Source: Halothermothrix sp. (GTDB lineage: Bacteria > Bacillota > Halanaerobiia > DY22613). Taken from it: a stretch of 64,000 nt of DNA. The stretch lies in assembly GCA_016841825.1 (NCBI GenBank), contig JAENYK010000002.1, positions 62,001 to 126,000 on the forward strand, written 5' to 3'. Position numbers and translations under genes: made by a program. This document shows positions 1-64,000 of the stretch, in pieces (the first letter of the stretch is position 1; each line of letters begins with the position of its first letter). A model generated the notes under the pieces. That model saw nothing but the letters and a program-made list of their open reading frames with translations, searched no databases and was not told the origin of the DNA.

Positions 1-1407
1 AGTAATGATGCGTCAATTTCGGATTTCGATAGTCTTATCTATCTTGGAAATTATAACAGTATACCGGAGGAACTAAAAGGTATTGCTTTCCAAAATCAGG
101 CCAAGCTATCTGCTGAGAACACTTATCTATATAAATCTACATTTGATGATAAGCAAAAACCTGTATTTATGATTATTTCTGATAATGATGAGAATTTGGT
201 TGAAGCTGTTAGAGCACTTAATAATATTGATCTAAAAGCTCAGATGGATGGTAATTATATTGTACTTAACTCAGATTTAGACACAAATATAAAGGAAGAA
301 AGAATAAGTGGTTATATCTATCTTGAAGATTTAGGTATAAACGGTATAGAAGTAAAGGGAACTAACCAGCAGATTGCTAATATAGGGCTCAGAATTCCTT
401 CCGATCAAATTCTGGCGAATGAATCGAACATTAATTTGAGATTAAGGTATTCTGATAATCTGGATTTTGAAAAATCTATGGTATCAGTATACGTAAATGG
501 AATTCCTATAGGAAGTCAGAAACTGGAACGGGATAAACGAGACCTGGATATTATGACATTTTATATACCTGAATCTTTAAGACGAAACTACTATTTTGAT
601 ATTCGGATAGTCTTTGAACTTATACCAGCTGGTATAATCAATTGTGAACGGTACTTAAAGAGTGAACCATGGGCATATATTCTGAAAGATTCTAACTACT
701 TTTTTCCAACACAGGAGAGGGATCAAAAGTTGTTTACTAATTTACCTTTTCCATTTGTAAAAAACGATGATCTGGATGATACAACAATTGTCATGCCCGA
801 CAAACCAGCTAAGGAAGATTTTCGGATTGCTGGTAAAATTGCCGAATTAGCAGGTATTGGGGTCAAGAAAAATAAAGGAATTATTAAGGCTATAACCGGA
901 AGTGTCTTTAATGAAAAAGACCATGAAAATAATTTAATCATCTTTGGTACACCTGAAGAAAACAGTGCTATTAGGATTATTAACAAAGACCTCTGGTTTC
1001 AATATAATACGCGGTTTAGCACAATTCTATCTAATGAAAAAATTGAATTACTCCCTGAAACTGCGACTACTGCCACTTATCTTGAATTAAAGACTTCCCC
1101 TTATAATGAGGATAAAGGGATTATGACTTTGACGTCATTAGATAAGGAATCTATAATTAAAGCTATAGAATATTTCGAAGATAGCAAGCGGGGATTTTTA
1201 ACTGGTGATGCAGCGATGATAAGTAAAGAGGGGGATTTACAGACATTTAGATTTCAAAAAGATGAAGATGAAAGGCCAAAAATCGGAATAATTCAAAATA
1301 TTACTAAAAGTTTGCGTGATTACTTAATTTTTGCCGGAGTGCTAGTCTTATTTTTGATAATTAGTTTAGGTTTATATCTAAATAAGAACAGAAGGAGAAA
1401 GAAATAA
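1..1407 (+). CDS. BcsB-like exopolysaccharide synthase subunit (5' end outside window)
   Basis: The reading frame is open from base 1, so the gene starts before the window; 468 residues are visible. Segments such as VSVYVNGIPIGSQKL, the Cys in NCERYLKSEP and DTTIVMPDKP fit the BcsB family (PF03170), the extracytoplasmic partner of the BcsA cellulose synthase. The C-terminus has one membrane helix (about YLIFAGVLVLFLIISLGLYL) followed by a basic tail, as in BcsB, which is anchored by a single C-terminal helix. The next gene is a GH8-like hydrolase 30 bp downstream, the usual partner in cellulose-type loci. The synthase itself is presumably upstream. In Bacillota the polymer may not be plain cellulose. 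Confidence 0.8.
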   Translation, partial: SNDASISDFDSLIYLGNYNSIPEELKGIAFQNQAKLSAENTYLYKSTFDDKQKPVFMIISDNDENLVEAVRALNNIDLKAQMDGNYIVLNSDLDTNIKEERISGYIYLEDLGINGIEVKGTNQQIANIGLRIPSDQILANESNINLRLRYSDNLDFEKSMVSVYVNGIPIGSQKLERDKRDLDIMTFYIPESLRRNYYFDIRIVFELIPAGIINCERYLKSEPWAYILKDSNYFFPTQERDQKLFTNLPFPFVKNDDLDDTTIVMPDKPAKEDFRIAGKIAELAGIGVKKNKGIIKAITGSVFNEKDHENNLIIFGTPEENSAIRIINKDLWFQYNTRFSTILSNEKIELLPETATTATYLELKTSPYNEDKGIMTLTSLDKESIIKAIEYFEDSKRGFLTGDAAMISKEGDLQTFRFQKDEDERPKIGIIQNITKSLRDYLIFAGVLVLFLIISLGLYLNKNRRRKK

Positions 1408-1437
1408 TCACAGAAAATTTGATATGGGGGCTTTGCT

Positions 1438-2520
1438 ATGGGTAGGGGGTATTTTAGCAAAAAAGCTATTTTGGTTGGTTTTTTGATCATTTTGAGTATA
1501 GGAATATATTATTCGTTTTTGGCGAAGGATTCCCATGAGTTTGAAAAGAAAACATATGGAATTTTTCCTGAATATGAAGAAGAAAGGCTGGCTCTAGAAG
1601 GTTTTATAGATAAATACTTTATAGAAGATGGTTTCTTTAGAACTAATTTGCTTGATTCAAAACAGGGGGAAATAGCTTCTGGAAAGGACATTCTGTCTGA
1701 ATCTGTAGGTCTTTTAATGCTTTATTACTTTGAAAGGGACGAACCAGAAAAATTCAATACCCAGGTTAAGATATTAAAAGGTCATTTTATAAATAAAAAC
1801 GGATTGGTTAAATGGCGTATCCGTCGGGAAATTAACCGGGAGACGGTAAATGCCACCATAGACGATTTGAGAATTGTCAAAGCTTTAATTATGGCAGCTG
1901 AAGAATGGGGAAGAGATGACTATCAGGTATTAGCTGAAGGGCTTTCAATCCAATTACTTAGATACTGTGTAATAGAAGATAGTCTTAAGGCTTATGATTC
2001 TCCTGATGGTCCTGAAGCCCCTTTTGTTTACTATGATTTTAAGGCGATGGAGCTGATGAAGCAGTTTGATAATGACTGGTCCAGGCTAGCAGCCAAAAAT
2101 AAGGAAAATATATTAAAACATCAAGTTAAAGGTTTACCTTTTTTTAAAGATAAATGGTTTTCAGAAGAAAAGGGGTTTCCCACTGTAGAAAACCTGTTGA
2201 TTATGATGCATTTAGCTGAAATAGGTATTAAAGATGCTCAATCTCTTATCTGGCTAAAAATACAGCTGAAACAACAAGGTTTATATAGCAGCTATTCTAT
2301 AGCAGGTAAATCCCTCGACAATGTGGAGTCTCCTGCTATATATGCTATTGCTGCCCGTATTGCCAGGTTTAATAATGATGAAGAGCTTTATTATCTGGCC
2401 ATTAAAAAACTTAAAAATATGCAAAATCTGGAGAACAATCAGTATTACGGTGGATTTATTGATTTGAAGCGACTTTCTACCTTTTCTTTCGATCAACTCC
2501 TTTCATTGTTAGCTTATTAA
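1438..2520 (+). CDS. Membrane-anchored GH8-like glycoside hydrolase
   Basis: This 360-residue protein has an uncleaved N-terminal signal anchor (about residues 8-27) and an all-helical body. Two segments fit the GH8 (alpha/alpha)6 family: LSESVGLLMLYYF, where Glu would be the catalytic acid, and ATIDDLRIVKALIMAAEEWG, corresponding to the Asp-bearing ATDxDL motif. GH8 enzymes (BcsZ type) trim beta-1,4-glucan during synthesis. It follows the BcsB-like gene by 30 bp and is probably in one operon. The start ATG at 1438 has a GGGGG Shine-Dalgarno 7 bp upstream. The family assignment is good; the exact substrate is inferred. Confidence 0.75.
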   Translation: MGRGYFSKKAILVGFLIILSIGIYYSFLAKDSHEFEKKTYGIFPEYEEERLALEGFIDKYFIEDGFFRTNLLDSKQGEIASGKDILSESVGLLMLYYFERDEPEKFNTQVKILKGHFINKNGLVKWRIRREINRETVNATIDDLRIVKALIMAAEEWGRDDYQVLAEGLSIQLLRYCVIEDSLKAYDSPDGPEAPFVYYDFKAMELMKQFDNDWSRLAAKNKENILKHQVKGLPFFKDKWFSEEKGFPTVENLLIMMHLAEIGIKDAQSLIWLKIQLKQQGLYSSYSIAGKSLDNVESPAIYAIAARIARFNNDEELYYLAIKKLKNMQNLENNQYYGGFIDLKRLSTFSFDQLLSLLAY

Positions 2521-2554
2521 GGTGGCATTCAGATATACTTTTTATAAATAACTA

Positions 2555-2585
2555 TTGACTTTGACGTCATGTCGTCCTTTATATC
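2555..2585 (+). promoter_or_regulatory. MerR-type promoter with 19-bp spacer
   Basis: TTGACT (2555-2560) and TATATC (2580-2585) are separated by 19 bp, the over-long spacing typical of promoters activated by MerR regulators. The spacer contains the imperfect dyad GACGTCATGTCGTC (two mismatches to a perfect palindrome). It faces the degraded MerR/GyrI-like gene just downstream. Confidence 0.5.
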
Positions 2586-2612
2586 TAATTTTAAAAGGAA
2601 ACGGTGAATTTG

Positions 2613-2984
2613 ATGACAATCAGTGAGGTGTCAAGAAGCTTCACTTTTCCTGCATTGACTATGTGTTTACCCGTGCGGATGAAGAATTGACAGGAGATAT
2701 GGGTAAGGAATTCCACAATTCTACGGATTTCAGAGGCAGATCTACCTGCCGTATTCGATTCAAAACTTGTTCCCGCTGGCATTTATGCAAAGATAGTGTG
2801 CTCAACATTTAAAACACCCGAGATGTTACTCCAAAAGCTAGAACAATTTATCTCAGACCATCCTCTGTACGACAGTTCTGGACAGTGGCACTCCAGATAT
2901 AAAGTCAAAGATTGGCGGAATTATACTGAAAATATTGACTTATCCTGTAACCTTTTGCTCAGAGAAAAAGATCCCCTGGATTAA
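2613..2984 (+). pseudogene. Decayed regulator with GyrI-like effector-binding C-terminus
   Basis: An ATG at 2613 opens with MTISEVS, like a MerR N-terminus, but the frame stops at 2688-2690. The same frame resumes and reads on to a stop at 2982-2984. The last ~70 residues (around DLPAVFDSKLVPAGIYAKI and a C-terminal part ending LLLREKDPLD) resemble a GyrI-like/AraC effector-binding fold. Between the two parts another frame also looks coding (around DYVFTRADEEL), suggesting indels as well as deletion of most of the HTH region. An intact double GyrI-like gene follows at 3069. The GyrI assignment is by resemblance only. Confidence 0.45.
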
Positions 2985-3068
2985 AATGTGACAAAAACGG
3001 ATAAGAAATAGTTAACCAAGCATGATACCATAGTAGTATTAATAAAACATATAGGAGGTTGGGTATTA

Positions 3069-4193
3069 ATGAAGAAAAACCAGGCCGCGAAAGCTTTAGA
3101 CTTGTGCGGAACCAACGCATCTGGAGATATTAATCTATCAAGCAGCCCTGAAAGTTATCGACCTGAAAGAGTGCCAAAGGTTATTGAATTAGTTGCTAAA
3201 TATAAAGATGAGCCAGGGGAAGTAACTCTAAAGGAGATAAACAACAGATGCTCTATTGTTTACAGACCTGCAATGAATATAGTAGGCATCAAAACTGTAC
3301 TGACGTCTGAGAGCAATGTAGGCTTTTTGAATATCTCAGAAAAATATATTAAAAATGGCACAATCGACATACTGGAAAAGATGTTGGTTAATCAACAACC
3401 AGGTAAGTATGTCGGCATTTTAACAGATAATGCTGGCGGCGGTTCATTCACCTACATTATTGGAATCGAAGTTGAGAGTTTTGAAGATTTGCCCGAAGCC
3501 TTACCAGAGAATACTGTTATTTGCAAAAGCCCAGGCGGAAATTTTGCCAAGATAGGTAGAAATGAAGGTGAAGGCGAATATGATTTATGGGATTATTTTA
3601 CTGGGGATTTTCGCAGAGAGACTGAGTATATATATGATAAAGAATTACTCTCGTATCAGATTTTGGATAAAAACGCTGAGGTTATCTACGCTTACGAACC
3701 TGTAAAAATTCCACAAACTGAAGATGAGAAATATGACACCATTAGCTTTAAAATTGTGACATTGCCCGAAATCAAATTTGCAGGGATAAAGAGTGATATT
3801 ACTTATGGTGTGGACATTATTACCAGATTTTTTACTGAATATGAAACCACTATTAATAGTTTGTCGAGTAGACAGTTATATGTTCAAGATTACATAGGCT
3901 TTCCACTGCATGAAGATGGTGTAATGTACTCATGCTTTGGAGTGCAGGTTGAAAACTTTGATGGACTTCCAAAGGGAATTGATACAGTAGAATTGAAAGG
4001 TGGCTTATATGTCTGTTTAACACAATTAGAGATTAATAACGATAATCCTGCAGCATTGTTTGGTGCCGTTGACAAGGTGTTTTTTGAGGAAAATCCAGAG
4101 TATGAACGCGATAAAGTTAACTGCGACCTAGTACGTTTTCACCAGGGACATTCTGCATCGATATATGTTCCCATAAAAAAGGTAGAAGTTTGA
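3069..4193 (+). CDS. Tandem GyrI-like (effector-binding domain) protein
   Basis: This 374-residue soluble protein has no signal peptide and no HTH. It appears to hold two GyrI-like/AraC effector-binding modules: one from about residue 60 to 190 (IVYRPAMNIVGIKT ... FTYIIGIEVESFEDLPEAL), the second from about 230 to 372 (FKIVTLPEIKFAGIKS ... YSCFGVQVENFDGLPKGI). Each shows the family pattern of a strand-loop start, then a Gly-rich YxxGIxVE strand and a D/E-LP turn. Such domains bind small hydrophobic or cationic ligands in multidrug regulators, and some stand-alone members are hydrolases. The start follows AGGAGGT at 3053. Role unknown; possibly related to the regulator relic just upstream. Confidence 0.65.
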   Translation: MKKNQAAKALDLCGTNASGDINLSSSPESYRPERVPKVIELVAKYKDEPGEVTLKEINNRCSIVYRPAMNIVGIKTVLTSESNVGFLNISEKYIKNGTIDILEKMLVNQQPGKYVGILTDNAGGGSFTYIIGIEVESFEDLPEALPENTVICKSPGGNFAKIGRNEGEGEYDLWDYFTGDFRRETEYIYDKELLSYQILDKNAEVIYAYEPVKIPQTEDEKYDTISFKIVTLPEIKFAGIKSDITYGVDIITRFFTEYETTINSLSSRQLYVQDYIGFPLHEDGVMYSCFGVQVENFDGLPKGIDTVELKGGLYVCLTQLEINNDNPAALFGAVDKVFFEENPEYERDKVNCDLVRFHQGHSASIYVPIKKVEV

Positions 4194-4383
4194 TTACTAG
4201 CCGTCGAGTTTTAAGGATGATAATGATACAGTCGAGATCTTAAAAAACCCGTTTTTTATTTCACACAACTGTCAAAAACTCGGGAATTTTGAGTAAGTGG
4301 AGAGTTGCAGAAATAATGATTAGCATGAAATAGATGGTTGACAAGATAGTTAGAGATGATATACTATATAAAGAGTGACAAAC
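4194..4383. other. Spacer with weak hairpin
   Basis: This spacer lies between the double GyrI-like gene and tRNA-Ser. A short palindrome, AAAAAACCCGTTTTTT (about 4242-4257), ends in a T-run and could terminate the upstream gene. Nothing else is supported. Confidence 0.35.
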
Positions 4384-4474
4384 GGAGAGGTGGGTGAGCT
4401 GGCCGAAACCGCTCGACTCGAAATCGAGTAGCCTGGAAACAGGCTCGCGGGTTCGAATCCCGCCCTCTCCGCCA
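4384..4474 (+). tRNA. tRNA-Ser (anticodon CGA)
   Basis: Acceptor arm GGAGAGG (4384-4390) pairs with CCTCTCC (4464-4470), followed by discriminator G and an encoded CCA (4472-4474). The anticodon stem CTCGA/TCGAG (4412-4416, 4424-4428) closes a CTCGAAA loop with anticodon CGA at 4419-4421, reading UCG serine codons. A long variable arm (GCCTGGAAACAGGC) marks a class II tRNA, and the T-loop GGTTCGAATCC is canonical. Confidence 0.97.
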
Positions 4475-4564
4475 TAGAACATATGAGAAATAAGGGCGAT
4501 ACTTGGGTGTCCACACTATGTGATACCAGCCATTTCATTTTGTATGTTCTAAACTGTAATCCAT

Positions 4565-4640
4565 TGTCGCTCTCCTTTGATTTTTATTTGAAGTCGGAAC
4601 AACTTCAGTATATCAAGGAGAGCGACATTTTTGTTTTTAT
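4565..4640 (+). terminator. Long inverted repeat followed by T-rich tract
   Basis: TGTCGCTCTCCTTTGAT (4565-4581) pairs with ATCAAGGAGAGCGACA (4612-4627). A second stem, TGAAGT/ACTTCA (4589-4594, 4602-4607), is nested inside. The run TTTTTGTTTTT follows. It could terminate the tRNA transcript, but the near-perfect long stem would also fit a relic mobile-element end. Confidence 0.55.
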
Positions 4641-4940
4641 ACAATGGCTTCGCCATATCTGAACCGTGGGGTTATTTGCTTATGCGAAAATAAAATCTGC
4701 TGTACAAGGGACAGGTTTATGGACACATAGTTTCTGTGACAGCCAGACTATCATAGTATAGGTAAGACCGTAGACCCTGTTGGCTTGTAAAGTTCCACGA
4801 ATACCACTTGTTGTAATGTTTTTGCAAAATTTATCCCTTTGCCCTTAAACAGTCAAATTCAGAAACTTCAATATAGGAATTGGGCAAGTTTTCTAAAAAA
4901 GCTGCCTCCATTGGAGAACTGGGAAAGCATATTTAGGAGT
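4641..4940. other. Spacer without recognisable gene
   Basis: About 300 bases with no convincing ORF. A stretch near 4705-4735 (GGGACAGGTTTATGGACAC) resembles sequences found at transposase-associated repeats, but this is only an impression. Confidence 0.3.
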
Positions 4941-4944
4941 TAAT

Positions 4945-5295
4945 CTATACACCAAAAATCACTTTACAAGGTGTCTTTAATGCATATTCATAGGCTAAAT
5001 TTTTATGATAAGGCGCTGCTTTTAGGGCAAAAGCTTCTCCGTGTAAATAGATGAGGCATGGTGCGTTTTCCTCTATACTCTTTGGTACATAAATTGTTAG
5101 CTCTATCAGTCCGCTTTTATGGGATCTTGTATTTTGTTTAATGCACTCCCTAACAGGTTTAATTTTATTAACGCTTTTCGTCAGGAAAATATTAATAAGT
5201 GGCAAAAGCAGGGGAGATAAAGGGAGCGTCATATTTTATAAAATCAGGATGAATATTGTATTTGCTTATTAGCGTTCTCCTTGCCTTATGGTTTC
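4945..5295 (-). pseudogene. Decayed alpha/beta-hydrolase (acetyl-esterase type)
   Basis: Read on the minus strand, a frame carrying KYNIHPDFIKYDAP (about 5290-5205) shifts near 5205 into a second frame with LIELTIYVPKSIEENAPCLI and YLHGEAFALKAAPYHKNLAYEY, and stops at VIFGV. This is the N-terminal third of an alpha/beta-hydrolase-3 esterase (COG0657). The oxyanion motif HGG is altered to HGE, and the nucleophile elbow and His are missing. Frameshift plus truncation mark it as a relic. Confidence 0.75.
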
Positions 5296-5302
5296 ACTCT
5301 AT

Positions 5303-5328
5303 AAATAATAAATTGAAATTTATTATTT
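5303..5328. terminator. A/T-only palindrome
   Basis: A 12-bp stem, AAATAATAAATT (5303-5314) with AATTTATTATTT (5317-5328), has a GA loop. It lies downstream of the minus-strand gene ending at 5374. It may act as a weak terminator, although the stem has no G/C. Confidence 0.35.
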
Positions 5329-5373
5329 AAATGAGTTTTTTTAGATAAGCGGTTAGCATTTTACGTCAAGAGT

Positions 5374-5904
5374 TTAGGTCTGTAGATTGTTGGCCTTTTC
5401 ACAGATTTCGTAAATCTCGTCGTATTTTTTATCGATGAGAGGTGTGACCTGAGCTGCTTTCTTTCTGCTAATGCTCTTAAAGCACGGATATGGAATAATC
5501 CAACCAACAAAACCGGGGATTGCAAGAATCACCATCAGCGGTATCATGCCAGCCATGTAGGCGAACACAGAGCCAGCCATAAAAGCTGTCCCTAAAACGC
5601 CGATGATGTAAGCGGCAACTGATGCACCAACTACCTTAGATCGTTCAAGTGTCTCTATCTCATTTACACCAGCCTCAAACTGGCGTTGAAGCCTCGTGAG
5701 TTCTGTTTTATTGCGAAGCTTTCTGTCCCGCTTAAACTTCATGGTAACATACAGCATACTTGCGGGCGGGGTAGAGATTCCCTCCAGTTCCCATCCGAAG
5801 CTGCGGTAGCTATCGGCGTAAATTGATTTCATTGTTCGCCTTAGCGTAAGATCCTTATACTCAAACCCAACAAAGTTGTTATTGCTATTTCTTGATTCAT
5901 TCAT
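5374..5904 (-). CDS. Small membrane protein of unknown function
   Basis: This 176-residue protein has a polar, Asn-rich N-terminus and a basic, possibly coiled region (about residues 58-88, KFKRDRKLRNKTELTRLQRQ). Two adjacent membrane helices follow (about 93-116 and 118-141), then a charged C-terminus. The start is supported by AGGAGGAGGAA 6-10 bp upstream. It lies downstream of the two-kinase operon but has its own spacer, and a terminator at 6022-6050 separates them. I do not recognise the family. Confidence 0.6.
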   Translation of the reverse strand: MNESRNSNNNFVGFEYKDLTLRRTMKSIYADSYRSFGWELEGISTPPASMLYVTMKFKRDRKLRNKTELTRLQRQFEAGVNEIETLERSKVVGASVAAYIIGVLGTAFMAGSVFAYMAGMIPLMVILAIPGFVGWIIPYPCFKSISRKKAAQVTPLIDKKYDEIYEICEKANNLQT

Positions 5905-6021
5905 AATAATTCCTCCTCCTCAAATTTTCTGTTTGGATGTCGTTTATCAATATGATGAGTTTATTATACTGTCCAATTGTTAATGAATTGCTCATAAAAT
6001 GTTTAAGAATTATTAATTCAC

Positions 6022-6050
6022 AAAAAACAGCCTTCCAATCTGGAAAGCTG
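6022..6050 (-). terminator. Intrinsic terminator of the kinase operon
   Basis: On the minus strand CAGCTTTCCA and TGGAAGGCTG (6050-6028) form a 10-bp stem with one G.U pair and a 3-nt loop, followed by TTTTTTG. It lies 17 bp past the stop of the second kinase. Confidence 0.8.
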
Positions 6051-6066
6051 TCTGTCGATGCTTTTA

Positions 6067-7134
6067 TTACATTTTTAGTTTCACCGTGAAGACCGAACCT
6101 TTTCCGGGTTTGCTGGCGACCGTTATCGTGCCGTCTAAAAGTTTGATTGCCTGCCTGACCAAAGCGAGTCCCAGACCGTTACCTTCATCGGAGTGGGACG
6201 CATCTCCCTGATAAAACTTGTCGAAGATGTTCTCCATTACGTCCTTACTCATGCCGCGTCCCGTATCAGCGACAGATATGGTGACACTGTTCCTGTCGGA
6301 GATCTGCTTCACCGTGATAGTACCACCCGATTCAATAAATTTGATGGCATTTGAGATTAAATTGCTCCAAATGATTTCCGTAAGGTATTCGTCTGACGTT
6401 ACGATAAGACGATCCTCAACGTCAATAATAAAGTTAAGGTTCTTTGCCTCCCATTGCTCCTCAAATCTGAGAATACAGTCGCAGATCTGGCGGCATAAAT
6501 CAAAAGGCTTTTCCAATACAACCTGCCGTCCATTTTCAAGCTGATTGAGCTTCAAAACATTAGTAACTAGTAGATTCAGTTTCTTCGAGGCGGTAATGAT
6601 GTTATCTATATATTCCTTTTGCTTTTCAGGCGTGACACTGTCCTTCTGTAACATGGTAGCATAATTTTCAATGATAGCCAGCGGCGTCCGAATTTCGTGA
6701 GAGACGTTAGCGATAAAGTCGCTCCGAAGCGTCTCAATACTGCCGAGTTTCTCAACCATTTTATTAAAGTCCTCAAACATTACATCCATGTAATTCGCTT
6801 TGTCAGCGGTGTGAACGGGCACCAGGTAGACCGAAAAATCGCCTTCGGCGACCTCCTTGGCAGCTTTACCGAGCCTACGCATGGGTAAGTCAAATTTTTT
6901 ACGTATTTGAGCGTGGTTGACGATGCTGAATATAGCGGCTACAATTGCCCAATAGCCAACCATACCAAAGATAAAGCCAGGAGGCACGTTTTCAAAATCC
7001 AGAACAAAGGCGCTGAGGATCATTGCCTGTCCAGCGCTCAGCACGGATAGAATAAAAAAGGTGATCAAAAATTCCTTCCATAAAAGTACCTTCTTTTTTA
7101 TTCTGTTGTCATATTCCGTTTCATTTTTTTTCAT
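6067..7134 (-). CDS. Sensor histidine kinase (second of tandem pair)
   Basis: The 355-residue protein has two membrane helices (about 20-44 and 53-73) around a very short external loop, a HAMP-like segment (about 78-130), HisKA with phospho-acceptor His146 in NVSHEIRTP, and a HATPase with N-box NLISNAIKF, G1 DTGRGMS and G2 GNGLGLALV. The nearly absent sensor loop suggests intramembrane sensing, as in kinases linked to cell-envelope stress and antimicrobial peptides. It overlaps the preceding kinase by 4 bp (ATGA), so they are translationally coupled. It is a clear paralogue of that kinase (shared KFDxPxxRL, GDFSVY and LGSIETL blocks). Confidence 0.93.
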   Translation of the reverse strand: MKKNETEYDNRIKKKVLLWKEFLITFFILSVLSAGQAMILSAFVLDFENVPPGFIFGMVGYWAIVAAIFSIVNHAQIRKKFDLPMRRLGKAAKEVAEGDFSVYLVPVHTADKANYMDVMFEDFNKMVEKLGSIETLRSDFIANVSHEIRTPLAIIENYATMLQKDSVTPEKQKEYIDNIITASKKLNLLVTNVLKLNQLENGRQVVLEKPFDLCRQICDCILRFEEQWEAKNLNFIIDVEDRLIVTSDEYLTEIIWSNLISNAIKFIESGGTITVKQISDRNSVTISVADTGRGMSKDVMENIFDKFYQGDASHSDEGNGLGLALVRQAIKLLDGTITVASKPGKGSVFTVKLKM

Positions 7135-8165
7135 GTCCGCACCGCCAATCTTACTGTAAAAATAGATCCTTTACCTAGTTCGCTATCTACCGCAAGCGTA
7201 CCGCCCGCCCTTTGGATGGCTCTATTAGCCAGGGCAAGTCCGAGACCATTGCCTTCTTTGGCCTGCGAAGTCTCGCCTTGATAGAACTTGTCAAAAATGT
7301 GTTTCATGGTTTTATGGCTTATTCCGCAGCCAGTGTCGGCAACAGTGACGACAATCTCGTTTTCATCCGAGGTCTGCTGTAGCGTAACTTTGCCTCCTGG
7401 TTCTGTGAATTTAAGCGCGTTGGCAAGCAGGTTGTTCCATACAAGCTCCAGCAGGCTCTTGTCAGCAGTGATGACGGCCCGGTCCTCAATATCTGCTTCA
7501 AACGTGATGTTTTTCTGTTCCCACAATGTTTCAAATTGAAGGGCACAGTCGCAAAGCTGGCGGCAGAGGTCATAGGGTTCCGGGGCGGGAGCAATCTCCT
7601 GGTTGTCCAGTTTGTTTAGCTTGAGAATGTTGGTGATGAGCGAGGCAAGCTTGTTAGTGGCATCAATGACCGTATCCATATATTCTTCCCTCATCTCCGG
7701 TGGAAGCTCCTTGTTTTTAAGCACCATTGTGTAATTTTTGATAACGGAAAGAGGGGTTTTGATCTCGTGGGAGACATTAGAAACGAAATCACTATTTAAG
7801 GTTTCAATGCTTCCAAGTTCGGCCACCATTTTGTTGAAGTCATCTATATAATCGAGCTTGTCAAGTGTGTGCTCTGGCTCCACATAAACGGAAAAATCAC
7901 CATTTGCTACACGACTGGCAGCTTCGCTCAGCCGATGCAGAGGCCGATCAAATTTCCGATACTCAAGATAGCCGATGACGGCACAGAGAGCACCGGCAAT
8001 GACCGCCCAATAGATAACGTACCAGATGGTATAGACACTCCAGAGTAGAGAAATATCTGCTCCGGATAGGATACCGGGGAGTGCTGCAAAGAACATGGAA
8101 CCGACAAATAGAATAGCGTACTCCAACCAGGAGAAGTGCTTAATTCTTTTTTGCCTATTTTTCAT
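7131..8165 (-). CDS. Sensor histidine kinase (first of tandem pair)
   Basis: The 344-residue kinase shares its architecture with its downstream neighbour: two helices (about 14-35 and 44-67), HAMP-like linker, HisKA with His133 in NVSHEIKTP, and HATPase with NNLLANALKF, DTGCGIS and GNGLGLALA. Its start overlaps the response regulator stop by 4 bp. Two catalytically complete kinases behind one regulator suggest duplication, with the pair acting as alternative or heterodimeric inputs; this is inference. Confidence 0.93.
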   Translation of the reverse strand: MKNRQKRIKHFSWLEYAILFVGSMFFAALPGILSGADISLLWSVYTIWYVIYWAVIAGALCAVIGYLEYRKFDRPLHRLSEAASRVANGDFSVYVEPEHTLDKLDYIDDFNKMVAELGSIETLNSDFVSNVSHEIKTPLSVIKNYTMVLKNKELPPEMREEYMDTVIDATNKLASLITNILKLNKLDNQEIAPAPEPYDLCRQLCDCALQFETLWEQKNITFEADIEDRAVITADKSLLELVWNNLLANALKFTEPGGKVTLQQTSDENEIVVTVADTGCGISHKTMKHIFDKFYQGETSQAKEGNGLGLALANRAIQRAGGTLAVDSELGKGSIFTVRLAVRT

Positions 8166-8833
8166 AACAGTACCGCCTTATAGCCCAGACCGTGGACCGT
8201 TACGATTTTATACCCATCGCAGGCAGAGAATTTATCGCGAAGTTTCGTGATATATACGTCAACAGCACGCAGACTGGTTTCGCTATCTACCCCCCAGAAT
8301 TCGTCCATAAGCTGCGCGCGAGAAAAGGTCTTGTTCGGATAGGAAAGTAGTTTGTACAGGATGTTGAATTCTCGCACTGTTATTGAGATTTCCTCTCCAT
8401 CGATAGCGGCTGATATGGCGTCAGCATCAAGAATTAGATTGCCTAAAGACAGCTTCTTTTCGTCCATAATATGGGCACGACGCAAAAGTGCAGCCACGCG
8501 CAGTACCAACTCATTCATATCGATAGGTTTGACCATATAGTCGTCCACACCCGCCCGGAAGCCTTTCTGCTTGGAGGCAATATCGTCTCGAGCAGTCATA
8601 AACAGAATGGGAATAGTTTTATTTAGGTCACGAACTGTTTCAGCGAACTCAAAGCCGTCAATCCCTGGCATCATGATATCGGAGATGATCATATCATATT
8701 GACTGTTATACAGGAGATTATAGGCTTCACTCGGGTTGAGACAGCCTTTTGCCGCGTAACCATTGTCGTTTAAATAAGTGCAAACGATCTGATTGAGTTT
8801 CGCATCATCCTCTACTATAAGAATATTTATCAT
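8162..8833 (-). CDS. OmpR/PhoB-family response regulator
   Basis: The 223-residue regulator has a receiver domain with the acidic pair Glu8/Asp9-Asp10, phospho-acceptor Asp52 in IISDIMMPG, switch Thr in MTARDD and Lys in VKPID. A winged-helix DNA-binding domain follows (about 128-222, RAVDVYITKLRDKF ... VHGLGYKAVL). It is the first gene of a three-gene operon with two kinases, each junction being an ATGA overlap. AAGGAGGTC precedes the ATG at 8833. Confidence 0.95.
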   Translation of the reverse strand: MINILIVEDDAKLNQIVCTYLNDNGYAAKGCLNPSEAYNLLYNSQYDMIISDIMMPGIDGFEFAETVRDLNKTIPILFMTARDDIASKQKGFRAGVDDYMVKPIDMNELVLRVAALLRRAHIMDEKKLSLGNLILDADAISAAIDGEEISITVREFNILYKLLSYPNKTFSRAQLMDEFWGVDSETSLRAVDVYITKLRDKFSACDGYKIVTVHGLGYKAVLL

Positions 8834-8903
8834 ATAAAGACCTCCTTCTTTAAATTTTTTAGCTATCGCAGTATATCAGGTAATTGTTTAAATCAGCGTT
8901 TCA

Positions 8904-9086
8904 TTAAAATTCTTTTTCTGTGGTTTTGCAGCGTGCGTCTGCAGGTTTTTCCGCATTTCTTGGTATTGCCCTAACTCGGCTGAATCGGATGACGCCGGGT
9001 ACCTGATCTTCTTCGCACAGCTTCTGTATACGGCGTTCAGAAATGCCCCATTTTTCTGCCGCCTCTTTAGGCGACATATATTCCAT
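8904..9086 (-). CDS. Small HTH DNA-binding protein (excisionase-like)
   Basis: This 60-residue protein opens MEYMSPKEAAEKWGISERRI, a winged-helix/MerR-like HTH of the type found in small excisionase-like proteins. It continues with VPGVIRFSRVRAIP. Of two nearby ATGs I chose 9086, because AGGGAGG (9094-9100) sits 7 bp away and this frame gives the HTH. Such proteins are often carried on integrative elements, but no integrase or attachment site is visible nearby. Confidence 0.7.
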   Translation of the reverse strand: MEYMSPKEAAEKWGISERRIQKLCEEDQVPGVIRFSRVRAIPRNAEKPADARCKTTEKEF

Positions 9087-9227
9087 TCCATTGCCTCCCT
9101 ATAAGAACTAATTATAGTATATATGGTTAAACGAACAATATCAAGTCAGTGGAATTCATTCATTTCCACTTCTTCCTTTGCTATTTGCCATCTCTTCGTA
9201 ATGACATTATCGACCTTTCGGATATAT

Positions 9228-10055
9228 TCATGAGCGTCTTAACGGACTGCATCCACTTGCTATACATCCCCCGTCGCAAAGGATGTCTGTACCGGTTAAA
9301 TATCCCAACCGATCATCCGCTACGGCGGCATACAGTTGAGCAATTTCCTCCGGCTTTCCTAAGCGTTTTATTGCATTATATTTAATGTAGGTCATCGCTT
9401 CGTCCTTTTCCAATGACCCCATCGGAGTATCAAAGTTTCCGGGAGTAATTGAGAGTATGCGAACACCTTTTTTACCGAAGCGGGCTGCATCCGTTTTGGC
9501 AAACCAAATGACGAAATCTTTACTAATACCATATGCTACTCCTGCTCTAACTTTTTTCGGAAAAAGATTGATACGGCTCATCATTTTTTTCATAAATCGA
9601 TCACGATCAATGCGGCTCAATTTATAGTGCCTCTTCGGTATAATAAACTGCGGCATGAAGTGAGCGGACATGGAAGAAGTGTCAATAAGGCATCCACCAC
9701 TTTGCATGACTTCGTAAAATGCATCATTGATGTTAACTGTACCAATGGCATTGGCTTTCATTATTTCTTGTGCATCTCCCATCTGAGGAGACATGCCCGC
9801 GGCATGGATTACTACCTTTACCACACCACGCTCAAGGGCAGTCGCGGCGAGAAGTTGAGTAGTATCTCGATCAGATATGTCACAATTGAAAGCCTCAGCT
9901 TTAATGCCCGATATCTTTAATTCTGAAACGGCGTTATCCAATTTTTTTGCTGTTCGACCAACCAGAATAATATAATACCCTTGCCGTCCAAAGACTTTGG
10001 CTGTGGCAAATCCTATGCCGCTGCCACCTCCTGTAATTACGCATACATTTTTCAT
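9228..10055 (-). CDS. Short-chain dehydrogenase/reductase
   Basis: The 275-residue classical SDR has a Rossmann fold with TGGGSGIG (about residues 8-15), NCDISD after the second strand, catalytic Ser in LIDTSSMSAH, and the YxxxK pair in AYGISKDFV. The C-terminal GYLTGTDILCDGG segment is typical. The ~40-residue insertion between Ser and Tyr (basic, FIIPKRHYKLSRIDRDRF) resembles SDRs acting on bulky substrates such as hydroxysteroids or sugars. It follows the epimerase-like gene by 26 bp in the same direction, so they are probably co-transcribed. Substrate unknown. Confidence 0.88.
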   Translation of the reverse strand: MKNVCVITGGGSGIGFATAKVFGRQGYYIILVGRTAKKLDNAVSELKISGIKAEAFNCDISDRDTTQLLAATALERGVVKVVIHAAGMSPQMGDAQEIMKANAIGTVNINDAFYEVMQSGGCLIDTSSMSAHFMPQFIIPKRHYKLSRIDRDRFMKKMMSRINLFPKKVRAGVAYGISKDFVIWFAKTDAARFGKKGVRILSITPGNFDTPMGSLEKDEAMTYIKYNAIKRLGKPEEIAQLYAAVADDRLGYLTGTDILCDGGCIASGCSPLRRS

Positions 10056-10081
10056 TTATATTCACCTCTCTCAAACCATAA

Positions 10082-11101
10082 TTAGATGGTTTTTAGTTTT
10101 CCTTCTGCTTTCAACCAACTTACCTCATCACGTAAAGTCTCCTCATAAGATCTGGTTTTATAACCCAGCTCCTTTTTAGCCTTGCTATAATCAAAGGCGT
10201 TATTTCTTTCCAAATTATATACGGAAAAAGTTGTCAGCAGTGGTTTTGTGCCCTTTTTCTTTGCTTGTTCTTCCATTATCCTTGCTATAAATTTGGCTAA
10301 TCTTAAAGGAAGATAGAATTTCAGTGGTTTGCAACCGCTCTCCTTTGACAGCATATTACACAATTCCTTTAGAGTTACTTCTTCGTTTCCAAGAATATAA
10401 CATTCACCTTTTCTTCCTTTCTCGGCTGCCATAATACATCCGAATGCTAAATCCCTAACATCACAAAGGTTAAAGGAACCTTGCATTCCGACAGGCATTT
10501 CACCATTAATAATTTGGATGACAGTACCTGTTGTTTCACCGATAGCATGATCTTCGGGTCCCAAAATTCCACTTGGATGAACTACGCAAGCATTTAAATT
10601 TTTATCTTTCACTGCATCAAGCACGGCCTGTGTCGCAAGTGCCTTGGACTGGCTATAACACCCTACCACTTTATCCGCATCAAACCGGTCTACTTCTTTG
10701 ATTTTTTGTCCCTTGGGAAGCTCGGGAATTGCTCCTGTACTGCTGACATAGACAAGTTTACGGCATTCCTTATGTTCAAGGCACTTATCAATTATATTTT
10801 TTGTACCTCCAACATTAACATCAATCAGTTTCTGATTAAAATCCGGATTAACCGTTACCATGCTAGCACAATGTATTACAACAGTTTCCATCACATCCGG
10901 TACGCAAAAAAACTGTTCCAGAGAATCCTTATTACGCAGATCCCCCTCACAAATCTCCACTTGACTGGGAACAAATTTCATCGCCTTATCATTTGGCATG
11001 ACAAAGGCTTTAATCTTCTCTCCACGCTCAAGCAGCTGACTGCATACATTACTGCCAAGGAATCCTGTTGCACCTGTTACTAAATATACTTTTTTTTTCA
11101 T
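10082..11101 (-). CDS. NAD(P)-dependent epimerase/reductase (extended SDR)
   Basis: The 339-residue extended SDR has an N-terminal TGATGFLG nucleotide-binding loop, GDLRNKDSLEQ, VVIHCAS and VYVSSTGAIPE. The catalytic region GCYSQSKALATQ is a YxxxK variant (Y-S-Q-S-K), and VVHPSGILGPED follows. This is the pattern of the dihydroflavonol-4-reductase/3-beta-HSD-like branch that reduces ketones rather than epimerising sugars. It is the first gene of a pair with the SDR downstream. Substrate unknown. Confidence 0.88.
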   Translation of the reverse strand: MKKKVYLVTGATGFLGSNVCSQLLERGEKIKAFVMPNDKAMKFVPSQVEICEGDLRNKDSLEQFFCVPDVMETVVIHCASMVTVNPDFNQKLIDVNVGGTKNIIDKCLEHKECRKLVYVSSTGAIPELPKGQKIKEVDRFDADKVVGCYSQSKALATQAVLDAVKDKNLNACVVHPSGILGPEDHAIGETTGTVIQIINGEMPVGMQGSFNLCDVRDLAFGCIMAAEKGRKGECYILGNEEVTLKELCNMLSKESGCKPLKFYLPLRLAKFIARIMEEQAKKKGTKPLLTTFSVYNLERNNAFDYSKAKKELGYKTRSYEETLRDEVSWLKAEGKLKTI

Positions 11102-11381
11102 AATTTTTATCTCCTTTTGTTTTGAATGATGTGTCTATCATACCGATCAGGTATTTGAGAGTTGTTTTTAAAATGTTTGAGAAATATTAAAAACAAATAA
11201 ATGCAAAGAGAGGACACAAGAAATTTTAGGTAAAAAACTCTCGTATATTCAACTGCTAGGCGTATTTAATTTGTTCAAAAAGTGTTGTTAATTATTTTTA
11301 AATATGTGCTCTATACGAAAACAAAAATCAATAAAAATGAGAAAAGCAAAGAGGAATGATAGATTGTCATTCGGGCATGAA

Positions 11382-11428
11382 AAATTGTCTGCCCAGCAGC
11401 GACTTTTTTGCTATGGACAGACAAATTT
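11382..11428 (-). terminator. Intrinsic terminator after the Bce permease relic
   Basis: On the minus strand AAATTTGTCTGTCCA pairs with GGGCAGACAATTT (one mismatch) and is followed by a T-run. It lies just past the relic permease stop at 11448. Confidence 0.6.
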
Positions 11429-11447
11429 CGGTTTTAGTGCTGTATGC

Positions 11448-11825
11448 TTACCTTACATAATCACGCATAACTTTTTTGCGTATTTCTAAGAAGATTACAA
11501 TTTGCAGAATAAGCACAAGAACGCATAAGCCGCCTACTAATGCAATGAACCCAAAATAGTTGGAATGAAATAGATAAACAGCATTTGTTTTGTAATAAGC
11601 TGCTTTATATTTTCCCGTTTTAACCCTAACTTTTGCAGATTATCATATACGCTTGCGTCATTCCATATCGTGCTAATCAATTTAAGACCAATTACCAAAA
11701 TAGAAGAAACAAAGGCAATTATAGCAATAAAGAGCATTAGCATAAGATATGTTGCAAAGGCTTCAAATTGTGTCGTTGTGACCAGCAGAGAAAGGCTACT
11801 GTAACAAGCAGAAGAGACCTATTAT
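11448..11825 (-). pseudogene. Relic of a BceB-type ABC permease (C-terminal part)
   Basis: Minus-strand frames carry TTTQFEAFATYLMLMLFI, then AFVSSILVIGLKLISTIWNDA and LKRENIKQLITKQMLFIYF. After a frameshift near 11570 the sequence continues with NYFGFIALVGG and ends in KKVMRDYVR at the stop at 11448. These are FtsX-like permease segments of the bacitracin/antimicrobial-peptide exporter family. At least two frameshifts and loss of most of the protein (normally over 600 residues) show it is dead. It abuts the truncated ATPase, so a large internal deletion joined the two. Confidence 0.75.
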
Positions 11826-12124
11826 GGCGGCCAACTGAAACAGCAGAGAATGTTCACAAAGCCTAATTTGTGCTGCCTGATTTCCGCAAGCTCATTTTCG
11901 TTTCCCGTTAAAATATCGTGACCGTTCAATAAGACATTGTCACTGTCTGCATTGATGAAGCCTGACATAATATTTATCAGTGTTGTTTTACCGCTGCCGG
12001 ACGGCCCCATGATTGAGACAAACTCTCCGTCAAGAATAGCGGCGGTAATTCCTTTTAATACAGGGTAATCAATACCCTTTGTGTGGTATGTTTTTTGCAT
12101 ATTTTTAATTTCAAACATATACAC
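11822..12124 (-). pseudogene. Truncated BceA-type ABC transporter ATPase
   Basis: The frame starts like a normal ATPase (MYMFEIKNMQKTYHTKGI), keeps Walker A GPSGSGKTT and runs to RQHKLGFV near residue 85. It then switches to an unrelated tail and stops at 100 residues. Walker B, the signature motif and the H-loop are absent. The break coincides with the start of permease relic sequence, consistent with one deletion spanning both genes. Confidence 0.8.
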
Positions 12125-12188
12125 TCACCTTTCCTTTTTAGTTGGTATAAGTGAATGTTAGCAATTAATTCTCAAATATTTATCAAAC

Positions 12189-12224
12189 GCAAAAATCTCT
12201 CTATCAAAAACTGATAGGGAGATT
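12189..12224 (-). terminator. Intrinsic terminator after the kinase relic
   Basis: Minus-strand AATCTCCCTATCA and TGATAGAGAGATT pair around a TTTT-rich loop, with TTTTTG following. It sits just past the relic kinase stop at 12252. Confidence 0.6.
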
Positions 12225-12251
12225 AAATAGTCATTCTATTCTATTATATTG

Positions 12252-12740
12252 CTATTTCATACTAAAATCGGCCTGTACGACAGTACCGCCGCTTAACCCG
12301 TTGCTAATTAATATTTGCCCGCCATGTCGTTCACATAGTATTTTGCAAATTTTTAATCCAAATAATGCTGTTCAGAGGTTTTTTTATCTGTGCTGTAAAA
12401 AGGGGAAGTAGCGTTTTTCAAGCCTTGCTCGTCAAATCCGCAACCATCATCTGATACGCAAATTGAAAATACGGAGTGTGTACAATTGCAGGTAATGACT
12501 ACGCGGCTATTCGCATATCGGATTGCGTTGGATAAGATGTTTTCGTATGCTTGCATGACAATTTCGCTGTCTAAATTGAGCGTAGTTTTAGTGCAATCGT
12601 TTTTGAAAATTAGCTCTTTTTTGGTACAAATAATATTTGCGGTATCTTGTAGAGTTTCTATAAAACTGCTGCTATCCATTTCCTGTCTTTGTATCGGTAC
12701 ATCTTCCAATTGCTGTAATGTATTCTAGGTAATCGGTGGT
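12252..12740 (-). pseudogene. Relic histidine kinase (ATPase domain)
   Basis: The HATPase core is readable on the minus strand: an N-box-like QAYENILSNAIRYA, then SVSDDGCGF-type sequence (CVSDDGCGFDEQGL) and FYSTDK. A frameshift near 12355 moves the end, LKICKILCERHGGQILI ... TVVQADFSMK, into another frame. A second frameshift lies upstream near 12720. Sensor and HisKA parts are absent. With the ABC relics this was a Bce-type resistance module. Confidence 0.75.
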
Positions 12741-13179
12741 AGTAGACATAACAAAGTTTCATATAAAGTCATTAAAGTACTGTCATATGGCGATAATAAA
12801 ACACTGCTTCCCCCATGCCAAACCTTTTCATTGTTAAAACCTTCTACAATATCTGAATACCGGAAAGCAATGTTCCATTGGCTATTGATTAATATCGTTT
12901 TTTCTATTTCGATCAAAACTAAGGCCAGCAGTATAAAGCCACAACAGAATTATTTCCTAAACCATCTAACCCCCAAGCGGCTTCATAAAGCCGTTCCTTA
13001 TCAAAAACCTGTCTGGCATTTCGCAGCAGACAGATGCCAGAATGGACAAAGGAAATGGAGCGGAAATAAGGTGATTTATGGTAGAAATCTAAAGTAAATT
13101 ATGGTAATATATAGTTATTCAATACATACAGGAGTTTTTTCAATGGCAGAATAGTTCTTCAGAATGAACTCTAAAAAAG
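12741..13179. other. Spacer with unassigned coding debris
   Basis: Minus-strand sequence at 12725-12916 keeps an open frame (around RYSDIVEGFNNEKVWHG) that I cannot assign and that lacks a ribosome binding site. The remainder shows nothing convincing. Confidence 0.25.
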
Positions 13180-13599
13180 TTAATCAAGATTTTCTAACTG
13201 AGGATATTTTGGTGCATTGTCATGGATTTTCTCTGTACCAGCTTCTAGAGCAGTCTTATAGTACCAGCACTTGTAGTTTATTCGGTCAAGTGTCTGTTGC
13301 AATTCTAGAATCTGTGATTCTACCGCTGTTTTTCTTTCGAGAAACATTCTATAACGTTCTTTGAGAGTAGTGTCACCTTCAACACACCAATCCATAAAAG
13401 TTTTTATCTCTTTGATTGGCATACCGGTTGCTTTAAGGCATTTGATAATTTCCAGTCCTTCAAGATCATTGTCTGTAAAATATCGTATCCCGGATTCTGT
13501 TCGCTCGACAAAAGGAAGGAGCCCTTCTTTATCATAATATCGGATTGTATGGGCAGTTAGGTTCATTTTCTCAGCAGTCTCACTAATTGTAAGTTTCAT
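13180..13599 (-). CDS. MerR-family regulator (AdhR/NmlR-like)
   Basis: The 139-residue protein has an N-terminal MerR winged HTH (SETAEKMNLTAHTIRYYDKEG, residues 6-26), GIRYF at 37-41 and a C-terminal dimerisation helix. Cys54 (IIKCLKATGM) occupies the place of the conserved cysteine in the aldehyde-sensing AdhR/NmlR branch. It is divergent from the iron alcohol dehydrogenase, whose promoter carries a perfect 7-bp dyad. Probable role: activation of the dehydrogenase during electrophile or aldehyde stress (inferred from the family). Confidence 0.9.
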   Translation of the reverse strand: MKLTISETAEKMNLTAHTIRYYDKEGLLPFVERTESGIRYFTDNDLEGLEIIKCLKATGMPIKEIKTFMDWCVEGDTTLKERYRMFLERKTAVESQILELQQTLDRINYKCWYYKTALEAGTEKIHDNAPKYPQLENLD

Positions 13600-13635
13600 G
13601 AATGAATTACCTCCATAAAATTTTTAATTTTGCTA

Positions 13636-13666
13636 TTGACTTAGAGCTAACTCTAAGGTTTATAAT
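13636..13666 (+). promoter_or_regulatory. MerR-controlled promoter and operator
   Basis: TTGACT (13636-13641) and TATAAT (13661-13666) are 19 bp apart, the hallmark of MerR-activated promoters. The spacer region holds a perfect inverted repeat CTTAGAG-CTAA-CTCTAAG (13640-13657), very like AdhR/MerR operators. It drives the dehydrogenase at 13718; the regulator gene diverges from the other side. Confidence 0.85.
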
Positions 13667-13717
13667 AACTATATCACTGGATAATACAAATGTCAACACG
13701 AAAGGAGAAAATTAGAA

Positions 13718-14890
13718 ATGGGATTTAATATGTATTTGCCAACAAGAACTTTATTTGGAACAGGAATGCTAAATGAGCTTCATAAACAGAATTTGCCAGG
13801 TAAAAAGGCCATGATTGTGATTTCAAATGGAAAGTCTATCAGAGAAAATGGGTATTTAGCACGGGTAGAAGAACAGCTTAAGGCGGCATATGTTGAAACG
13901 GTGGTGTTTGATAGAGTCCAATCAAATCCCCTTAAATCGACAGTTATGGCAGGTGCTGCTTATTCCAAAGAGAATGCTTGTGATTTTATTGTTGCTCTTG
14001 GCGGGGGAAGTGTGATGGATGCTTCCAAGGCAATGGCAATGATGGCTACTAACGAAGGAGATCTGTGGGATTATGTTCATGGGGGTAGCGGAAAAGGCAT
14101 GCCTCTTGCAAATAACCTTCTTCCAGTAGTTGCAATTGCTACAACCGCAGGAACAGGTTCTGAAGTAGATCAGTATGGTGTGGTTACCCATGATGATAAC
14201 AATGAAAAAATCGGTGTTGGTGGAATTGATGACTTGTTCCCAGTATTGGCAATCGTGGATCCGGAGTTGATGGTTTCTGTACCACCAAAGTATACCGCAT
14301 ATCAGGGTTTTGATGCCTTATTCCACAGTGTGGAAGGATATATTTCAAAATTTGCTAATCCAATGAGTGATATGTATGCCCTGACAGCCATCGAGAATGT
14401 GGCCAGGAATCTTGCGAAAGCAGTTAAGAATGGAAACGATATTGAAGCACGTGAAAAAGTAGCTTTTGGAAGTACATTGTCTGGTTATGTGATGGTTGTA
14501 GGAGCCGTGACCAGTCAGCATTCACTGGAGCACGCTATGTCAGCCTATCATCATGAACTTCCTCATGGTGCTGGGCTTATCATGCTCAGTAAGGCATTCT
14601 TTACCCACTTTATCAATGAAAAGGTATGTGATGATAGATTTGTAAGAATGGCAAAGGTTATGGGAATGGAAGATGCGAAGGAGCCAATGGATTTTATTGT
14701 GGCGTTAGAAAAACTTATAGAGGATTGTGGAGTTGCGGACCTCAAGATGTCTAACTATGGCATTACTCCAGATGAATTTGAGGTATTAGCGAATAATGCT
14801 ATGGAGACTATGGGAGCACTGTTCATGTGTGATAGAGCGGTTCTTAGTGTAGATGATTGTGTTGCGATTTTTAAAGATGCTTATAGATAA
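13718..14890 (+). CDS. Iron-containing alcohol dehydrogenase
   Basis: The 390-residue group III (Fe-ADH) enzyme has the NAD(P)-binding GGGSVMDASKA motif, the TAGTGSEV loop and the metal ligands in DALFHSVEGY, SQHSLEHAMSAYHHELPHGAG. It would interconvert alcohols and aldehydes in the cytoplasm. It starts at ATG 13718 after GAAAGGAG and is preceded by a MerR-type promoter. The divergent AdhR-like regulator points to detoxification of aldehydes. Confidence 0.95.
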   Translation: MGFNMYLPTRTLFGTGMLNELHKQNLPGKKAMIVISNGKSIRENGYLARVEEQLKAAYVETVVFDRVQSNPLKSTVMAGAAYSKENACDFIVALGGGSVMDASKAMAMMATNEGDLWDYVHGGSGKGMPLANNLLPVVAIATTAGTGSEVDQYGVVTHDDNNEKIGVGGIDDLFPVLAIVDPELMVSVPPKYTAYQGFDALFHSVEGYISKFANPMSDMYALTAIENVARNLAKAVKNGNDIEAREKVAFGSTLSGYVMVVGAVTSQHSLEHAMSAYHHELPHGAGLIMLSKAFFTHFINEKVCDDRFVRMAKVMGMEDAKEPMDFIVALEKLIEDCGVADLKMSNYGITPDEFEVLANNAMETMGALFMCDRAVLSVDDCVAIFKDAYR

Positions 14891-14934
14891 GTTATTAATA
14901 CTACACGATTTTTTATAAAGGGAAAGGACTGACT

Positions 14935-15035
14935 ATGACTGAGCGGGAAAAATGTTTGCAGGTGAAACAGATGACTTTTTAGATCTTGCATTACAACATT
15001 GGAATAATATAGCGAGGAAACTGATTAAACGGTAG
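14935..15035 (+). pseudogene. Fragment of a maltose/galactoside O-acetyltransferase
   Basis: An ATG at 14935 opens with MTEREK in one frame. The +1 frame then continues MFAGETDDFLDLALQHWNN and stops at 15035. This is the start of the Maa/NodL family (usually MTEKEKMFAGEPY) with a frameshift at about codon 6 and nothing of the hexapeptide repeat domain left. Confidence 0.6.
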
Positions 15036-15119
15036 AATAATCTCTGCAAGGGGGCTATTTGAAGATTTTATATCAGGTAAGAAGGATAGTAAAGAAATAA
15101 CCTATGAGAGGTGATTGTT

Positions 15120-15596
15120 ATGAAAGATCAATGTTTAATAGTGTACTATTCACGTTCCGGGAATACAAATAAAATTGCTGAAATAATACACAAGAAAGTT
15201 GATGGAGATATTTTAAGGATAGAACCTATAAAACCATATCCTGAGAACTATAATAGCGTAGTTGAACAAGCAAAGAAGGAAATTAATTCAGGTTATATAC
15301 CTGAACTGCAATTATATATTGATGATATTGGTTCTTACAACAAAATATTTGTTGGGTCGCCAAATTGGTGGAATACACTGGCCCCACCAGTAAAATCATT
15401 CCTATTACAGTATGATTTGTCAAATAAAATAGTGATACCGTTTTGTACTCATGGCGGTGGGGGACAAGGTAAAGTATTTAGTGACATAGCGAAAGAATGC
15501 AAGGATTCAACGATTAAACAAGGTTTTGCGATATATGGTGATGGAGGTAGTAAAGCAGAAAAATTGATTACAGATTGGCTCATTAAGTTAGGCTAA
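15120..15596 (+). CDS. Flavodoxin-like protein
   Basis: This 158-residue protein has the FMN phosphate loop YYSRSGNTNKIAE near the N-terminus, GSPNWWNTLAPPVKSFL in the middle (the 60s loop) and PFCTHGGGGQGKVF (the 90s loop). It belongs to the flavodoxin-4-like family that acts as electron carrier or quinone reductase partner. ATG 15120 is preferred to the in-frame GTG at 15111 because AGAGGTGA (15106-15113) sits 6 bp before it. It lies between the dehydrogenase and an aldo/keto reductase-ferredoxin and may supply it with electrons. Confidence 0.88.
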   Translation: MKDQCLIVYYSRSGNTNKIAEIIHKKVDGDILRIEPIKPYPENYNSVVEQAKKEINSGYIPELQLYIDDIGSYNKIFVGSPNWWNTLAPPVKSFLLQYDLSNKIVIPFCTHGGGGQGKVFSDIAKECKDSTIKQGFAIYGDGGSKAEKLITDWLIKLG

Positions 15597-15654
15597 AAGA
15601 AGGGGGTTGCCGTTTAACTTATTGAAGAATAGGATAATATGGAGGCGATTGTGT

Positions 15655-15814
15655 GACATGAAGACAGACAGTCCGCCTATTCAGTCTATTGCCGGCAATC
15701 GCCATGATGTTCGGTATAGCTTCCGTAGGTGTTTGTGGTAGACTACAACGATATATCTCGGACAGCGCATGGTATCGTGCCGTTGTGGACTATGTGCTTG
15801 AGAGTAAACTATAA
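15655..15814 (+). pseudogene. Short coding relic, possibly end of an SLH-like domain
   Basis: A C-terminal stretch, YISDSAWYRAVVDYVLESKL, ends at a stop at 15814. The other frame just upstream reads VFVVDYNDIS. Joined, the pattern D-I-S-x-x-A-W-Y-x-x-x-V-x-Y-V resembles an S-layer-homology repeat, but with a single unit this is weak. No start or ribosome binding site is present. Confidence 0.25.
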
Positions 15815-15843
15815 GTGATATCCTTAGTGAAGAGGTGTATATT

Positions 15844-16998
15844 ATGGAATATCGAATTTTAGGGAGAACGGGAATTAAAGTAAGTACCATTGGTGTTGGC
15901 GGTGAAGGATTTGAAAATATAAGCTATGAAGATTGCGAAGCAATGATCGATTGTGCAATCAAAGAAGGTATTAATTTTTTTGATATATACAATTCAAACC
16001 CCGAAACTAGAAGTAATATTGGTAAAGCACTAAGTAAATATCCACGAAGCAGCTATGTTATCGAAGGACATCTATGCTCAACCTGGGATGAAGGACAATA
16101 TCGCCGTACCAGAGATTTAACTGAAGTTGTTGATTCATATGAAGACTTTTTAACCAGGATGAATTTAGATTATGTAGATATAGGAATGATTCATTATGTT
16201 GATGAGGAAAAAGATTTTGACAGCATTTTTGATGGAGAGATACTTAAATATGCAAAAGAATTAAAGGAAAAAGGAGTTATTAGGTCATTAGGAATATCAA
16301 CGCATAATACAGATATTGCTTTTAAAGCAGTGAAAACAGGAATAATTGATGTAATTTTATTTAGCATAAATGCAGCTTATGATATGCTGCCAGCCATTGA
16401 GGATGTAAATAAATTATTTGAAGAAAATACTTTTAAGAACAGGACTTACGAAGGCATTGATCAAAAGCGTGATGAGCTATACCGAACTTGTGAGAATGCC
16501 GGGGTTGCTATAACTGTTATGAAGGGATATGCTGCCGGAACGCTGCTGAGTGACAAACAATCTCCTTTTAAAAATGCTCTTACTCCAGTACAATGTTTAC
16601 ACTATTGTTTAACTAGACCGGCTGTTGCTTCTGTAATGGTTGGAGTATCTAATAGTGAACAGATACTTGCAGCAGCCGTCTATGATACATCAAGCAATAA
16701 AGAAAAAGATTATAGTAAAGTTCTTGCTAATGCTCCTAAAACTTCATTTAGTGGACATTGTATGTATTGTGGACACTGTGCTCCATGTTCGAGTAAACTA
16801 GATATTGCATTGATAAATAAATATTTAGATTTGGCATTAATTCAAGAAGGTGTACCTGAAACCTTGAAAAATCACTATGACCTATTAGAACATAATGCAG
16901 GTGAGTGTATAGAATGTGGATTATGTATGAAAAACTGCCCGTTTGGTGTGGATATTATTAAGAAAATGAAACAGGCAGTTAGGTTATTTGGTTATTAA
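15844..16998 (+). CDS. Aldo/keto reductase with C-terminal ferredoxin domain
   Basis: The 384-residue protein has an N-terminal AKR barrel (residues 1-~290) with MEYRILGRTGIKVS, D-x-Y in FFDIYNSN and GISTHN. The C-terminus has a cysteine set CMYCGHCAPC (about 300-309), and CIECGLCMKNCP (about 360-371) follows, typical of 4Fe-4S-bearing AKRs of anaerobes. ATG 15844 is preferred to the in-frame GTG 15835; GAAGAGGTG lies upstream. It probably reduces carbonyls with electrons passed through the Fe-S centres. Neighbours are flavodoxin and cupin. Confidence 0.92.
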   Translation: MEYRILGRTGIKVSTIGVGGEGFENISYEDCEAMIDCAIKEGINFFDIYNSNPETRSNIGKALSKYPRSSYVIEGHLCSTWDEGQYRRTRDLTEVVDSYEDFLTRMNLDYVDIGMIHYVDEEKDFDSIFDGEILKYAKELKEKGVIRSLGISTHNTDIAFKAVKTGIIDVILFSINAAYDMLPAIEDVNKLFEENTFKNRTYEGIDQKRDELYRTCENAGVAITVMKGYAAGTLLSDKQSPFKNALTPVQCLHYCLTRPAVASVMVGVSNSEQILAAAVYDTSSNKEKDYSKVLANAPKTSFSGHCMYCGHCAPCSSKLDIALINKYLDLALIQEGVPETLKNHYDLLEHNAGECIECGLCMKNCPFGVDIIKKMKQAVRLFGY

Positions 16999-17195
16999 CT
17001 TCTATTAAAGAGTCAATCAACCATTGCAAGGGAGAATTGGAGATGATAAACAACTCTTAATTCGTGTCAACAGTTAATATATTTCTTCTTTTGATTATTC
17101 AAGAACTCCAAATGCATAAAGATATGTAAATGATGCAACAAAACAGATAGAAATAGGAAAGGAAAAAGTAAATAAAAAGTGGAGGTAATTACACA

Positions 17196-17609
17196 ATGAA
17201 TGAAGAAAAAAATTTAGGACCAGGGGCAGTATTTGAGATGGGCGGTGAAAATACCTCGTTTGCTCAGTATTTTGTGGGTAAGAGTTATTTGAATATGCTT
17301 TCTTTGGAAAGAGTGGTTATTGGTAATGTAACCTTTGAGCCAGGATGTCGAAACAATTGGCATATCCATCATCAGGGCGACCAGATTCTTCTTGTAACCG
17401 CGGGAAGAGGCTATTATCAGAAGTGGGGGAAAGAACCGCAAGAACTGTATCCGGGGGATGTAGTCAATATTCCACCGGAAGTTAAACACTGGCATGGGGC
17501 AGCACCGGATAGCTGGTTCCAACATTTGGCAGTAGAAGTTCCGGCAGAAGGTGCATCTAATGAATGGTTGGAACCTGTAGCAGATGAAGAATATAATAGT
17601 TTAAAATGA
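17196..17609 (+). CDS. Cupin-domain protein
   Basis: This 137-residue single-domain cupin has motif 1 WHIHHQGDQILLVTAGRG, with two His and a Gln in place of the third ligand, and motif 2 PGDVVNIPPEVKHWHGA, with the C-terminal His. It resembles cupins linked to carboxymuconolactone decarboxylase-like proteins in redox/aldehyde clusters. GGAGGTAA precedes the ATG. It is monocistronic-looking; the substrate is unknown. Confidence 0.85.
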   Translation: MNEEKNLGPGAVFEMGGENTSFAQYFVGKSYLNMLSLERVVIGNVTFEPGCRNNWHIHHQGDQILLVTAGRGYYQKWGKEPQELYPGDVVNIPPEVKHWHGAAPDSWFQHLAVEVPAEGASNEWLEPVADEEYNSLK

Positions 17610-17826
17610 ATCCCCCTTTCTGCTATAAACTATGGGTGTAATGAGGACTTTTGGAGATTGCGTCAGAAGTTCTTTTTGGCATATGGTACAAGATTAAAAG
17701 CCTAATTTATCCATTATAAAACAACCAGTAATGAAAATTTACTGAATGTATATTAATAGAAATTACTGAAATATCCCAGGCAAAATCGGAATTAAAGATG
17801 GTCTTTCCAAACTGGCAAATTTTCTA
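17610..17826. other. Spacer without gene
   Basis: Between the cupin stop and the ABC-F leader promoter I see no ORF, repeat or strong hairpin. Confidence 0.5.
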
Positions 17827-17855
17827 TTGCTGTCAGGGAATTTTTGTGGTATAAT
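17827..17855 (+). promoter_or_regulatory. Promoter of the ABC-F leader transcript
   Basis: TTGCTG (17827-17832), a 17-bp spacer and consensus TATAAT (17850-17855) lie about 390 bp before the ABC-F start and 34 bp before a leader ORF. The distance leaves room for an attenuator. Confidence 0.8.
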
Positions 17856-17888
17856 TAGGAGAAATTAGAAAAAGGTGAGGTGTTAAAA

Positions 17889-17927
17889 GTGGATTATTTC
17901 TTTATCGGATTCCAATATTGGGGCTAA
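17889..17927 (+). CDS. 12-residue leader peptide of the ABC-F attenuator
   Basis: GTG at 17889 follows AGGTGAGG (17873-17880) by 8 bp and encodes MDYFFIGFQYWG before TAA at 17925-17927. It lies 34 bp after a strong promoter and upstream of a terminator that precedes an ABC-F gene. This is the arrangement of antibiotic-sensing leader peptides (msr/erm/vmlR type), where drug-induced stalling of the translating ribosome stops terminator formation. The aromatic-rich sequence could favour stalling. Translation is inferred. Confidence 0.65.
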   Translation: MDYFFIGFQYWG

Positions 17928-18163
17928 GCTCGCTTGGACTAATAAACAGATAAGGTTAAAAAACCCTGACATTCAGGGCTTGTTTGCTATACCTTATTTT
18001 CGGAATCTTGTAAAGAACATGCGTACAACACTTTTAATATCTATATTCCATTATACGTATTTGTCATGGCATGAATTTTGTGCATTTATTGGCGTATATT
18101 CTTAATGGCATAAATTGGATATCAAAGGCTGCAGGTGGAGTGTGTTCATTTGCAGCCTTTTTT
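17928..18163 (+). promoter_or_regulatory. Attenuator: hairpin plus intrinsic terminator before ABC-F
   Basis: Downstream of the leader ORF, CCCTGA-CAT-TCAGGG forms a compact hairpin (about 17966-17980). A terminator follows: AAAGGCTGCA (18124-18133) pairs perfectly with TGCAGCCTTT (18151-18160), with the T-run extending to 18163. The terminator lies 80 bp before the ABC-F start, so most transcripts should end here unless an alternative fold is favoured. I could not determine the anti-terminator pairing by eye. Confidence 0.7.
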
Positions 18164-18242
18164 GTGTTTAGCCGGAGGATGTTCTCCTGAAGATTCCGGT
18201 CGATACAGGTTGGGTTAGGAGATACCAAAGGAGGAATCAAAA

Positions 18243-20141
18243 ATGAGTTTATTAGCACTTGATAATATAATAAAAGTCTACCGCAATCAATGTGTACTAA
18301 ATGGGGCCAGTTTGCGGGTAGAACGAGGTGAGCGTCTGGGACTCATTGGGCCCAATGGGGCTGGCAAATCTACCTTGATCAAAATTGCACTTGGCTATGA
18401 GGATTGTGACAGTGGAACGATAAGCATCGCGCGAAATATCAAAATCGGTTATTTGAGTCAGGATTTGAAAGAGATCGAATCGACCGGAGATAACAGTGAA
18501 AAGGTGCTTCACTTTGAAAAAGTGCACCAGCTTGAAATACGCTTACGCAATCTTGAACAGCGAATGACGGAAAAAAATCCAGATTCAGCTGACTATCAGA
18601 AATTAATTAATGAGTATTCCCGACTAGTACAGCGTTATGAAGCGATGGACGGCTATACGATTGAAACTAAAATCAAAAAGATTCTGCTCGGTCTCGGTTT
18701 GCGTCAGGAATCTCTCAGTACTCCCCTCAGTAAACTTAGTGGTGGTGAGAAAATGCGTGTATCTGTAGCACGAATGCTTCTTGAGGAGCCAGATCTGTTG
18801 ATTCTGGACGAACCGACTAACCATCTGGATATTCATGCGACAGAATGGTTTGAAAATTTCTTAAAAAAATTTGATGGAGGAATTCTCTTTGTTTCTCATG
18901 ACAGATATTTCCTGGACAGAGTGGCGACCAGAATTGCTGAACTAGACCAGGGCAGTGTTTGTATTCACAGTGGAAACTATTCTGACTACAGTGAACGCAA
19001 AAAACAAATGAATCAGTTTGTCATCAATGAACGAAAACGAATACGCTGGAAGATTCGGAATACCCACGAGATCATGCAGGGTTTAAAAAGTCGAGGTAAC
19101 TCTCGCGCCGCGAAAAGCCGCGAAAAGGAAATTGAAAAACTTAATAACGAACTCAAGGGTACTCTCACCGAAGCCATCCACCAGGAGCATTTACATCGAA
19201 CCGATGGTCCGAAGATCAAATTTAAAAAACTCAAGCATGTAAGCAAAGATATCGCCTGGGCTGACGGGCTCTGTAAAAGTTTTGGCGATGTCCAGTTATT
19301 CTCTGGAGCTAGTTTTCACATCAGAGGTGGTGAACGGATCGGTATTATTGGTCCTAACGGTTGTGGAAAAACCACTCTAATAAACATGCTGCTTGGCAAA
19401 GATAAAAACTATCAGGGATTTTTGCGGCTCGGTGAATGGGTAAACTATTCATACATGGGCCAGGAGGTCTTTTTTCAGAATGAGAATCAGACATTACTCC
19501 AGCTGATCATTAACAAGCGCGAGATGCAAGAGCGGGAGGCTCGCGATTATCTGGCTCATTTCCAGTTCTATGGTGATGAAGTCGAGAAAATCATCGAAGT
19601 GTTGAGTGGTGGTGAGCGTGTACGCCTATACCTCGCCTGTGTAATGCTTGAAGATGCTGACTGTCTTATTCTCGACGAGCCGACTAACCATCTCGATATG
19701 CTGGCCCGGGATTCGGTGGAAGCAGCATTGAAGGAGTATAAAGGAACAATTATAGCAATTACTCATGACCGTTTTTTTCTAACACACTGCGTGCAGAAAA
19801 TTTTTGAGATCGAAGATGGCAAGATCAATACCTATGAGGGTAATTACGACTTCTACCGCCAGGTCAGATTTGGAACGGATGAAGAGGTTGACGACGTGAA
19901 ACTGACCAGAACGATTCAAAATACTGGTAAAATTGCTCACAAAAAAAAGCAGGATAACTCGAAAAGTCAGGAAAAGACCAGACAGGAGATTGAAGCACAG
20001 ATTCTCGCACTCGAGGAACAGATAACTTCGCTGGAGAACTCTTTTGATGCCAATACGTCTCTGGAAACATACGCTGAATATGATACGCTGGTGAAAAAGG
20101 CAGCTGAACTCTACTGCGTCTGGGATGAACTAATTGACTGA
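18243..20141 (+). CDS. ABC-F ATPase, probable ribosome-protection (antibiotic resistance) factor
   Basis: The 632-residue protein has two fused ABC domains and no membrane segments. Domain 1 has Walker A GPNGAGKST, signature LSGGEKMRVSVARML and Walker B LLILDEPTNHLD. Domain 2 has GPNGCGKTT, LSGGERVRLYLA and CLILDEPTNHLD. The linker between them (about 235-330) is basic and helical, as expected for the P-site tRNA interaction motif that reaches the peptidyl-transferase centre. The C-terminal ~70 residues are a coiled coil, as in Uup. ABC-F factors dislodge PTC-binding drugs or rescue stalled ribosomes. The leader peptide and terminator upstream argue for drug-inducible resistance. AAAGGAGGAA precedes the ATG. 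The drug class cannot be read from the sequence. Confidence 0.93.
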   Translation: MSLLALDNIIKVYRNQCVLNGASLRVERGERLGLIGPNGAGKSTLIKIALGYEDCDSGTISIARNIKIGYLSQDLKEIESTGDNSEKVLHFEKVHQLEIRLRNLEQRMTEKNPDSADYQKLINEYSRLVQRYEAMDGYTIETKIKKILLGLGLRQESLSTPLSKLSGGEKMRVSVARMLLEEPDLLILDEPTNHLDIHATEWFENFLKKFDGGILFVSHDRYFLDRVATRIAELDQGSVCIHSGNYSDYSERKKQMNQFVINERKRIRWKIRNTHEIMQGLKSRGNSRAAKSREKEIEKLNNELKGTLTEAIHQEHLHRTDGPKIKFKKLKHVSKDIAWADGLCKSFGDVQLFSGASFHIRGGERIGIIGPNGCGKTTLINMLLGKDKNYQGFLRLGEWVNYSYMGQEVFFQNENQTLLQLIINKREMQEREARDYLAHFQFYGDEVEKIIEVLSGGERVRLYLACVMLEDADCLILDEPTNHLDMLARDSVEAALKEYKGTIIAITHDRFFLTHCVQKIFEIEDGKINTYEGNYDFYRQVRFGTDEEVDDVKLTRTIQNTGKIAHKKKQDNSKSQEKTRQEIEAQILALEEQITSLENSFDANTSLETYAEYDTLVKKAAELYCVWDELID

Positions 20142-20157
20142 ACACTCAAAATGGATA

Positions 20158-20212
20158 AAACTTCACTCCGGGAAGTATTTCTGTCGTGGAGAAACTTTCC
20201 GGCGTGAGGTTT
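20158..20212 (+). terminator. Hairpin after ABC-F
   Basis: AAACTTCACTCCGG (20158-20171) pairs with CCGGCGTGAGGTTT (20199-20212) with one mismatch around a structured loop. It lies 17 bp after the ABC-F stop. The T-run is short, so termination strength is uncertain. Confidence 0.6.
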
Positions 20213-20224
20213 ATCTCATATGAC

Positions 20225-20281
20225 TTGACATACATTGAAGTTCTAGGTATAATAATATTAATACATAGTATTTCTAGGTAT
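20225..20281 (+). promoter_or_regulatory. Promoter and repeated operator of the PadR operon
   Basis: TTGACA (20225-20230), 17 bp and TATAAT (20248-20253) form a consensus sigma-A promoter. A 10-bp direct repeat TTCTAGGTAT occurs at 20241-20250, overlapping the -10, and at 20272-20281, just before the ribosome binding site. This suggests autoregulation by PadR. Confidence 0.7.
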
Positions 20282-20292
20282 TGGAGGTTTCT

Positions 20293-20649
20293 ATGGATAT
20301 ATCAAAAGATTTAATTGCTGCTTCGGCTACACCTCTTATTTTGGCCATTTTAAAAAAACAGGATAGCTATGGTTACGATATCATTAAGAAGATAAAAAAA
20401 GCTTCTAATAATGAAATCATCTGGACTGAAGGAATGTTATATCCGGTATTACACAGATTGGAAAAGAACGATTTTATTGAGTCTTATTGGGAAAAATCTG
20501 AAGCGGGGCGTCGGCGAAAGTATTATTCGTTAAAAGAAAGGGGGCTGTTGGAATTAGAGAAGCATATAAAGCAATGGGAAATAGTGTATTCTACTTTATC
20601 TGCAGAGATTTATAATAATGATGAAAAAAGGGGGGAATATAATGTTTGA
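20293..20649 (+). CDS. PadR-family transcriptional regulator
   Basis: The 118-residue protein has the PadR winged helix: LIAASATPLILAILKKQDSYGYDI, then EGMLYPVLHRLEKNDFIES and the wing GRRRKYYSLKERG, with a short C-terminal dimerisation helix. GGAGG at 20283-20287 supports ATG 20293 over an in-frame TTG at 20281. Its stop overlaps the following membrane gene by 8 bp. PadR repressors paired with permease-prefix proteins usually control envelope or drug-response membrane proteins. Confidence 0.92.
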   Translation: MDISKDLIAASATPLILAILKKQDSYGYDIIKKIKKASNNEIIWTEGMLYPVLHRLEKNDFIESYWEKSEAGRRRKYYSLKERGLLELEKHIKQWEIVYSTLSAEIYNNDEKRGEYNV

Positions 20650-21985
20650 TTTAGAACGAGACATCGGCTCCTGGTGTGATCACTTACGTTTAAGTGGGAA
20701 ATTAGATGAGGTCGATGTTATAGAACTTGAGAATCATCTACGAGAACAAATTGATGAATTGATAGAGAATGGGCTCAGTGAAGATGAAGCCTTTTTGATC
20801 AGTGTGAAGCGATTAGGAAATGTGAACATGATATCAGAGGAGTATTCTAAAGTAAATACTAATGCATTATGGAAGCAATTGCTGGTCGATCCAGTTGTTA
20901 CAGGCGCAAAGAAACAGAATCGGCGAGATATCTTCTTAGTTGTTCTATTTTCTATGGTAGCAGGTACAGTTGCCAAAATACCAACTTTATTTGGTATAGA
21001 AATGGGAAGTTATGTTTATTTCAAAAACATTAGTTTTTACATTTTACCATTAATTGCATTGTTCTTTGTGATTAGGCATGATCTTAATAAGAAGCTGATA
21101 TGGTATGTTACTGGATTTTTTGTATTAACAGGGGTTATTATAAATCTATATCCTTCATATAGTCCTAATCATACTGAAATTTTGACAGCAATTCATCTTC
21201 CAATGATGTTATGGTTAGTTACTGGAGTGGCTTATCTGGGTGATAAGTGGAGAAATAATAAGGGAAGAATGAATTTTATCCGTTTTACAGGTGAAAGTGT
21301 AATTTATGGTAGTCTGATAATGCTTGGATTAATAGTTTTGATGATGTTTATTATGATGATTTTTGAATCGATATCAATTGATGTAGAAAGTTTTGTTGAA
21401 AATTATTTCTTTATCTATGGTGGATGTGCTGCTGCAATGATTACTGTTTATCTAGTTGAAACAAAAAAAAGTGTAGTAGAGAATTTTGCTCCAGTTCTGG
21501 CCAAGATATTTAGTCCGTTATTTTTGATTACCATGGTAATTTTTTTAATGGTTATTGTTATTACAGGGAATAGTCCTTTTGTTGAAAGAAATTTTTTGAT
21601 TGGTTTTGATTTGATGTTAGTGTTAGTTCTCGGGATGGTTCTATATACAATCTCTGCCAGGAATATGTATGATAAAATTAATATTTTTGATTATTTGAAT
21701 GCAGCTTTAATTTTCATAGCAATAATTGTAGATAGTGTTGCATTATCAGCGATATTATTTAGATTATCAGAATATGGAATCAGTCCTAATAAGCTAGCTG
21801 CTCTGGGTGAAAATATCCTTTTATTAGTTAATCTTGCCGCTCTTCTATGGTTATATGTTCGCTATTTTATGAGTAAGATAGAATTTGAAAAAATTGAAGT
21901 CTGGCAAACTCATTATTTAACAGTTTATGCGGCCTGGATGGCTATAGTTGTGTTCGTATTTCCGATTATTTTTCGGTTTAATTAA
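20642..21985 (+). CDS. Permease-prefix-domain multi-pass membrane protein
   Basis: The 447-residue protein starts with a soluble ~85-residue permease prefix (HAAS-like) domain: a helix with LENHLREQIDELIENGLSEDEAF and a SVKRLGN motif. About nine to ten hydrophobic segments follow to the C-terminus. ATG 20642 is preferred because AAAGGGGGG lies 6 bp upstream, and it overlaps padR by 8 bp. The protein is not a classical transporter; the prefix domain is typically found with PadR partners. Function unknown, membrane-located. Confidence 0.82.
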   Translation: MFDLERDIGSWCDHLRLSGKLDEVDVIELENHLREQIDELIENGLSEDEAFLISVKRLGNVNMISEEYSKVNTNALWKQLLVDPVVTGAKKQNRRDIFLVVLFSMVAGTVAKIPTLFGIEMGSYVYFKNISFYILPLIALFFVIRHDLNKKLIWYVTGFFVLTGVIINLYPSYSPNHTEILTAIHLPMMLWLVTGVAYLGDKWRNNKGRMNFIRFTGESVIYGSLIMLGLIVLMMFIMMIFESISIDVESFVENYFFIYGGCAAAMITVYLVETKKSVVENFAPVLAKIFSPLFLITMVIFLMVIVITGNSPFVERNFLIGFDLMLVLVLGMVLYTISARNMYDKINIFDYLNAALIFIAIIVDSVALSAILFRLSEYGISPNKLAALGENILLLVNLAALLWLYVRYFMSKIEFEKIEVWQTHYLTVYAAWMAIVVFVFPIIFRFN

Positions 21986-22378
21986 AATACATATAGTAGT
22001 TAATAATAAGGCTTCCAGGCTTATTGTGATGAGTGGAGTGGTATTTTATTTGTGCTGAAATAGTTTAGAATTATGCCCATGTTCCTTACGAGGACTGGGC
22101 TATTTTTGTGGGGTAATTTTGATACTTTTAAAACTCATAGAAAACAATTAAAAAATCTTTGTTAACAGACAGTAATTGATCTATCCATTGAGGTTTAACT
22201 TTTCAAAAAAATTAAACTCGCCTTAACTGGCTGGATTAAAATGAATGACTTCCCAATCCTGTTACCGTTAATTAACAAATTTAATGAATAAAAAAGGGAA
22301 TTTTATATAATTGGTCAAACTACATATTATATTAAACTTGAACAATAAATAATATTTTATGTAAGGAGGGATTAAAGC
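21986..22378. other. Spacer with terminator
   Basis: A hairpin, GCCCA-TG-TTCCT with AGGAC-TGGGC (22075-22100), followed by TATTTTTG, probably terminates the PadR operon. A smaller hairpin AATAAG/CTTATT lies at 22005-22025. The rest is AT-rich with no gene. Confidence 0.6.
22075..22107 (+). terminator. Terminator of the PadR operon
   Basis: GCCCA (22075-22079) pairs with TGGGC (22096-22100), with inner TTCCT/AGGA pairing and a TACG loop, then TATTTTTG. Confidence 0.65.
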
Positions 22379-22645
22379 ATGGACTATACCTATAAAGAGT
22401 TTGAACACTTACTTAAGAGAGCGAACACAGTAATAATACCTGTTGGCTCTTATGAACAGCACTCGAGCCATTTAGTTTTAAGTACGGATTCGGATATTGC
22501 TGAATACTTTGGTAATGCAGTAGGGCAAGTGCTTGATATACCTGTTTTACCTGTGCTTCCATATGGAATTAGCCATGTACATAAAAATTTTTCTGGAACC
22601 GTATATTTATCTGAAGGGACGTATTTGAATGTATTATCTATATAG
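22379..22645 (+). pseudogene. N-terminal fragment of a creatininase-family amidohydrolase
   Basis: The 88-residue ORF reads IIPVGSYEQHSSHLVLSTD, then LPYGISHVHKNFSGTVYLSEGT. This is the creatininase/MftE-family pattern, with Glu and His ligands in xEQHxxHL, Asp in STDS and GTVYLS for GTISLS. Normal members have about 240 residues and need later His and Glu ligands, which are missing; the frame stops at VLSI. It has a good ribosome binding site (AAGGAGGG). It is most likely a truncated remnant. Confidence 0.7.
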
Positions 22646-22834
22646 TTATAAAATTTGACCTTTATTTTGCTTTTTTAAATTATAACAAAGAACATCTTTT
22701 ACTTATTTTAATAGCAGGATTGTTAAAGAAAAGATAAAGATGTAAAAATAGATCATTAATAAGATCAAATTATTCGAAGTTTATATGGTTTAAAACCTTC
22801 ATAATATTTTAGTTTAATTAAAGGAGGATTTTTG

Positions 22835-23614
22835 ATGAAATTACCAATTTTACTGTTTGATCAGAATAAAAATATTACTGGGATTTATTTTTTGGTTTTT
22901 TTTCAGGCCATTCTTGTATATGGCCCCGTTGTTGTTCCATTTTATATCTCAAATGGCCTTAATTATGGACAAATTTTACAATTGCAGGCGATATTTGCTT
23001 TATCAGCTTTTTTATTTGAAATCCCATCAGGTATTTTTTCTGATTTGATTGGACGTAAAAAAACTTTAGTTATTAGTTGTTTTTTTAGTTTTCTAGGATA
23101 CTTTGTTGCGTTTGTGGGGATAGATTATTGGCATTTTATAATATTTCAATTGTTAGCAGGAATAGGAGTTAGTTTTCAATCTGGTACTTTTAGTGCTTAT
23201 ATTTATGATCATCTACTAGTAGATGGCAGAGAAAATGAGAGTAAGCAAATATTTGCGAATGTTAGCCGTATTATGTTGATAACTGGAATTATAATATCAC
23301 CTTTTGCAGGATTAATTGTAAAAATATCATCTTTAAGAACTACTCTCTTAATTACAAGTATTTCTTACAGTTTTGCTTTCTGTATCAGTTTGTTTTTTGA
23401 TGAACCTATCTCTTCTAAAACAAAAGAGGTTACGACGGTCAGATCTTATTTAACGAAGGCAAAAAATGGTTTTTTGAATATTTTTAGAGTAAAAGTCTTA
23501 AAATATATAACTTTAGAGTATCTAGGCTTTGTGATAATAATGAGTGCAATATTAGAATTTATACAACCATTTCTTATATACGGAGGATTACCTACAGAAT
23601 ATTTTGGCATATAA
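22835..23614 (+). pseudogene. Truncated MFS transporter
   Basis: 259 residues with seven hydrophobic segments. The N-terminal half is a typical MFS: GIFSDLIGRKK is motif A between TM2 and TM3, and QLLAGIGVSFQSGTFSAYIYDHL is TM4. The sequence breaks off at YFGI at 23611, where a different protein relic begins in another frame, so a deletion removed about a third of the gene. ATG 22835 follows AAAGGAGGAT; an in-frame TTG at 22832 is less likely. Confidence 0.75.
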
Positions 23615-24046
23615 GAGGGACTGGCTTTGAAACTAACACAGCAGGAAGCAATATTATTATATGGGATCAAGATAATGGTGCTGATAGAATATATAAATTC
23701 TATCCTTCCGGAGATGGTTATTGGCTGTATATTCAGGCACAAAATGGAGGTTGATTTGTAGAAATTGCAGAAAAAGCAAAGGATTCTTTTTACAATATTC
23801 AATTGGGTTCTAATGAATGGAAATAATTCCCAAAAATTTGCAATTCAATTTACTTCTCCGACTACTTTTTCTTTGCGAACTATGAGTTGGCAATCAATTG
23901 ATATTAAAGGTGGAACGAGTGATGCTTGGAAAGAAAATGGAGCTGAGCTTATTATGTATGATTCTCACTATCATGTGAATCAACAATTCCAACTTATCTA
24001 CGCTGATGGACCGAATAAAGGTAAAATATATCGGTTTGACAATTAA
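23611..24046 (+). pseudogene. Relic of a ricin-type beta-trefoil protein
   Basis: Frame 1 from 23611 reads GTGFETNTAGSNIIIWDQDN ... GDGYWLYIQAQNGG, hits TGA at about 23755 and continues to a TAA near 23827. Frame 2 then carries NNSQKFAIQF, LRTMSWQSIDIKGGTSDAW and HVNQQFQLIYADG to the stop at 24046. The G-x-x-I-x-x-W and Q-Q-F-x-L pattern is that of RICIN/beta-trefoil lectin repeats. No start is left; the 5' end is fused to the MFS fragment. Confidence 0.55.
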
Positions 24047-24299
24047 TTCTTAACACGTATGTAGGGTGGGGAAGTTAATAAAACCATTTGATTTGAAATT
24101 AAGTAGAATTGCACCTTATATGGTGTATCAATATGTCTTATGGGTTTGAATTATGGTTTTTCACCATTGAATACCTGTGAAGTAAGGACTTTTGAAGGTA
24201 AGATAACAGAAGTCTTTTTTTGCTTTTTACGAATAAAATGGAAAGGCATTTCGTTATATAGAATGAAAGTAAGTATAAAACAAAAAGGCGGGTGGGGTT
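24047..24299. other. Spacer before the ECF operon
   Basis: There is no ORF. A weak hairpin (AAGGACTT with AAGTCTTT and a T-run, about 24185-24230) may terminate leftward-incoming transcription. I see no clear ECF-type -35 GAAC element by eye. Confidence 0.35.
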
Positions 24300-24854
24300 A
24301 TGGATGATTTGAAACTAATTAGGAGAATAACGGAAGGTGATAAAAGTGCCTTCCGGCAGCTGATGGAGAGATATCATCAACTGATCTGTTATATAGTTTG
24401 GCAGTTCCACCCGACTGCAGCCGGGATTGAAGATCTGGTACAGGAAGTGTATTTGAGAATCTATAGATCACTGCCCGGATATCGGGAGAAAGGGAGTCTG
24501 AAGAGTTGGATTGGTCGGATTACGCGAAATCTCTGTATAGATTATCTCCGGATGAGTAAATATCGGGAGAATTCCCTGGAAGAGGTGGATGTTATTGCGA
24601 CACAAGCATTGCCAGAAGATGAAATCTTGCGGACAGAGGTTAAAGAACAGGTCAGAGATGCGTTGAATCTCCTACCAGAGCATTATCGGGTGACAGTGGT
24701 TTTGAGATATTATTATGACTTCACATATCAGGAGATCAGTGAGACTTTAGATATACCCATAGGGACTGTAATGTCCAGATTAAATAAAGCGAGGCAACTT
24801 TTAAGGTCAGAGTTGGCGTTTACGGAGAGGGGGGAGATAGATGAAATGCCTTGA
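24300..24854 (+). CDS. ECF-type RNA polymerase sigma factor
   Basis: The 184-residue sigma factor has region 2 (about 20-88): YHQLICYIVWQFHP, then IEDLVQEVYLRIYRSLPGY and SWIGRITRNLCIDYLR. Region 4 (about 118-170) has LLPEHYRVTVVLRYYYDFTYQEISETLDIPIGTVMSRLNKARQLL. Regions 1.1 and 3 are absent, which defines the ECF class. It overlaps the anti-sigma gene by 14 bp, so the two are translationally coupled. GGCGGGTGGGG precedes the ATG. Confidence 0.95.
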   Translation: MDDLKLIRRITEGDKSAFRQLMERYHQLICYIVWQFHPTAAGIEDLVQEVYLRIYRSLPGYREKGSLKSWIGRITRNLCIDYLRMSKYRENSLEEVDVIATQALPEDEILRTEVKEQVRDALNLLPEHYRVTVVLRYYYDFTYQEISETLDIPIGTVMSRLNKARQLLRSELAFTERGEIDEMP

Positions 24855-25224
24855 TGTTAGAGATAAGATGATTTTATATATAAAAGATAAATTATCTGAT
24901 CCGGAGATGCGGGGTATTGAAGCTCATCTCGAGAGATGCCCTGCTTGTCGGGAGGTATTTGCGCTGGAAGAGGAGATAGCTGCTCAATTAAACGGAGATG
25001 AACTAATTTTTACGGTTTTGATGCCTGATCTCAATATGATTATGGAAGAAGACGGGAAATCTGAAGCTGAGATGGGAATTTGGGAGTGGATACTGAGCTA
25101 TCCTCTGCAAGCGTCGATTATCGCTTCGGTGTTTTTGTGTATCTCTATCTATCATAGTTTTCAGACTGGGATTATTCGGTTTGATTTGAGTAATCTATTG
25201 GGATTAATAAATCATTTATTATAA
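24841..25224 (+). CDS. Zinc-finger anti-sigma factor
   Basis: The 127-residue protein begins with a putative zinc finger: Cys3, His29, Cys33 and Cys36 (HLERCPAC), the ZAS motif that binds ECF sigma factors. A single membrane helix lies near the C-terminus (about 97-116, YPLQASIIASVFLCISIYHSF), with only ~25 residues beyond it. That short exterior leaves little room for a sensor, so the next gene product may provide the sensory part. It overlaps the sigma gene. Confidence 0.88.
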   Translation: MKCLDVRDKMILYIKDKLSDPEMRGIEAHLERCPACREVFALEEEIAAQLNGDELIFTVLMPDLNMIMEEDGKSEAEMGIWEWILSYPLQASIIASVFLCISIYHSFQTGIIRFDLSNLLGLINHLL

Positions 25225-25237
25225 GGAGGGGAGAGGG

Positions 25238-26266
25238 ATGAATTTACTAACTACCTTTGGGAATCTAATCTGGAGACCGAAAAAGGGTATCCATGAGGTT
25301 GTGGAAGCTAATGATAAGCGTTTGTCGTTGGTATTTGGTACATTGGTTTTTTATCTACATGCTTTGGTTTTTACTGTGGGGATAATATTGGGTTTTGAAC
25401 CTCAGCCAGGATGGTTTTTGAACTTATTAGCCTTTGTGTTGGCGATTCCAATTGCATATGGGTTGTTTTATGTCTTTAATTTTCTTATTAGTTGGGTCGG
25501 GGGATTTATGTTCGACGAGAGACTGGGATATCGGAAAACACTGGTCTTTTCGGGGTTGTTTTTTCTGGCCAGAGTTTTGGGAGGGTTATTCAATGAATTA
25601 CTGGAGATGAATGTGTACTTCTTGATTGGGTTACGGAGTAATATTCTATATTTCCTGGTGATACCGTTGGTTCTGATCATAGCCTTTTGGAAGATCATTT
25701 TGCCAATTATGTTGATAAAAGAGGTTTATTATACTAATCTAATGAGGGCAGTTGTGACTGTGGTGATTATTTTTATTTTGTTCGAGGCGTATATGACAAT
25801 AGTTGGCTCTTTTTATATGGGTGAGCTTAAGTCTGATGCTATAGGTATTACGGGGACAGGAGAGAAGATTGAGGATGTGTCATTGACATTTGGTAGTCCA
25901 ATTCTGCGTAATGCTTTGTGGTTTCGTTCACCAACTACCAGTGATCTGATAGGGTTCTGGGTAGGAAATAAAAAGGAGTATGCACGAATCGTGGGAATGC
26001 CGCGTCAGAGGGTGGAGATGCAAAATGGGAGATTATATCTGGATGGACAGCAGATTGAAGAGCCTTATGTGATCGAACAGGGGGAATTTGATTTGGAGTC
26101 CAATAATTTAGGCTGGAATGAATATCTACTACTGCCAGATAATCGAAGCAGTGGCGAGAGTTACGTGGTTGAGAGGGATATGATGATTGGGGTTATCCCG
26201 CCGTTTTATTATGATTTTATAGTCTGGTTGAAGAAGGTGTGGAATGGGATTTATTATAAAAATTAA
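25238..26266 (+). CDS. Yip1-like membrane protein fused to a degenerate signal-peptidase-like domain
   Basis: The 342-residue protein has a Yip1-type hydrophobic N-terminal part (residues ~1-195) with five to six helices. A soluble domain (about 225-320) follows, resembling type I signal peptidase (S26): SDLIGFWVGNKKEYARIVGMP matches the GDIVVF...YIKRVIGLP region, then NGRLYLDGQQIEEPYV matches KxYINGKxxxEPY, and EYLLLPDNRSSGES matches the VMGDNR box E. The catalytic Lys position is Ala249 (EYARIVG), and I see no MxPT Ser motif, so it should be inactive. The gene lies 13 bp after the anti-sigma gene with its own GGAGGGGAG site. It is probably the third member of a sigma regulatory unit (inference). 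Confidence 0.78.
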   Translation: MNLLTTFGNLIWRPKKGIHEVVEANDKRLSLVFGTLVFYLHALVFTVGIILGFEPQPGWFLNLLAFVLAIPIAYGLFYVFNFLISWVGGFMFDERLGYRKTLVFSGLFFLARVLGGLFNELLEMNVYFLIGLRSNILYFLVIPLVLIIAFWKIILPIMLIKEVYYTNLMRAVVTVVIIFILFEAYMTIVGSFYMGELKSDAIGITGTGEKIEDVSLTFGSPILRNALWFRSPTTSDLIGFWVGNKKEYARIVGMPRQRVEMQNGRLYLDGQQIEEPYVIEQGEFDLESNNLGWNEYLLLPDNRSSGESYVVERDMMIGVIPPFYYDFIVWLKKVWNGIYYKN

Positions 26267-26480
26267 CAAGTAAAGATGATGAGACATTTGTAGATTCAAA
26301 ATCCCCAACAAACTGTTGGGCTGTTAGACCGTTACGGTAGTTCTTTGACCACCGTTGAAGTTTTTATGCAAATCTGACTTCCATTGATACTGATATAAGT
26401 TGTATTTACGCATCAAAATACCCTCCAAACTCATGAGCTTGGAGGGATATCTGTACTTGAGTATGGAGAAGGTTCTGCAT
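26267..26480. other. Spacer with hairpins
   Basis: CCCAACA-AAC-TGTTGGG (26304-26320) is a perfect short hairpin without a T-run. ATACCCTCCAA (26418-26428) pairs with TTGGAGGGATAT (26439-26450). Read on the minus strand the second is followed by ATTTT and may end the gene at 26481-26873. Confidence 0.5.
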
Positions 26481-26873
26481 TTAAATTACTATGCTTCTTT
26501 GATATGAATTGCTATTACTTAGTTTCAATCTGATTTTTATCCAGAATGAATAAATATTATCACAAGCATAGAGCGATCTTGAAGGAATTTCAAATGAGGA
26601 AAACATCTCTGGTATTGCTTCGATTTTGTCTACTACATGACCAGTAAAATATTCCCATGTTTTATCGTCTTTAAAATTTTTACTTAACGAGATATATTCC
26701 CATGGAATTCTCTGCCTGGGAATTCCATGCTTTTCTTTTAGAGACATATATTGTTTGAGGATATTTGAAACATCCTTATAAATGCTTTTCATGCTTGTTT
26801 TCATCGTCAGTCCCAAGGCCTCAATAGGTCTATTTACCATAACTATTTTAGGTAATACTTTTATCTTACTCAT
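26481..26873 (-). pseudogene. GyrI-like effector-binding protein with damaged C-terminus
   Basis: Residues 1-~100 match the stand-alone effector-binding family: KIVMVNRPIEALGLTMKTS, WEYISLSKNFKDDKTWEYF and FSSFEIPSRSLYAC. The normal end after YA (a strand with a PKSKLMWGY-like motif) is replaced by a Ser/Asn-rich tail that stops at 130 residues, probably after a frameshift. The start has AGGGAGGTTTTTGT upstream. Possibly a ligand-binding regulator partner; likely non-functional. Confidence 0.55.
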
Positions 26874-27048
26874 ACAAAAACCTCCCTGTATAATTGCGTA
26901 TTGTCAAAAGTTTTTAACAACTTTTAACCCTAAACCATTAATACTACTAACTTTTTTTATAAAAAACTTGCTCCCCCCCCTCATTTTGAGGTATTTTAAA
27001 GTTATCACCACCCAAAATCCCAAAAAAGGAGAAAAGGAGGAGCAAACC

Positions 27049-27849
27049 TTGAACAAAATAATTACCATCTTATTCTCATACATTCAACTTCAACAAAGAA
27101 TCATTGTATATCTTATTGGATCGCTGATAGGTAAGCATATCACTCGGAAAATTTACGATGAACCAATTAACAAACCCTATCGAAAACTTCAGGTTGACAA
27201 ACTACCCATCATTGAAACACTTGAAAAACTCGACTTTAAGCAACTACTCATTGATTACGAAACTACTAAAGGTAAACCACTCAAACCTGTTAAGCCACAT
27301 AAGAATAGTAATGCCCGTGTTCCCAATACCCTTACCTGCCCTAAATGTGGTGCACCCCATAATTATCTTTACGATAACACTGGAGGTCGTGGACAATTCA
27401 AGTGTAAGATCTGTGGGTGTCTATTTAACTTTAAAAACTATTACTCTAAGGCTGCTATTCTCAAATGTCCCTATTGCTCTAGACTACTCACAAAGAAGAA
27501 AGAGCGTAAAGATTTTCACATCTTCAAGTGCATCAATGATCATTGCTCACTTTATCTACACAATCTCGCTACTATGTCTAAATCTGATAAAGAGTGCTTT
27601 AAAGTAGCACCTCATGAGTTTAAAGTTCGCTATATCCATAGACAGTTTAACTTTGATTTCAAGCCTTTGAGTAAGACTAGCCCTGTAGTGTCTAACGTCG
27701 ATCTTTCCAGGATCTATGCTCCTACACATACCTTGAGCTTGATCCTTACTTATCATGTTAATTTTGGTTTGTCATTCTATACTACTTTGCAAGCAAGTAA
27801 ACTATCCAGCAGTTCACATTTGGTAGCATTAATCTGGGCATCAAGATGA
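27049..27849 (+). pseudogene. Zinc-ribbon transposase, 3' truncated
   Basis: TTG at 27049 follows AGGAGG (27034-27040). The product has a basic helical N-terminus and two zinc ribbons (CPKCGAPHNYLYDNTGGRGQ ... CKICGC and CPYCSRLL ... CINDHC), then LSLILTYHVNFGLS. In this transposase type the DDE core follows that motif. Here, after position ~27771 the sequence is the complement of another transposase's end, so the last ~26 codons to 27849 are accidental. The catalytic domain is gone. Confidence 0.75.
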
Positions 27850-28925
27850 TGGTTGATTGCGGACAAAGATATTCTAAAAAACCAATGTCTCTTACTTCTT
27901 ACTTTCGCATTTTCAACTTTGTAATCAACAAGTGTTCTCTTTAAAGAACGTTTCACAGAAGTTCGCTCTTTAAAGAGCTCTTTCCATTTATCAGACTTTC
28001 GTGGTGGTGTAGTAAAAAGTCGTAAATCCCATTGAGGTTTGGTATAAATAGATCGTCCATAAGCTGATGGAGAGCATGGCTGATCCATGGGGCATTGACT
28101 TATATCTTTGTAATAGGGACAACGCCATTTTAATCGTGATCGTTTTTTCTCAAAACCCCAATATGTCATGGGAAGTTTAGCAGGACAGATTGGGATACCA
28201 TTTTCATTAATCTCCATGGGAGCGGGATATGTTCTATTATCTAATCTACATTTATTAAGATCTATAAGTGGTTTGAGATCAAAGTGATCAAACATTGTAT
28301 AGATTGCCTGGGCATCATGGGCAGAATCAAGAGTAACATACTGAAAGTTGAACTGCGGATATAAATCGAGTAGCTCAGTAAAAGCAAAAACTGACGTACT
28401 ACTATCATGTCTAGAGCCCTGAACTAATCTAAGGTAAATGGGCAGATCATTAAGGCTATTAGAAGCAGTAATGTGATAAAGTGTGTACCCATAAAAGTAG
28501 CAATCATGATGATTGTCGTAGCCCCAATTAGCCCAACGATCAGGATAGTATCTGGGACAATTACACTTGTAAATTTTCTTATCACGGCAATCACAAGTTC
28601 TCTTACCCAAATGAGAAGCACCAGTTTCTAAAGGAGCTCCATCTCCAGCAATATTAATCTTCTGCAGGTCTCCGAGAAGACCTAGATTAGCTGAGGGGAT
28701 GACAGCAAAATTAGCAAAAATATTTTGCATAATAGACTCAGGGTGATGTGTTAATCGTCTTCCGCTAATAACTTTTTCAACAAGTTTTTCAACTATGCCA
28801 GGGTGTCGTGGAGGCAACTTCTTTCCTTTCTTAGGTTTGCGAGGCTTAAATAAGGGTTTAGAAAAATGTTCCCCTTCATCCTGGCACCAAATTCTATTAA
28901 TGAAATCATAATAATAAAAGATTCT
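27777..28925 (-). pseudogene. DDE transposase, 5' truncated
   Basis: The minus-strand frame is open from about 28925 to the stop at 27777. It begins abruptly with FYYYDFINRIWCQDEGEHFS without a start codon. It continues with NIAGDGAPLETGASHLGKR (first catalytic Asp), a cysteine-rich CDCRDKKIYKCNCPRYY, VTLDSAHDAQAIYTMFDH (second Asp) and a C-terminal CPYYKDISQCP. It resembles DDE transposases of Clostridia. The N-terminus and presumably the element ends are lost. Confidence 0.75.
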
Positions 28926-28931
28926 TGAGCG

Positions 28932-29330
28932 GTGAACGCCATTGATTATATTGAAAACAACTTAGGTGGTGAGATTTCCTATGAGGAAGCCGGTATCAGC
29001 CTTTTCCTGGCAAATGAAGTCATTTATGAAACCGTGATGAACGCAATCGCCCTGCCGGTCTTTTTTCTAAGCACGGCATTATTTCCGGCAAACTCATTCT
29101 TTGGTGGAATGGCGATTGTGATTAATCTAAATCCCTTTACTCATGTAATCAATGCTTTACGAACTTTGATTTTACAGGGGAATATCATTACCAAAGATAT
29201 TCTGTTTGGCATTCCTCTGCTTGCTCTAGTTTTGTATCAGCTTCACATGGGCGCTAAGGAGATTGAAAAAAGAAACAAGTATATAAAACCTAATCCGTCC
29301 TGCGGTAAAAAACACAGTTATGGCGGCTGA
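28932..29330 (+). pseudogene. Chimeric relic: AraC start fused to ABC-2 permease end
   Basis: The 132-codon frame starts with GTG and NAIDYIENNLGGEISYEEA, the first helices of an AraC-type HTH. After ~21 residues it switches to FLANEVIYETVMNAIALPVF, SSTALFPANS-like sequence and NPFTHVINALRTLILQGN, the C-terminal membrane part of an ABC-2 drug-exporter permease. The in-frame join of two unrelated families next to an IS graveyard points to deletion. No ribosome binding site is visible. Confidence 0.65.
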
Positions 29331-29363
29331 ATATCTATGCGTCTAAACAAAACAATGGTAGCC

Positions 29364-29405
29364 AAACGGCGGTTTCGAAATAAAATCAAAGCCGCCGTTT
29401 CTATT
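29364..29405 (+). terminator. Terminator after the chimeric permease relic
   Basis: AAACGGCGG (29364-29372) pairs with CCGCCGTTT (29392-29400), followed by CTATTTT. It presumably served the original permease operon. Confidence 0.7.
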
Positions 29406-29439
29406 TTCTGCAATAAAGGGCGACAAGTGCGCTTTTTTT

Positions 29440-29594
29440 GAAGTATTAAAGTCGCAATAATAGCAAGCTGTTAATGCCTTAAGTTTAACGACTTCAGAAG
29501 GGGATTTGTACCTCCACTGAAGTAAACACTATTTAGTTATTTGTGCTCTCACCTATAGAGGTTGGGAGACTTCTGTTTTGAAATGTCGTTAAAC
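29440..29594 (-). repeat. Dispersed repeat copy A (IS200/IS605 end-like)
   Basis: Read on the minus strand: TTTAACGACATTTC, AAGTCTCCCAACCTCTATAG, then a CTTCAG...CTGAAG hairpin and TTAACAGCTTGCTATTATTG. All these blocks recur in order at 44901, 50295 or 60951. It is the longest copy (about 155 bp). No transposase or tnpB gene is attached. Confidence 0.7.
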
Positions 29595-29725
29595 CTATCA
29601 GTTCGGTGTTTCAAAAGATTGTTAAAGTTGCAATACCACATGAATTTTATTATAATGAAGAAGAAATGCTCTATTTTAAACGATTAAACCAATTGGTGAG
29701 TAAGATAAATCTTAAGGGGGTTAAT

Positions 29726-31243
29726 ATGATAAGCACTTTATCAAATATAATATTTGTTATAGGATTTTCTTTTATAATTTTGTTTCTATATTCATTATCT
29801 AAACACAGAAACAGGGTATCGGGTTTGTTTTCGCTTATGTGTTTAACAATTGCAATATATCTTATAGGGTACGGATTTGAGCTGCGTTCAGAAAATATAG
29901 AACAAATAATATTTTTCCTCAAGATGGAATATTTTGGGACATCATTTATGACTACAATATGGTTTCTTTTTTCATATAAGTTTTATTTTAATAAAAACCC
30001 TTCATTGAGACTAAAAATAATAGTGATGGTTATACCTATATTGACCCTTTTTTTTAATGTAACAAATGAGTATCATCATCTGTTTTATACAAATATATCA
30101 GCAGTTCAGCACAATGGATTTCTTATTGTTCATCTGTCCAGAGGTCCATGGTATTTTGTTAATATAGTCTATTCTTACGTAGTACTATTACTTGGAAGCA
30201 CTTTTTTTTATAGAGTTTGGAAAAATTCACTATATACGATGCGAACACAAGCACTCCTAATGTTTATTGGTACGCTTTGTCCTGGTATGATGAATTTTGT
30301 TTATCTGTTAGGATTGTCACCATATGGGTTGGATTTAGTACCTTTTGGACTTAGCATATTAGCCATTCTCTACTTCATTGCCCTATTTAGATACGATTTT
30401 TTTGATATAGGAGATATAATTAGAAGTGTTGTATTTGCAGAAATAAGAGAAGGCATTATAGTTGTTGATGACAAAAAAAGATTAATTGACTTTAACAATG
30501 CTGCTCAAAAAGTATTCAGTTGTCTTAAGGTTGTTAATATCGGTATAAATTTGTCAGACGTTGAAGAACTCAGGGAAATAGTAGAATATGAGAGCAGTCC
30601 CTTTGAAATTGAAATGGTTCACAATGGTTGCATCCAATATTACGAAGTTCGTGTTACAGATTTGACAGAAAAAAATAAGATAGTAGGTTCAGTTTTTTTT
30701 ATTCGTGATATCACAAAGCAGAGAGAGATGATTCAGAAGCTTGAGACAATGGCAAGCTATGATGACCTTACTCAAGTATATAACAGAAGAAGGTTAATGG
30801 AAGAAGCGAAGAAAGCGGCACTGAGGGTTATGAGGCATAAGAGCTTTCTTTCGGTTTTAATGATAGATATCGATTTTTTTAAGAACATTAATGATAAATA
30901 TGGACATCTGGCAGGGGATGAAGTTATAAAGACAGTAATTAGGTCTTGCGAAGAAAGATTACGCAGCACTGATATAATTGGCAGATACGGCGGAGAGGAA
31001 TTTATTATAATATTACCTGAAGCAAATTTAAAAAATTCTTTGAGAATTGCTGAACATATTAGAAAACATGTAGAAGATATGGAAGTGACATATGATGGTG
31101 CTGTAATAAAGGTTACAATAAGTATAGGAGTTGCTTCAAATAAAAGCAATGCTGAGACAATTAATGTTATGAAGGTTATTGATGATGCTGATTTAGCATT
31201 GTATAATGCTAAAAATAGCGGAAGAAATAGAGTGAGTTCGTAA
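29726..31243 (+). CDS. Membrane-bound diguanylate cyclase (7TM-PAS-GGDEF)
   Basis: The 505-residue protein has seven to eight N-terminal membrane helices (residues ~5-225, histidine-kinase-N/7TM type), a PAS-like domain (about 240-335, IREGIIVVDDKKRLIDFNNAA) and a C-terminal GGDEF domain. The GGDEF domain has LTQVYNRRRL, IDIDFFKNINDKYGHLAGDE and the active-site RYGGEEF. An inhibitory RxxD site (RSTD) lies five residues before GGEEF, so product inhibition by c-di-GMP is expected. ATG 29726 after AAGGGGG is preferred to the far upstream in-frame start at 29606. The BcsB-like locus at the start of the window is a possible c-di-GMP target (inference). Confidence 0.92.
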   Translation: MISTLSNIIFVIGFSFIILFLYSLSKHRNRVSGLFSLMCLTIAIYLIGYGFELRSENIEQIIFFLKMEYFGTSFMTTIWFLFSYKFYFNKNPSLRLKIIVMVIPILTLFFNVTNEYHHLFYTNISAVQHNGFLIVHLSRGPWYFVNIVYSYVVLLLGSTFFYRVWKNSLYTMRTQALLMFIGTLCPGMMNFVYLLGLSPYGLDLVPFGLSILAILYFIALFRYDFFDIGDIIRSVVFAEIREGIIVVDDKKRLIDFNNAAQKVFSCLKVVNIGINLSDVEELREIVEYESSPFEIEMVHNGCIQYYEVRVTDLTEKNKIVGSVFFIRDITKQREMIQKLETMASYDDLTQVYNRRRLMEEAKKAALRVMRHKSFLSVLMIDIDFFKNINDKYGHLAGDEVIKTVIRSCEERLRSTDIIGRYGGEEFIIILPEANLKNSLRIAEHIRKHVEDMEVTYDGAVIKVTISIGVASNKSNAETINVMKVIDDADLALYNAKNSGRNRVSS

Positions 31244-31770
31244 AATTGCATAAATGAAATACAGAAGTTTAAATAGTCTGTGAGCTACTCCTTTTTCCAT
31301 CCATCGAAGTGCAACTCAATCTTCACTATTTTTTCCTCCCTATGGTAGGCCAACTTATGGCTATCAGTAATATAATATACTTAAGCTAATTTTGTTCAAT
31401 TATTTTCTAAACTTATCTTCTAGAGTTGAATCAATCCAAAATTCACTATCCAGGAAAGAAATGTCCAATTAAAAAGAATTATCTTTTATTTATGGGATGC
31501 TCTATCAAAAAAATAGGATTAATTAACTACCCCTGTGTCTTTAATTAAAAATGCTTAAATTTTATATGTTAGGATGACGATCATTACTAAATATGTTAAG
31601 ATGATGTTCATTTCTATATAATACCTTATTATTAAAAGGATTTTGTCTCAACATGTCGAATTAAATAAGTATGAACAAAATCATCAGAAAAATGAACCCG
31701 TATAAGGTATTTTATGCAGATTATTCTTTTTAAAGTTTTTTACAAAATATGATGATCGGGGTGATAAAGT
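31244..31770. other. Regulatory spacer with tandem and inverted repeats
   Basis: Two adjacent 27-bp imperfect direct repeats occupy 31564-31590 and 31591-31617 (shared core ATATGTTA-GATGA--TCATT). An inverted pair AATACCTTAT (31620-31629) and ATAAGGTATT (31702-31711) follows. These precede the LysR gene at 31771 and look like operator sites. The block TAGGCCAACTTATGGCT (31356-31372) recurs with one change near 44857-44873. Confidence 0.6.
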
Positions 31771-32655
31771 TTGAAAATTACTCAGATGCGCTATTTCCAA
31801 AAAGTATGTGAATATAATAATTTCACACGGGCAGCACAAGCATTATATGTTTCTCAGCCTGCAATATCTGCAAATATTAAAGAACTTGAAAAGGAGTTCA
31901 ATGTTAAGCTATTTAGTCGAAAGAATAATAAGATAATTATGACAGAAGAAGGTGAGATTCTTTTCGAAAAAGTAAATGGCATCTTAAAACAGATAGATGA
32001 TCTTGTAGATCAAATGCAAAGTTTGACCAGCAATCAGACGATTAATGTAGGGGTACCACCAATGATTGGGGAAATAATCTTTCCCCACATATTCTATGAA
32101 TTTAGGGAATTTTATCCTAAGCTTAATTTAAATATTGTAGAATGTGGATCAAAACAACTCCTGGATTTGGTAAAAGATGATGAAATAGATGTTGGATTCG
32201 GAATAGTTGGTGAAAATATTGATGAACATTTGGAAACTTATGAAATATTTAAAACCCAACTAGTATTTGCAGTAAATCGAGAGCATTCAATGGCGAATTT
32301 TAGTAATGTCAATTTCCCGGCGTTAGAGAATGAATCGCTCATTGTGATGAAAGATGATTCTTATCAGCATAGAAAAATTAAAAATATCTTTGCGAATATT
32401 GGCCTGGAGCCTAAAATAGTACTATATTCCAATCAACTTAACACTATTAAGAAGATATTGTCAAATGGTGATGCAGGAGCATTTATTATTAAGGAGATAA
32501 CGGAGAATGATTCAGAGCTGATAGGAATTCCATTAGAAGAACCCATAGATTTAGATATAAGGTTGATTTGGAAAAAAAGTAGTGATAATGATAGAATAGT
32601 TATGAATTTTATAAAATTTGTGAAAGAGTATAACAAAAGAGTAATCATTTATTAG
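31771..32655 (+). CDS. LysR-family transcriptional regulator
   Basis: The 294-residue protein has an N-terminal HTH (MRYFQKVCEYNNFTRAAQALYVSQPAISANIKELE as the family consensus layout) and a periplasmic-binding-like effector domain from ~90 (INVGVPPMIGEIIFPHIF). TTG 31771 is the start, with GGGGTGAT (31757-31764) upstream. Tandem 27-bp repeats precede it. The genes downstream in the same direction (membrane hydrolase, malic enzyme) are candidate targets. Confidence 0.92.
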   Translation: MKITQMRYFQKVCEYNNFTRAAQALYVSQPAISANIKELEKEFNVKLFSRKNNKIIMTEEGEILFEKVNGILKQIDDLVDQMQSLTSNQTINVGVPPMIGEIIFPHIFYEFREFYPKLNLNIVECGSKQLLDLVKDDEIDVGFGIVGENIDEHLETYEIFKTQLVFAVNREHSMANFSNVNFPALENESLIVMKDDSYQHRKIKNIFANIGLEPKIVLYSNQLNTIKKILSNGDAGAFIIKEITENDSELIGIPLEEPIDLDIRLIWKKSSDNDRIVMNFIKFVKEYNKRVIIY

Positions 32656-32854
32656 CTAAAATGCTAAATAATTAATGGTTATTTTTTTTTACAATATATA
32701 ACTATAAGGAAATCTTATTGATGCATAAATAAGTATTAGTGTAAAACTTTTCTGAATTCAAGTATAATAGTTTTAAGAGTTAAGAGTGAACATATAAACA
32801 TTATTGAAATGTATGTATGTTTAAAAAACAAAATAATAAGGAGGAAAACAGATT

Positions 32855-34720
32855 ATGAGTATGGATGTAGCTCTAGAAAAGCGAAAAATGAAAAAGGGAT
32901 TTTCCAAAAAGTTACTGCTCCCATTAGCTTTAATTCTGTTCAGTGTTATTTTGGCGTTTGTCGTCCAAACAGTTGGCGGAAAAGTTGCTATAACGGGCTT
33001 AACAATACCAACTCAAAATGGTCAATATGTTTCAGCTGATTTATATAAACCAAAAACAGCTACTATGGACCATAAAAAACCATTGATTGTATTAGTCCCG
33101 GGATTTCAAAGAAGTAAGGAAACAATGACTTCCTACGCGATTGAATTAGCACGTAGGGATGTTGTTGCTATTGTAATTGACCCTTACGCACAGGGAAGCT
33201 CGAGTTCTTCAATGAGTAGGACATCTGCAACTGATGAGGGATATGGACTTATTCCTTTAGTCGATTATATTTATGATACACCTAACTTTAACTATATTGA
33301 TAAAACCAAGATCGGGGCAGCTGGACACTCTGCTGGAGGAAACGCTGCAATTAGAGCTGCCAGCCATTTTGGGGCTGAATCGATTGCAACTGGAGAACCA
33401 AGTAAGTTGGCAGCAGTGTATATTTCGGGTTATGTCCTAACATTAACTGACGATGTACTGGCATCTGTCCGTTCTAACGTAGGTATAAGCTATGCTTTTT
33501 ATGATGAAGGAGCTTATCGTAATGAGAATGGTGATGGAGATATGAGGACTGCTCCGGAAGCACTGAGATTGGTAAACTCGGGGTTATCAGCAACCGATAA
33601 AGTTGACCAGGTGGAGATCGGAAAACTTTATGGACAGGTCTATGATAGAAGTTTGAGAGTTGTTTATAATGAGAATGTCGATCATGCATTCCAACCATAT
33701 ACGATTGAAAATAATGCACATATATTAGAATTTTTCGGAATTACTTTTAATTTAGATAATCGGATGGGTATCTCTAATCAAATCTGGTATCTGAGAGAGT
33801 TTTTGACCTTGATTGCACTCGTGGGAGCATTTTTGTTCATCGTACCATTTACAAAATTAATGCTCAAAACACCATTATTTAGAACATTAGTGCATGAAGT
33901 TCCGGCACCATTACCTGAGCAAAGTAAAAGAGGAAAGATCGTCTATTGGTCAGTTTTTGCAGTAAGTGCTCTGATTGCATGTTTTAGCTTTATGCCTTTA
34001 GCAGATTTATCAAAGGTATTATTTGTTAAAGCATCGGGTTCCCAACAGACATGGTTTTTCCCTGAGCGAATGAACAATTCAGTACTGTTATGGGCTGTAT
34101 TCAACGGAACTATTGGATTAATTATTTTTTATCTGACTTATAGATTCCACGGTAAAAAGAATGGCGTTAGACCTGAGATGTGGGGAATTAAAACAAATGT
34201 GAAAGAAATTTTAAAGACAGTATTACTCGCTCTAACCGTATTTAGCGGATTTTATGCTCTGGTATTTACATCTTATAAATTATTCCATGTTGATTTTAGA
34301 TTTATCTTTATTGCAGCAAGAGCCTTTACACCCAAAATTTTGCTTATTTCATTAATGTATATCCCATTTTTCCTAATATTCTATCTTTCAAACTCTATTA
34401 GAGTAAATGGGTCAATGAGAATTGCCGGTCAGAAAGAATGGGTAAGCATATTGATCGCTGGTCTTGCTAATACAGTAGGATTAATCTTGATAATGGCAAT
34501 TCAATATATAGTCTTTATAGCAACAGGAACAGTATTTTGGACGACTAACTGGCTATATGTAAACATTTTATTCGGGTTAATTCCGATGATGTTCATTCTG
34601 CCGATTTTTAACAGAATATTCTTTAGAATGACTGGTAGAGTTTATTTAGGTGCAATGATTACCTGTTTTATCTTCATAATGATGATGTTAAGTAATAGTG
34701 TAGCGTATATTCCAATATAA
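32855..34720 (+). CDS. Alpha/beta hydrolase with polytopic membrane C-terminus
   Basis: The 621-residue protein has one N-terminal signal-anchor (about 18-40) and an extracytoplasmic alpha/beta-hydrolase domain (about 45-300): LIVLVPGFQRSKET (oxyanion region), nucleophile Ser159 in AAGHSAGGN, and a probable His in NVDHAFQPY near residue 277. About eight membrane helices follow from ~313 to the end. The fusion of a dienelactone-hydrolase-like domain to a large membrane region is unusual. AAGGAGGAAAA supports the ATG at 32855. It lies 75 bp before the malic enzyme. Substrate unknown; ester or lipid hydrolysis at the outer face is likely. Confidence 0.8.
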   Translation: MSMDVALEKRKMKKGFSKKLLLPLALILFSVILAFVVQTVGGKVAITGLTIPTQNGQYVSADLYKPKTATMDHKKPLIVLVPGFQRSKETMTSYAIELARRDVVAIVIDPYAQGSSSSSMSRTSATDEGYGLIPLVDYIYDTPNFNYIDKTKIGAAGHSAGGNAAIRAASHFGAESIATGEPSKLAAVYISGYVLTLTDDVLASVRSNVGISYAFYDEGAYRNENGDGDMRTAPEALRLVNSGLSATDKVDQVEIGKLYGQVYDRSLRVVYNENVDHAFQPYTIENNAHILEFFGITFNLDNRMGISNQIWYLREFLTLIALVGAFLFIVPFTKLMLKTPLFRTLVHEVPAPLPEQSKRGKIVYWSVFAVSALIACFSFMPLADLSKVLFVKASGSQQTWFFPERMNNSVLLWAVFNGTIGLIIFYLTYRFHGKKNGVRPEMWGIKTNVKEILKTVLLALTVFSGFYALVFTSYKLFHVDFRFIFIAARAFTPKILLISLMYIPFFLIFYLSNSIRVNGSMRIAGQKEWVSILIAGLANTVGLILIMAIQYIVFIATGTVFWTTNWLYVNILFGLIPMMFILPIFNRIFFRMTGRVYLGAMITCFIFIMMMLSNSVAYIPI

Positions 34721-34795
34721 AATAATATAATTAGTCGGAGAAATTGATACACACCTTTTAGTGTGTATGCAATATTAGCAAAGGAGGAAATAATT

Positions 34796-35968
34796 ATGAA
34801 TCATTTTGAAGAGTCGTTGAAATTTCACCAGAAACTGAAAGGCAAAATAGAGATTGCTTCCAGAATTCCAGAGTTTGATAAAGAAATTCTTTCTCTTGCA
34901 TATACACCTGGTGTGGCTCAACCATGCATGGAAATTCATAAAGATATCAACAAAAGTTTTGAGCTAACTAGACGTTGGAACACTGTGGCAGTAGTTACTG
35001 ATGGAACAGCGATATTAGGATTAGGTGATATTGGGCCAGAGGCTGGCATGCCGGTTCTGGAAGGCAAAGCGATACTGTTTAAAAAATTTGGTGATATTGA
35101 CGCGATTCCTTTATGCATTCGTTCCAAAGATCCTGACGAAATTGTTCGAACAATTGAACTGTTGGCAGGTACATTTGGCGGGGTTAATTTAGAAGATATT
35201 TCAGCTCCTCGCTGTTTTGAAATAGAACGGCGTCTAAAGGAAAGTTGTGAAATCCCGGTGTTTCATGATGATCAGCATGGCACAGCGATTGCAGTTGGAG
35301 CGGCATTAATAAATTCGCTCAAGCTGCTCAATAAGAAAATTGATAAAATACGGGTTGTAATTAACGGTGCCGGGTCTGCGGGAATAGCCATAGCAAATTA
35401 TATATTAAAGTTAGGTATAAAAGATTTGATTATGTGCGACAAATTTGGAATCATTGACGAAGGAATGAAAGAATTAAATGCACCACAACATGAAATAAGT
35501 TTGAAGACAAATCGTTCACATAAAAGAGGTACTTTAGCTGATGCACTGAAAAATGCAGATGTGTTAATCGGTGTCTCGGTTGGAAATATTGTGTCACAGG
35601 ATATGATAAGATCTATGGCTGAAGAATCAATCGTGTTCACTTTAGCCAATCCAATTCCTGAAATCCCCCGTGATGATGCATTACAGGCAGGAGCTAGCAT
35701 TGTTGGTACGGGTCGATCAGATTTTCCGAATCAAATTAACAATTTGCTAGTATTTCCTGGAGTTTTTCGAGGTGCACTGGATGTTAGAGCGAGAAACATT
35801 AATGATGAGATGATGTTAGCTGCGGGGTATGCTATAGCTAATGCAATTTCTGATGACGAATTGAGCGAGGATAATATAATTCCCACTGCGTTAGATGAAA
35901 AGGTGCACAAAGAAGTGGCTGCTGCAGTGGCAGAGGCTGCAATCAAAAGTAATGCTGCGAGAATTTAG
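34796..35968 (+). CDS. Malic enzyme (NAD(P)-dependent, oxaloacetate-decarboxylating)
   Basis: The 390-residue short bacterial malic enzyme has LAYTPGVAQPC (catalytic Tyr), VTDGTAILGLGDIGPEAGMPVLEGKA with the catalytic Lys, PVFHDDQHGTA (metal Asp) and a Rossmann loop GAGSAGIAIANY. It converts malate to pyruvate and CO2 in the cytoplasm. ATG 34796 has AAAGGAGG at 34780-34787; an in-frame GTG at 34763 lies before the site. It may be co-regulated with the upstream hydrolase. Confidence 0.95.
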   Translation: MNHFEESLKFHQKLKGKIEIASRIPEFDKEILSLAYTPGVAQPCMEIHKDINKSFELTRRWNTVAVVTDGTAILGLGDIGPEAGMPVLEGKAILFKKFGDIDAIPLCIRSKDPDEIVRTIELLAGTFGGVNLEDISAPRCFEIERRLKESCEIPVFHDDQHGTAIAVGAALINSLKLLNKKIDKIRVVINGAGSAGIAIANYILKLGIKDLIMCDKFGIIDEGMKELNAPQHEISLKTNRSHKRGTLADALKNADVLIGVSVGNIVSQDMIRSMAEESIVFTLANPIPEIPRDDALQAGASIVGTGRSDFPNQINNLLVFPGVFRGALDVRARNINDEMMLAAGYAIANAISDDELSEDNIIPTALDEKVHKEVAAAVAEAAIKSNAARI

Positions 35969-36096
35969 TCATTAGAGTATTATAACGAATAAAGAATTTA
36001 GCTATATTGTCTCAAATCAAATATCTAAAATAACTCAGATTAATATTTCGGAGTAAGGTGAATGGTTAGAATGAGTAAATACAAGGAGGAGTAGTA

Positions 36097-37917
36097 ATGA
36101 GAAAAGAAATAAAGTTAATAAGTTTTGTTTTTTCAATGTTATTTTTCTCTTTGCTTATAAGTGCATGTTCTTATGATACCCCATCTTACACTGTTACTTT
36201 TGACAGTAATGGGGGGAGTTCGGTAGATAGTATTCTGGTGGAAAAAGGCAGATTAATCACAGCTGATAATTTGAAATCTGCAAGCGAAGATGGATCGATG
36301 TTCCTGGGGTGGTATTCAGATAAAGATTGCACACAAAAGTGGCAATTTGATAAGTATATTGTTACAGGTGATATGACATTGTATGCTAAATGGAGACTGT
36401 TAACTAGTTATCCATCAGAGGTTGCTATGACCAATGAGGCATTTAGTAGTTCACTTAAATGGGTTCAGAGTGATGTGCTGCCAGGTAAGACTAAGTTTAC
36501 TGTATTGTTAGCTAAAGGTACAGCAAATGTAGATGGCAGTGGTAATGTAACATACACTTATGCAAACTCAAATCCAATAGAAGGAACATTTTCAGTAGCA
36601 GACGATCAATATACAGTTACATGGACGCCGTATGTAATTCCTCAAGCAGGTATTTATAAAGTGACTATTAAAACAACTCAACCAGACGGAACAACCGGAA
36701 TCAAGGATATAACCTTTAACGATGCTGTTTTTAAAGGTGCAGGTACTGTGGACAATCCATATATAATTTCCACAGCAAATGATCTTGATGCTGTGACGAA
36801 AGGTGGAGGAACAGTTGGAAATGGTAAATATTATCGACAACTAAATGATATCGTCGATGCAACAGCAAATAATGGTGATGAAACTATATTTGCGGGTATC
36901 TATGATGGTAATAATAAAATGGTTACAATAACTGGTGATGCAACTGGAGGATTATTCTATCAAATTAGTGGGACTGTCAAGAATCTCACATTATCTGGTT
37001 CAATAGTCTCTACTGATACTGCAAGCATTGGTTTATTAGCCAACTTCAATTCAGGAACAATTCAAAACGTTACCACTTTTGATAGGGCAGATTCTGTTAA
37101 GAGTACAGCGGGAGTAGTTGGAGATATTACTACTAAAGATCAAGGTTTGGCGGGTGGAATTGTTGGAACCAATCTGAAAAATGGCGTTATTTCATACAGT
37201 GTAAACAATGCAAGAGTATTGGCATCTATTGGTGGTGGCGGGATTGTTGGTCAAAACTTTGGAGTAATCGAGAATTGTATGAATTATGGAAGAATTGGAG
37301 CAGGCAATACTCTTGAAAGTGGTAAAAGTAAAGCAAAACCCTTATATAGTTACATGGGTGGAATAGTTGGATTTAACTATGGTAGTATTTCTCGCAGTGG
37401 AAATTCCGTCAAAGCAGATGCAGGTAATTCAGGTAATATATTTGCTCAGAGAAATGATGTAGATGCTGAAAGTAACTCTAATATTTCATTTGGCGGCATA
37501 GTTGGTTATAATGGAAATACAGGAATTATTACAGAAGTATTCAATACAGCAGAGAGAGTCCATGGAGATTTGATAGCCGGTGGAATAGCCGGAACTAATG
37601 CCGGTGTTATTGAATATTGCTATAGTACGACAGCAGTTGCTGCAAGAGAACAAGCTGGCGGCCTTGTTGGAGATTTAATAGATAATGGTATCGTGAAGAA
37701 TTCCTATAGTATTGGAACTGTTACAGTATTAAATACAGGAGCTACAGCCTATGCTCTGGCAAAAACAACTAATAATTGTGTCTATCTTACTGGAACTGAT
37801 TATGGTGCAGCTCCCGAAGGGGACAATAATCTTATAGGTAATCCAGTTACGACTAATCTGACGAGTGTATTAGGGAATAAATTTACTACAACTGGTAATC
37901 TTACCTGGCAAAATTGA
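36097..37917 (+). CDS. Surface lipoprotein with InlB-like and GLUG repeats
   Basis: The 606-residue protein has a lipoprotein signal peptide with lipobox LISAC (Cys at ~24). A Listeria-Bacteroides (InlB B-type) repeat follows (about 33-97, VTFDSNGGSSVDSILVEKG ... FLGWYSDKDC ... MTLYAKW), then an Ig-like region and, from ~210, a beta-helix of GLUG-type units (GGIVGTNLKNGVISYS, GGIVGQNFGVIENCMNYG, GGIVGFNYGSISRSGN, GGIAGTNAGVIEYCYS). Such proteins are adhesins or surface scaffolds. CAAGGAGGAG precedes the ATG. A strong terminator follows at 37956. Confidence 0.88.
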   Translation: MRKEIKLISFVFSMLFFSLLISACSYDTPSYTVTFDSNGGSSVDSILVEKGRLITADNLKSASEDGSMFLGWYSDKDCTQKWQFDKYIVTGDMTLYAKWRLLTSYPSEVAMTNEAFSSSLKWVQSDVLPGKTKFTVLLAKGTANVDGSGNVTYTYANSNPIEGTFSVADDQYTVTWTPYVIPQAGIYKVTIKTTQPDGTTGIKDITFNDAVFKGAGTVDNPYIISTANDLDAVTKGGGTVGNGKYYRQLNDIVDATANNGDETIFAGIYDGNNKMVTITGDATGGLFYQISGTVKNLTLSGSIVSTDTASIGLLANFNSGTIQNVTTFDRADSVKSTAGVVGDITTKDQGLAGGIVGTNLKNGVISYSVNNARVLASIGGGGIVGQNFGVIENCMNYGRIGAGNTLESGKSKAKPLYSYMGGIVGFNYGSISRSGNSVKADAGNSGNIFAQRNDVDAESNSNISFGGIVGYNGNTGIITEVFNTAERVHGDLIAGGIAGTNAGVIEYCYSTTAVAAREQAGGLVGDLIDNGIVKNSYSIGTVTVLNTGATAYALAKTTNNCVYLTGTDYGAAPEGDNNLIGNPVTTNLTSVLGNKFTTTGNLTWQN

Positions 37918-37955
37918 TGTCCTTACTGATTTGATTGAAGATTGATCTGTAAAAT

Positions 37956-37997
37956 AAAAAGGGTGATCTCAGAGCTGGAGATCACCCTTTTTATTTT
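37956..37997 (+). terminator. Strong intrinsic terminator
   Basis: AAAAAGGGTGATCTC (37956-37970) pairs perfectly with GAGATCACCCTTTTT (37978-37992) around a 7-nt loop, with TATTTTT after it. It ends the GLUG lipoprotein transcript. Confidence 0.92.
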
Positions 37998-38461
37998 TAC
38001 AATTATCTGGTTGATTAAAAGAATGAAATTAACTAGTTAATATTAAGGAGACTTTTCTCAAAGGTAGGATTCTTTATTAAAAAGGATTCTTCTTGATTTA
38101 TAGAAGATAAAGTATAACACTATATAAGTGGCCTGAAGAAAAAGAGTCCTTGATTAACTTAAGGGCTTTTTTGGTGTGAATATCTCAAGATTCAAATATA
38201 TTTTCTTTAATCTGTGACTTGATAATCCATATTCATTGACGGGTAAAAATAAAAAAAATTAAAATTTTGATCAAATTTATTTAGCTAAATATTAAAAAAA
38301 TTTAAATTACCCCTTTACAAATAGCTAATTTTCTATTAAAATAATAATTAACTAAAGTATTAATTTCTTTAAGTTTAATATTTAAATAATTGATTTGGTA
38401 TGGTTAGTCCAATGCATGTATTAAACGATAAACTTAAAAAGTATGAGAGGAGACTGAATTT
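37998..38461. other. AT-rich spacer
   Basis: No gene. A second, imperfect terminator-like hairpin (AAAAAGAGTCCTT with AAGGGCTTTTTT, 38139-38172) is present. The stretch 38240-38400 is extremely A/T-rich and could act as an UP element or bent region before the MFS gene. Confidence 0.4.
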
Positions 38462-39742
38462 ATGGGGGAAGTATCGGTGGCAGCTATTAAGGAGAAGAAG
38501 TGGGCGATTTTGACCAATCCTAACTTTATGTTGTTGTTTATAGGGGGGGTCGTTTCAAGGATTGGTAATGGAATACATTATATCGGTCTGGTTTGGTATA
38601 TAATGGAGCAGAACGGATCAGGAGCGGCAGTTGGTACGATTTTAATGATTGCCACATTGCCCGGTGTAGTCCTGGGGCCATTTGCTGGAGTTCTGGTTGA
38701 TCGTTTTGATCGCAAGAAGATTATTGTCTGGATGGATATTATTCGTGGTGCTGTAGTCCTTGGTATGGCGGGGATGATTATAACCCATACCATGACTTAT
38801 GGTTATCTGATCTTAGGTACTGTACTTTTGGGTGTTTGTGGTAGTCTCTTTAATCCTGCAGTTAGTGCAAGTATTCCTAATCTGGTGAAGGATAATCATC
38901 TGACTAAAGCGAACTCGTTGGAACATATGAGTATGAATGTTACTGGGATGATTGGCCCGGCTATAGGTGGTATTTTGGTTGGAATTTGGGGTGTAGCGGG
39001 GGTATTTTTGATCAATGGTATCTCATTTTTGCTTTCAGCGCTTTCTGAGATGTTCATTAAGTTTCCAACGACACTTGAAAAGATAAAAGAATCTAAGACC
39101 AAGATCAATTTTTGGGTCGAGACGAAAGAAGGATTATCATTCATCTATAATCAGAAAGCATTGTATCATTTACTCTTTGTTTGTCTTTTTGCTAACTTTT
39201 TATATGCCGGAGCGTCAGTCGTTGGTTTACCATTGATTGTCCGTGATGCGTTAGGGGGTTCAGCAAAAGATCTGGGTGTCTTTGAAGCAGCCTGGCCGAT
39301 TGGGGCAGCAGTTGGTGGGTTAATCCTTTCTCTGTTACCAGAGATCAAGAAGGTTTTTAAAATCTTTGTTGGTTCCATCTCAATTCAGACTTTTTTCTGG
39401 ATGATAGTTGGAGTAATGTCATTACCGATGGTAGTAAGTTCTGTTGGGATTATTACAGCTAAAGTTACAATGATTGGTTTACTAATTATTTGCGGAATTT
39501 TTAATGCCTTTATCAATGTACCAATGATGGTTATCTTCCAGAGAATGATTCCTGATGATAAACGTGGTCGAATTTTCGCTTTGACTGGAACTATTTCACA
39601 AGGTTTAGTGCCAATTGCAATTGGTTTATCTGGTCTGATTGCGGAATTGGTCATTCCTGGTTATTTATATATCCTTTCTGGAGTTGGTGTTTTTATCATC
39701 ATGTTAAACTTTGTTCGGAAGAAAGAGGTTCGGACTATGTAG
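38462..39742 (+). CDS. MFS transporter (drug-efflux type)
   Basis: The 426-residue protein has about twelve membrane helices. Motif A is seen as GVLVDRFDRKKIIVWMD after TM2, with NSLEHMSMNVTGMIGPAIGGILV in TM5 (motif C-like) and DDKRGRIFALTGTISQGLVPI in the second half. It belongs to the MefA/macrolide-efflux-like branch of MFS exporters by overall layout. GAGAGGAGA precedes the ATG. Substrate not determinable. Confidence 0.9.
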   Translation: MGEVSVAAIKEKKWAILTNPNFMLLFIGGVVSRIGNGIHYIGLVWYIMEQNGSGAAVGTILMIATLPGVVLGPFAGVLVDRFDRKKIIVWMDIIRGAVVLGMAGMIITHTMTYGYLILGTVLLGVCGSLFNPAVSASIPNLVKDNHLTKANSLEHMSMNVTGMIGPAIGGILVGIWGVAGVFLINGISFLLSALSEMFIKFPTTLEKIKESKTKINFWVETKEGLSFIYNQKALYHLLFVCLFANFLYAGASVVGLPLIVRDALGGSAKDLGVFEAAWPIGAAVGGLILSLLPEIKKVFKIFVGSISIQTFFWMIVGVMSLPMVVSSVGIITAKVTMIGLLIICGIFNAFINVPMMVIFQRMIPDDKRGRIFALTGTISQGLVPIAIGLSGLIAELVIPGYLYILSGVGVFIIMLNFVRKKEVRTM

Positions 39743-39790
39743 AGATTTGCAACAAAATTCAACTTCTTATATAATACTCTGTTCTCCTTT

Positions 39791-39875
39791 AAAACACTCC
39801 TTATAGCCCATTAGGTGAAGAAATTAATTAATTTCTTTGTAGCTTATGGGTTTAAGGGGTGTTTTACTTTTTTTG
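39791..39875 (+). terminator. Long-stem terminator after the MFS gene
   Basis: AAAACAC-TCCTTATAGCCCAT (from 39791) pairs with ATGGGTTTAAGGGGTGTTTT (to 39865). The palindrome GAAATTAATTAATTTC sits in the loop and TTTTTTT follows. Confidence 0.85.
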
Positions 39876-40200
39876 ATGGAATGAGCATTTCAGCATTAGA
39901 AAAACTATTTTTTTAAATCTTTTTATGATTGGGTTATAACACACCGCGAGCAGCATATATATTGTGCTATTTTTGATAATGTGAAATAAAGTAAAAAATA
40001 GTACTTTCTTTATCTCGATAATTTTGGTATACTGGAGTTAATAAAAATTGGTTACAGCGGTTTGGGAAACCGCTTCTATGACACAGGTGAATATATCAAA
40101 CATAGCAATGATAAATTCAATGCGTGCTCAAGGACGTCGTTGAAACAGAAAATGTAACTGCCATTGGAAAAACAATCTCAAATAGTTTAGGAGTATAGAA
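39876..40200. other. Spacer upstream of the cas6-like gene
   Basis: No intact gene. Short open stretches in two frames (for example VNISNIAMINSMRAQGRR ending at a stop near 40142, and DVVETENVTAIGKTISNSLG ending at 40198) look like coding debris. No direct-repeat array is present. Confidence 0.4.
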
Positions 40201-41079
40201 ATGGATCAACAGACTACTTTTTTTATAAGGTATTTACCAATGAGAATTTCGTTGATGTCTAAGGAAACATCTGTATTACCAGAGTATCTGGGGTCTACGC
40301 TTCGCGGAGCGATTGGACAGGCTTTGCATCACAATACTATTGCATTTAACTACCTTTATAACAACCGCACCTTGAGCGGCGATAAGCAGGATATTGTCAA
40401 TCCCTATGTGATTGTTCCCCCTGCATTTAATGAAACTTCTTTCCATGCAGGTGAAGAGTTAGGCTTTCAGTTTTTTTTATTGGGTGAAGCCGCTCAATAT
40501 GCACGGTCATTGGTCAATGCACTCCATGATATTCAAAAACTCAAGTTGGGTGCTTCGAGGCATCCGTTTATACTCAAAAAAGTAACGCATAGTCTGGATC
40601 AGCGTGTTATCTGGCAAGAGGGACTCTTTAATGAAGTTGCGGCTCGAAGTGTGATTGTGCCATATCAGAGCTTGTCTGATATCAGGCGATTGACCATTCG
40701 TGTTCATACTCCATTACGTATCCGGCGGAATGGTGCATTGCTTGAGATAATTGATTTCCCAACGATTATCCGTAATATTACACATCGGGTCGAGGCGATT
40801 GCGATGCGGTATGGAGGCTGGGTAGACACAATGGAAATAGACCGTCTTCAAACACTGGCGTCGGAAATCTCGATTATTCAGAGTCATCTGAATTTTAAAA
40901 GCATGAAACGGTACTCCAATAGGTTGGGGAAAAAGATGGATTTTGGCGGTTTGCTTGGCACTATTCAATTTGAAGGTGAGTTAACCCCCTTTGTCCCCTG
41001 GCTGTATGCTGCACAAATTTTGCATATCGGGCGTAATACAACCTTCGGCATGGGGAGGATAGAGGTGGAATTTATTTAA
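40201..41079 (+). CDS. cas6: Cas6-like CRISPR RNA endoribonuclease (orphan)
   Basis: The 292-residue RAMP protein has N-terminal YLPMRISLMSKETSVLPEYLGSTLRGAIGQAL and C-terminal LTPFVPWLYAAQILHIGRNTTFGMGRIEV. The last block is the glycine-rich loop of the Cas6 C-terminal family (PF10040/COG5551). The cysteine motif often found near residues 40-70 of relatives is missing. Cas6 cuts pre-crRNA for type I/III systems. No array, adaptation or effector genes lie in the window, so it is either a trans-acting orphan or a remnant. The start context is weak (TTAGGAGTATAGAA). Confidence 0.8.
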   Translation: MDQQTTFFIRYLPMRISLMSKETSVLPEYLGSTLRGAIGQALHHNTIAFNYLYNNRTLSGDKQDIVNPYVIVPPAFNETSFHAGEELGFQFFLLGEAAQYARSLVNALHDIQKLKLGASRHPFILKKVTHSLDQRVIWQEGLFNEVAARSVIVPYQSLSDIRRLTIRVHTPLRIRRNGALLEIIDFPTIIRNITHRVEAIAMRYGGWVDTMEIDRLQTLASEISIIQSHLNFKSMKRYSNRLGKKMDFGGLLGTIQFEGELTPFVPWLYAAQILHIGRNTTFGMGRIEVEFI

Positions 41080-41220
41080 GTTGACTGCAAATTTTATTGG
41101 CAGTTGATATTGTTTCATTCGATGGTGCTTAAAGACTCTCAACAGGAAGTTGATGGTGCGGTTTTTCTGGATCCTGAAACCATTTTACCACATGGTTTTG
41201 CAAAAATAGAGCAAATTTAG
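41077..41220 (+). pseudogene. Unassigned coding relic after cas6
   Basis: An open frame beginning just after the cas6 region reads SMVLKDSQQEVDGAVFLDPE and ILPHGFAKIEQI to a stop at 41218-41220. The codon pattern looks like a protein C-terminus, but I cannot assign it and there is no ribosome binding site. Confidence 0.25.
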
Positions 41221-41297
41221 ATGTAGGGTCACAAGGATAGCCAACTCCAAAAATTAATCATGATCCAGGGGAATTGTCAACTGTATTAGATGTTTTT

Positions 41298-41341
41298 ACA
41301 GCACGACCCAGCCCTTTAAGGGGCTGAATTGTGCTGTTTGC
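41298..41341. terminator. Two-tier hairpin
   Basis: ACAGCAC (41298-41304) pairs with GTGCTGT (41331-41337), with inner CAGCCC/GGGCTG (41309-41314, 41321-41326). It lies between the convergent cas6 side and the minus-strand glycosyltransferase stop at 41398. It may terminate either; on the minus strand it is followed by AAAAAC on the template side, giving TTTTTAC-like context upstream rather than a clean T-run. Confidence 0.5.
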
Positions 41342-41397
41342 AGATAGAGTATTGTTGTTAATTTTGTCAAAAGTCAACGATGAGGTCTGAGAGATGG

Positions 41398-42408
41398 TCA
41401 ATTGACGGTCGTTGTCAGTAATGCTTCCAGCTCCTTAAGGTATTTCTCACACATAATTTTTTGAGTAAATAATTTACTTCGCATCTGAATTTTTTCTTGA
41501 TAAATGGAATATGACTGAAAAATCTGTCTGATCTTATCACAAACATCTAATATATTCACTGTGGGAAAAGAATCCAGTGATGACTCACATTCTCCCATTA
41601 GTCCGGCATCTGCTAACAATTCTGGAGTACTCCCGGAATTCAAACCAACTATCGGTTTTCCGACATTCATTGCTTCAATGATTAGATTTGAACAAGCCTC
41701 ATTAGAGCGGGTATGCAATATTAAATCTGCTGTTCGCAAATAGCGAGGCATCTCTTTTCTTTCAATAGGTTTCGTCAAATCAACCCGTGTTACATTTGGT
41801 AATTCACTAAAAAAGGATCCATCAATTATTGGTTTTGTCATGCCAAAAACCCAGAACTCAATACTTGAATCATTGATAAATTCTCTGGCAATATTACGAA
41901 TTATCGTTAAACTGTCTATTGAGTACAAAGATGTACCCCAATAAGCAATACTAAGAATCACTTTTTTTTCTTTTGGTTTCTCCAGTATTGGACCTTCAGG
42001 AGAAAATAGAGTAGTATCTGCACCATTGTAAATAATTACTCCTGGTATTTCTCTATCTGGAATTAATTTTCTGGTCAATAGTTTTGAAAAATGGCTTTGA
42101 TAAATTATTAGGTCTGCTAGTAGTATTCTCATAGCTAAATCCTGATTCAACGTCTGAGCCAAATTCTTATCCATCATATAGTCCAGAAAAATTCCATCCA
42201 TCCGATGAACTAGTTTGACACCACTTTCTTTCAAATCGATTAACTTTTCATAAGGAGAAAAATTAGCAATATTCACAAAAATATCAACATTTGAATCAAA
42301 CGAATAGGTAATTTTATGTCCATTTTCTCTGCAATATTTGGTAAAATTTTTGATCCATGAACAAGCTCCTCCAGGACCGTCTCCATTGAAAGGCAACCCA
42401 ATTTTCAA
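41398..42408 (-). CDS. GT4-type glycosyltransferase (cassette copy 1, gene b)
   Basis: The 336-residue GT-B-fold enzyme has N-terminal KIGLPFNGDGPGGACSWIKN, KLVHRMDGIF, VIIYNGADTTLF, the C-terminal nucleotide-sugar site LILHTRSNEACSNLIIEAMN, and GLNSGSTPEL. I place the start at TTG 42408 because GGAGGG (42415-42420) lies 6 bp away and it aligns with the GTG start of the paralogue at 44837. The longer open frame up to 42606 would run through the preceding gene. The preceding gene (a) is 70 bp upstream. Probable role: addition of a sugar to a surface polysaccharide. Confidence 0.88.
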   Translation of the reverse strand: MKIGLPFNGDGPGGACSWIKNFTKYCRENGHKITYSFDSNVDIFVNIANFSPYEKLIDLKESGVKLVHRMDGIFLDYMMDKNLAQTLNQDLAMRILLADLIIYQSHFSKLLTRKLIPDREIPGVIIYNGADTTLFSPEGPILEKPKEKKVILSIAYWGTSLYSIDSLTIIRNIAREFINDSSIEFWVFGMTKPIIDGSFFSELPNVTRVDLTKPIERKEMPRYLRTADLILHTRSNEACSNLIIEAMNVGKPIVGLNSGSTPELLADAGLMGECESSLDSFPTVNILDVCDKIRQIFQSYSIYQEKIQMRSKLFTQKIMCEKYLKELEALLTTTVN

Positions 42409-42478
42409 TATTTTCCCTCCTTCATTGATCAATTGATAATTTTTAATCAGAGTTCTTTTTATAACTAATCCCATTCTA

Positions 42479-43498
42479 TTACTTTTTAAACTCACTAAAG
42501 TGTTTCCCCAGAGCCTGGAGTAATTTTTCGATACATGATTGATAGCCATAAACTGTCTCCATCCTATGTCTGGAGGCCAGTGAAAATTTTTTTCGTAAAG
42601 CGTCATCCAAAATTAACTTCTCAATCTTGTTGAACCACTCACGGCTATTTCCGGCAAGGAATCCAGAGATTCCATCGGTTATCATATCTCGATAAATTCC
42701 GAAATTGGATGCCACCACTGGCACTCCTGATAACATTGTTCCCTTTATCCCAAATCCCCCCTTCCCATAGCGATCTGGAATGTCAACATATGGAGCAATA
42801 GCAATGTCTGAGTGGGCAATCTGTGGAACAAGATTTAGTAGATATTCTTTATAGGGTTGGAAGGGAATAAATTCTGCAAAAGGCATCATCTTCTGAATTA
42901 GGGGACGGTTATCCGGATATCCCGGATGTTGACCTTTATGCCACCCGTACAGTTGCAATCTAATCTGATACTTTTGGTGTAATTGTGTCATCGCATCTTT
43001 CACTAATAATAGATCATCAATATAGACATCAGCCATATTTTGTTGCCAGCAGATGACTAATGGATTATTTATTCTTTCTTCAAATGAGATATAAGGGAAA
43101 TTTTTGTAATCAGAAAAACCATAGATTACCTCAGCGGGAGTAGAAGTAAAGTACGGCATAAGTTCCGCATGATGTTGATTTCCAACTAATATTAGATCAG
43201 ATATATCCAGGGTATTTATGTGATTTGGTTCATCCATTCCCAAAAAATCATCATCAATGTGAATCAACTTCACTTTTCCCTTTAAATGTTTGATATCATT
43301 ATAACCATGACCGGGATAGATTGTCTTTTGGAAGAAGATTATATCACAGTTGGGTGATGCGAGAACTGCCCTTTTCTTCGATAGATCCTGAATAATCTCT
43401 ACAGAATAATCAGACTGGGCCAACGCTTTAGCAAATAACTTTCCCGAGATAGTTGTTGGAGTTAATTCGTTATCTGAAAGAAAAAACAAGATTTTCAT
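42479..43498 (-). CDS. Glycosyltransferase (cassette copy 1, gene a)
   Basis: The 339-residue GT-B-like protein has N-terminal MKILFFLSDNELTPTTISGK, KVKLIHIDDDFLG, LVICWQQNMADVYIDDLLLV and RLQLYGWHKGQHPG. The C-terminal acceptor/donor segment is DIAIAPYVDIPDRYGKGGFG with GVPVVASNFGIYRDMI. ATG 43498 follows GGAGGG by 7 bp; an in-frame ATG at 43513 lies before the site. It is the first gene of a two-gene unit, tandemly duplicated at 43836-46031. Substrate unknown. Confidence 0.85.
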   Translation of the reverse strand: MKILFFLSDNELTPTTISGKLFAKALAQSDYSVEIIQDLSKKRAVLASPNCDIIFFQKTIYPGHGYNDIKHLKGKVKLIHIDDDFLGMDEPNHINTLDISDLILVGNQHHAELMPYFTSTPAEVIYGFSDYKNFPYISFEERINNPLVICWQQNMADVYIDDLLLVKDAMTQLHQKYQIRLQLYGWHKGQHPGYPDNRPLIQKMMPFAEFIPFQPYKEYLLNLVPQIAHSDIAIAPYVDIPDRYGKGGFGIKGTMLSGVPVVASNFGIYRDMITDGISGFLAGNSREWFNKIEKLILDDALRKKFSLASRHRMETVYGYQSCIEKLLQALGKHFSEFKK

Positions 43499-43513
43499 TA
43501 TTGTACCCTCCAA

Positions 43514-43835
43514 ATTTCACATTTTTTACAAGTGTTTTTTTATTTTATTGTATGTATTAGTACAAAGTTCTGCTACTTATAGAACACAGAGTTTAGGGGC
43601 TAGATGTCAGTCAAAGATATGCTATTTTTAGGATACCAATTCAAATTCAATTTGAGGGAGAGAGGGTGGCTTAACTTGCAAATTTGAAGATTAAATCACA
43701 AAATATTTGTTATTCGTGATCTTACTTTGAATTGTTTCAGAGAACTTTTGTGGGAGACAACCTAAGTTAATCCCGCCATAACATCTGTATAGTATTCGCA
43801 AACTATTAATCTGATGATGAGATCTATCTGGGGAG
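43514..43835. other. Spacer between the duplicated cassettes
   Basis: The first ~80 bases (ACCCTCCAAATTTCACATTT onward) are nearly identical to 46036-46115, the region upstream of copy 2, so the promoter was duplicated with the genes. The remainder holds no gene. Confidence 0.6.
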
Positions 43836-44837
43836 TTATAGATTCAATAATAGTTCTAAATGTTTGAGATATTTTTTACACATGATCTTTTGAGTAAATA
43901 ATTTACTCCTTTTTTTCACTTTTTTCCGATAAGATTTGTATGAATCGAATGTTTGTTTGATCTTATCACAGATATCTGGCACATTTAGAATCGGAAAAGA
44001 ATCCAGTGATGGCTTACATTCTCCCATTAATCCGGCATCTGCTAACAACTCCGGGGTACTCCCCGAATTCAAACCCACCACTGGTGTTCCAACATTCATC
44101 GCCTCAATAATTAGATTTGAGCAAGCATCATTAGAGCGGGTATGCAGGACTAAATCTGCTGTCCGCAAATAAAGATGCATGTCTTCCCGTCTAATCGGTC
44201 TTGTCAGGTCAACCCGGGTTATATTTGGTAATTCTCTTAAAAAAGAATCATCAATTTTTGTTTCTGTCTTACCTAAAACCCAGAATTCAATATCGGAATT
44301 GTCGACAAATTCTCTGGCAATGTCTCGTACCATCGTTAAGCTATTCATTGCGAATAAAGGTGTACCCCAATAAGCAATACTAAGAATTACCTTTTTATTC
44401 TGTGGTCTTCCTAATTTTGGACCTTTTGGAGTAAATAAAGTAGTATCTGCACCATTGTAGATGATTATTCCTGGTAGTTCTGTTCCTGGGATCAGTTTTT
44501 TAACCAATAATTTTGAAAAATTACTTTGATAGATTACCAGATCTGCTATCAATAATTTAGTAGTTATATCCTGGTTTAATTTGTTGGCTAAATCTTTATT
44601 TTCTATTGTATAGTCGAAGAAAAGCCCATCTATCCGATGAACCACCTTACTTCCGTTTTGTTTTAACTGAAATAATTTTTCAACAGAAGAAAAATTGGCT
44701 AAATTAATGAAAATATCAATATCTGAATCAGAACATTTAACCTGATACCCATTTTCTTGACAATATTTAGTGAAAATTTTGACCCATGAGTGGGCACCTC
44801 CGGGACCATTTCCATCAATAGGTAACCCAATCTTCAC
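43836..44837 (-). CDS. GT4-type glycosyltransferase (cassette copy 2, gene b)
   Basis: The 333-residue paralogue of 41398-42408 is close along its whole length: KIGLPIDGNGPGGAHSWVKI, KVVHRIDGLFFDY, IIYNGADTTLF, LVLHTRSNDACSNLIIEAMN, GLNSGSTPELLADAGLMGEC. GTG 44837 is preceded by GGAGGGG. A dispersed repeat (44901-45008) is inserted in the spacer to its upstream partner, lengthening it to about 175 bp against 70 bp in copy 1. Confidence 0.9.
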   Translation of the reverse strand: MKIGLPIDGNGPGGAHSWVKIFTKYCQENGYQVKCSDSDIDIFINLANFSSVEKLFQLKQNGSKVVHRIDGLFFDYTIENKDLANKLNQDITTKLLIADLVIYQSNFSKLLVKKLIPGTELPGIIIYNGADTTLFTPKGPKLGRPQNKKVILSIAYWGTPLFAMNSLTMVRDIAREFVDNSDIEFWVLGKTETKIDDSFLRELPNITRVDLTRPIRREDMHLYLRTADLVLHTRSNDACSNLIIEAMNVGTPVVGLNSGSTPELLADAGLMGECKPSLDSFPILNVPDICDKIKQTFDSYKSYRKKVKKRSKLFTQKIMCKKYLKHLELLLNL

Positions 44838-44900
44838 TAGTTTCCCCTCCTTTGTTAGGCCAATTTATGGCTTTTAATAACTTATCTATTCAAAAACTAA

Positions 44901-45008
44901 TTTTTAACGACATTTCAGTAGAGAAGTCCCCCGGCTTCTATAGGTGGAGGTACAATCCCCTTCTGAAGTTTTTAAATTCAAGGATCATTAGTTTCAATAT
45001 GATTTTAG
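44901..45008 (+). repeat. Dispersed repeat copy B inside cassette copy 2
   Basis: TTTTTAACGACATTTCAG, AAGTCCCCCGGCTTCTATAG, GTGGAGGTACAATC and CCCCTTCTGAAG match copy A in order. An internal segment of about 40 bp is missing across the shared GTGGAGGTAC word. Copy 1 of the cassette has no counterpart, so it was inserted (or lost) after duplication. Confidence 0.75.
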
Positions 45009-45012
45009 TCAA

Positions 45013-46031
45013 TTATCTTTTGAACTCAGCAAAGTGCTTTCCTAAAGCCTGAAGAAATTTTTCTAGGCATGCCTGATAACCATAAATTGTTTCCATTCTA
45101 TGCTTGGCAGCCATAGAAAATTGCTCCCGTAAAGTTTCCTTTAAAATCAACTTCTCAATCTTAGTAAACCACTCTTGAACATTTTTAGCTAAAAATCCAG
45201 TCATTCCATCAGTGATCATATCTCGATAAATTCCGAAATTAGATGCAACCACTGGCACTCCTAATAGCATCGTTCCTTTCAATCCAAACCCGCCTTTTCC
45301 ATAACGGTCTGGAATATCAATATATGGAGCGAGAGCAATATCTGAATGGGCAATTTGAGGAATTAGATTTTTTAAATATTCCTGATAAGGTTGAAATGGA
45401 ATCAACTCTGCAAAAGGTATCATCTTTTGAACCAGAGGGCGGTTATCGGGGCATCCATAATGTTCACCTTTATGCCATCCATACAGTTGTAATCTGAACT
45501 GATATATTTGATGTAACTGGATCAGTGCATCTTTTATCAACAATAGATCATCAATATAGACATCAGCCAGATTTTGCTGCCAACATATAATTAACGGATC
45601 ATTCATTCTTTCTTTAAATGCAGTATAAGGAAAGTTTTCGAAATCGGAGAAACCATAGATTGCCTCAACTGCAGTAGCCGTATAGTTCTTTAACAGTTCT
45701 GCATGATGTTGATTCGCGACTAGAATTAAATCAGATATTTTTAGTGTGTTGAGGTGATTCAGATCATTCATCCCCAAAAAGTCATCGTCGATGTGAACTA
45801 ACTTGACTTTTTCTTTTAAATGTTTGATATCATTATAACCATGTCCGGGATAGACTGTTTTCTGGAAGAAGATCATGTCACAGTCAGGTACTGTGAGAAC
45901 TGCCTTTTTCTTAGCTAGATCTTGAATAATATCCACAGAGTAGCCTAATTGTTTTATAGCCTGAGCAAATAATTTTCCTGAGATAGTTGTCGGAGCTAAT
46001 TCGTTATCTGAAAGAAAAAATAAATTTTCAT
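45013..46031 (-). pseudogene. Glycosyltransferase (cassette copy 2, gene a) with 5' frameshift
   Basis: From 45936 down to 45013 it is a full paralogue of 42479-43498 (VKLVHIDDDFLG, LYGWHKGEHYGCPDN, DIALAPYIDIPDRYGKGGFG). The homologous start is ATG 46031 with GGAGGG upstream. One base is missing in the T-rich start (ATGAAAATTTATTTTTTC against ATGAAAATCTTGTTTTTTC in copy 1), and the frame stops after ten codons. The downstream frame still encodes SDNELAPTTISGKLFAQ. It is a pseudogene, a phase-variable tract, or a sequencing error. Internal initiation at GTG 45936 would lose the first ~32 residues. Confidence 0.75.
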
Positions 46032-46043
46032 CACTTACCCTCC

Positions 46044-46474
46044 AAATTTCACATTTTTTACAAGTGCTTTTCTATTTTTATAATATGTATTAGTGTAAAA
46101 TTCTGCTACTAAAGAAGAGGGCGTATTATTTTAAGAGAAATTTTTTGCTCTATAAGTTGTCACGTCTTTATAAAAGCAGGAGTTCTTAGTTTATAAGCAG
46201 AAATCTTTCTGTGTGCCCTATATTCCATTTGCTTTTCCATGTGTGATTATCCTGGTAGTTAACGAAAAAAATGGAGTGGTATTAATCAATGACTTAAGAA
46301 TATTGGAGAACTAAAACTATAAAATTTTTCTATATATTCGAAAAGTCAATTAAACACAAAATATTCCCGGTAATAACAGATAAAATTTTCTTGCAGGATA
46401 TCGGGGATATTCCTCGAAAATATGAGAATATAAAGAAAAATTGAAGATGCTAATAGAGAAATGGAGTGTAGATT
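46044..46474. other. Divergent promoter region without gene
   Basis: This region separates the minus-strand cassette from the plus-strand rfbB operon. The first ~80 bases repeat those at 43505-43580. No ORF or strong hairpin is seen in the rest. Confidence 0.5.
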
Positions 46475-47461
46475 GTGGGAAAGAAGTTATTAATCACAGG
46501 AGGAGCAGGATTTATCGGAAGTCATTTTATAAAATATATGCTTAAAAAGTATGAGACTTACCAGATTATTAATCTTGACTTGTTGACATATGCAGGTGAT
46601 TTAGAAAACCTGGCAGATATAAAAAATAGAACAAATTACCGGTTTGTTAAAGGGGATATATGTGACGCTCAATTGATAGATCAAATAGTTCAAGCAGGGA
46701 TAGATTTTATCGTAAACTTTGCAGCAGAATCTCATGTTGATAGAAGTATTGAAGATCCAGGTATCTTTGTTAAGACAAATATTATGGGGACTCGAGTCTT
46801 ACTGGATTCTGCTAAAAAGTATAGTGTTAAGAAATATATACAGATTTCTACCGATGAAGTTTATGGCTCATTAGATCAAAGCGGATATTTTACTGAAGAT
46901 ACGCCATTGGCGCCGAACAGTCCCTATTCTGCAAGTAAGGCTGGAGCAGATATGTTGGTTCGATCTTATTATAAAACTTTTAATTTACCAGTTAATATTA
47001 CCCGCTGCTCAAATAATTATGGTCCATATCAGTACCCCGAAAAACTTATTCCATTGGTGATTTCTAAAGCTATAAAAGGTAAAGCCATCCCTGTCTATGG
47101 AGATGGTTTACAAATTAGGGATTGGCTATATGTAAAAGATCACTGTACGGCCATAGATATGATTTTGCATCAGGGGAAAATCGGGGAGATATATAATATT
47201 GGTGGTACTAATGAAAAGACAAATATAAGTATTATCCAACTCATTTTAGAACAATTAGGTAAACCGGAAAGTTTAATTAGATACGTGGAAGATCGACCTG
47301 GGCATGATAGAAGATATGCGATCAGTTCGAAAAAAATTCAGGCAGAACTGGGGTGGATTCCAGAGTATAAGTTTGAGAGTGGATTGAAAGATACAATCGA
47401 ATGGTATTTGAATAATCAGCAGTGGTGGACAGGTAAGAAATATTCAGAGTTTGTGAGGTGA
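46475..47461 (+). CDS. rfbB: dTDP-glucose 4,6-dehydratase
   Basis: The 328-residue extended SDR has TGGAGFIGSHF, AAESHVDRSIEDP, STDEVYGSL, the catalytic YSASKAGAD and NNYGPYQYPEKLIPL, all diagnostic of RfbB. It makes dTDP-4-keto-6-deoxyglucose from dTDP-glucose in the cytoplasm. The start is GTG 46475 with GGAGTG upstream. It begins an operon leading to a transaminase that could use its product. Its stop overlaps the long upstream extension of the LysR frame by 4 bp. Confidence 0.96.
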   Translation: MGKKLLITGGAGFIGSHFIKYMLKKYETYQIINLDLLTYAGDLENLADIKNRTNYRFVKGDICDAQLIDQIVQAGIDFIVNFAAESHVDRSIEDPGIFVKTNIMGTRVLLDSAKKYSVKKYIQISTDEVYGSLDQSGYFTEDTPLAPNSPYSASKAGADMLVRSYYKTFNLPVNITRCSNNYGPYQYPEKLIPLVISKAIKGKAIPVYGDGLQIRDWLYVKDHCTAIDMILHQGKIGEIYNIGGTNEKTNISIIQLILEQLGKPESLIRYVEDRPGHDRRYAISSKKIQAELGWIPEYKFESGLKDTIEWYLNNQQWWTGKKYSEFVR

Positions 47462-47490
47462 AATTGGTCTTTAAAAAAGGGGTGAAATTT

Positions 47491-48381
47491 ATGGATATTG
47501 AATGTCTTGAGTATTTTCAAAAGGTCGCCAGGTGTAACAGTATATCTAAGGTTGCCAATATGTCTCATATTTCTCAACCGGCTTTGAGTCAGCAAATGCA
47601 GAAACTTGAAGATTCTTTAGGACATGAACTATTTGTACGCAGTAACAGGGGGGTCAAACTAACTCAGGCTGGAGAACTTGTATTAAAATATGCCGATAAT
47701 ATAATTAGAACTTATGAGAAGATGCTTAGTGAGCTTGAAAAACAGCAAAAAAGGGAGATTAAAATCGAAGCTGACATCACAATTGCTACCTACTGTTTAC
47801 CAAGTGCTCTGTTAAAGATGCAAAATAACTTCCCCACTCATAAATACAATCTTATATCAGGTTTTTCAGATCAAATTGAGGAAGATGTATTAAATGACAT
47901 CTGTGAGGTAGGTTTTATTATCAACCATCCTACTGCAGAGGATCTGGTAAGTCAGATTGTAATCAATGAAAGGGTTGTCCTGATCTCTCCTACAGAGTAT
48001 AATGTTTGTGAAAAGATACGTTTAGAAGAGGTTATAGACCATCCATTAATTATTTTGAAAGAAAAATGCATAATAAAAGAGAATGTAAACCGGGCGTTAA
48101 ATAGTCTGGGATATAATTTCGATGATTTGAATATCATTGCCAGGTTAGAAACAACAGAAGCTATTAAAACCCTCGTCAAGAGAGGTTATGGAGTTGGATT
48201 TGTTGCATATAATGCAGTGAAAGAAGATTATTATAGTAAAAATTTGCAGGTGTCCAGAATCGAAGATTATAATTTAGATTATAATGTGTTTATGGTGAAC
48301 AAAGCATCAAAAATATTGGCTGATGAAACTCGTGAATTTGTTGAAAGATTCAAATGTCTGGGGAATAATATATGCTGCTAA
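47491..48381 (+). CDS. LysR-family regulator embedded in the sugar operon
   Basis: The 296-residue protein has an N-terminal HTH (ARCNSISKVANMSHISQPAL, then LGHELFVRSNRGVKLTQAG) and a C-terminal effector domain (ADITIATYCLPSALLKMQNN). ATG 47491 follows AAGGGGTG; an in-frame GTG at 47458 is less likely. It lies in the same direction between rfbB and the transaminase, with 29 and 18 bp spacers. A co-transcribed regulator may control the amino-sugar pathway (inference). Confidence 0.9.
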   Translation: MDIECLEYFQKVARCNSISKVANMSHISQPALSQQMQKLEDSLGHELFVRSNRGVKLTQAGELVLKYADNIIRTYEKMLSELEKQQKREIKIEADITIATYCLPSALLKMQNNFPTHKYNLISGFSDQIEEDVLNDICEVGFIINHPTAEDLVSQIVINERVVLISPTEYNVCEKIRLEEVIDHPLIILKEKCIIKENVNRALNSLGYNFDDLNIIARLETTEAIKTLVKRGYGVGFVAYNAVKEDYYSKNLQVSRIEDYNLDYNVFMVNKASKILADETREFVERFKCLGNNICC

Positions 48382-48399
48382 AAGATAGGTGACAAAATA

Positions 48400-49545
48400 A
48401 TGCAGATACCATTTAACAAGCCTTATTTGACTGGCAAAGAAAAAGAATATCTTGAAGATGCTTTACTGAGAAGAGAACTTAGTGGTGATGGTTATTATAC
48501 TAAAAAAGTAACTTCACTGTTGGAAGATAAGTTTGGGTTGGATAAAGTTCTGATGGCTACCTCCTGCACTCATGCTCTGGAGATGGCAGCTGATCTAATC
48601 GATCTCAAAGAAGGTGATGAGGTAATTATGCCTTCTTTTACTTTTCCTTCAACAGCCAATGCAGTAATTAATCGGGGGGCAAGACCAGTTTTTGTGGAGA
48701 TAAAGGAGGATACCTGTAACATTGACCCTACTGGTATTGAAGAACAGATAACTGTGAAAACCAAAGCAATCATACCCGTACATTATGCTGGTATTGGTTG
48801 TGATCTGGATGAGATTATGGATCTGGCTAAAAAGTACAACCTGTATGTAATTGAGGATGCAGCCCAGGGGGTTAACGCTAGCTATAAAGGCAAATACCTT
48901 GGCGGAATTGGACATTTTGGCTGTTATAGTTTCCATGGCAGCAAAAATTATGTCAGTGGAGAGGGTGGAGCTCTGGTAATAAATAATTGCAGTAAGGATA
49001 TAAGAGATAGAGCTGAAATTATTAGGGAGAAGGGCACAAATAGAGCGAGTTTCTTAAAGGGGGAAGTGGATAAATACACCTGGGTCGATAGAGGCTCAAG
49101 TTATTTGCCTTCTGATCTATTAATGGCTGTCCTTTATGCACAGCTTGAGGAGATGGATCAGATACAGAGGCTGCGTGCACAGATCTTTGACAGATATAAC
49201 GCTGAGTTAAAACAATTTTTGCATTGCCCTTTTCTTGATAGTATCGTCAATATTCCCCAAGATAGGAGATCCAATTATCATCTATTTTATCTCAAATTCA
49301 ATGATAACAGAATAAGGGATTTGGTTATTAACCGATTACAGGAACGGGGAATTAGTGCGACTTTTCATTATATCCCACTGCACAGTTCTCCAATGGGCCA
49401 GCACCTGGGGTACAAATCTGGGGATCTACCTATAACCAGCAAAGTGGGATCTACGATTATGCGGTTACCTTTATACCCTGATCTTAGTGATCAACAAATA
49501 ACGTATATTATCGAAAATGTAGCAGATATTTTTAAGGAGTTGTAA
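48400..49545 (+). CDS. DegT/WecE-type sugar transaminase
   Basis: The 381-residue PLP enzyme of the DegT/DnrJ/EryC1 family, closest in layout to WecE/RffA: MQIPFNKPYLTGKEKEYL, TSCTHALEMAADLI, MPSFTFPSTANAVINRGARPVF, EDAAQGVNASYKGKYLG and the PLP Lys in SFHGSKNYVSGEGGAL. WecE converts dTDP-4-keto-6-deoxy-D-glucose to dTDP-4-amino-4,6-dideoxygalactose, and RfbB two genes upstream supplies that substrate. It is two bases from the next gene. Confidence 0.92.
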   Translation: MQIPFNKPYLTGKEKEYLEDALLRRELSGDGYYTKKVTSLLEDKFGLDKVLMATSCTHALEMAADLIDLKEGDEVIMPSFTFPSTANAVINRGARPVFVEIKEDTCNIDPTGIEEQITVKTKAIIPVHYAGIGCDLDEIMDLAKKYNLYVIEDAAQGVNASYKGKYLGGIGHFGCYSFHGSKNYVSGEGGALVINNCSKDIRDRAEIIREKGTNRASFLKGEVDKYTWVDRGSSYLPSDLLMAVLYAQLEEMDQIQRLRAQIFDRYNAELKQFLHCPFLDSIVNIPQDRRSNYHLFYLKFNDNRIRDLVINRLQERGISATFHYIPLHSSPMGQHLGYKSGDLPITSKVGSTIMRLPLYPDLSDQQITYIIENVADIFKEL

Positions 49546-49547
49546 AG

Positions 49548-50288
49548 ATGGGAGATAGTATTTCTGTAGTTATCCCGGTTTATAATGGGGCGAACTCTAT
49601 GATTGAATTGTATAAGAGGTTAATCAATTCGTTGGAGAGGATTACTGATGATTTTGAGATAGTATTGGTCGATGATCGGAGTAAAGATACCAGTTATGCT
49701 CAGATGCTTGAACTGCATAAAAAAGATAATAGAGTAAAGGCAGTTAAACTCGCCGAAAACGCTGGCCAGCAGAATGCATTAATCTGTGGCTTTAATTATG
49801 TCAAAGGAGATTATGTTGTTACTCTTGATGATGACCTTCAGCATAGACCAGAAGATATAATAGAGCTATATAAGATGATTAAACAGGGTTATGAGGTAGT
49901 CTATGGCATACCCAGGGAGAGGGAAGATAGTGTTTATCGGGTTGGGGGATCAAAGTTGACAAATCTGTTATTTGGTCTAATTACTCCCAAAAAACCCGAA
50001 ATCAGGGTTAGTAGTTTTCGGATGATGACTGCAGAACTGGTTGAGAAAATAATTCAACATCGGGCTGCATTTGTTTATATCTCAGTAATTATCTTACAGC
50101 AGACAGATAAGATTGGTAACATCTATGTTACGCACCAAAATCGCAAATATGGTAAGTCTAATTATAACTTACTCAAACTCATTCGTCTGTTTATTAAAAT
50201 CTATATTTATCACGGCCACCTTCCAGTACTAAAAATATTTAGATCAAAAAAACCGCAGTATATCATCGAAGAAAAGAAGGGGCTTTAG
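49548..50288 (+). CDS. GT2 glycosyltransferase, ArnC/DPM1-like
   Basis: The 246-residue GT-A enzyme has SVVIPVYNGANSMIELYKR, EIVLVDDRSKDTS, NAGQQNALICGFNYVKGDYVVTLDDDLQHRPEDI (DxD-type metal site) and VSSFRMMTAELVEK. It is of the ArnC/dolichyl-phosphate-mannose synthase kind, which loads sugars onto polyprenyl phosphate, but lacks the C-terminal membrane helices of many relatives. Just two bases after the transaminase, it probably transfers the amino sugar to undecaprenyl phosphate. Confidence 0.88.
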   Translation: MGDSISVVIPVYNGANSMIELYKRLINSLERITDDFEIVLVDDRSKDTSYAQMLELHKKDNRVKAVKLAENAGQQNALICGFNYVKGDYVVTLDDDLQHRPEDIIELYKMIKQGYEVVYGIPREREDSVYRVGGSKLTNLLFGLITPKKPEIRVSSFRMMTAELVEKIIQHRAAFVYISVIILQQTDKIGNIYVTHQNRKYGKSNYNLLKLIRLFIKIYIYHGHLPVLKIFRSKKPQYIIEEKKGL

Positions 50289-50294
50289 TGATAT

Positions 50295-50420
50295 TTGAGA
50301 AGAAAAGTCTCCAAGACTTTATAAGTGGGAGTCTAACTAATAGTGTTTAGCTTCAGTGGAGGTACCAATCTCCTTCTGAAGTAGTTAAACTAGCTTGCTG
50401 TTGATGTGATTTTGATTATT
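50295..50420 (+). repeat. Dispersed repeat copy C
   Basis: AAGTCTCCAAGACTTTATAA, TAATAGTGTTTAGCTTCAGT, GGAGGTACCAATCTCCTTCT, GAAGTAGTTAAAC and TAGCTTGCTGTTGATGTGA follow copy A in order. It begins 7 bp after the GT2 stop and splits the glycan operon. Confidence 0.7.
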
Positions 50421-50443
50421 TAATCCAGAAGGGGTTTTCTTAC

Positions 50444-51688
50444 ATGAGATTATTAATTCTTGGTGGAGGTAGTGGACAACTGAGTGTGATAAAAAAAGCC
50501 AGAGAAAAGGGACATACAGTAATTGTATCAGATTATTATCAGGATGCCCCGGGTAAGGCTTATGCAGATTATGGAGAGACGGTAAGCACTTTTGACATAG
50601 AAGGTAATCTGGCAGTTGGTAGAAAATACGCAATTGATGGAGTAATGACTGTTGGAACGGATCAGCCTGTCTATACAGCAGCAGAAGTAGCATATAGACT
50701 GCACCTACCCTTTTTTATATCTCTTTCAACTGCTAAGGCTGTTACGAATAAAAGAAATATGAAAAAAACTTTTCAAAAATATAATATTCCCATGGTTAAG
50801 TATAGAATTTTGAATAAGAATTTTTCCGGAACTGATCTGGAGGATATTAACTTTCCCATAGTAATTAAACCTCTTGATAGTCAGGGCCAGCGCGGAGTTT
50901 TTAAGCTCAATTCTCCGGAAGAGATCCAGCAGAGATTTGCTGAAGTCTTAAGCTTTTCCCGGGAAGAGGCGATATTGTTGGAAGAGTATTATCCGGGTAA
51001 AGAGATTACGGTCAGTGGTTGGGTCAGCGATCGGCAGCTATATATTTTAACAGTCACAGATCGTGTCACCTATGAGAACTCAATTCATATCGGGATTTGT
51101 ACAGCTCATATCTTTCCTTCTTCGTTTTTGAGTAGTCATTATTCCGAGATTAAGGAGATCTCTGAGCAGCTAGTTCGCTGTTTTGACATAAAAAATGGTC
51201 CGATATATTTTCAGATGTTAATTGGAGATGAAGGAATAAAAGTAAATGAGATCGCCTGCCGCATAGGAGGCGCATATGAGGGTGATTTTATGCCCCAATT
51301 GACTGGAGTGGATATTCTGGAGATGATGATTGATCTATCATTGGGTTATGAGCTAAAACTTGATCAAATTCGAAAATACGAGATCCTAAATAATCGGAAA
51401 TGGCTTTCTGCACAACTGTTTTTTGCCAATTCAGGGACAATACATGCCATGAGTACTGTTGATGAACTGACTCAGGTGTCAGGGGTTGGACAGGCTGGTT
51501 TTAATTTTAAAACGGGAGATACTATTGGAAGGATAGAGAATGCCACAGAGCGAGTTGGGTATTTTATAGTTGAAGGAAGGGATAGAGAAGAGCTAAAAGG
51601 AAATATTGGTAAAGTATATGACAAACTCAAAATATGTGACAAATTGGGAACAAATTTGGTGATTAGAGATCTGGGGGAAGTGCTGTAA
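50444..51688 (+). CDS. ATP-grasp ligase
   Basis: The 414-residue ATP-grasp enzyme has a Rossmann-like N-domain (MRLLILGGGSGQLSVIKKA), TVGTDQPVYTAAEVA, KRNMKKTFQKYNIP, the ATP-grasp core FPIVIKPLDSQGQRGVFKL, and metal ligands in KVNEIACRIGGAYEGDF. It resembles the carbamoyl-phosphate-synthase-L/PylC group that forms C-N or peptide-like bonds. In this operon it might acylate the amino group of the sugar or make a small peptide-like ligand. It lies 24 bp before an ABC importer gene. Confidence 0.85.
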   Translation: MRLLILGGGSGQLSVIKKAREKGHTVIVSDYYQDAPGKAYADYGETVSTFDIEGNLAVGRKYAIDGVMTVGTDQPVYTAAEVAYRLHLPFFISLSTAKAVTNKRNMKKTFQKYNIPMVKYRILNKNFSGTDLEDINFPIVIKPLDSQGQRGVFKLNSPEEIQQRFAEVLSFSREEAILLEEYYPGKEITVSGWVSDRQLYILTVTDRVTYENSIHIGICTAHIFPSSFLSSHYSEIKEISEQLVRCFDIKNGPIYFQMLIGDEGIKVNEIACRIGGAYEGDFMPQLTGVDILEMMIDLSLGYELKLDQIRKYEILNNRKWLSAQLFFANSGTIHAMSTVDELTQVSGVGQAGFNFKTGDTIGRIENATERVGYFIVEGRDREELKGNIGKVYDKLKICDKLGTNLVIRDLGEVL

Positions 51689-51712
51689 GTCGCCTATTGG
51701 GGGGGTTAGTAG

Positions 51713-52675
51713 ATGAGAAAATTAATCAGTCTTTTGCTAGCAATCACCATATTTTCCGGTATTCTAAGCGGTTGTGGGGCTAATCGGAAGAAGAATACTA
51801 TTACTATTGCCGATCAATATGGCCTGGCTTATGCTCCTATACAGATAATGAAAGACAAAAACACTTTAGAAAACCAGACAGATGGTATTCGTATAGAATG
51901 GAAAAAGTTGGCTAACACTGCTGCCATCAGAGAAGCAATGCTGGCAGGTGAAGTTGATATAGGTTTTATGGCTATCCCACCTTTTCTGATCGGAAAAGAT
52001 AAGGGGATGCCGTGGAAGATAATCAGCGGACTCTCGATGAGTCCCCTGGGTCTGATGACCTATAAAGAAGATATTCAGACACTGGCAGACATTAGTGACG
52101 ATGACCGTATTGCTTTACCGCAGCCAGGTAGTATTCAGCATATATTGCTGGCTATGGCAGCAGAGCGGGAGTTTGGCGATGCCGGTCGTTTTGATGATCA
52201 ATTGGTGACAATGGCACATCCGGATGGAATGAATGCTCTGTTGACCAGAAAAGAGATCACTGCTCACTTCACTTCACCTCCCTATGTTTTTAAAGAGAGC
52301 AGGGATGAGGGAATTCATCAGATATTGAGCGGTCAAGAGGCATTGGGTGGGGAATTTAGCTTTATCGTCGGAGTTTGCACAGAGGATTTTTATCAGTCTC
52401 ACCCTGAGATATACTCAGTATTTGTTCAGGCACTGGATCAATCGATAGGATTTATTAATAATAATCCTGATCTGGCAGCCGGGATCCTTACCGGATACTA
52501 TGATTTGTCACAGGAAGAGATAAAGCAATACATAACCTGGCCCGGTATGGTTTACAGTGACAAAGTTCGTGGATTAGATGAGTTTATAATATTTATGCAG
52601 AGAGCTAACTATATTGATTCTGAGAACATGGAACTTACTCAATTATTATGGGAAGTGGATCTTTATGAGAAATAA
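51713..52675 (+). CDS. ABC importer substrate-binding lipoprotein (NMT1/TauA-like)
   Basis: The 320-residue protein has signal peptide MRKLISLLLAITIFSGILSG with lipobox LSGC (Cys21). The body is type II periplasmic-binding of the SsuA/TauA/NMT1 group (ITIADQYGLAYAPIQIMKDK, GEVDIGFMAIPPFLIGKDKG, ALPQPGSIQHILLAMAAE). Substrates of the group are sulfonates, thiamine precursors and similar small acids or amines. GGGGGGG lies upstream of the ATG. It is followed by overlapping permease and ATPase genes. Confidence 0.9.
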   Translation: MRKLISLLLAITIFSGILSGCGANRKKNTITIADQYGLAYAPIQIMKDKNTLENQTDGIRIEWKKLANTAAIREAMLAGEVDIGFMAIPPFLIGKDKGMPWKIISGLSMSPLGLMTYKEDIQTLADISDDDRIALPQPGSIQHILLAMAAEREFGDAGRFDDQLVTMAHPDGMNALLTRKEITAHFTSPPYVFKESRDEGIHQILSGQEALGGEFSFIVGVCTEDFYQSHPEIYSVFVQALDQSIGFINNNPDLAAGILTGYYDLSQEEIKQYITWPGMVYSDKVRGLDEFIIFMQRANYIDSENMELTQLLWEVDLYEK

Positions 52676-53438
52676 TAAGTTAATCCACAGGGTTTTCTGG
52701 ATTATTCTGCTGGCACTAATCTGGCAGATAATTTTCTGGAGTGGCCGCTTTTCGCCGCTGGTTTTTCCATCATTGCTGGACATTGGTGGCACTCTGATCG
52801 ATTCACTTTTGAATGGTGAACTTACTCAGCAGCTGTTATTCTCGCTGTCTATCATTTTTCAGGGGTTGGTTATTAGTCTGGTACTGGCTGTATTTCTTTC
52901 ACTGGCAGCACATTTTTCGGAAATTGCAGCCAGTCTAGCAGATACTCTGGTAGCTATCGCCCACCCTTTACCGGGAATAGCTTTAATGCCACTGGTACTT
53001 ATCTGGTTTGGTGTAGGCAGACAGGCAATTATCTTTATTATCATTCATTCTGTACTATGGCCGCTGGTTTTGAATCTGCGGACGGGTTTTAGTTCTATTC
53101 CGGAGATATATAACCTGGTAGGGAAGAATTATGCTTTAAGTAGGATGCAGAGAATGATTCAGATTATGGCTCCGGCTTCTTTACCATATCTACTGGTAGG
53201 GTTGAAGATTGGTTGGGCACGTGCCTGGAGAGCGCTAATTAGTGCGGAGATGCTTTTTGGGGCAGTTAGCAGTAGTGGTGGTCTGGGATGGTATATTTTT
53301 CAGAAAAGGGTCTTTTTTGATTTACCCGGAGTTTTTTCTGGGATAATCGTGATTGTGATTATTGGTATTCTTGTTGAAGATTTTATATTTGATAAGATTG
53401 AAGAACGAACAATCAAAAAATGGGGAATGAAGTCATGA
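52665..53438 (+). CDS. ABC importer permease
   Basis: The 257-residue BPD-type permease has six membrane helices, with the EAA-like loop NLVGKNYALSRMQRMIQIMAPASLPYLLVGLKIG (shown here as its role in docking the ATPase) and LIWFGVGRQAIIFI. ATG 52665 overlaps the binding-protein stop, so translation is coupled; a longer in-frame TTG start at 52614 is unlikely. Confidence 0.9.
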   Translation: MRNNKLIHRVFWIILLALIWQIIFWSGRFSPLVFPSLLDIGGTLIDSLLNGELTQQLLFSLSIIFQGLVISLVLAVFLSLAAHFSEIAASLADTLVAIAHPLPGIALMPLVLIWFGVGRQAIIFIIIHSVLWPLVLNLRTGFSSIPEIYNLVGKNYALSRMQRMIQIMAPASLPYLLVGLKIGWARAWRALISAEMLFGAVSSSGGLGWYIFQKRVFFDLPGVFSGIIVIVIIGILVEDFIFDKIEERTIKKWGMKS

Positions 53439-54172
53439 AAGATCATCTGCAGATAAAAAACATTTATCAAAGATATGAGCAGGGACAGTTAGTGCTGGAG
53501 AACATAGATTTTTCAATCGTCAAGAATGAGTTTGTCGCTATTTTAGGGCCTTCAGGTTGTGGAAAAACGACACTATTAAAAATAGTTGCCGGTTTTTTAG
53601 TAGCAGATCAGGGGGCTGTGTATGTGAATGGGGAAAAAGTTATCGGGACCAATCCCGATCGAATTATGGTTTTTCAGGATTTTAGCCAGCTATTTCCCTG
53701 GAAAACAGTACTGGATAACGTGATTTTTGCACTACAGGCGAAAAATATTGGGAAGACTTTTGCAGAAAGGAAAAGGCTGGCCCGATATTATCTGGAGAAA
53801 GTGGAACTGTCCGATGCTTTCAATTATTATCCTCACCAACTCTCTGGCGGGATGAAACAGCGGGTTGCCCTGGCCAGAACATTGGCAGCTGATCCTGAGA
53901 TCATGCTCATGGATGAGCCCTTTGGAAGCCTGGATAACCAGACAAGAAGCACACTCCAAAATCTTCTGCTGGATATCTGGCAAGAAGCCAGGAAGACGGT
54001 ATTATTTGTGACTCATGACGTAACAGAAGCGGTTGTCCTGGCTGATCGAATCGTAGTTATGACCAAAAATCCAGGTCGAGTCAAAGAGATTATTCACAAT
54101 AAGTTAGCGAGACCCCGAAATAGAATGAATCCTCAGTTTGTCCGCTTAACTGAGATCATATCTGAATATTAA
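53435..54172 (+). CDS. ABC importer ATPase (TauB/SsuB-like)
   Basis: The 245-residue ATPase has Walker A GPSGCGKTT, Q-loop VFQDFSQLFPWKTV, signature LSGGMKQRVALARTLA, Walker B IMLMDEPFGSLD and H-loop FVTHDVTEAV. ATG 53435 overlaps the permease stop (ATGA). Its 3' end overlaps the convergent membrane glycosyltransferase by 4 bp. Confidence 0.92.
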   Translation: MKDHLQIKNIYQRYEQGQLVLENIDFSIVKNEFVAILGPSGCGKTTLLKIVAGFLVADQGAVYVNGEKVIGTNPDRIMVFQDFSQLFPWKTVLDNVIFALQAKNIGKTFAERKRLARYYLEKVELSDAFNYYPHQLSGGMKQRVALARTLAADPEIMLMDEPFGSLDNQTRSTLQNLLLDIWQEARKTVLFVTHDVTEAVVLADRIVVMTKNPGRVKEIIHNKLARPRNRMNPQFVRLTEIISEY

Positions 54173-55710
54173 TCGTTAACTCTGTATATCTTAATACTCC
54201 ACTCCTGTTTATCAACATACCTGGCGATCCTCATTCCATAGATTCTGTTGGTAAAACTGTGTACTAAGCTGCATTTATTACGGAGAAAGCTCTGCATGTC
54301 CTGATAATAGGGATAGAGGTTACCATAAAGAATATTCCATATCGGTCGGTGATTGTAGATGAAATCCATCTCTTCTGGATAGATAATATATTCAATGCTA
54401 TTAGCAGAGATATATTCTGCAAACGTCATCTTATTTGCTTCCAGGTAAGCCAGATTTCTGTAATCCAGTAAACTACCATTAGCAAAATAATACTCAGTAT
54501 TGAGGTTAGCCAGCACCCGATCATCTTTGTCTATCACTCTGGCTATCTCTGCGATGTAATCATTATACTTATCAGATGAGTCGGTTATCAGTGCAGACGC
54601 TGTGTTAAAAGTCAGAACAACTATAATGAGCACAATAATCGGATAGCTGTAATTTTTTTTGACTAAAGAGAGTGTTCGCAAAACCAAGAGATAGCAGATA
54701 GGAAAAATAAAGATAATCCCAGTCTGATTGTAACGGCCAATGATTACATACCCTACATTTATTCCCAACAACATTAATAATAAGAGGATATTTTTTTGAT
54801 CTTTTCTGAAAAATACCTGGACAATTGCCAAAATTGCTGCCAGGGAGAAGATGATTAATTGAAATTTGACAGGAGGAATGTAATAGGTACCACTGACTCT
54901 GTAGAATAATTTTTGATAAAAGTAATCTAGCATATCTATTTTGGCGAAGATTGAGTTCGAAACCCCCAGGCTTCCACCATAATTGAAGTAGTTATGGATA
55001 AAATTCGGATCAAATTTAAAACTTAGAAACACAAAGAATAATCCAATTAATCCCAGAGTGCCGCCAAAGGCAAAATAATTATGCAATTTAATCTTTTTTT
55101 CGATCAAAAGTTTATACGTATAGATAAATATAAAAGGTAGGGCGATAACAAAGCTATTTGGATGAATACCAATGGCAGTCCCCAGAATCATTCCCATGAC
55201 TATGTCCTGTAAGATTGAGTTTTGGTATCTATACTTATATAGAAAGTAATAGAAGGCGATAAAAAGAATTAATACCAGGATAATCTCCTGTCTGGCAAAA
55301 TGAGAGGCATAAATAAATTGGATATCAAGCCCCATCACAAGGGTGGTCAGATTCGCTAAAATGGTTGAATTTGTGAATTTTTTTGCTAATTTGTAATAGA
55401 GATATAAAGACATAGTTCCTGCTAATAGAGAGATAAATCGGAAGGTGAAGATACCATAACCCATAAGCTTGATAAAAACTATTTGTATTAGGTGAAATAA
55501 TAATTTGATAGCATGTGGGTTGCGGGGGTAAAGGTTAAAAAAAGTCTCAGTGACAGATACATCATGCTTTTCCAGCATGTTTCGGGATAGTCCACTTAAC
55601 CAGGATTCATCAGAATGAATAAAAGGAAAGTTTGTTAAAAAGAACACATTTGTTAAAAAAAATACTATTATGATCAGATGTATTGGCCTTAATTTTTTTA
55701 GATACCTCAC
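54169..55710 (-). CDS. ArnT-like (GT-C fold) membrane glycosyltransferase
   Basis: The 513-residue protein has about eleven to twelve hydrophobic segments. After TM1 comes NFPFIHSDESWLSGLSRNML, the acidic DE motif of the GT39/ArnT/PMT superfamily, and then a jutting loop with YPRNPHAIKLLFHLIQ. The C-terminal ~130 residues form an external domain (IDKDDRVLANLNTEYYFANG ...). These enzymes transfer sugars from undecaprenyl phosphate to lipid or protein outside the membrane. It converges on the amino-sugar operon and could use the lipid-linked sugar made by the GT2 enzyme (inference). Confidence 0.82.
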   Translation of the reverse strand: MRYLKKLRPIHLIIIVFFLTNVFFLTNFPFIHSDESWLSGLSRNMLEKHDVSVTETFFNLYPRNPHAIKLLFHLIQIVFIKLMGYGIFTFRFISLLAGTMSLYLYYKLAKKFTNSTILANLTTLVMGLDIQFIYASHFARQEIILVLILFIAFYYFLYKYRYQNSILQDIVMGMILGTAIGIHPNSFVIALPFIFIYTYKLLIEKKIKLHNYFAFGGTLGLIGLFFVFLSFKFDPNFIHNYFNYGGSLGVSNSIFAKIDMLDYFYQKLFYRVSGTYYIPPVKFQLIIFSLAAILAIVQVFFRKDQKNILLLLMLLGINVGYVIIGRYNQTGIIFIFPICYLLVLRTLSLVKKNYSYPIIVLIIVVLTFNTASALITDSSDKYNDYIAEIARVIDKDDRVLANLNTEYYFANGSLLDYRNLAYLEANKMTFAEYISANSIEYIIYPEEMDFIYNHRPIWNILYGNLYPYYQDMQSFLRNKCSLVHSFTNRIYGMRIARYVDKQEWSIKIYRVND

Positions 55711-55912
55711 TTATATCCCTCCAATCTTCAATATTATACCACTCTAAGCCCTATTTGGTAAAGAAAAATTCTTAAGACTACTCTCATATTAGTTAATCAA
55801 ATACTCTATAAATAAAAGTTATAACTACAAAGACCGATTATGTTTTATAATATACTTAGAGTTTGTACTTTTTTTAACAAGGCAAATGACTAAATTGATT
55901 GGGGGTGGCAAA

Positions 55913-56824
55913 GTGAAAAATTTATCAAAAACTCTAGTAGTTATCATGACATTACTTATAGTAGTTGCAGGCTGTACCAGTACGATGGCGCCTGGAGAGA
56001 AAGGACAGGAGATTATTACTGCTAAGGAAGCCTTGAAAACTGTATCCAAAGAGAATGTGGTCCTTGTAGATGCTCAAAAATCGAGTGATTATAAGAAAGG
56101 ACATGTGGAGGGTGCGGTGAATATCAGCAGCAATAATATTACTACTTTTGGTCCGTTTCCAAGTATGTTGACTTCGGCGGAGAAGGTAGCAAAGGTTCTC
56201 GGTGAAAAGGGGATCGCAAATGATTCCACAGTGATTGTCTATGATAATAACAATAATATGGATGCCGCAAGATTGTGGTGGACGATGAAAGTGTATGGTC
56301 ATGAGAACGTCAAAGTGATAAGTGGTGGACTACAGGCTTTGTTAAATGCTGGAGCAGAGAAAACTACGACAGTACCTGAGATGTCAGCTGCAAAATACAT
56401 TATAGAAGAAATGAATGAAGAGATGATAGCTACAAAAGAAGATGTCAAATCTGAGATTGACAATCCGCGAGATGATGTAGTGTTACTAGATGTTCGAACT
56501 CAAGAGGAAGTTAATATGGGGACAATTCCAGGTTCAATTCATTTTGAGTATTTGTACAATAATTATGCTGATGGTACATTTAGACCCGTGAGACAGATTC
56601 ACACTCTCTATCGGGACAAAGGAGTAACACCTGACCAGACTGTAATTATGTATTGTAAAACTTCTATCAGTGCTGCACAGACCTATCTGGCTCTCTATAA
56701 TGCCGGTTATAGAGACTTAAAACTATATGACGGAGCCTGGATTGAGTGGTCTGCAGATTCTTCTTTACCGGTTCAAATCCCTGATGGTACAGGTATTACT
56801 TCTAATTTTCAGGATGGTTCATAA
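55913..56824 (+). CDS. Exported lipoprotein with two rhodanese domains
   Basis: The 303-residue protein starts at GTG 55913 (GGGGGTGG upstream; an in-frame ATG at 55886 precedes the site). The lipobox VAGC is at about residue 21. Domain 1 (about 33-160) has VLVDAQKSSDYKKGHVEGAVNI but no Cys in the loop (VIVYDNNNNMDAA). Domain 2 (about 175-300) has LLDVRTQEEVNMGTIPGSIH and the active-site loop MYCKTSISAAQT. One inactive and one active domain is the thiosulfate sulfurtransferase layout. It handles sulfane sulfur outside the membrane. Confidence 0.92.
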   Translation: MKNLSKTLVVIMTLLIVVAGCTSTMAPGEKGQEIITAKEALKTVSKENVVLVDAQKSSDYKKGHVEGAVNISSNNITTFGPFPSMLTSAEKVAKVLGEKGIANDSTVIVYDNNNNMDAARLWWTMKVYGHENVKVISGGLQALLNAGAEKTTTVPEMSAAKYIIEEMNEEMIATKEDVKSEIDNPRDDVVLLDVRTQEEVNMGTIPGSIHFEYLYNNYADGTFRPVRQIHTLYRDKGVTPDQTVIMYCKTSISAAQTYLALYNAGYRDLKLYDGAWIEWSADSSLPVQIPDGTGITSNFQDGS

Positions 56825-56866
56825 AGTTAAAACAAAACCAAAACTAAATTTCGAGGAGGAACAATA

Positions 56867-57766
56867 ATGATGATGAGAAATTTATTTTCACTTTTAATGG
56901 TATTGTTGGTAGTAGTCGGATTAACTGGCCCTATTTTAGCCGTTTCGGTTGAGGTTGAAGACGCGGTTAACAACTATTTTGCTAATCTACCTCAGGACAA
57001 TGGTATGATTGCTCAGGATGCTTTTATTGAAAAAGTTAAAGCTGGTGAAGATCTCTTTATTCTTGATATAAGACAAGCAGATGTATATAACCAGGGTCAT
57101 ATCAAAGGTGCGATTAATTTACCATGGGATCCAGATGCTATCCCAGCCAATCTTGATAAATTACCAGGAGATAGAACTATCTATGTGTACTGTTATACAG
57201 CTCAAACTGCCAATCAAACTGTAGCTCTTTTGAATTTTGCTGGTTTTGACGCAAAATCAGTAAGATTTGGATGGAACTTGGGTATTACCAAAGTAGCTGG
57301 TTATGAGTCAGTTGTAGAAACTAAAGCAAATGAAATTGGTGGTACAACTCCATATACAATTAACCCTGAAATTAAATCAGCAATTGTTGACTATTACAAA
57401 GGTTTAGCTGATGTTGCCGGTACAATGTATGTTAATTATAAAGTAAGTGAAGATATACTGAGCATGATGATTGAGGCTGAAGAAGATATTATAATCCTTT
57501 CTGTTAGACAGGCAGCTGATTATGCTAATGGTCATATTCCAGGGGCGATAAACATTCCATGGGGTAAAGGTATGGAGGAGTATTTTGGTCAATTACCTGA
57601 AGACATGAAGATTGTAGTTTACTGTTACACAGGTCAGACTGCAGGTCAAACAGTAGCAGGTTTAAGAATGTTAGGTTATGACGCTGTATCTCTCAATGGA
57701 GGTATGGGTACAGCAGCTAATAGTCCTTCCGGATGGGCTAATAAAGGATTTGATGTTGTAAAATAA
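56867..57766 (+). CDS. Secreted double-rhodanese protein
   Basis: The 299-residue protein has a cleavable signal peptide (cleavage near LTGPILA-VSV). It has two rhodanese domains, both with catalytic Cys: LFILDIRQADVYNQGHIKGA with CYTAQTANQT, and IIILSVRQAADYANGHIPGA with CYTGQTAGQT. The two halves are similar, so it arose by internal duplication. AGGAGGAAC precedes the start. It lies 42 bp after the rhodanese lipoprotein and before a thiosulfate-type transporter. Confidence 0.92.
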   Translation: MMMRNLFSLLMVLLVVVGLTGPILAVSVEVEDAVNNYFANLPQDNGMIAQDAFIEKVKAGEDLFILDIRQADVYNQGHIKGAINLPWDPDAIPANLDKLPGDRTIYVYCYTAQTANQTVALLNFAGFDAKSVRFGWNLGITKVAGYESVVETKANEIGGTTPYTINPEIKSAIVDYYKGLADVAGTMYVNYKVSEDILSMMIEAEEDIIILSVRQAADYANGHIPGAINIPWGKGMEEYFGQLPEDMKIVVYCYTGQTAGQTVAGLRMLGYDAVSLNGGMGTAANSPSGWANKGFDVVK

Positions 57767-57791
57767 CCGGATAATATTTTTCTATAAAATA

Positions 57792-57849
57792 AGGAGTTTC
57801 CCAATTAAGTGAAATCTATCACGATAAAGGGAAACTCCTGAACATGTTC
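57792..57849 (+). promoter_or_regulatory. Long hairpin between the rhodanese and transporter genes
   Basis: AGGAGTTTCCC (57792-57802) pairs perfectly with GGGAAACTCCT (57829-57839), enclosing a second stem GTGA/TCAC. The palindrome GAACATGTTC (57840-57849) follows instead of a T-run. It could be an RNA-processing or stabilising element rather than a terminator. Confidence 0.55.
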
Positions 57850-57907
57850 CACTTCTTGACAAGTATTAGCAAAAGTCTAGAATTACTATTGTGAGGGGGG
57901 AATAATA

Positions 57908-59206
57908 ATGAAGAAAATCGAAAATATATTAGGCTTTCTAGGAATTTTATTGGTCTTGATTCTAGGCAGCACACTTTTGAAAACAGACATGCTATTTTTT
58001 CGGCTGCTGATAGGTGTGGGGTTAGGTTATGCTCTGGCGAGGGCTTATACAGGATTTGCTGGTAGTGTAAACCGGGCCTATAGAACAGGATCTACTAAAC
58101 TGATGAGAACATTGATGTTTATGTTCTTTATTTCAGCACTGATAACAACTGGATTTTTATTCAATTCAGATCCTACCAGTTATGGCCTATGGATAAATCC
58201 AATCAACATGGGATTGATTTTAGGTGGATTGTTTTTTGGTTTCGGAATGTCAATCTCTGTCTGTTGTGCATCTGGTGTGCTCACAGATTTATCTGCCGGA
58301 TTCCCCAGAGCATTTGTTACTTTAATCTTCTTTGGTCTGGGTGTGTTTGTTGGGTTTCCTATTCAGAATACAGCCGGGTGGGTCAGAAACTCCTGGTTTA
58401 TCACACCTACTGGAGTTAGAATAAATGAAGGTGTTTTCTTACCTGACCTTTTTAAAGGGGATGGTTTTGAAGGGTATTTAGGAGCACTAATGTTAATAGC
58501 ATTATTTTGTGCTATCGTAACCTTTATTTCCTATTACTATGAGAAGAAACTAAAAGAAACTAACAGTTTTATTGGACATGAAATGGAGATACAGCAGGAA
58601 CAGTCTGATGGTATAGATATCAAATCTTTTAAACTTTTCAGTGCAGAAACATATAAACATATATTTGTTAAACCCTGGACTTTAAAGCAAGGGGCGATAG
58701 TTATCACTATACTTTATACTTTGCTCATGGCTGTTACTCGTTCAGGTTGGGGAGCATCTACCCCGTATGGTATCTGGATGGGTAAAATACTGATGTTTTT
58801 TGGATTTTCAGCTGATTCAATTGCCAATTTTGCCAAAATGTCATCCGATGCTTTTACATTACCATTTTTCCAGCATGCAGTCTCAGTACAGAACTTTGGA
58901 ATCGTAGTTGGAGCAGTGATTTATCTACTAACTGCCGGTAAATTCAAAGAGTCAATTTCGACAGAATGGGATATCACCATCAAAGATGTGATCTTATTTG
59001 CTTTAGGCGGCTTTACTATGGGTTTAGGAACTCGTTTTGCTAATGGTTGTAATGTAGGAGCATTATATACTCCAATTGCGAATTTCTCTCTATCAGGTTG
59101 GATATTCTTAATCTCAATGACTGTAGGTGGGATTATTAGTAATCGGGTATTCTACGACCGTCCTCTCTTCCGTCGTGATTATAGCAAAAAACAGATTGGT
59201 GTCTAG
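57908..59206 (+). CDS. YeeE/YedE-family thiosulfate (sulfur) transporter
   Basis: The 432-residue membrane protein has about twelve helices in two halves. Family signatures: GLGYALARAYTGFAGSVNRA near the N-terminus, FGFGMSISVCCASGVLTDL (Cys119/Cys120) and GLGTRFANGCNVGALYTPIA with NFSLSGW near the C-terminus. Conserved cysteines relay thiosulfate or sulfur through TsuA-type channels. GAGGGGGGAA precedes the ATG. Between exported rhodaneses and a cytoplasmic CoA-disulfide reductase-rhodanese, it would link outside and inside sulfur handling. Confidence 0.92.
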   Translation: MKKIENILGFLGILLVLILGSTLLKTDMLFFRLLIGVGLGYALARAYTGFAGSVNRAYRTGSTKLMRTLMFMFFISALITTGFLFNSDPTSYGLWINPINMGLILGGLFFGFGMSISVCCASGVLTDLSAGFPRAFVTLIFFGLGVFVGFPIQNTAGWVRNSWFITPTGVRINEGVFLPDLFKGDGFEGYLGALMLIALFCAIVTFISYYYEKKLKETNSFIGHEMEIQQEQSDGIDIKSFKLFSAETYKHIFVKPWTLKQGAIVITILYTLLMAVTRSGWGASTPYGIWMGKILMFFGFSADSIANFAKMSSDAFTLPFFQHAVSVQNFGIVVGAVIYLLTAGKFKESISTEWDITIKDVILFALGGFTMGLGTRFANGCNVGALYTPIANFSLSGWIFLISMTVGGIISNRVFYDRPLFRRDYSKKQIGV

Positions 59207-59238
59207 TATAGGAAGCGTTAAAAAGGAGGAAAGTTATA

Positions 59239-60936
59239 ATGAGTAAAAGAATATTAGTTGTTGGTGGAGTAGCCGGGGGAGCTTCTGTAGCTGCAAGAGC
59301 CAGACGATTAGATGAATCTGCAGAGGTAATAATTTTCGAAAGAGGCCCTCATGTTTCTTTTTCTAACTGTGCATTACCGTATCATTTAAGTGGGATTGTA
59401 GAAAACAGTGACCATCTGGTATTGATGTCTCCCCACGAATTTAAGACTAAATATAAAATCGAAGCCAGAGTAAATAGCGAAGTTATTAAAATAAAAAAAG
59501 ACGAGAAAACAGTAGTAGTTAAGAATCTGGAAACTGGTGAAGAATACGAAGAGAAATATGATAAGTTATTCCTATCCCCGGGAGCCAATCCTATCTTACC
59601 TAAGAGCATTGAGGGAATCGACAGGGATAATGTATTTACTGTTAGAAATGTTCAAGATATTAGAAAACTGAACAATTATATTGTAGAAAATAATATTCAG
59701 AAGATAGCTGTTGTCGGAGCTGGTTTTATCGGTGTAGAAGTTACAGAAAATCTACACATGGCCGGGAAAAATATTAGTCTAATTGAAGCAGCCGATCAGG
59801 TTATGGCTCCATTTGACTATGATATGGCTCAAATATTACACAAAGAATTATTTGATAAAGGGATTAACCTGATTTTAAATGATGCAGTTAAGAAGATTGG
59901 CGAGGGTTATGTAGAATTAAATTCCGCTAAAAAAGTTGACGCTGAAGCAGTAGTTATGGCGATCGGAGTATATCCTGAAACCAAATTAGCAGTAGATGCT
60001 GGTCTTGAAATAGGTGAGACTGGTGGTATTAAGGTAGATCATAACTATCTGACAAGTGACAAAGATATCTATGCAGTGGGCGATGCTATAGAAGTGTATA
60101 GTAGTCTAACCCAGAGTAAGATGAGACTTCCACTGGCAGGCCCTGCACAGAGACAGGCTAGAGCAGCAGCAGATCATATGTATAACATGCCTCATTCGAA
60201 TAAAGGAGTTATCGGTTCTTCTGTAGTGCAAATTTTTGATCTGAATGCAGCAGCTACTGGTATCAATGAGAAGGCTGCACAAAAAGCGGGGATTCCTTAT
60301 GATTTTGTTTACATCATTCCCGGTGACAAAGTGGGACTGATGCCTAACAGCAATCCACTTCACTTTAAGTTAATCTACGAATATCCAACTGGTAGAATCT
60401 TAGGTGCGCAGGCTATCGGCAAAGGTAATGCAGATAAGAGAGTTGATGTAATTGCCACATTGATCAGGATGGGTGGTACTTTAGAAGATCTAAAAGAGTT
60501 AGAATTATGTTATGCTCCATTATTCGGAACTGCTAAAGATGTAGTAAATCACGCTGCTTTAGTAGGATTAAATCTTCTATATGGTCAATTTGAACAGGTA
60601 CCTGTTACTAGAGTCCGGGAATTAGTAGAAAATGATGCATTTATCGTGGATGTAAGGGAGAAAGGCGAATTTGCGGCTGGACATCTTAAAAATGCGGTAA
60701 ATATTCCATTAAGTGAACTGAGAGACAGAGTGAATGAGATTCCAAAAGATCGTCCAGTGTACCTACATTGTCGCTCAAGTCAAAGAAGTTATAACGCAGT
60801 TATGGCATTACAACATATGGGATATCAGAATGTGTGCAATATTTCTGGTTCTTTCCTGGGAATTTGTTGCTATGAATACTTCCAGGATCAGCTGACAGGC
60901 AGAGAAAAAATAGTTACAGAATATAATTTTAATTAA
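59239..60936 (+). CDS. CoA-disulfide reductase-rhodanese fusion (CoADR-RHD)
   Basis: The 565-residue protein has an N-terminal flavoprotein reductase: FAD site VVGGVAGGASVAARARR, redox Cys44 in VSFSNCALPYHLSG, NAD(P) site VVGAGFIGVEVTENL and a second FAD motif YAVGDAIEV. The C-terminal rhodanese domain (about 460-555) has FIVDVREKGEFAAGHLKNAV and active-site LHCRSSQRSY. It reduces CoA-persulfide, polysulfide or CoA disulfide with NAD(P)H, releasing sulfide. AAAGGAGGAAAG precedes the ATG. It is 33 bp after the transporter and probably in the same operon. Confidence 0.95.
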   Translation: MSKRILVVGGVAGGASVAARARRLDESAEVIIFERGPHVSFSNCALPYHLSGIVENSDHLVLMSPHEFKTKYKIEARVNSEVIKIKKDEKTVVVKNLETGEEYEEKYDKLFLSPGANPILPKSIEGIDRDNVFTVRNVQDIRKLNNYIVENNIQKIAVVGAGFIGVEVTENLHMAGKNISLIEAADQVMAPFDYDMAQILHKELFDKGINLILNDAVKKIGEGYVELNSAKKVDAEAVVMAIGVYPETKLAVDAGLEIGETGGIKVDHNYLTSDKDIYAVGDAIEVYSSLTQSKMRLPLAGPAQRQARAAADHMYNMPHSNKGVIGSSVVQIFDLNAAATGINEKAAQKAGIPYDFVYIIPGDKVGLMPNSNPLHFKLIYEYPTGRILGAQAIGKGNADKRVDVIATLIRMGGTLEDLKELELCYAPLFGTAKDVVNHAALVGLNLLYGQFEQVPVTRVRELVENDAFIVDVREKGEFAAGHLKNAVNIPLSELRDRVNEIPKDRPVYLHCRSSQRSYNAVMALQHMGYQNVCNISGSFLGICCYEYFQDQLTGREKIVTEYNFN

Positions 60937-60950
60937 ATTCTAGTCATATG

Positions 60951-60998
60951 AGTAAACTTAAGACATTAACAGCTTGCTGTTAGTGCGACTTTAATTGT
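60951..60998 (+). repeat. Dispersed repeat copy D (terminal part)
   Basis: GTAAACTTAAGACATTAACA followed by GCTTGCTGTTAGTGCGACTT is almost identical to the end of copy A and contains a 7-bp stem TAACAGC/GCTGTTA. Only the terminal block is present. Confidence 0.7.
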
Positions 60999-61033
60999 CA
61001 GGTGGGGTTTTTGTAACCCTGCCTGCTTTTAAA
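60999..61033 (+). terminator. Terminator of the CoADR-rhodanese transcript
   Basis: CAGG-T-GGGGTT pairs with AACCCT-GCCTG (60999-61025) around TTTGT and is followed by CTTTT. It separates the sulfur transferase operon from the ABC importer genes. Confidence 0.65.
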
Positions 61034-61144
61034 TTTATTATAGAATGAAGATTGACAGTAATTATAAAAGTGGCTTCATTAACTAACGTGAAAATAAACT
61101 CTGATCAGGTTAATTATACATTCTTATACGAGGGCGTGTAACTT

Positions 61145-62020
61145 ATGAATTTTTTCAAAACAAATGGTTCAAAGTTAAGTACTAATATGCATAAATTCAT
61201 AGCAAATCAAAAGGGTAAGCCAAAAATTATAACCCTGGAGAAAGAGGGAAAAAAGAATAAAGTTGATAAACGGTTGACTGTTCTTACCTGGGTTGTAATT
61301 TTGCTAGCCTGGTATTTAGTAACTAAATTAGGATTATTCTCTGCCACTTTGGTACCCTCACCGCAGAGGGTTTGGATTACCTTTCTGAAAATATTAAAAA
61401 ATGGATACAATGGTGTTTCCATCTGGGTGCATCTTGGAGCCAGTTTTCAAAGACTATTCTTTGCTGTTGGACTTGCCGTTATTACTGCAATTCCTCTGGG
61501 GCTGTTAAGTGGGTACTTTACCAGGATTGAAGCGGTTATTGACTCAATAGTTGAGTTTTATCGACCCTTACCACCACTGGCTTATTATACTTTACTTGTT
61601 TTGTGGTTTGGGATTGATAATAAATCAAAGGTAATCCTATTGTTTTTAGCAGCTTTTGCCCCAATTTATCTTGCCTGTGTGTCCGCTGTGAGAAAAATCA
61701 ATGAAGATTATATCCTGAGTGCGAAATCCCTGGGTGCAAACCAAAAAAATATTTTCTTTAAAATCGTTTTACCAGCTTGTTTACCGGAGATTTTTACAGG
61801 TATTAGAACAGCATTTGGGGTGTCCTATACTACCTTAGTCTCCGCCGAGATGGTGGCAGCTACTTCGGGTATAGGTTGGATGGTCTTAGACGCGTCAAAC
61901 TTTTTGAAGAGTGACGTTATATTTGTCGGTATTTTGATAATGGGCATCACTGGGATAATCATTGATGCGGGATTACGCCTTTTGGAGAAGAAGTTAATCT
62001 TCTGGAAAGGTCATGTATAA
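61145..62020 (+). CDS. ABC importer permease (SsuC/TauC-like)
   Basis: The 291-residue protein has a ~45-residue basic cytoplasmic N-terminus and six membrane helices. The coupling loop is seen as EDYILSAKSLGANQKNIFFK and VLPACLPEIFTGIRTAFGVSY. YRPLPPLAYYTLLVLWFGID and TTLVSAEMVAATSGIGWMV are typical of sulfonate/taurine permeases. It is first of three genes with the usual order permease, binding protein, ATPase. The sulfur gene neighbours favour an organosulfur substrate. Confidence 0.92.
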   Translation: MNFFKTNGSKLSTNMHKFIANQKGKPKIITLEKEGKKNKVDKRLTVLTWVVILLAWYLVTKLGLFSATLVPSPQRVWITFLKILKNGYNGVSIWVHLGASFQRLFFAVGLAVITAIPLGLLSGYFTRIEAVIDSIVEFYRPLPPLAYYTLLVLWFGIDNKSKVILLFLAAFAPIYLACVSAVRKINEDYILSAKSLGANQKNIFFKIVLPACLPEIFTGIRTAFGVSYTTLVSAEMVAATSGIGWMVLDASNFLKSDVIFVGILIMGITGIIIDAGLRLLEKKLIFWKGHV

Positions 62021-62046
62021 AAACTATGATAAAATGGAGGTAGACT

Positions 62047-63099
62047 ATGAAAATATCTTTAGTAGTAAAGAGAATGTTATTGCTTGCTTTAGTAGGATTG
62101 ATAGCAGTTTTTCTTGTGGGTTGCGGCGGTGACTCCGGGAATGCTAATCAAACGGCAAAGTCTTTACCTGAAGAAATCAATTTTGGTATCCTTCGGGTTC
62201 CAAATGATGAAACAATCGCAATAGCAGAGGGCTTATTCGATAAATACTTCACAGATAAGGGTATTAAATGTAACCTTATTGTTTTTGATTCAGGCGCGGA
62301 AGCTAATAAGGCATTGGCATCAGGTAGCATTGATTTTGCTACTATGGGAAATACGAATGCGATTATAGCTTTATCCAGAGACCTGGATGTAGAGATGGTC
62401 TGGATTCATGAAGTACTTGGAGAGATTGAAGCTTTAGCAGTCAAGGATGGTTCAGGCATTAATCAGGTTGAAGATCTTTCCGGTAAGAGGATTGCTACAC
62501 CTTTCGCCTCTACATCCCACTATATTTTGTTAAATGTTCTCAAAGAGGCAGGAATTGAAGATCAGGTGCAACTTTTAGATATGCAGACTGCTGAAATTGT
62601 TGCAGCCTGGGAAAGAGGAGATATTCAGGCAGCCTACACATGGCAGCCTTCACTGGGAAAACTCTTAGAGAGTGGGAAGATTCTTGTTTCAAGTCAAGAT
62701 ATGATCGAGAAAGGCTATATTACAGCTAACGTGGAAGTGGTAAGGAAAAAATTTGCTCAAAAATATCCTGAGTTAGTCGCATCTTTTATTAGCTGCCTAA
62801 CAGAAGCAGCAGACATTTATCGGGCAGATCCGGAAAAGGCTGCAGCCATTGTCGCACAAGAGCTGGAGATAACCGTAGAGGACGCTCTAGAGCAGATGAG
62901 GGGTTCGTGTTGGGTTACACCACAGGAATTACTGAGTGATGATTATTTTGGAACCAGTGAGCAACCAGGTGCATTTACAACTGTTATGAAAGATACTTCT
63001 GATTTTCTGCAGACCCAGGATTCTATCGAAGTCTCTCCATCACAAACAGAGTTTAATCAGTATGTGACTCCAGTGTATATTGAGAAATCTTTAGATTAG
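62047..63099 (+). CDS. ABC importer binding lipoprotein (SsuA/TauA-like)
   Basis: The 350-residue protein has a signal peptide with lipobox FLVGC (Cys ~26). The type II binding fold has INFGILRVPNDETIAIAEG, SGAEANKALASGSIDFATMG and GKRIATPFASTSHYILLNVL. The SxxDFATMGN and TxxSTSHY patterns are those of taurine/sulfonate receptors. AAATGGAGG precedes the ATG. It lies 26 bp after the permease gene. Confidence 0.92.
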   Translation: MKISLVVKRMLLLALVGLIAVFLVGCGGDSGNANQTAKSLPEEINFGILRVPNDETIAIAEGLFDKYFTDKGIKCNLIVFDSGAEANKALASGSIDFATMGNTNAIIALSRDLDVEMVWIHEVLGEIEALAVKDGSGINQVEDLSGKRIATPFASTSHYILLNVLKEAGIEDQVQLLDMQTAEIVAAWERGDIQAAYTWQPSLGKLLESGKILVSSQDMIEKGYITANVEVVRKKFAQKYPELVASFISCLTEAADIYRADPEKAAAIVAQELEITVEDALEQMRGSCWVTPQELLSDDYFGTSEQPGAFTTVMKDTSDFLQTQDSIEVSPSQTEFNQYVTPVYIEKSLD

Positions 63100-63168
63100 A
63101 TCCCGGCAGCTTCGTCCACGTTTAAATTTTTTGATGATAGTTTTATGGATTAAGAAAGGAAATTAATA

Positions 63169-63966
63169 ATGGTAAATGAAAAAAAGCAGGAAGCTTTGAT
63201 AGAGATCAAAGACTTAAAACTAGAATATGGCGGAAAAAAAGACTCAATCTTAGCATTGGATAAGATTAATTTACAGATTAAACCTGGAGAATTTTTATGT
63301 GTTTTGGGTCCATCTGGTTGTGGAAAAAGTACATTGTTAAAAACCATTGCTGGTTATCTCCAACCAACAAGTGGGAATTGTCTGATGCAGGGAAAAGTCA
63401 TTGAAGGACCTGACTGGCATAGAGGGGTTGTGTTTCAATCCCCAACCCTATATCCCTGGATGACAGTAAAAGATAATGTAGAATTTGGGCCGAGGATGAG
63501 AAATCTTCCTGCAGATGAGATTAAAAAAATCAGGACTTATTTTTTGGAACAGGTAAAACTGACTGGGTTTGGTGATAAAGCTACATTTGAACTTTCCGGA
63601 GGGATGAAACAAAGAGTGGCATTGGCGAGAGTTCTGGCTAATTATCCACAGGTAATTCTTATGGATGAGCCTTTCGGGGCATTGGATGCTTTGACCAGAG
63701 ATAATATGCAGACATTAATTCGTGATATCTGGAAAGAGAACAATAGTACAATCTTTTTTATTACCCATGATGTTGATGAGGCACTGGCACTGGGTACCAG
63801 GGTTCTCGTAATGTCCAAACGTCCCGGTAAGATAATCAAAGAATTTGACGTGGATTTTACCCATACAATTGCTGAAAATAATTCAAAAGATGTAATGTAT
63901 AAAGAGGATTTCTTTGAAATCAAAAAAGAGATTTTGAAACTTATCAATAGCCAGATTGAGGAATGA
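63169..63966 (+). CDS. ABC importer ATPase (SsuB/TauB-like)
   Basis: The 265-residue ATPase has Walker A GPSGCGKST, Q-loop VFQSPTLYPWMTV, signature LSGGMKQRVALARVLA, Walker B VILMDEPFGALD and H-loop FITHDVDEAL. It ends 34 bp before the window edge. It completes the importer begun at 61145. Its closest layout match in the window is the ATPase at 53435, so two related importers are present. Confidence 0.94.
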   Translation: MVNEKKQEALIEIKDLKLEYGGKKDSILALDKINLQIKPGEFLCVLGPSGCGKSTLLKTIAGYLQPTSGNCLMQGKVIEGPDWHRGVVFQSPTLYPWMTVKDNVEFGPRMRNLPADEIKKIRTYFLEQVKLTGFGDKATFELSGGMKQRVALARVLANYPQVILMDEPFGALDALTRDNMQTLIRDIWKENNSTIFFITHDVDEALALGTRVLVMSKRPGKIIKEFDVDFTHTIAENNSKDVMYKEDFFEIKKEILKLINSQIEE

Positions 63967-64000
63967 GGTTTTTGGATAGAATACTGTTTGATCTCGTTGA

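What the first reader, a model, noticed from the sequence alone, without database searches (positions are those of the whole stretch)
24300..26266. ECF sigma/anti-sigma unit with a membrane pseudo-signal-peptidase
The third gene joins a Yip1-like membrane region to a domain with recognisable S26 boxes (GxxVxF-, RVIGLP- and GDNR-like) but with Ala249 at the catalytic Lys position and no visible Ser motif. The anti-sigma factor has almost no external domain. An inactive peptidase fold could bind signal peptides or mis-secreted proteins and report to the anti-sigma factor. I know of no described system of this kind.
Basis: partly seen in the sequence, partly recalled or inferred. Interest (0 to 1): 0.75.

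Follow-up and report, generated by a model that had tools for sequence, protein, structure and literature searches.

The report
Dead signal-peptidase stress-sensor operon
Three adjacent genes encode a stress switch (sigma factor plus its inhibitor) and a membrane protein carrying a signal peptidase that has lost its catalytic residues; the same trio recurs in two other bacterial families, where its predicted control sites sit in front of the trio itself and of an export pump, pointing to an undescribed way of sensing trouble in protein export or at the membrane.

Summary
At 24300-26266 are an ECF sigma factor, a zf-HC2 anti-sigma factor with one membrane helix and a tail of about 25 residues, and a 342-residue protein with five membrane helices and an S26 domain. 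Catalytic Lys is Ala249; no Ser box remains. All three refuters were tested and failed. A model made without any true signal peptidase in its alignment still has SpsB and the inactive homologue SipA among its best PDB matches. No Ser, Lys or His is conserved in the domain. The three-gene order recurs in 8 genomes of two distant families (Yip1, S26 and loss of Lys in 8/8). The trio is rare: 9 of 399 phylum genomes.

New: an ECF-type promoter, YGAATA-N15/16-CGTY, precedes the sigma gene in all nine (one variant). In relatives it also precedes an ABC-2 exporter operon in 8/8 genomes with the trio, and in 0/5 that have the exporter but not the trio.

Best reading: the pseudo-peptidase is the sensory partner of a domain-less anti-sigma factor. 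The likeliest signal is export (signal-peptide) stress, by analogy with S. aureus AyrRABC; the signal is unproven. The exporter was not found in the window's genome.

The parts
24230..24259 (+). Predicted autoregulatory ECF promoter CGAATA-N16-CGTTATAT, shortly before the sigma start (45 bp from the core motif)
   Evidence: Same motif (YGAATA-N15/16-CGTY) upstream of the unit in the orthologous loci; 0.65 hits expected per 64 kb on both strands; the only CGAATA-type site in the 5.1 Mb genome that is intergenic and well placed before a gene
24300..24854 (+). ECF sigma-70 factor, 184 aa
   Evidence: Pfam Sigma70_r2 and r4_2; TIGR02937 1e-33
24841..25224 (+). zf-HC2 anti-sigma factor, 127 aa, one C-terminal membrane helix, about 25-residue external tail
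   Evidence: PF13490 9e-10; hydropathy and alignment with orthologues
25238..26266 (+). Yip1-like + pseudo-signal-peptidase membrane protein, 342 aa
   Evidence: PF10502 4e-7; full-length orthologues; structure models
25238..25831 (+). Yip1-like region, five predicted membrane helices (residues 1-198)
   Evidence: Helices 27-52, 59-92, 98-130, 136-164, 168-198 in the model; PF04893 in the orthologues
25922..26197 (+). S26-fold domain (about residues 229-320), predicted outside the membrane
   Evidence: pLDDT mostly 79-96; Foldseek best matches SpsB, E. faecalis SPase, SipA
25982..25984 (+). Ala249 codon (GCA) at the catalytic Lys position
   Evidence: Alignments; Ala in 8 and Gly in 1 of 9 family members; Lys kept in the ordinary S26 proteins fetched wherever the motif search resolved it

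Best explanation
An autoregulated ECF stress switch with a three-protein membrane complex. The sigma factor is held by a zf-HC2 anti-sigma factor that has no sensory domain of its own. The third protein sits beside it in the membrane through its Yip1-like helices and exposes a catalytically dead S26 domain outside. That domain, or its membrane part, detects accumulation of uncleaved preproteins or signal peptides (insufficient signal-peptidase activity or blocked export). A change in it loosens the anti-sigma factor, the sigma factor is freed, and it switches on its own operon and, in the orthologous systems, an ABC-2 exporter that relieves the membrane. Shown by sequence: the trio, the dead site, the conserved linkage. 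Supported by prediction and comparison: the S26 fold, autoregulation, the ABC-2 target in relatives. Inferred: topology, contact with the anti-sigma factor. Speculative: the signal.
For: Trio conserved in order in 9/9 genomes that hold the third gene. Catalytic Lys lost in 9/9; Ser recognisable in at most one. S26 fold even without SPases in the alignment: SpsB E 5e-6, SipA E 6e-3. Anti-sigma tail short in all orthologues examined, so a separate sensor is likely. Promoter motif upstream of sigma in 9/9, one of them a variant. Strict motif: all 10 hits in six relatives lie before the trio (4) or an ABC-2 operon (6); 8/8 trio genomes have it before that operon, against 0/5 relatives with the operon but no trio, Fisher p = 8e-4, not corrected for relatedness. 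A paralogous Yip1+pseudo-S26 gene stands beside the ABC-2 operon in G430 and, incompletely matched, in G234. Precedents: AyrA relays uncleaved signal peptides to induction of an ABC-2 transporter that bypasses SPase (PMC5727409, PMC5013292); SipA shows that a dead SPase can keep a peptide cleft (PMC4049620).
Against: No ligand, interaction or expression data. The stretch that should form the membrane-side part of the peptide cleft (residues 194-225) is unmodelled (pLDDT < 50), so binding of signal peptides is not established. The ABC-2 target is known only in relatives; its permease has no match in the window's genome and the strict promoter form is not at promoters there. The ATPase's best named families are drug and lantibiotic exporters, which fits a drug sensor equally well. 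The window's sigma factor is not resolved as sister to the orthologous ones.
Confidence: 0.42

Rival explanations
1. Sensor of membrane-active compounds or lipid perturbation: the Yip1-like membrane part is the detector, the dead S26 domain is only a scaffold, and the ABC-2 exporter expels an antimicrobial.
For: The ATPase's best NCBIfam neighbours are DrrA (1e-66) and lantibiotic-protection ATPases (6e-62), though below their cut-offs; ECF systems commonly answer to envelope drugs (general knowledge); residues 194-225 are not modelled as an S26 cleft.
Against: Does not explain why an S26 domain is kept, without catalytic residues, in three families and in a paralogue. DrrA-type ATPases are a broad default match for ABC-2 systems.
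Confidence: 0.3
2. Adaptor for proteolysis: the pseudo-peptidase shields the anti-sigma helix and tail from, or presents it to, a genuine signal peptidase (an RsiV/RsiP-like site-1 step).
For: Signal peptidases are site-1 proteases for RsiV and RsiP, and a separate sensor protein (PbpP) controls the RsiP step (PMC4183432, PMC8844934). The genome has an intact signal peptidase (L282). One relative's anti-sigma factor has an AHA site after its helix.
Against: No conserved cleavage site in the anti-sigma tails; no large external domain of the RsiV type.
Confidence: 0.15
3. The third protein is not part of the signalling: it is a product co-expressed by the sigma factor, for example a SipA-like assembly or export factor.
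For: SipA is a dead SPase with a non-enzymatic role in pilus assembly (PMC4049620); third position in an autoregulated operon also fits an output gene.
Against: Always directly after the anti-sigma gene in all nine genomes, with no pilus or sortase gene noticed nearby; the anti-sigma factor lacks a sensory domain.
Confidence: 0.12

Closest known systems
Streptococcus pyogenes SipA, inactive signal-peptidase homologue (PMC4049620)
   Same: S26 fold, catalytic Ser and Lys both replaced (Asp48, Gly85), acts without catalysis; found among the structural matches of both models
   Different: SipA serves pilus polymerisation; here the domain is fused to Yip1-like helices and linked to an ECF sigma/anti-sigma pair
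Staphylococcus aureus AyrRABC secretion-stress system (PMC5727409, PMC5013292)
   Same: A polytopic membrane protein relays a signal to a transcription regulator; output is an ABC-2 ATPase plus permease
   Different: Regulator is a Cro/CI-type repressor, not a sigma factor; AyrA has DUF3169 and no S26 domain; here the inducing signal is not known
sigma-V/RsiV and sigma-P/RsiP/PbpP (PMC4183432, PMC6066255, PMC8844934)
   Same: ECF sigma and membrane anti-sigma whose control involves the signal-peptidase fold; in sigma-P a third protein is the sensor
   Different: There an active signal peptidase cleaves the anti-sigma factor; here the S26 protein is dead and encoded in the operon
CnrYXH (anti-sigma CnrY, sensor CnrX, sigma CnrH; own knowledge)
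   Same: Short anti-sigma factor with a separate membrane-anchored sensor encoded beside it
   Different: CnrX is a periplasmic metal sensor, and CnrY is a class II anti-sigma factor without zinc finger

Membership tests
Type I signal peptidase (S26) | S26 sequence profile and fold | tested here: met
   PF10502 over cut-off in the window protein, matched in all 9 members; SpsB best structural match
Type I signal peptidase (S26) | Catalytic Ser in box B (SMxPTL) | tested here: not met
   Unrecognisable in the window; Pro in f59 relatives, Gly in L081, Ser in L080 only (SIDPSV, 59 residues before the lost Lys)
Type I signal peptidase (S26) | Catalytic Lys (or His) in box D | tested here: not met
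   Ala in 8 members, Gly in 1; no conserved Ser, Lys or His anywhere in the domain
Inactive SPase homologues (SipA-like) | S26 fold without the Ser-Lys dyad | tested here: met
Inactive SPase homologues (SipA-like) | Peptide-binding cleft kept | tested here: inconclusive
   Residues about 194-225 are below pLDDT 50 in both models
ECF sigma factor | Regions 2 and 4 only, about 180-200 aa | tested here: met
Class I zf-HC2 anti-sigma factor | N-terminal zinc-finger motif and membrane helix, encoded next to the sigma gene | tested here: met
   PF13490 9e-10; alignment and helix
Class I zf-HC2 anti-sigma factor | Binds and inhibits the cognate sigma factor | not testable with these tools
   Needs binding or reporter data
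Yip1 membrane domain | PF04893 match over cut-off | tested here: inconclusive
   No hit in the window protein; matched in all 8 orthologues, best 5e-13
AyrRABC-like secretion-stress response | Control of an ABC-2 ATPase + permease pair | tested here: inconclusive
   Predicted promoter before the ABC-2 operon in 8/8 relatives with the trio, but in the window's genome the permease was not found
AyrRABC-like secretion-stress response | DUF3169 sensor AyrA and Cro/CI repressor AyrR | tested here: not met
   Pfam scan of the three window proteins shows S26, zf-HC2 and sigma domains instead
RsiV-type SPase-cleaved anti-sigma factor | Large external sensory domain with a signal-peptidase site | tested here: not met
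   External tail of about 25 residues, no conserved AxA site

The most novel reading that the evidence does not exclude
A signal peptidase was turned into a receptor: the dead S26 domain binds uncleaved signal peptides and thereby directly gauges spare signal-peptidase capacity, controlling an ECF sigma factor through a sensor-less anti-sigma factor and inducing an ABC-2 exporter as relief valve. This would be a dedicated monitor of the last step of protein export outside the Ayr system.
Probability: 0.28. Interest if true: 0.87.

Novelty: new variant of a known kind. Interest (0 to 1): 0.72.

Why it matters
How bacteria notice that signal peptidase, an essential antibiotic target, is falling behind is known mainly from AyrRABC in S. 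aureus. A conserved pseudo-signal-peptidase wired to an ECF sigma factor offers a second, unrelated design with a ready receptor candidate, a defined promoter motif and a defined output gene in relatives. That makes the question testable with a reporter and an SPase inhibitor. It would also add a signalling role to the short list of functions of inactive signal peptidases. No paper found here describes the combination (only an open-licence library was searched).

Tried and rejected
Fold match induced by SPases in the alignment: rejected by a second model without them. Chance gene order: rejected. General Yip1/ECF association: none of the 30 best Yip1 loci of the phylum has an ECF gene nearby. 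Searches that led nowhere: the genome-contig scan returned only the same relatives; plasmids gave one ordinary lepB; viral contigs no relative of the full protein; PHROGs no hit; a second phylum search gave the same draw. The strict promoter motif in the window's genome hits no promoter, and CGAATA-N-CGTY there is no commoner than its reversed control (17 against 34). Monophyly of the sigma factors is neither shown nor rejected (AU p = 0.275).

Full report
What is there. Three genes on the plus strand form a tight unit: an ECF sigma factor (24300-24854), a zf-HC2 anti-sigma factor overlapping its end (24841-25224), and a 342-residue protein starting 13 bp later (25238-26266). The third protein has an S26 signal-peptidase domain by Pfam (4e-7, over cut-off) preceded by five predicted membrane helices. 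Its codon for the catalytic Lys reads Ala249. The boxes read SDLIGF (for GDIVVF), ARIVGMP (for KRVIGLP) and PDNR (for GDNR). The anti-sigma factor ends about 25 residues after its only membrane helix. The unit's GC content is 40.5% against about 32% in the flanks, which would fit horizontal acquisition. An ordinary, intact signal peptidase exists elsewhere in the same genome (SGSMRPT, FIKRIIG, GDNRNNSEDSR; L282), so the protein is not the housekeeping enzyme.

Is it conserved? No full-length relative was found in 60 related genomes including the class, only ordinary signal peptidases. A weak hit in a phylum-wide search with the N-terminal part (E = 0.006) turned out to be a true relative: an ECF sigma gene, a zf-HC2 gene and a 385-residue Yip1+S26 gene in the same order (L042). 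Its class holds eight such genomes in two families, f59 (six) and f122 (two). A profile of nine sequences (A2) separates nine full-length orthologues in 399 genomes (E 1e-93 or better) from ordinary signal peptidases (E 1e-22 or worse, C-terminal part only). So the architecture is rare and patchy. In f59 the unit lies between clpC and radA; in f122 it lies beside clpC in the opposite orientation; in the window it lies elsewhere.

Is the enzyme dead? Yes, as far as sequence can tell. The Lys position is Ala in eight and Gly in one of nine members. Ordinary S26 proteins fetched from the phylum keep the KR motif wherever the simple motif search resolved it. Box B is decayed: S-I-D-P-S-V in L080 (Ser kept, Lys lost), P-M-D-P-R-V in f59, G-M-S-G-E-L in L081, unrecognisable in the window. 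No Ser, Lys or His column is conserved in the domain, so no alternative dyad is apparent. In a tree of S26 domains the pseudo-peptidases, including two paralogues, fall on one side of a branch from 23 ordinary ones, with moderate support (85/84).

Is the fold right? With 18 true signal peptidases in the alignment the S26 part is modelled well (mostly pLDDT 79-96) and matches SpsB, E. faecalis SPase and SipA. That could be circular, so a second model used only the window protein and five orthologues. Its confidence is lower (mean 56), but the best PDB matches are the same: SpsB (E 5e-6), E. faecalis SPase and, further down, the catalytically inactive SipA (E 6e-3). The stretch 194-225, which should carry box B and the membrane-side strands of the peptide cleft, is not modelled in either, so a working cleft is not established. 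SipA, by comparison, keeps its cleft while Ser and Lys are replaced by Asp48 and Gly85 (PMC4049620).

The regulon. Upstream of the sigma gene in every orthologous locus stands an ECF-type promoter: TGAATA or CGAATA (TGAAGA in L079), 15 or 16 bases, then CGTC. The window has CGAATA-N16-CGTTATAT at 24230-24259. By shuffling, 0.65 such sites are expected in the whole 64 kb on both strands. The strict form GAATA-N15/16-CGTCTAA was then searched in nine genomes. In the six f59 genomes there are ten hits: four before the trio and six about 70-480 bp before one and the same operon, an ABC-2 ATPase and permease. The f122 genome G372 has it 104 bp before the orthologous operon. G328 has TGAATA-N16-CGTC just before its copy (L255). 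As a control, seven genomes of a sister genus in f59 have the ABC-2 operon but no trio was found in them; in the five with a readable upstream region the motif is absent. Eight of eight against none of five gives p = 8e-4 by Fisher's test; the genomes are related, so the p-value is optimistic, but f59 and f122 are separate lineages. A paralogous Yip1+pseudo-S26 gene (also without the Lys) stands close to the ABC-2 operon in G430 and, incompletely matched, in G234.

In the window's own genome only autoregulation is predicted. The permease has no match there, and the other motif hits examined lie inside genes or away from plausible promoter positions. The output in this species is therefore unknown.

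How it most likely works. The anti-sigma factor has the zinc-finger inhibitory domain but no sensory domain; this is conserved in the orthologues examined. The only conserved neighbour is a membrane protein whose S26 domain, with an odd number of helices and a basic N-terminus, should lie outside (inference). The simplest reading is that this protein is the sensor or co-inhibitor, as in other sigma systems with a separate sensor. Why a dead signal peptidase? A fold that evolved to hold signal peptides is suited to detecting uncleaved ones. The output in relatives, an ABC-2 exporter, parallels S. aureus AyrRABC, where accumulated preproteins with stable signal peptides are reported through the polytopic membrane protein AyrA and an ABC-2 transporter then bypasses signal peptidase (PMC5727409, PMC5013292). 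The parallel is functional only: neither AyrA's DUF3169 nor a Cro/CI repressor is present. The main rival is a sensor of membrane-active compounds; the ATPase's nearest named families are drug and lantibiotic exporters, below their cut-offs. A second rival makes the protein an adaptor for cleavage of the anti-sigma factor by a true signal peptidase, as for RsiV and RsiP (PMC4183432, PMC6066255, PMC8844934).

Verdict. Each of the three stated refuters was tested and failed. The pieces (ECF pair, Yip1, inactive SPase) are known kinds; the combination and its linked ABC-2 target are not described in the papers searched (an open-licence library only). The signal sensed remains a hypothesis.

Noticed in passing
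window 28932-29330: An open frame that appears to join the start of an AraC-type regulator to the end of an ABC-2 permease, next to transposase-like frames at about 26782-28817; looks like debris of an insertion event downstream of the unit.
   Followed up: no
window 22379-23614: Short creatininase-like frame (22379-22645) and an MFS transporter frame (22832-23614) that look truncated, upstream of the unit.
   Followed up: no
L082:5478-6905 (-) and L083:6227-7822 (+): Paralogous Yip1+pseudo-S26 proteins (475 and 531 aa), also without the catalytic Lys (QVVACPGE), with a long Ser/Gly/Asp-rich insert in the S26 domain. The L082 copy is divergent from another ECF gene (7787-8311) that is followed by a zinc-finger frame; a copy lies near the ABC-2 operon in G430 and, partial, in G234.
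   Followed up: partly
L239:4370-7393 (-): Next to the ABC-2 operon in G372 lies a second ECF sigma / anti-sigma pair followed by two membrane proteins, one resembling LiaF-type envelope-stress proteins.
   Followed up: no
L074-L081, between clpC and the unit or radA: In f59 and f122 the unit sits beside ctsR-mcsA-mcsB-clpC, inserted before radA-disA in f59, in the opposite orientation in f122; possibly a link to protein quality control, possibly only a conserved locus.
   Followed up: partly
L074-L079, upstream of the predicted sigma promoter: A second conserved block (GGCGAACC, and TTCATnCTTTnnGGTnACAGGGATC further up) in the f59 leader upstream of the sigma gene, of unknown function.
   Followed up: no
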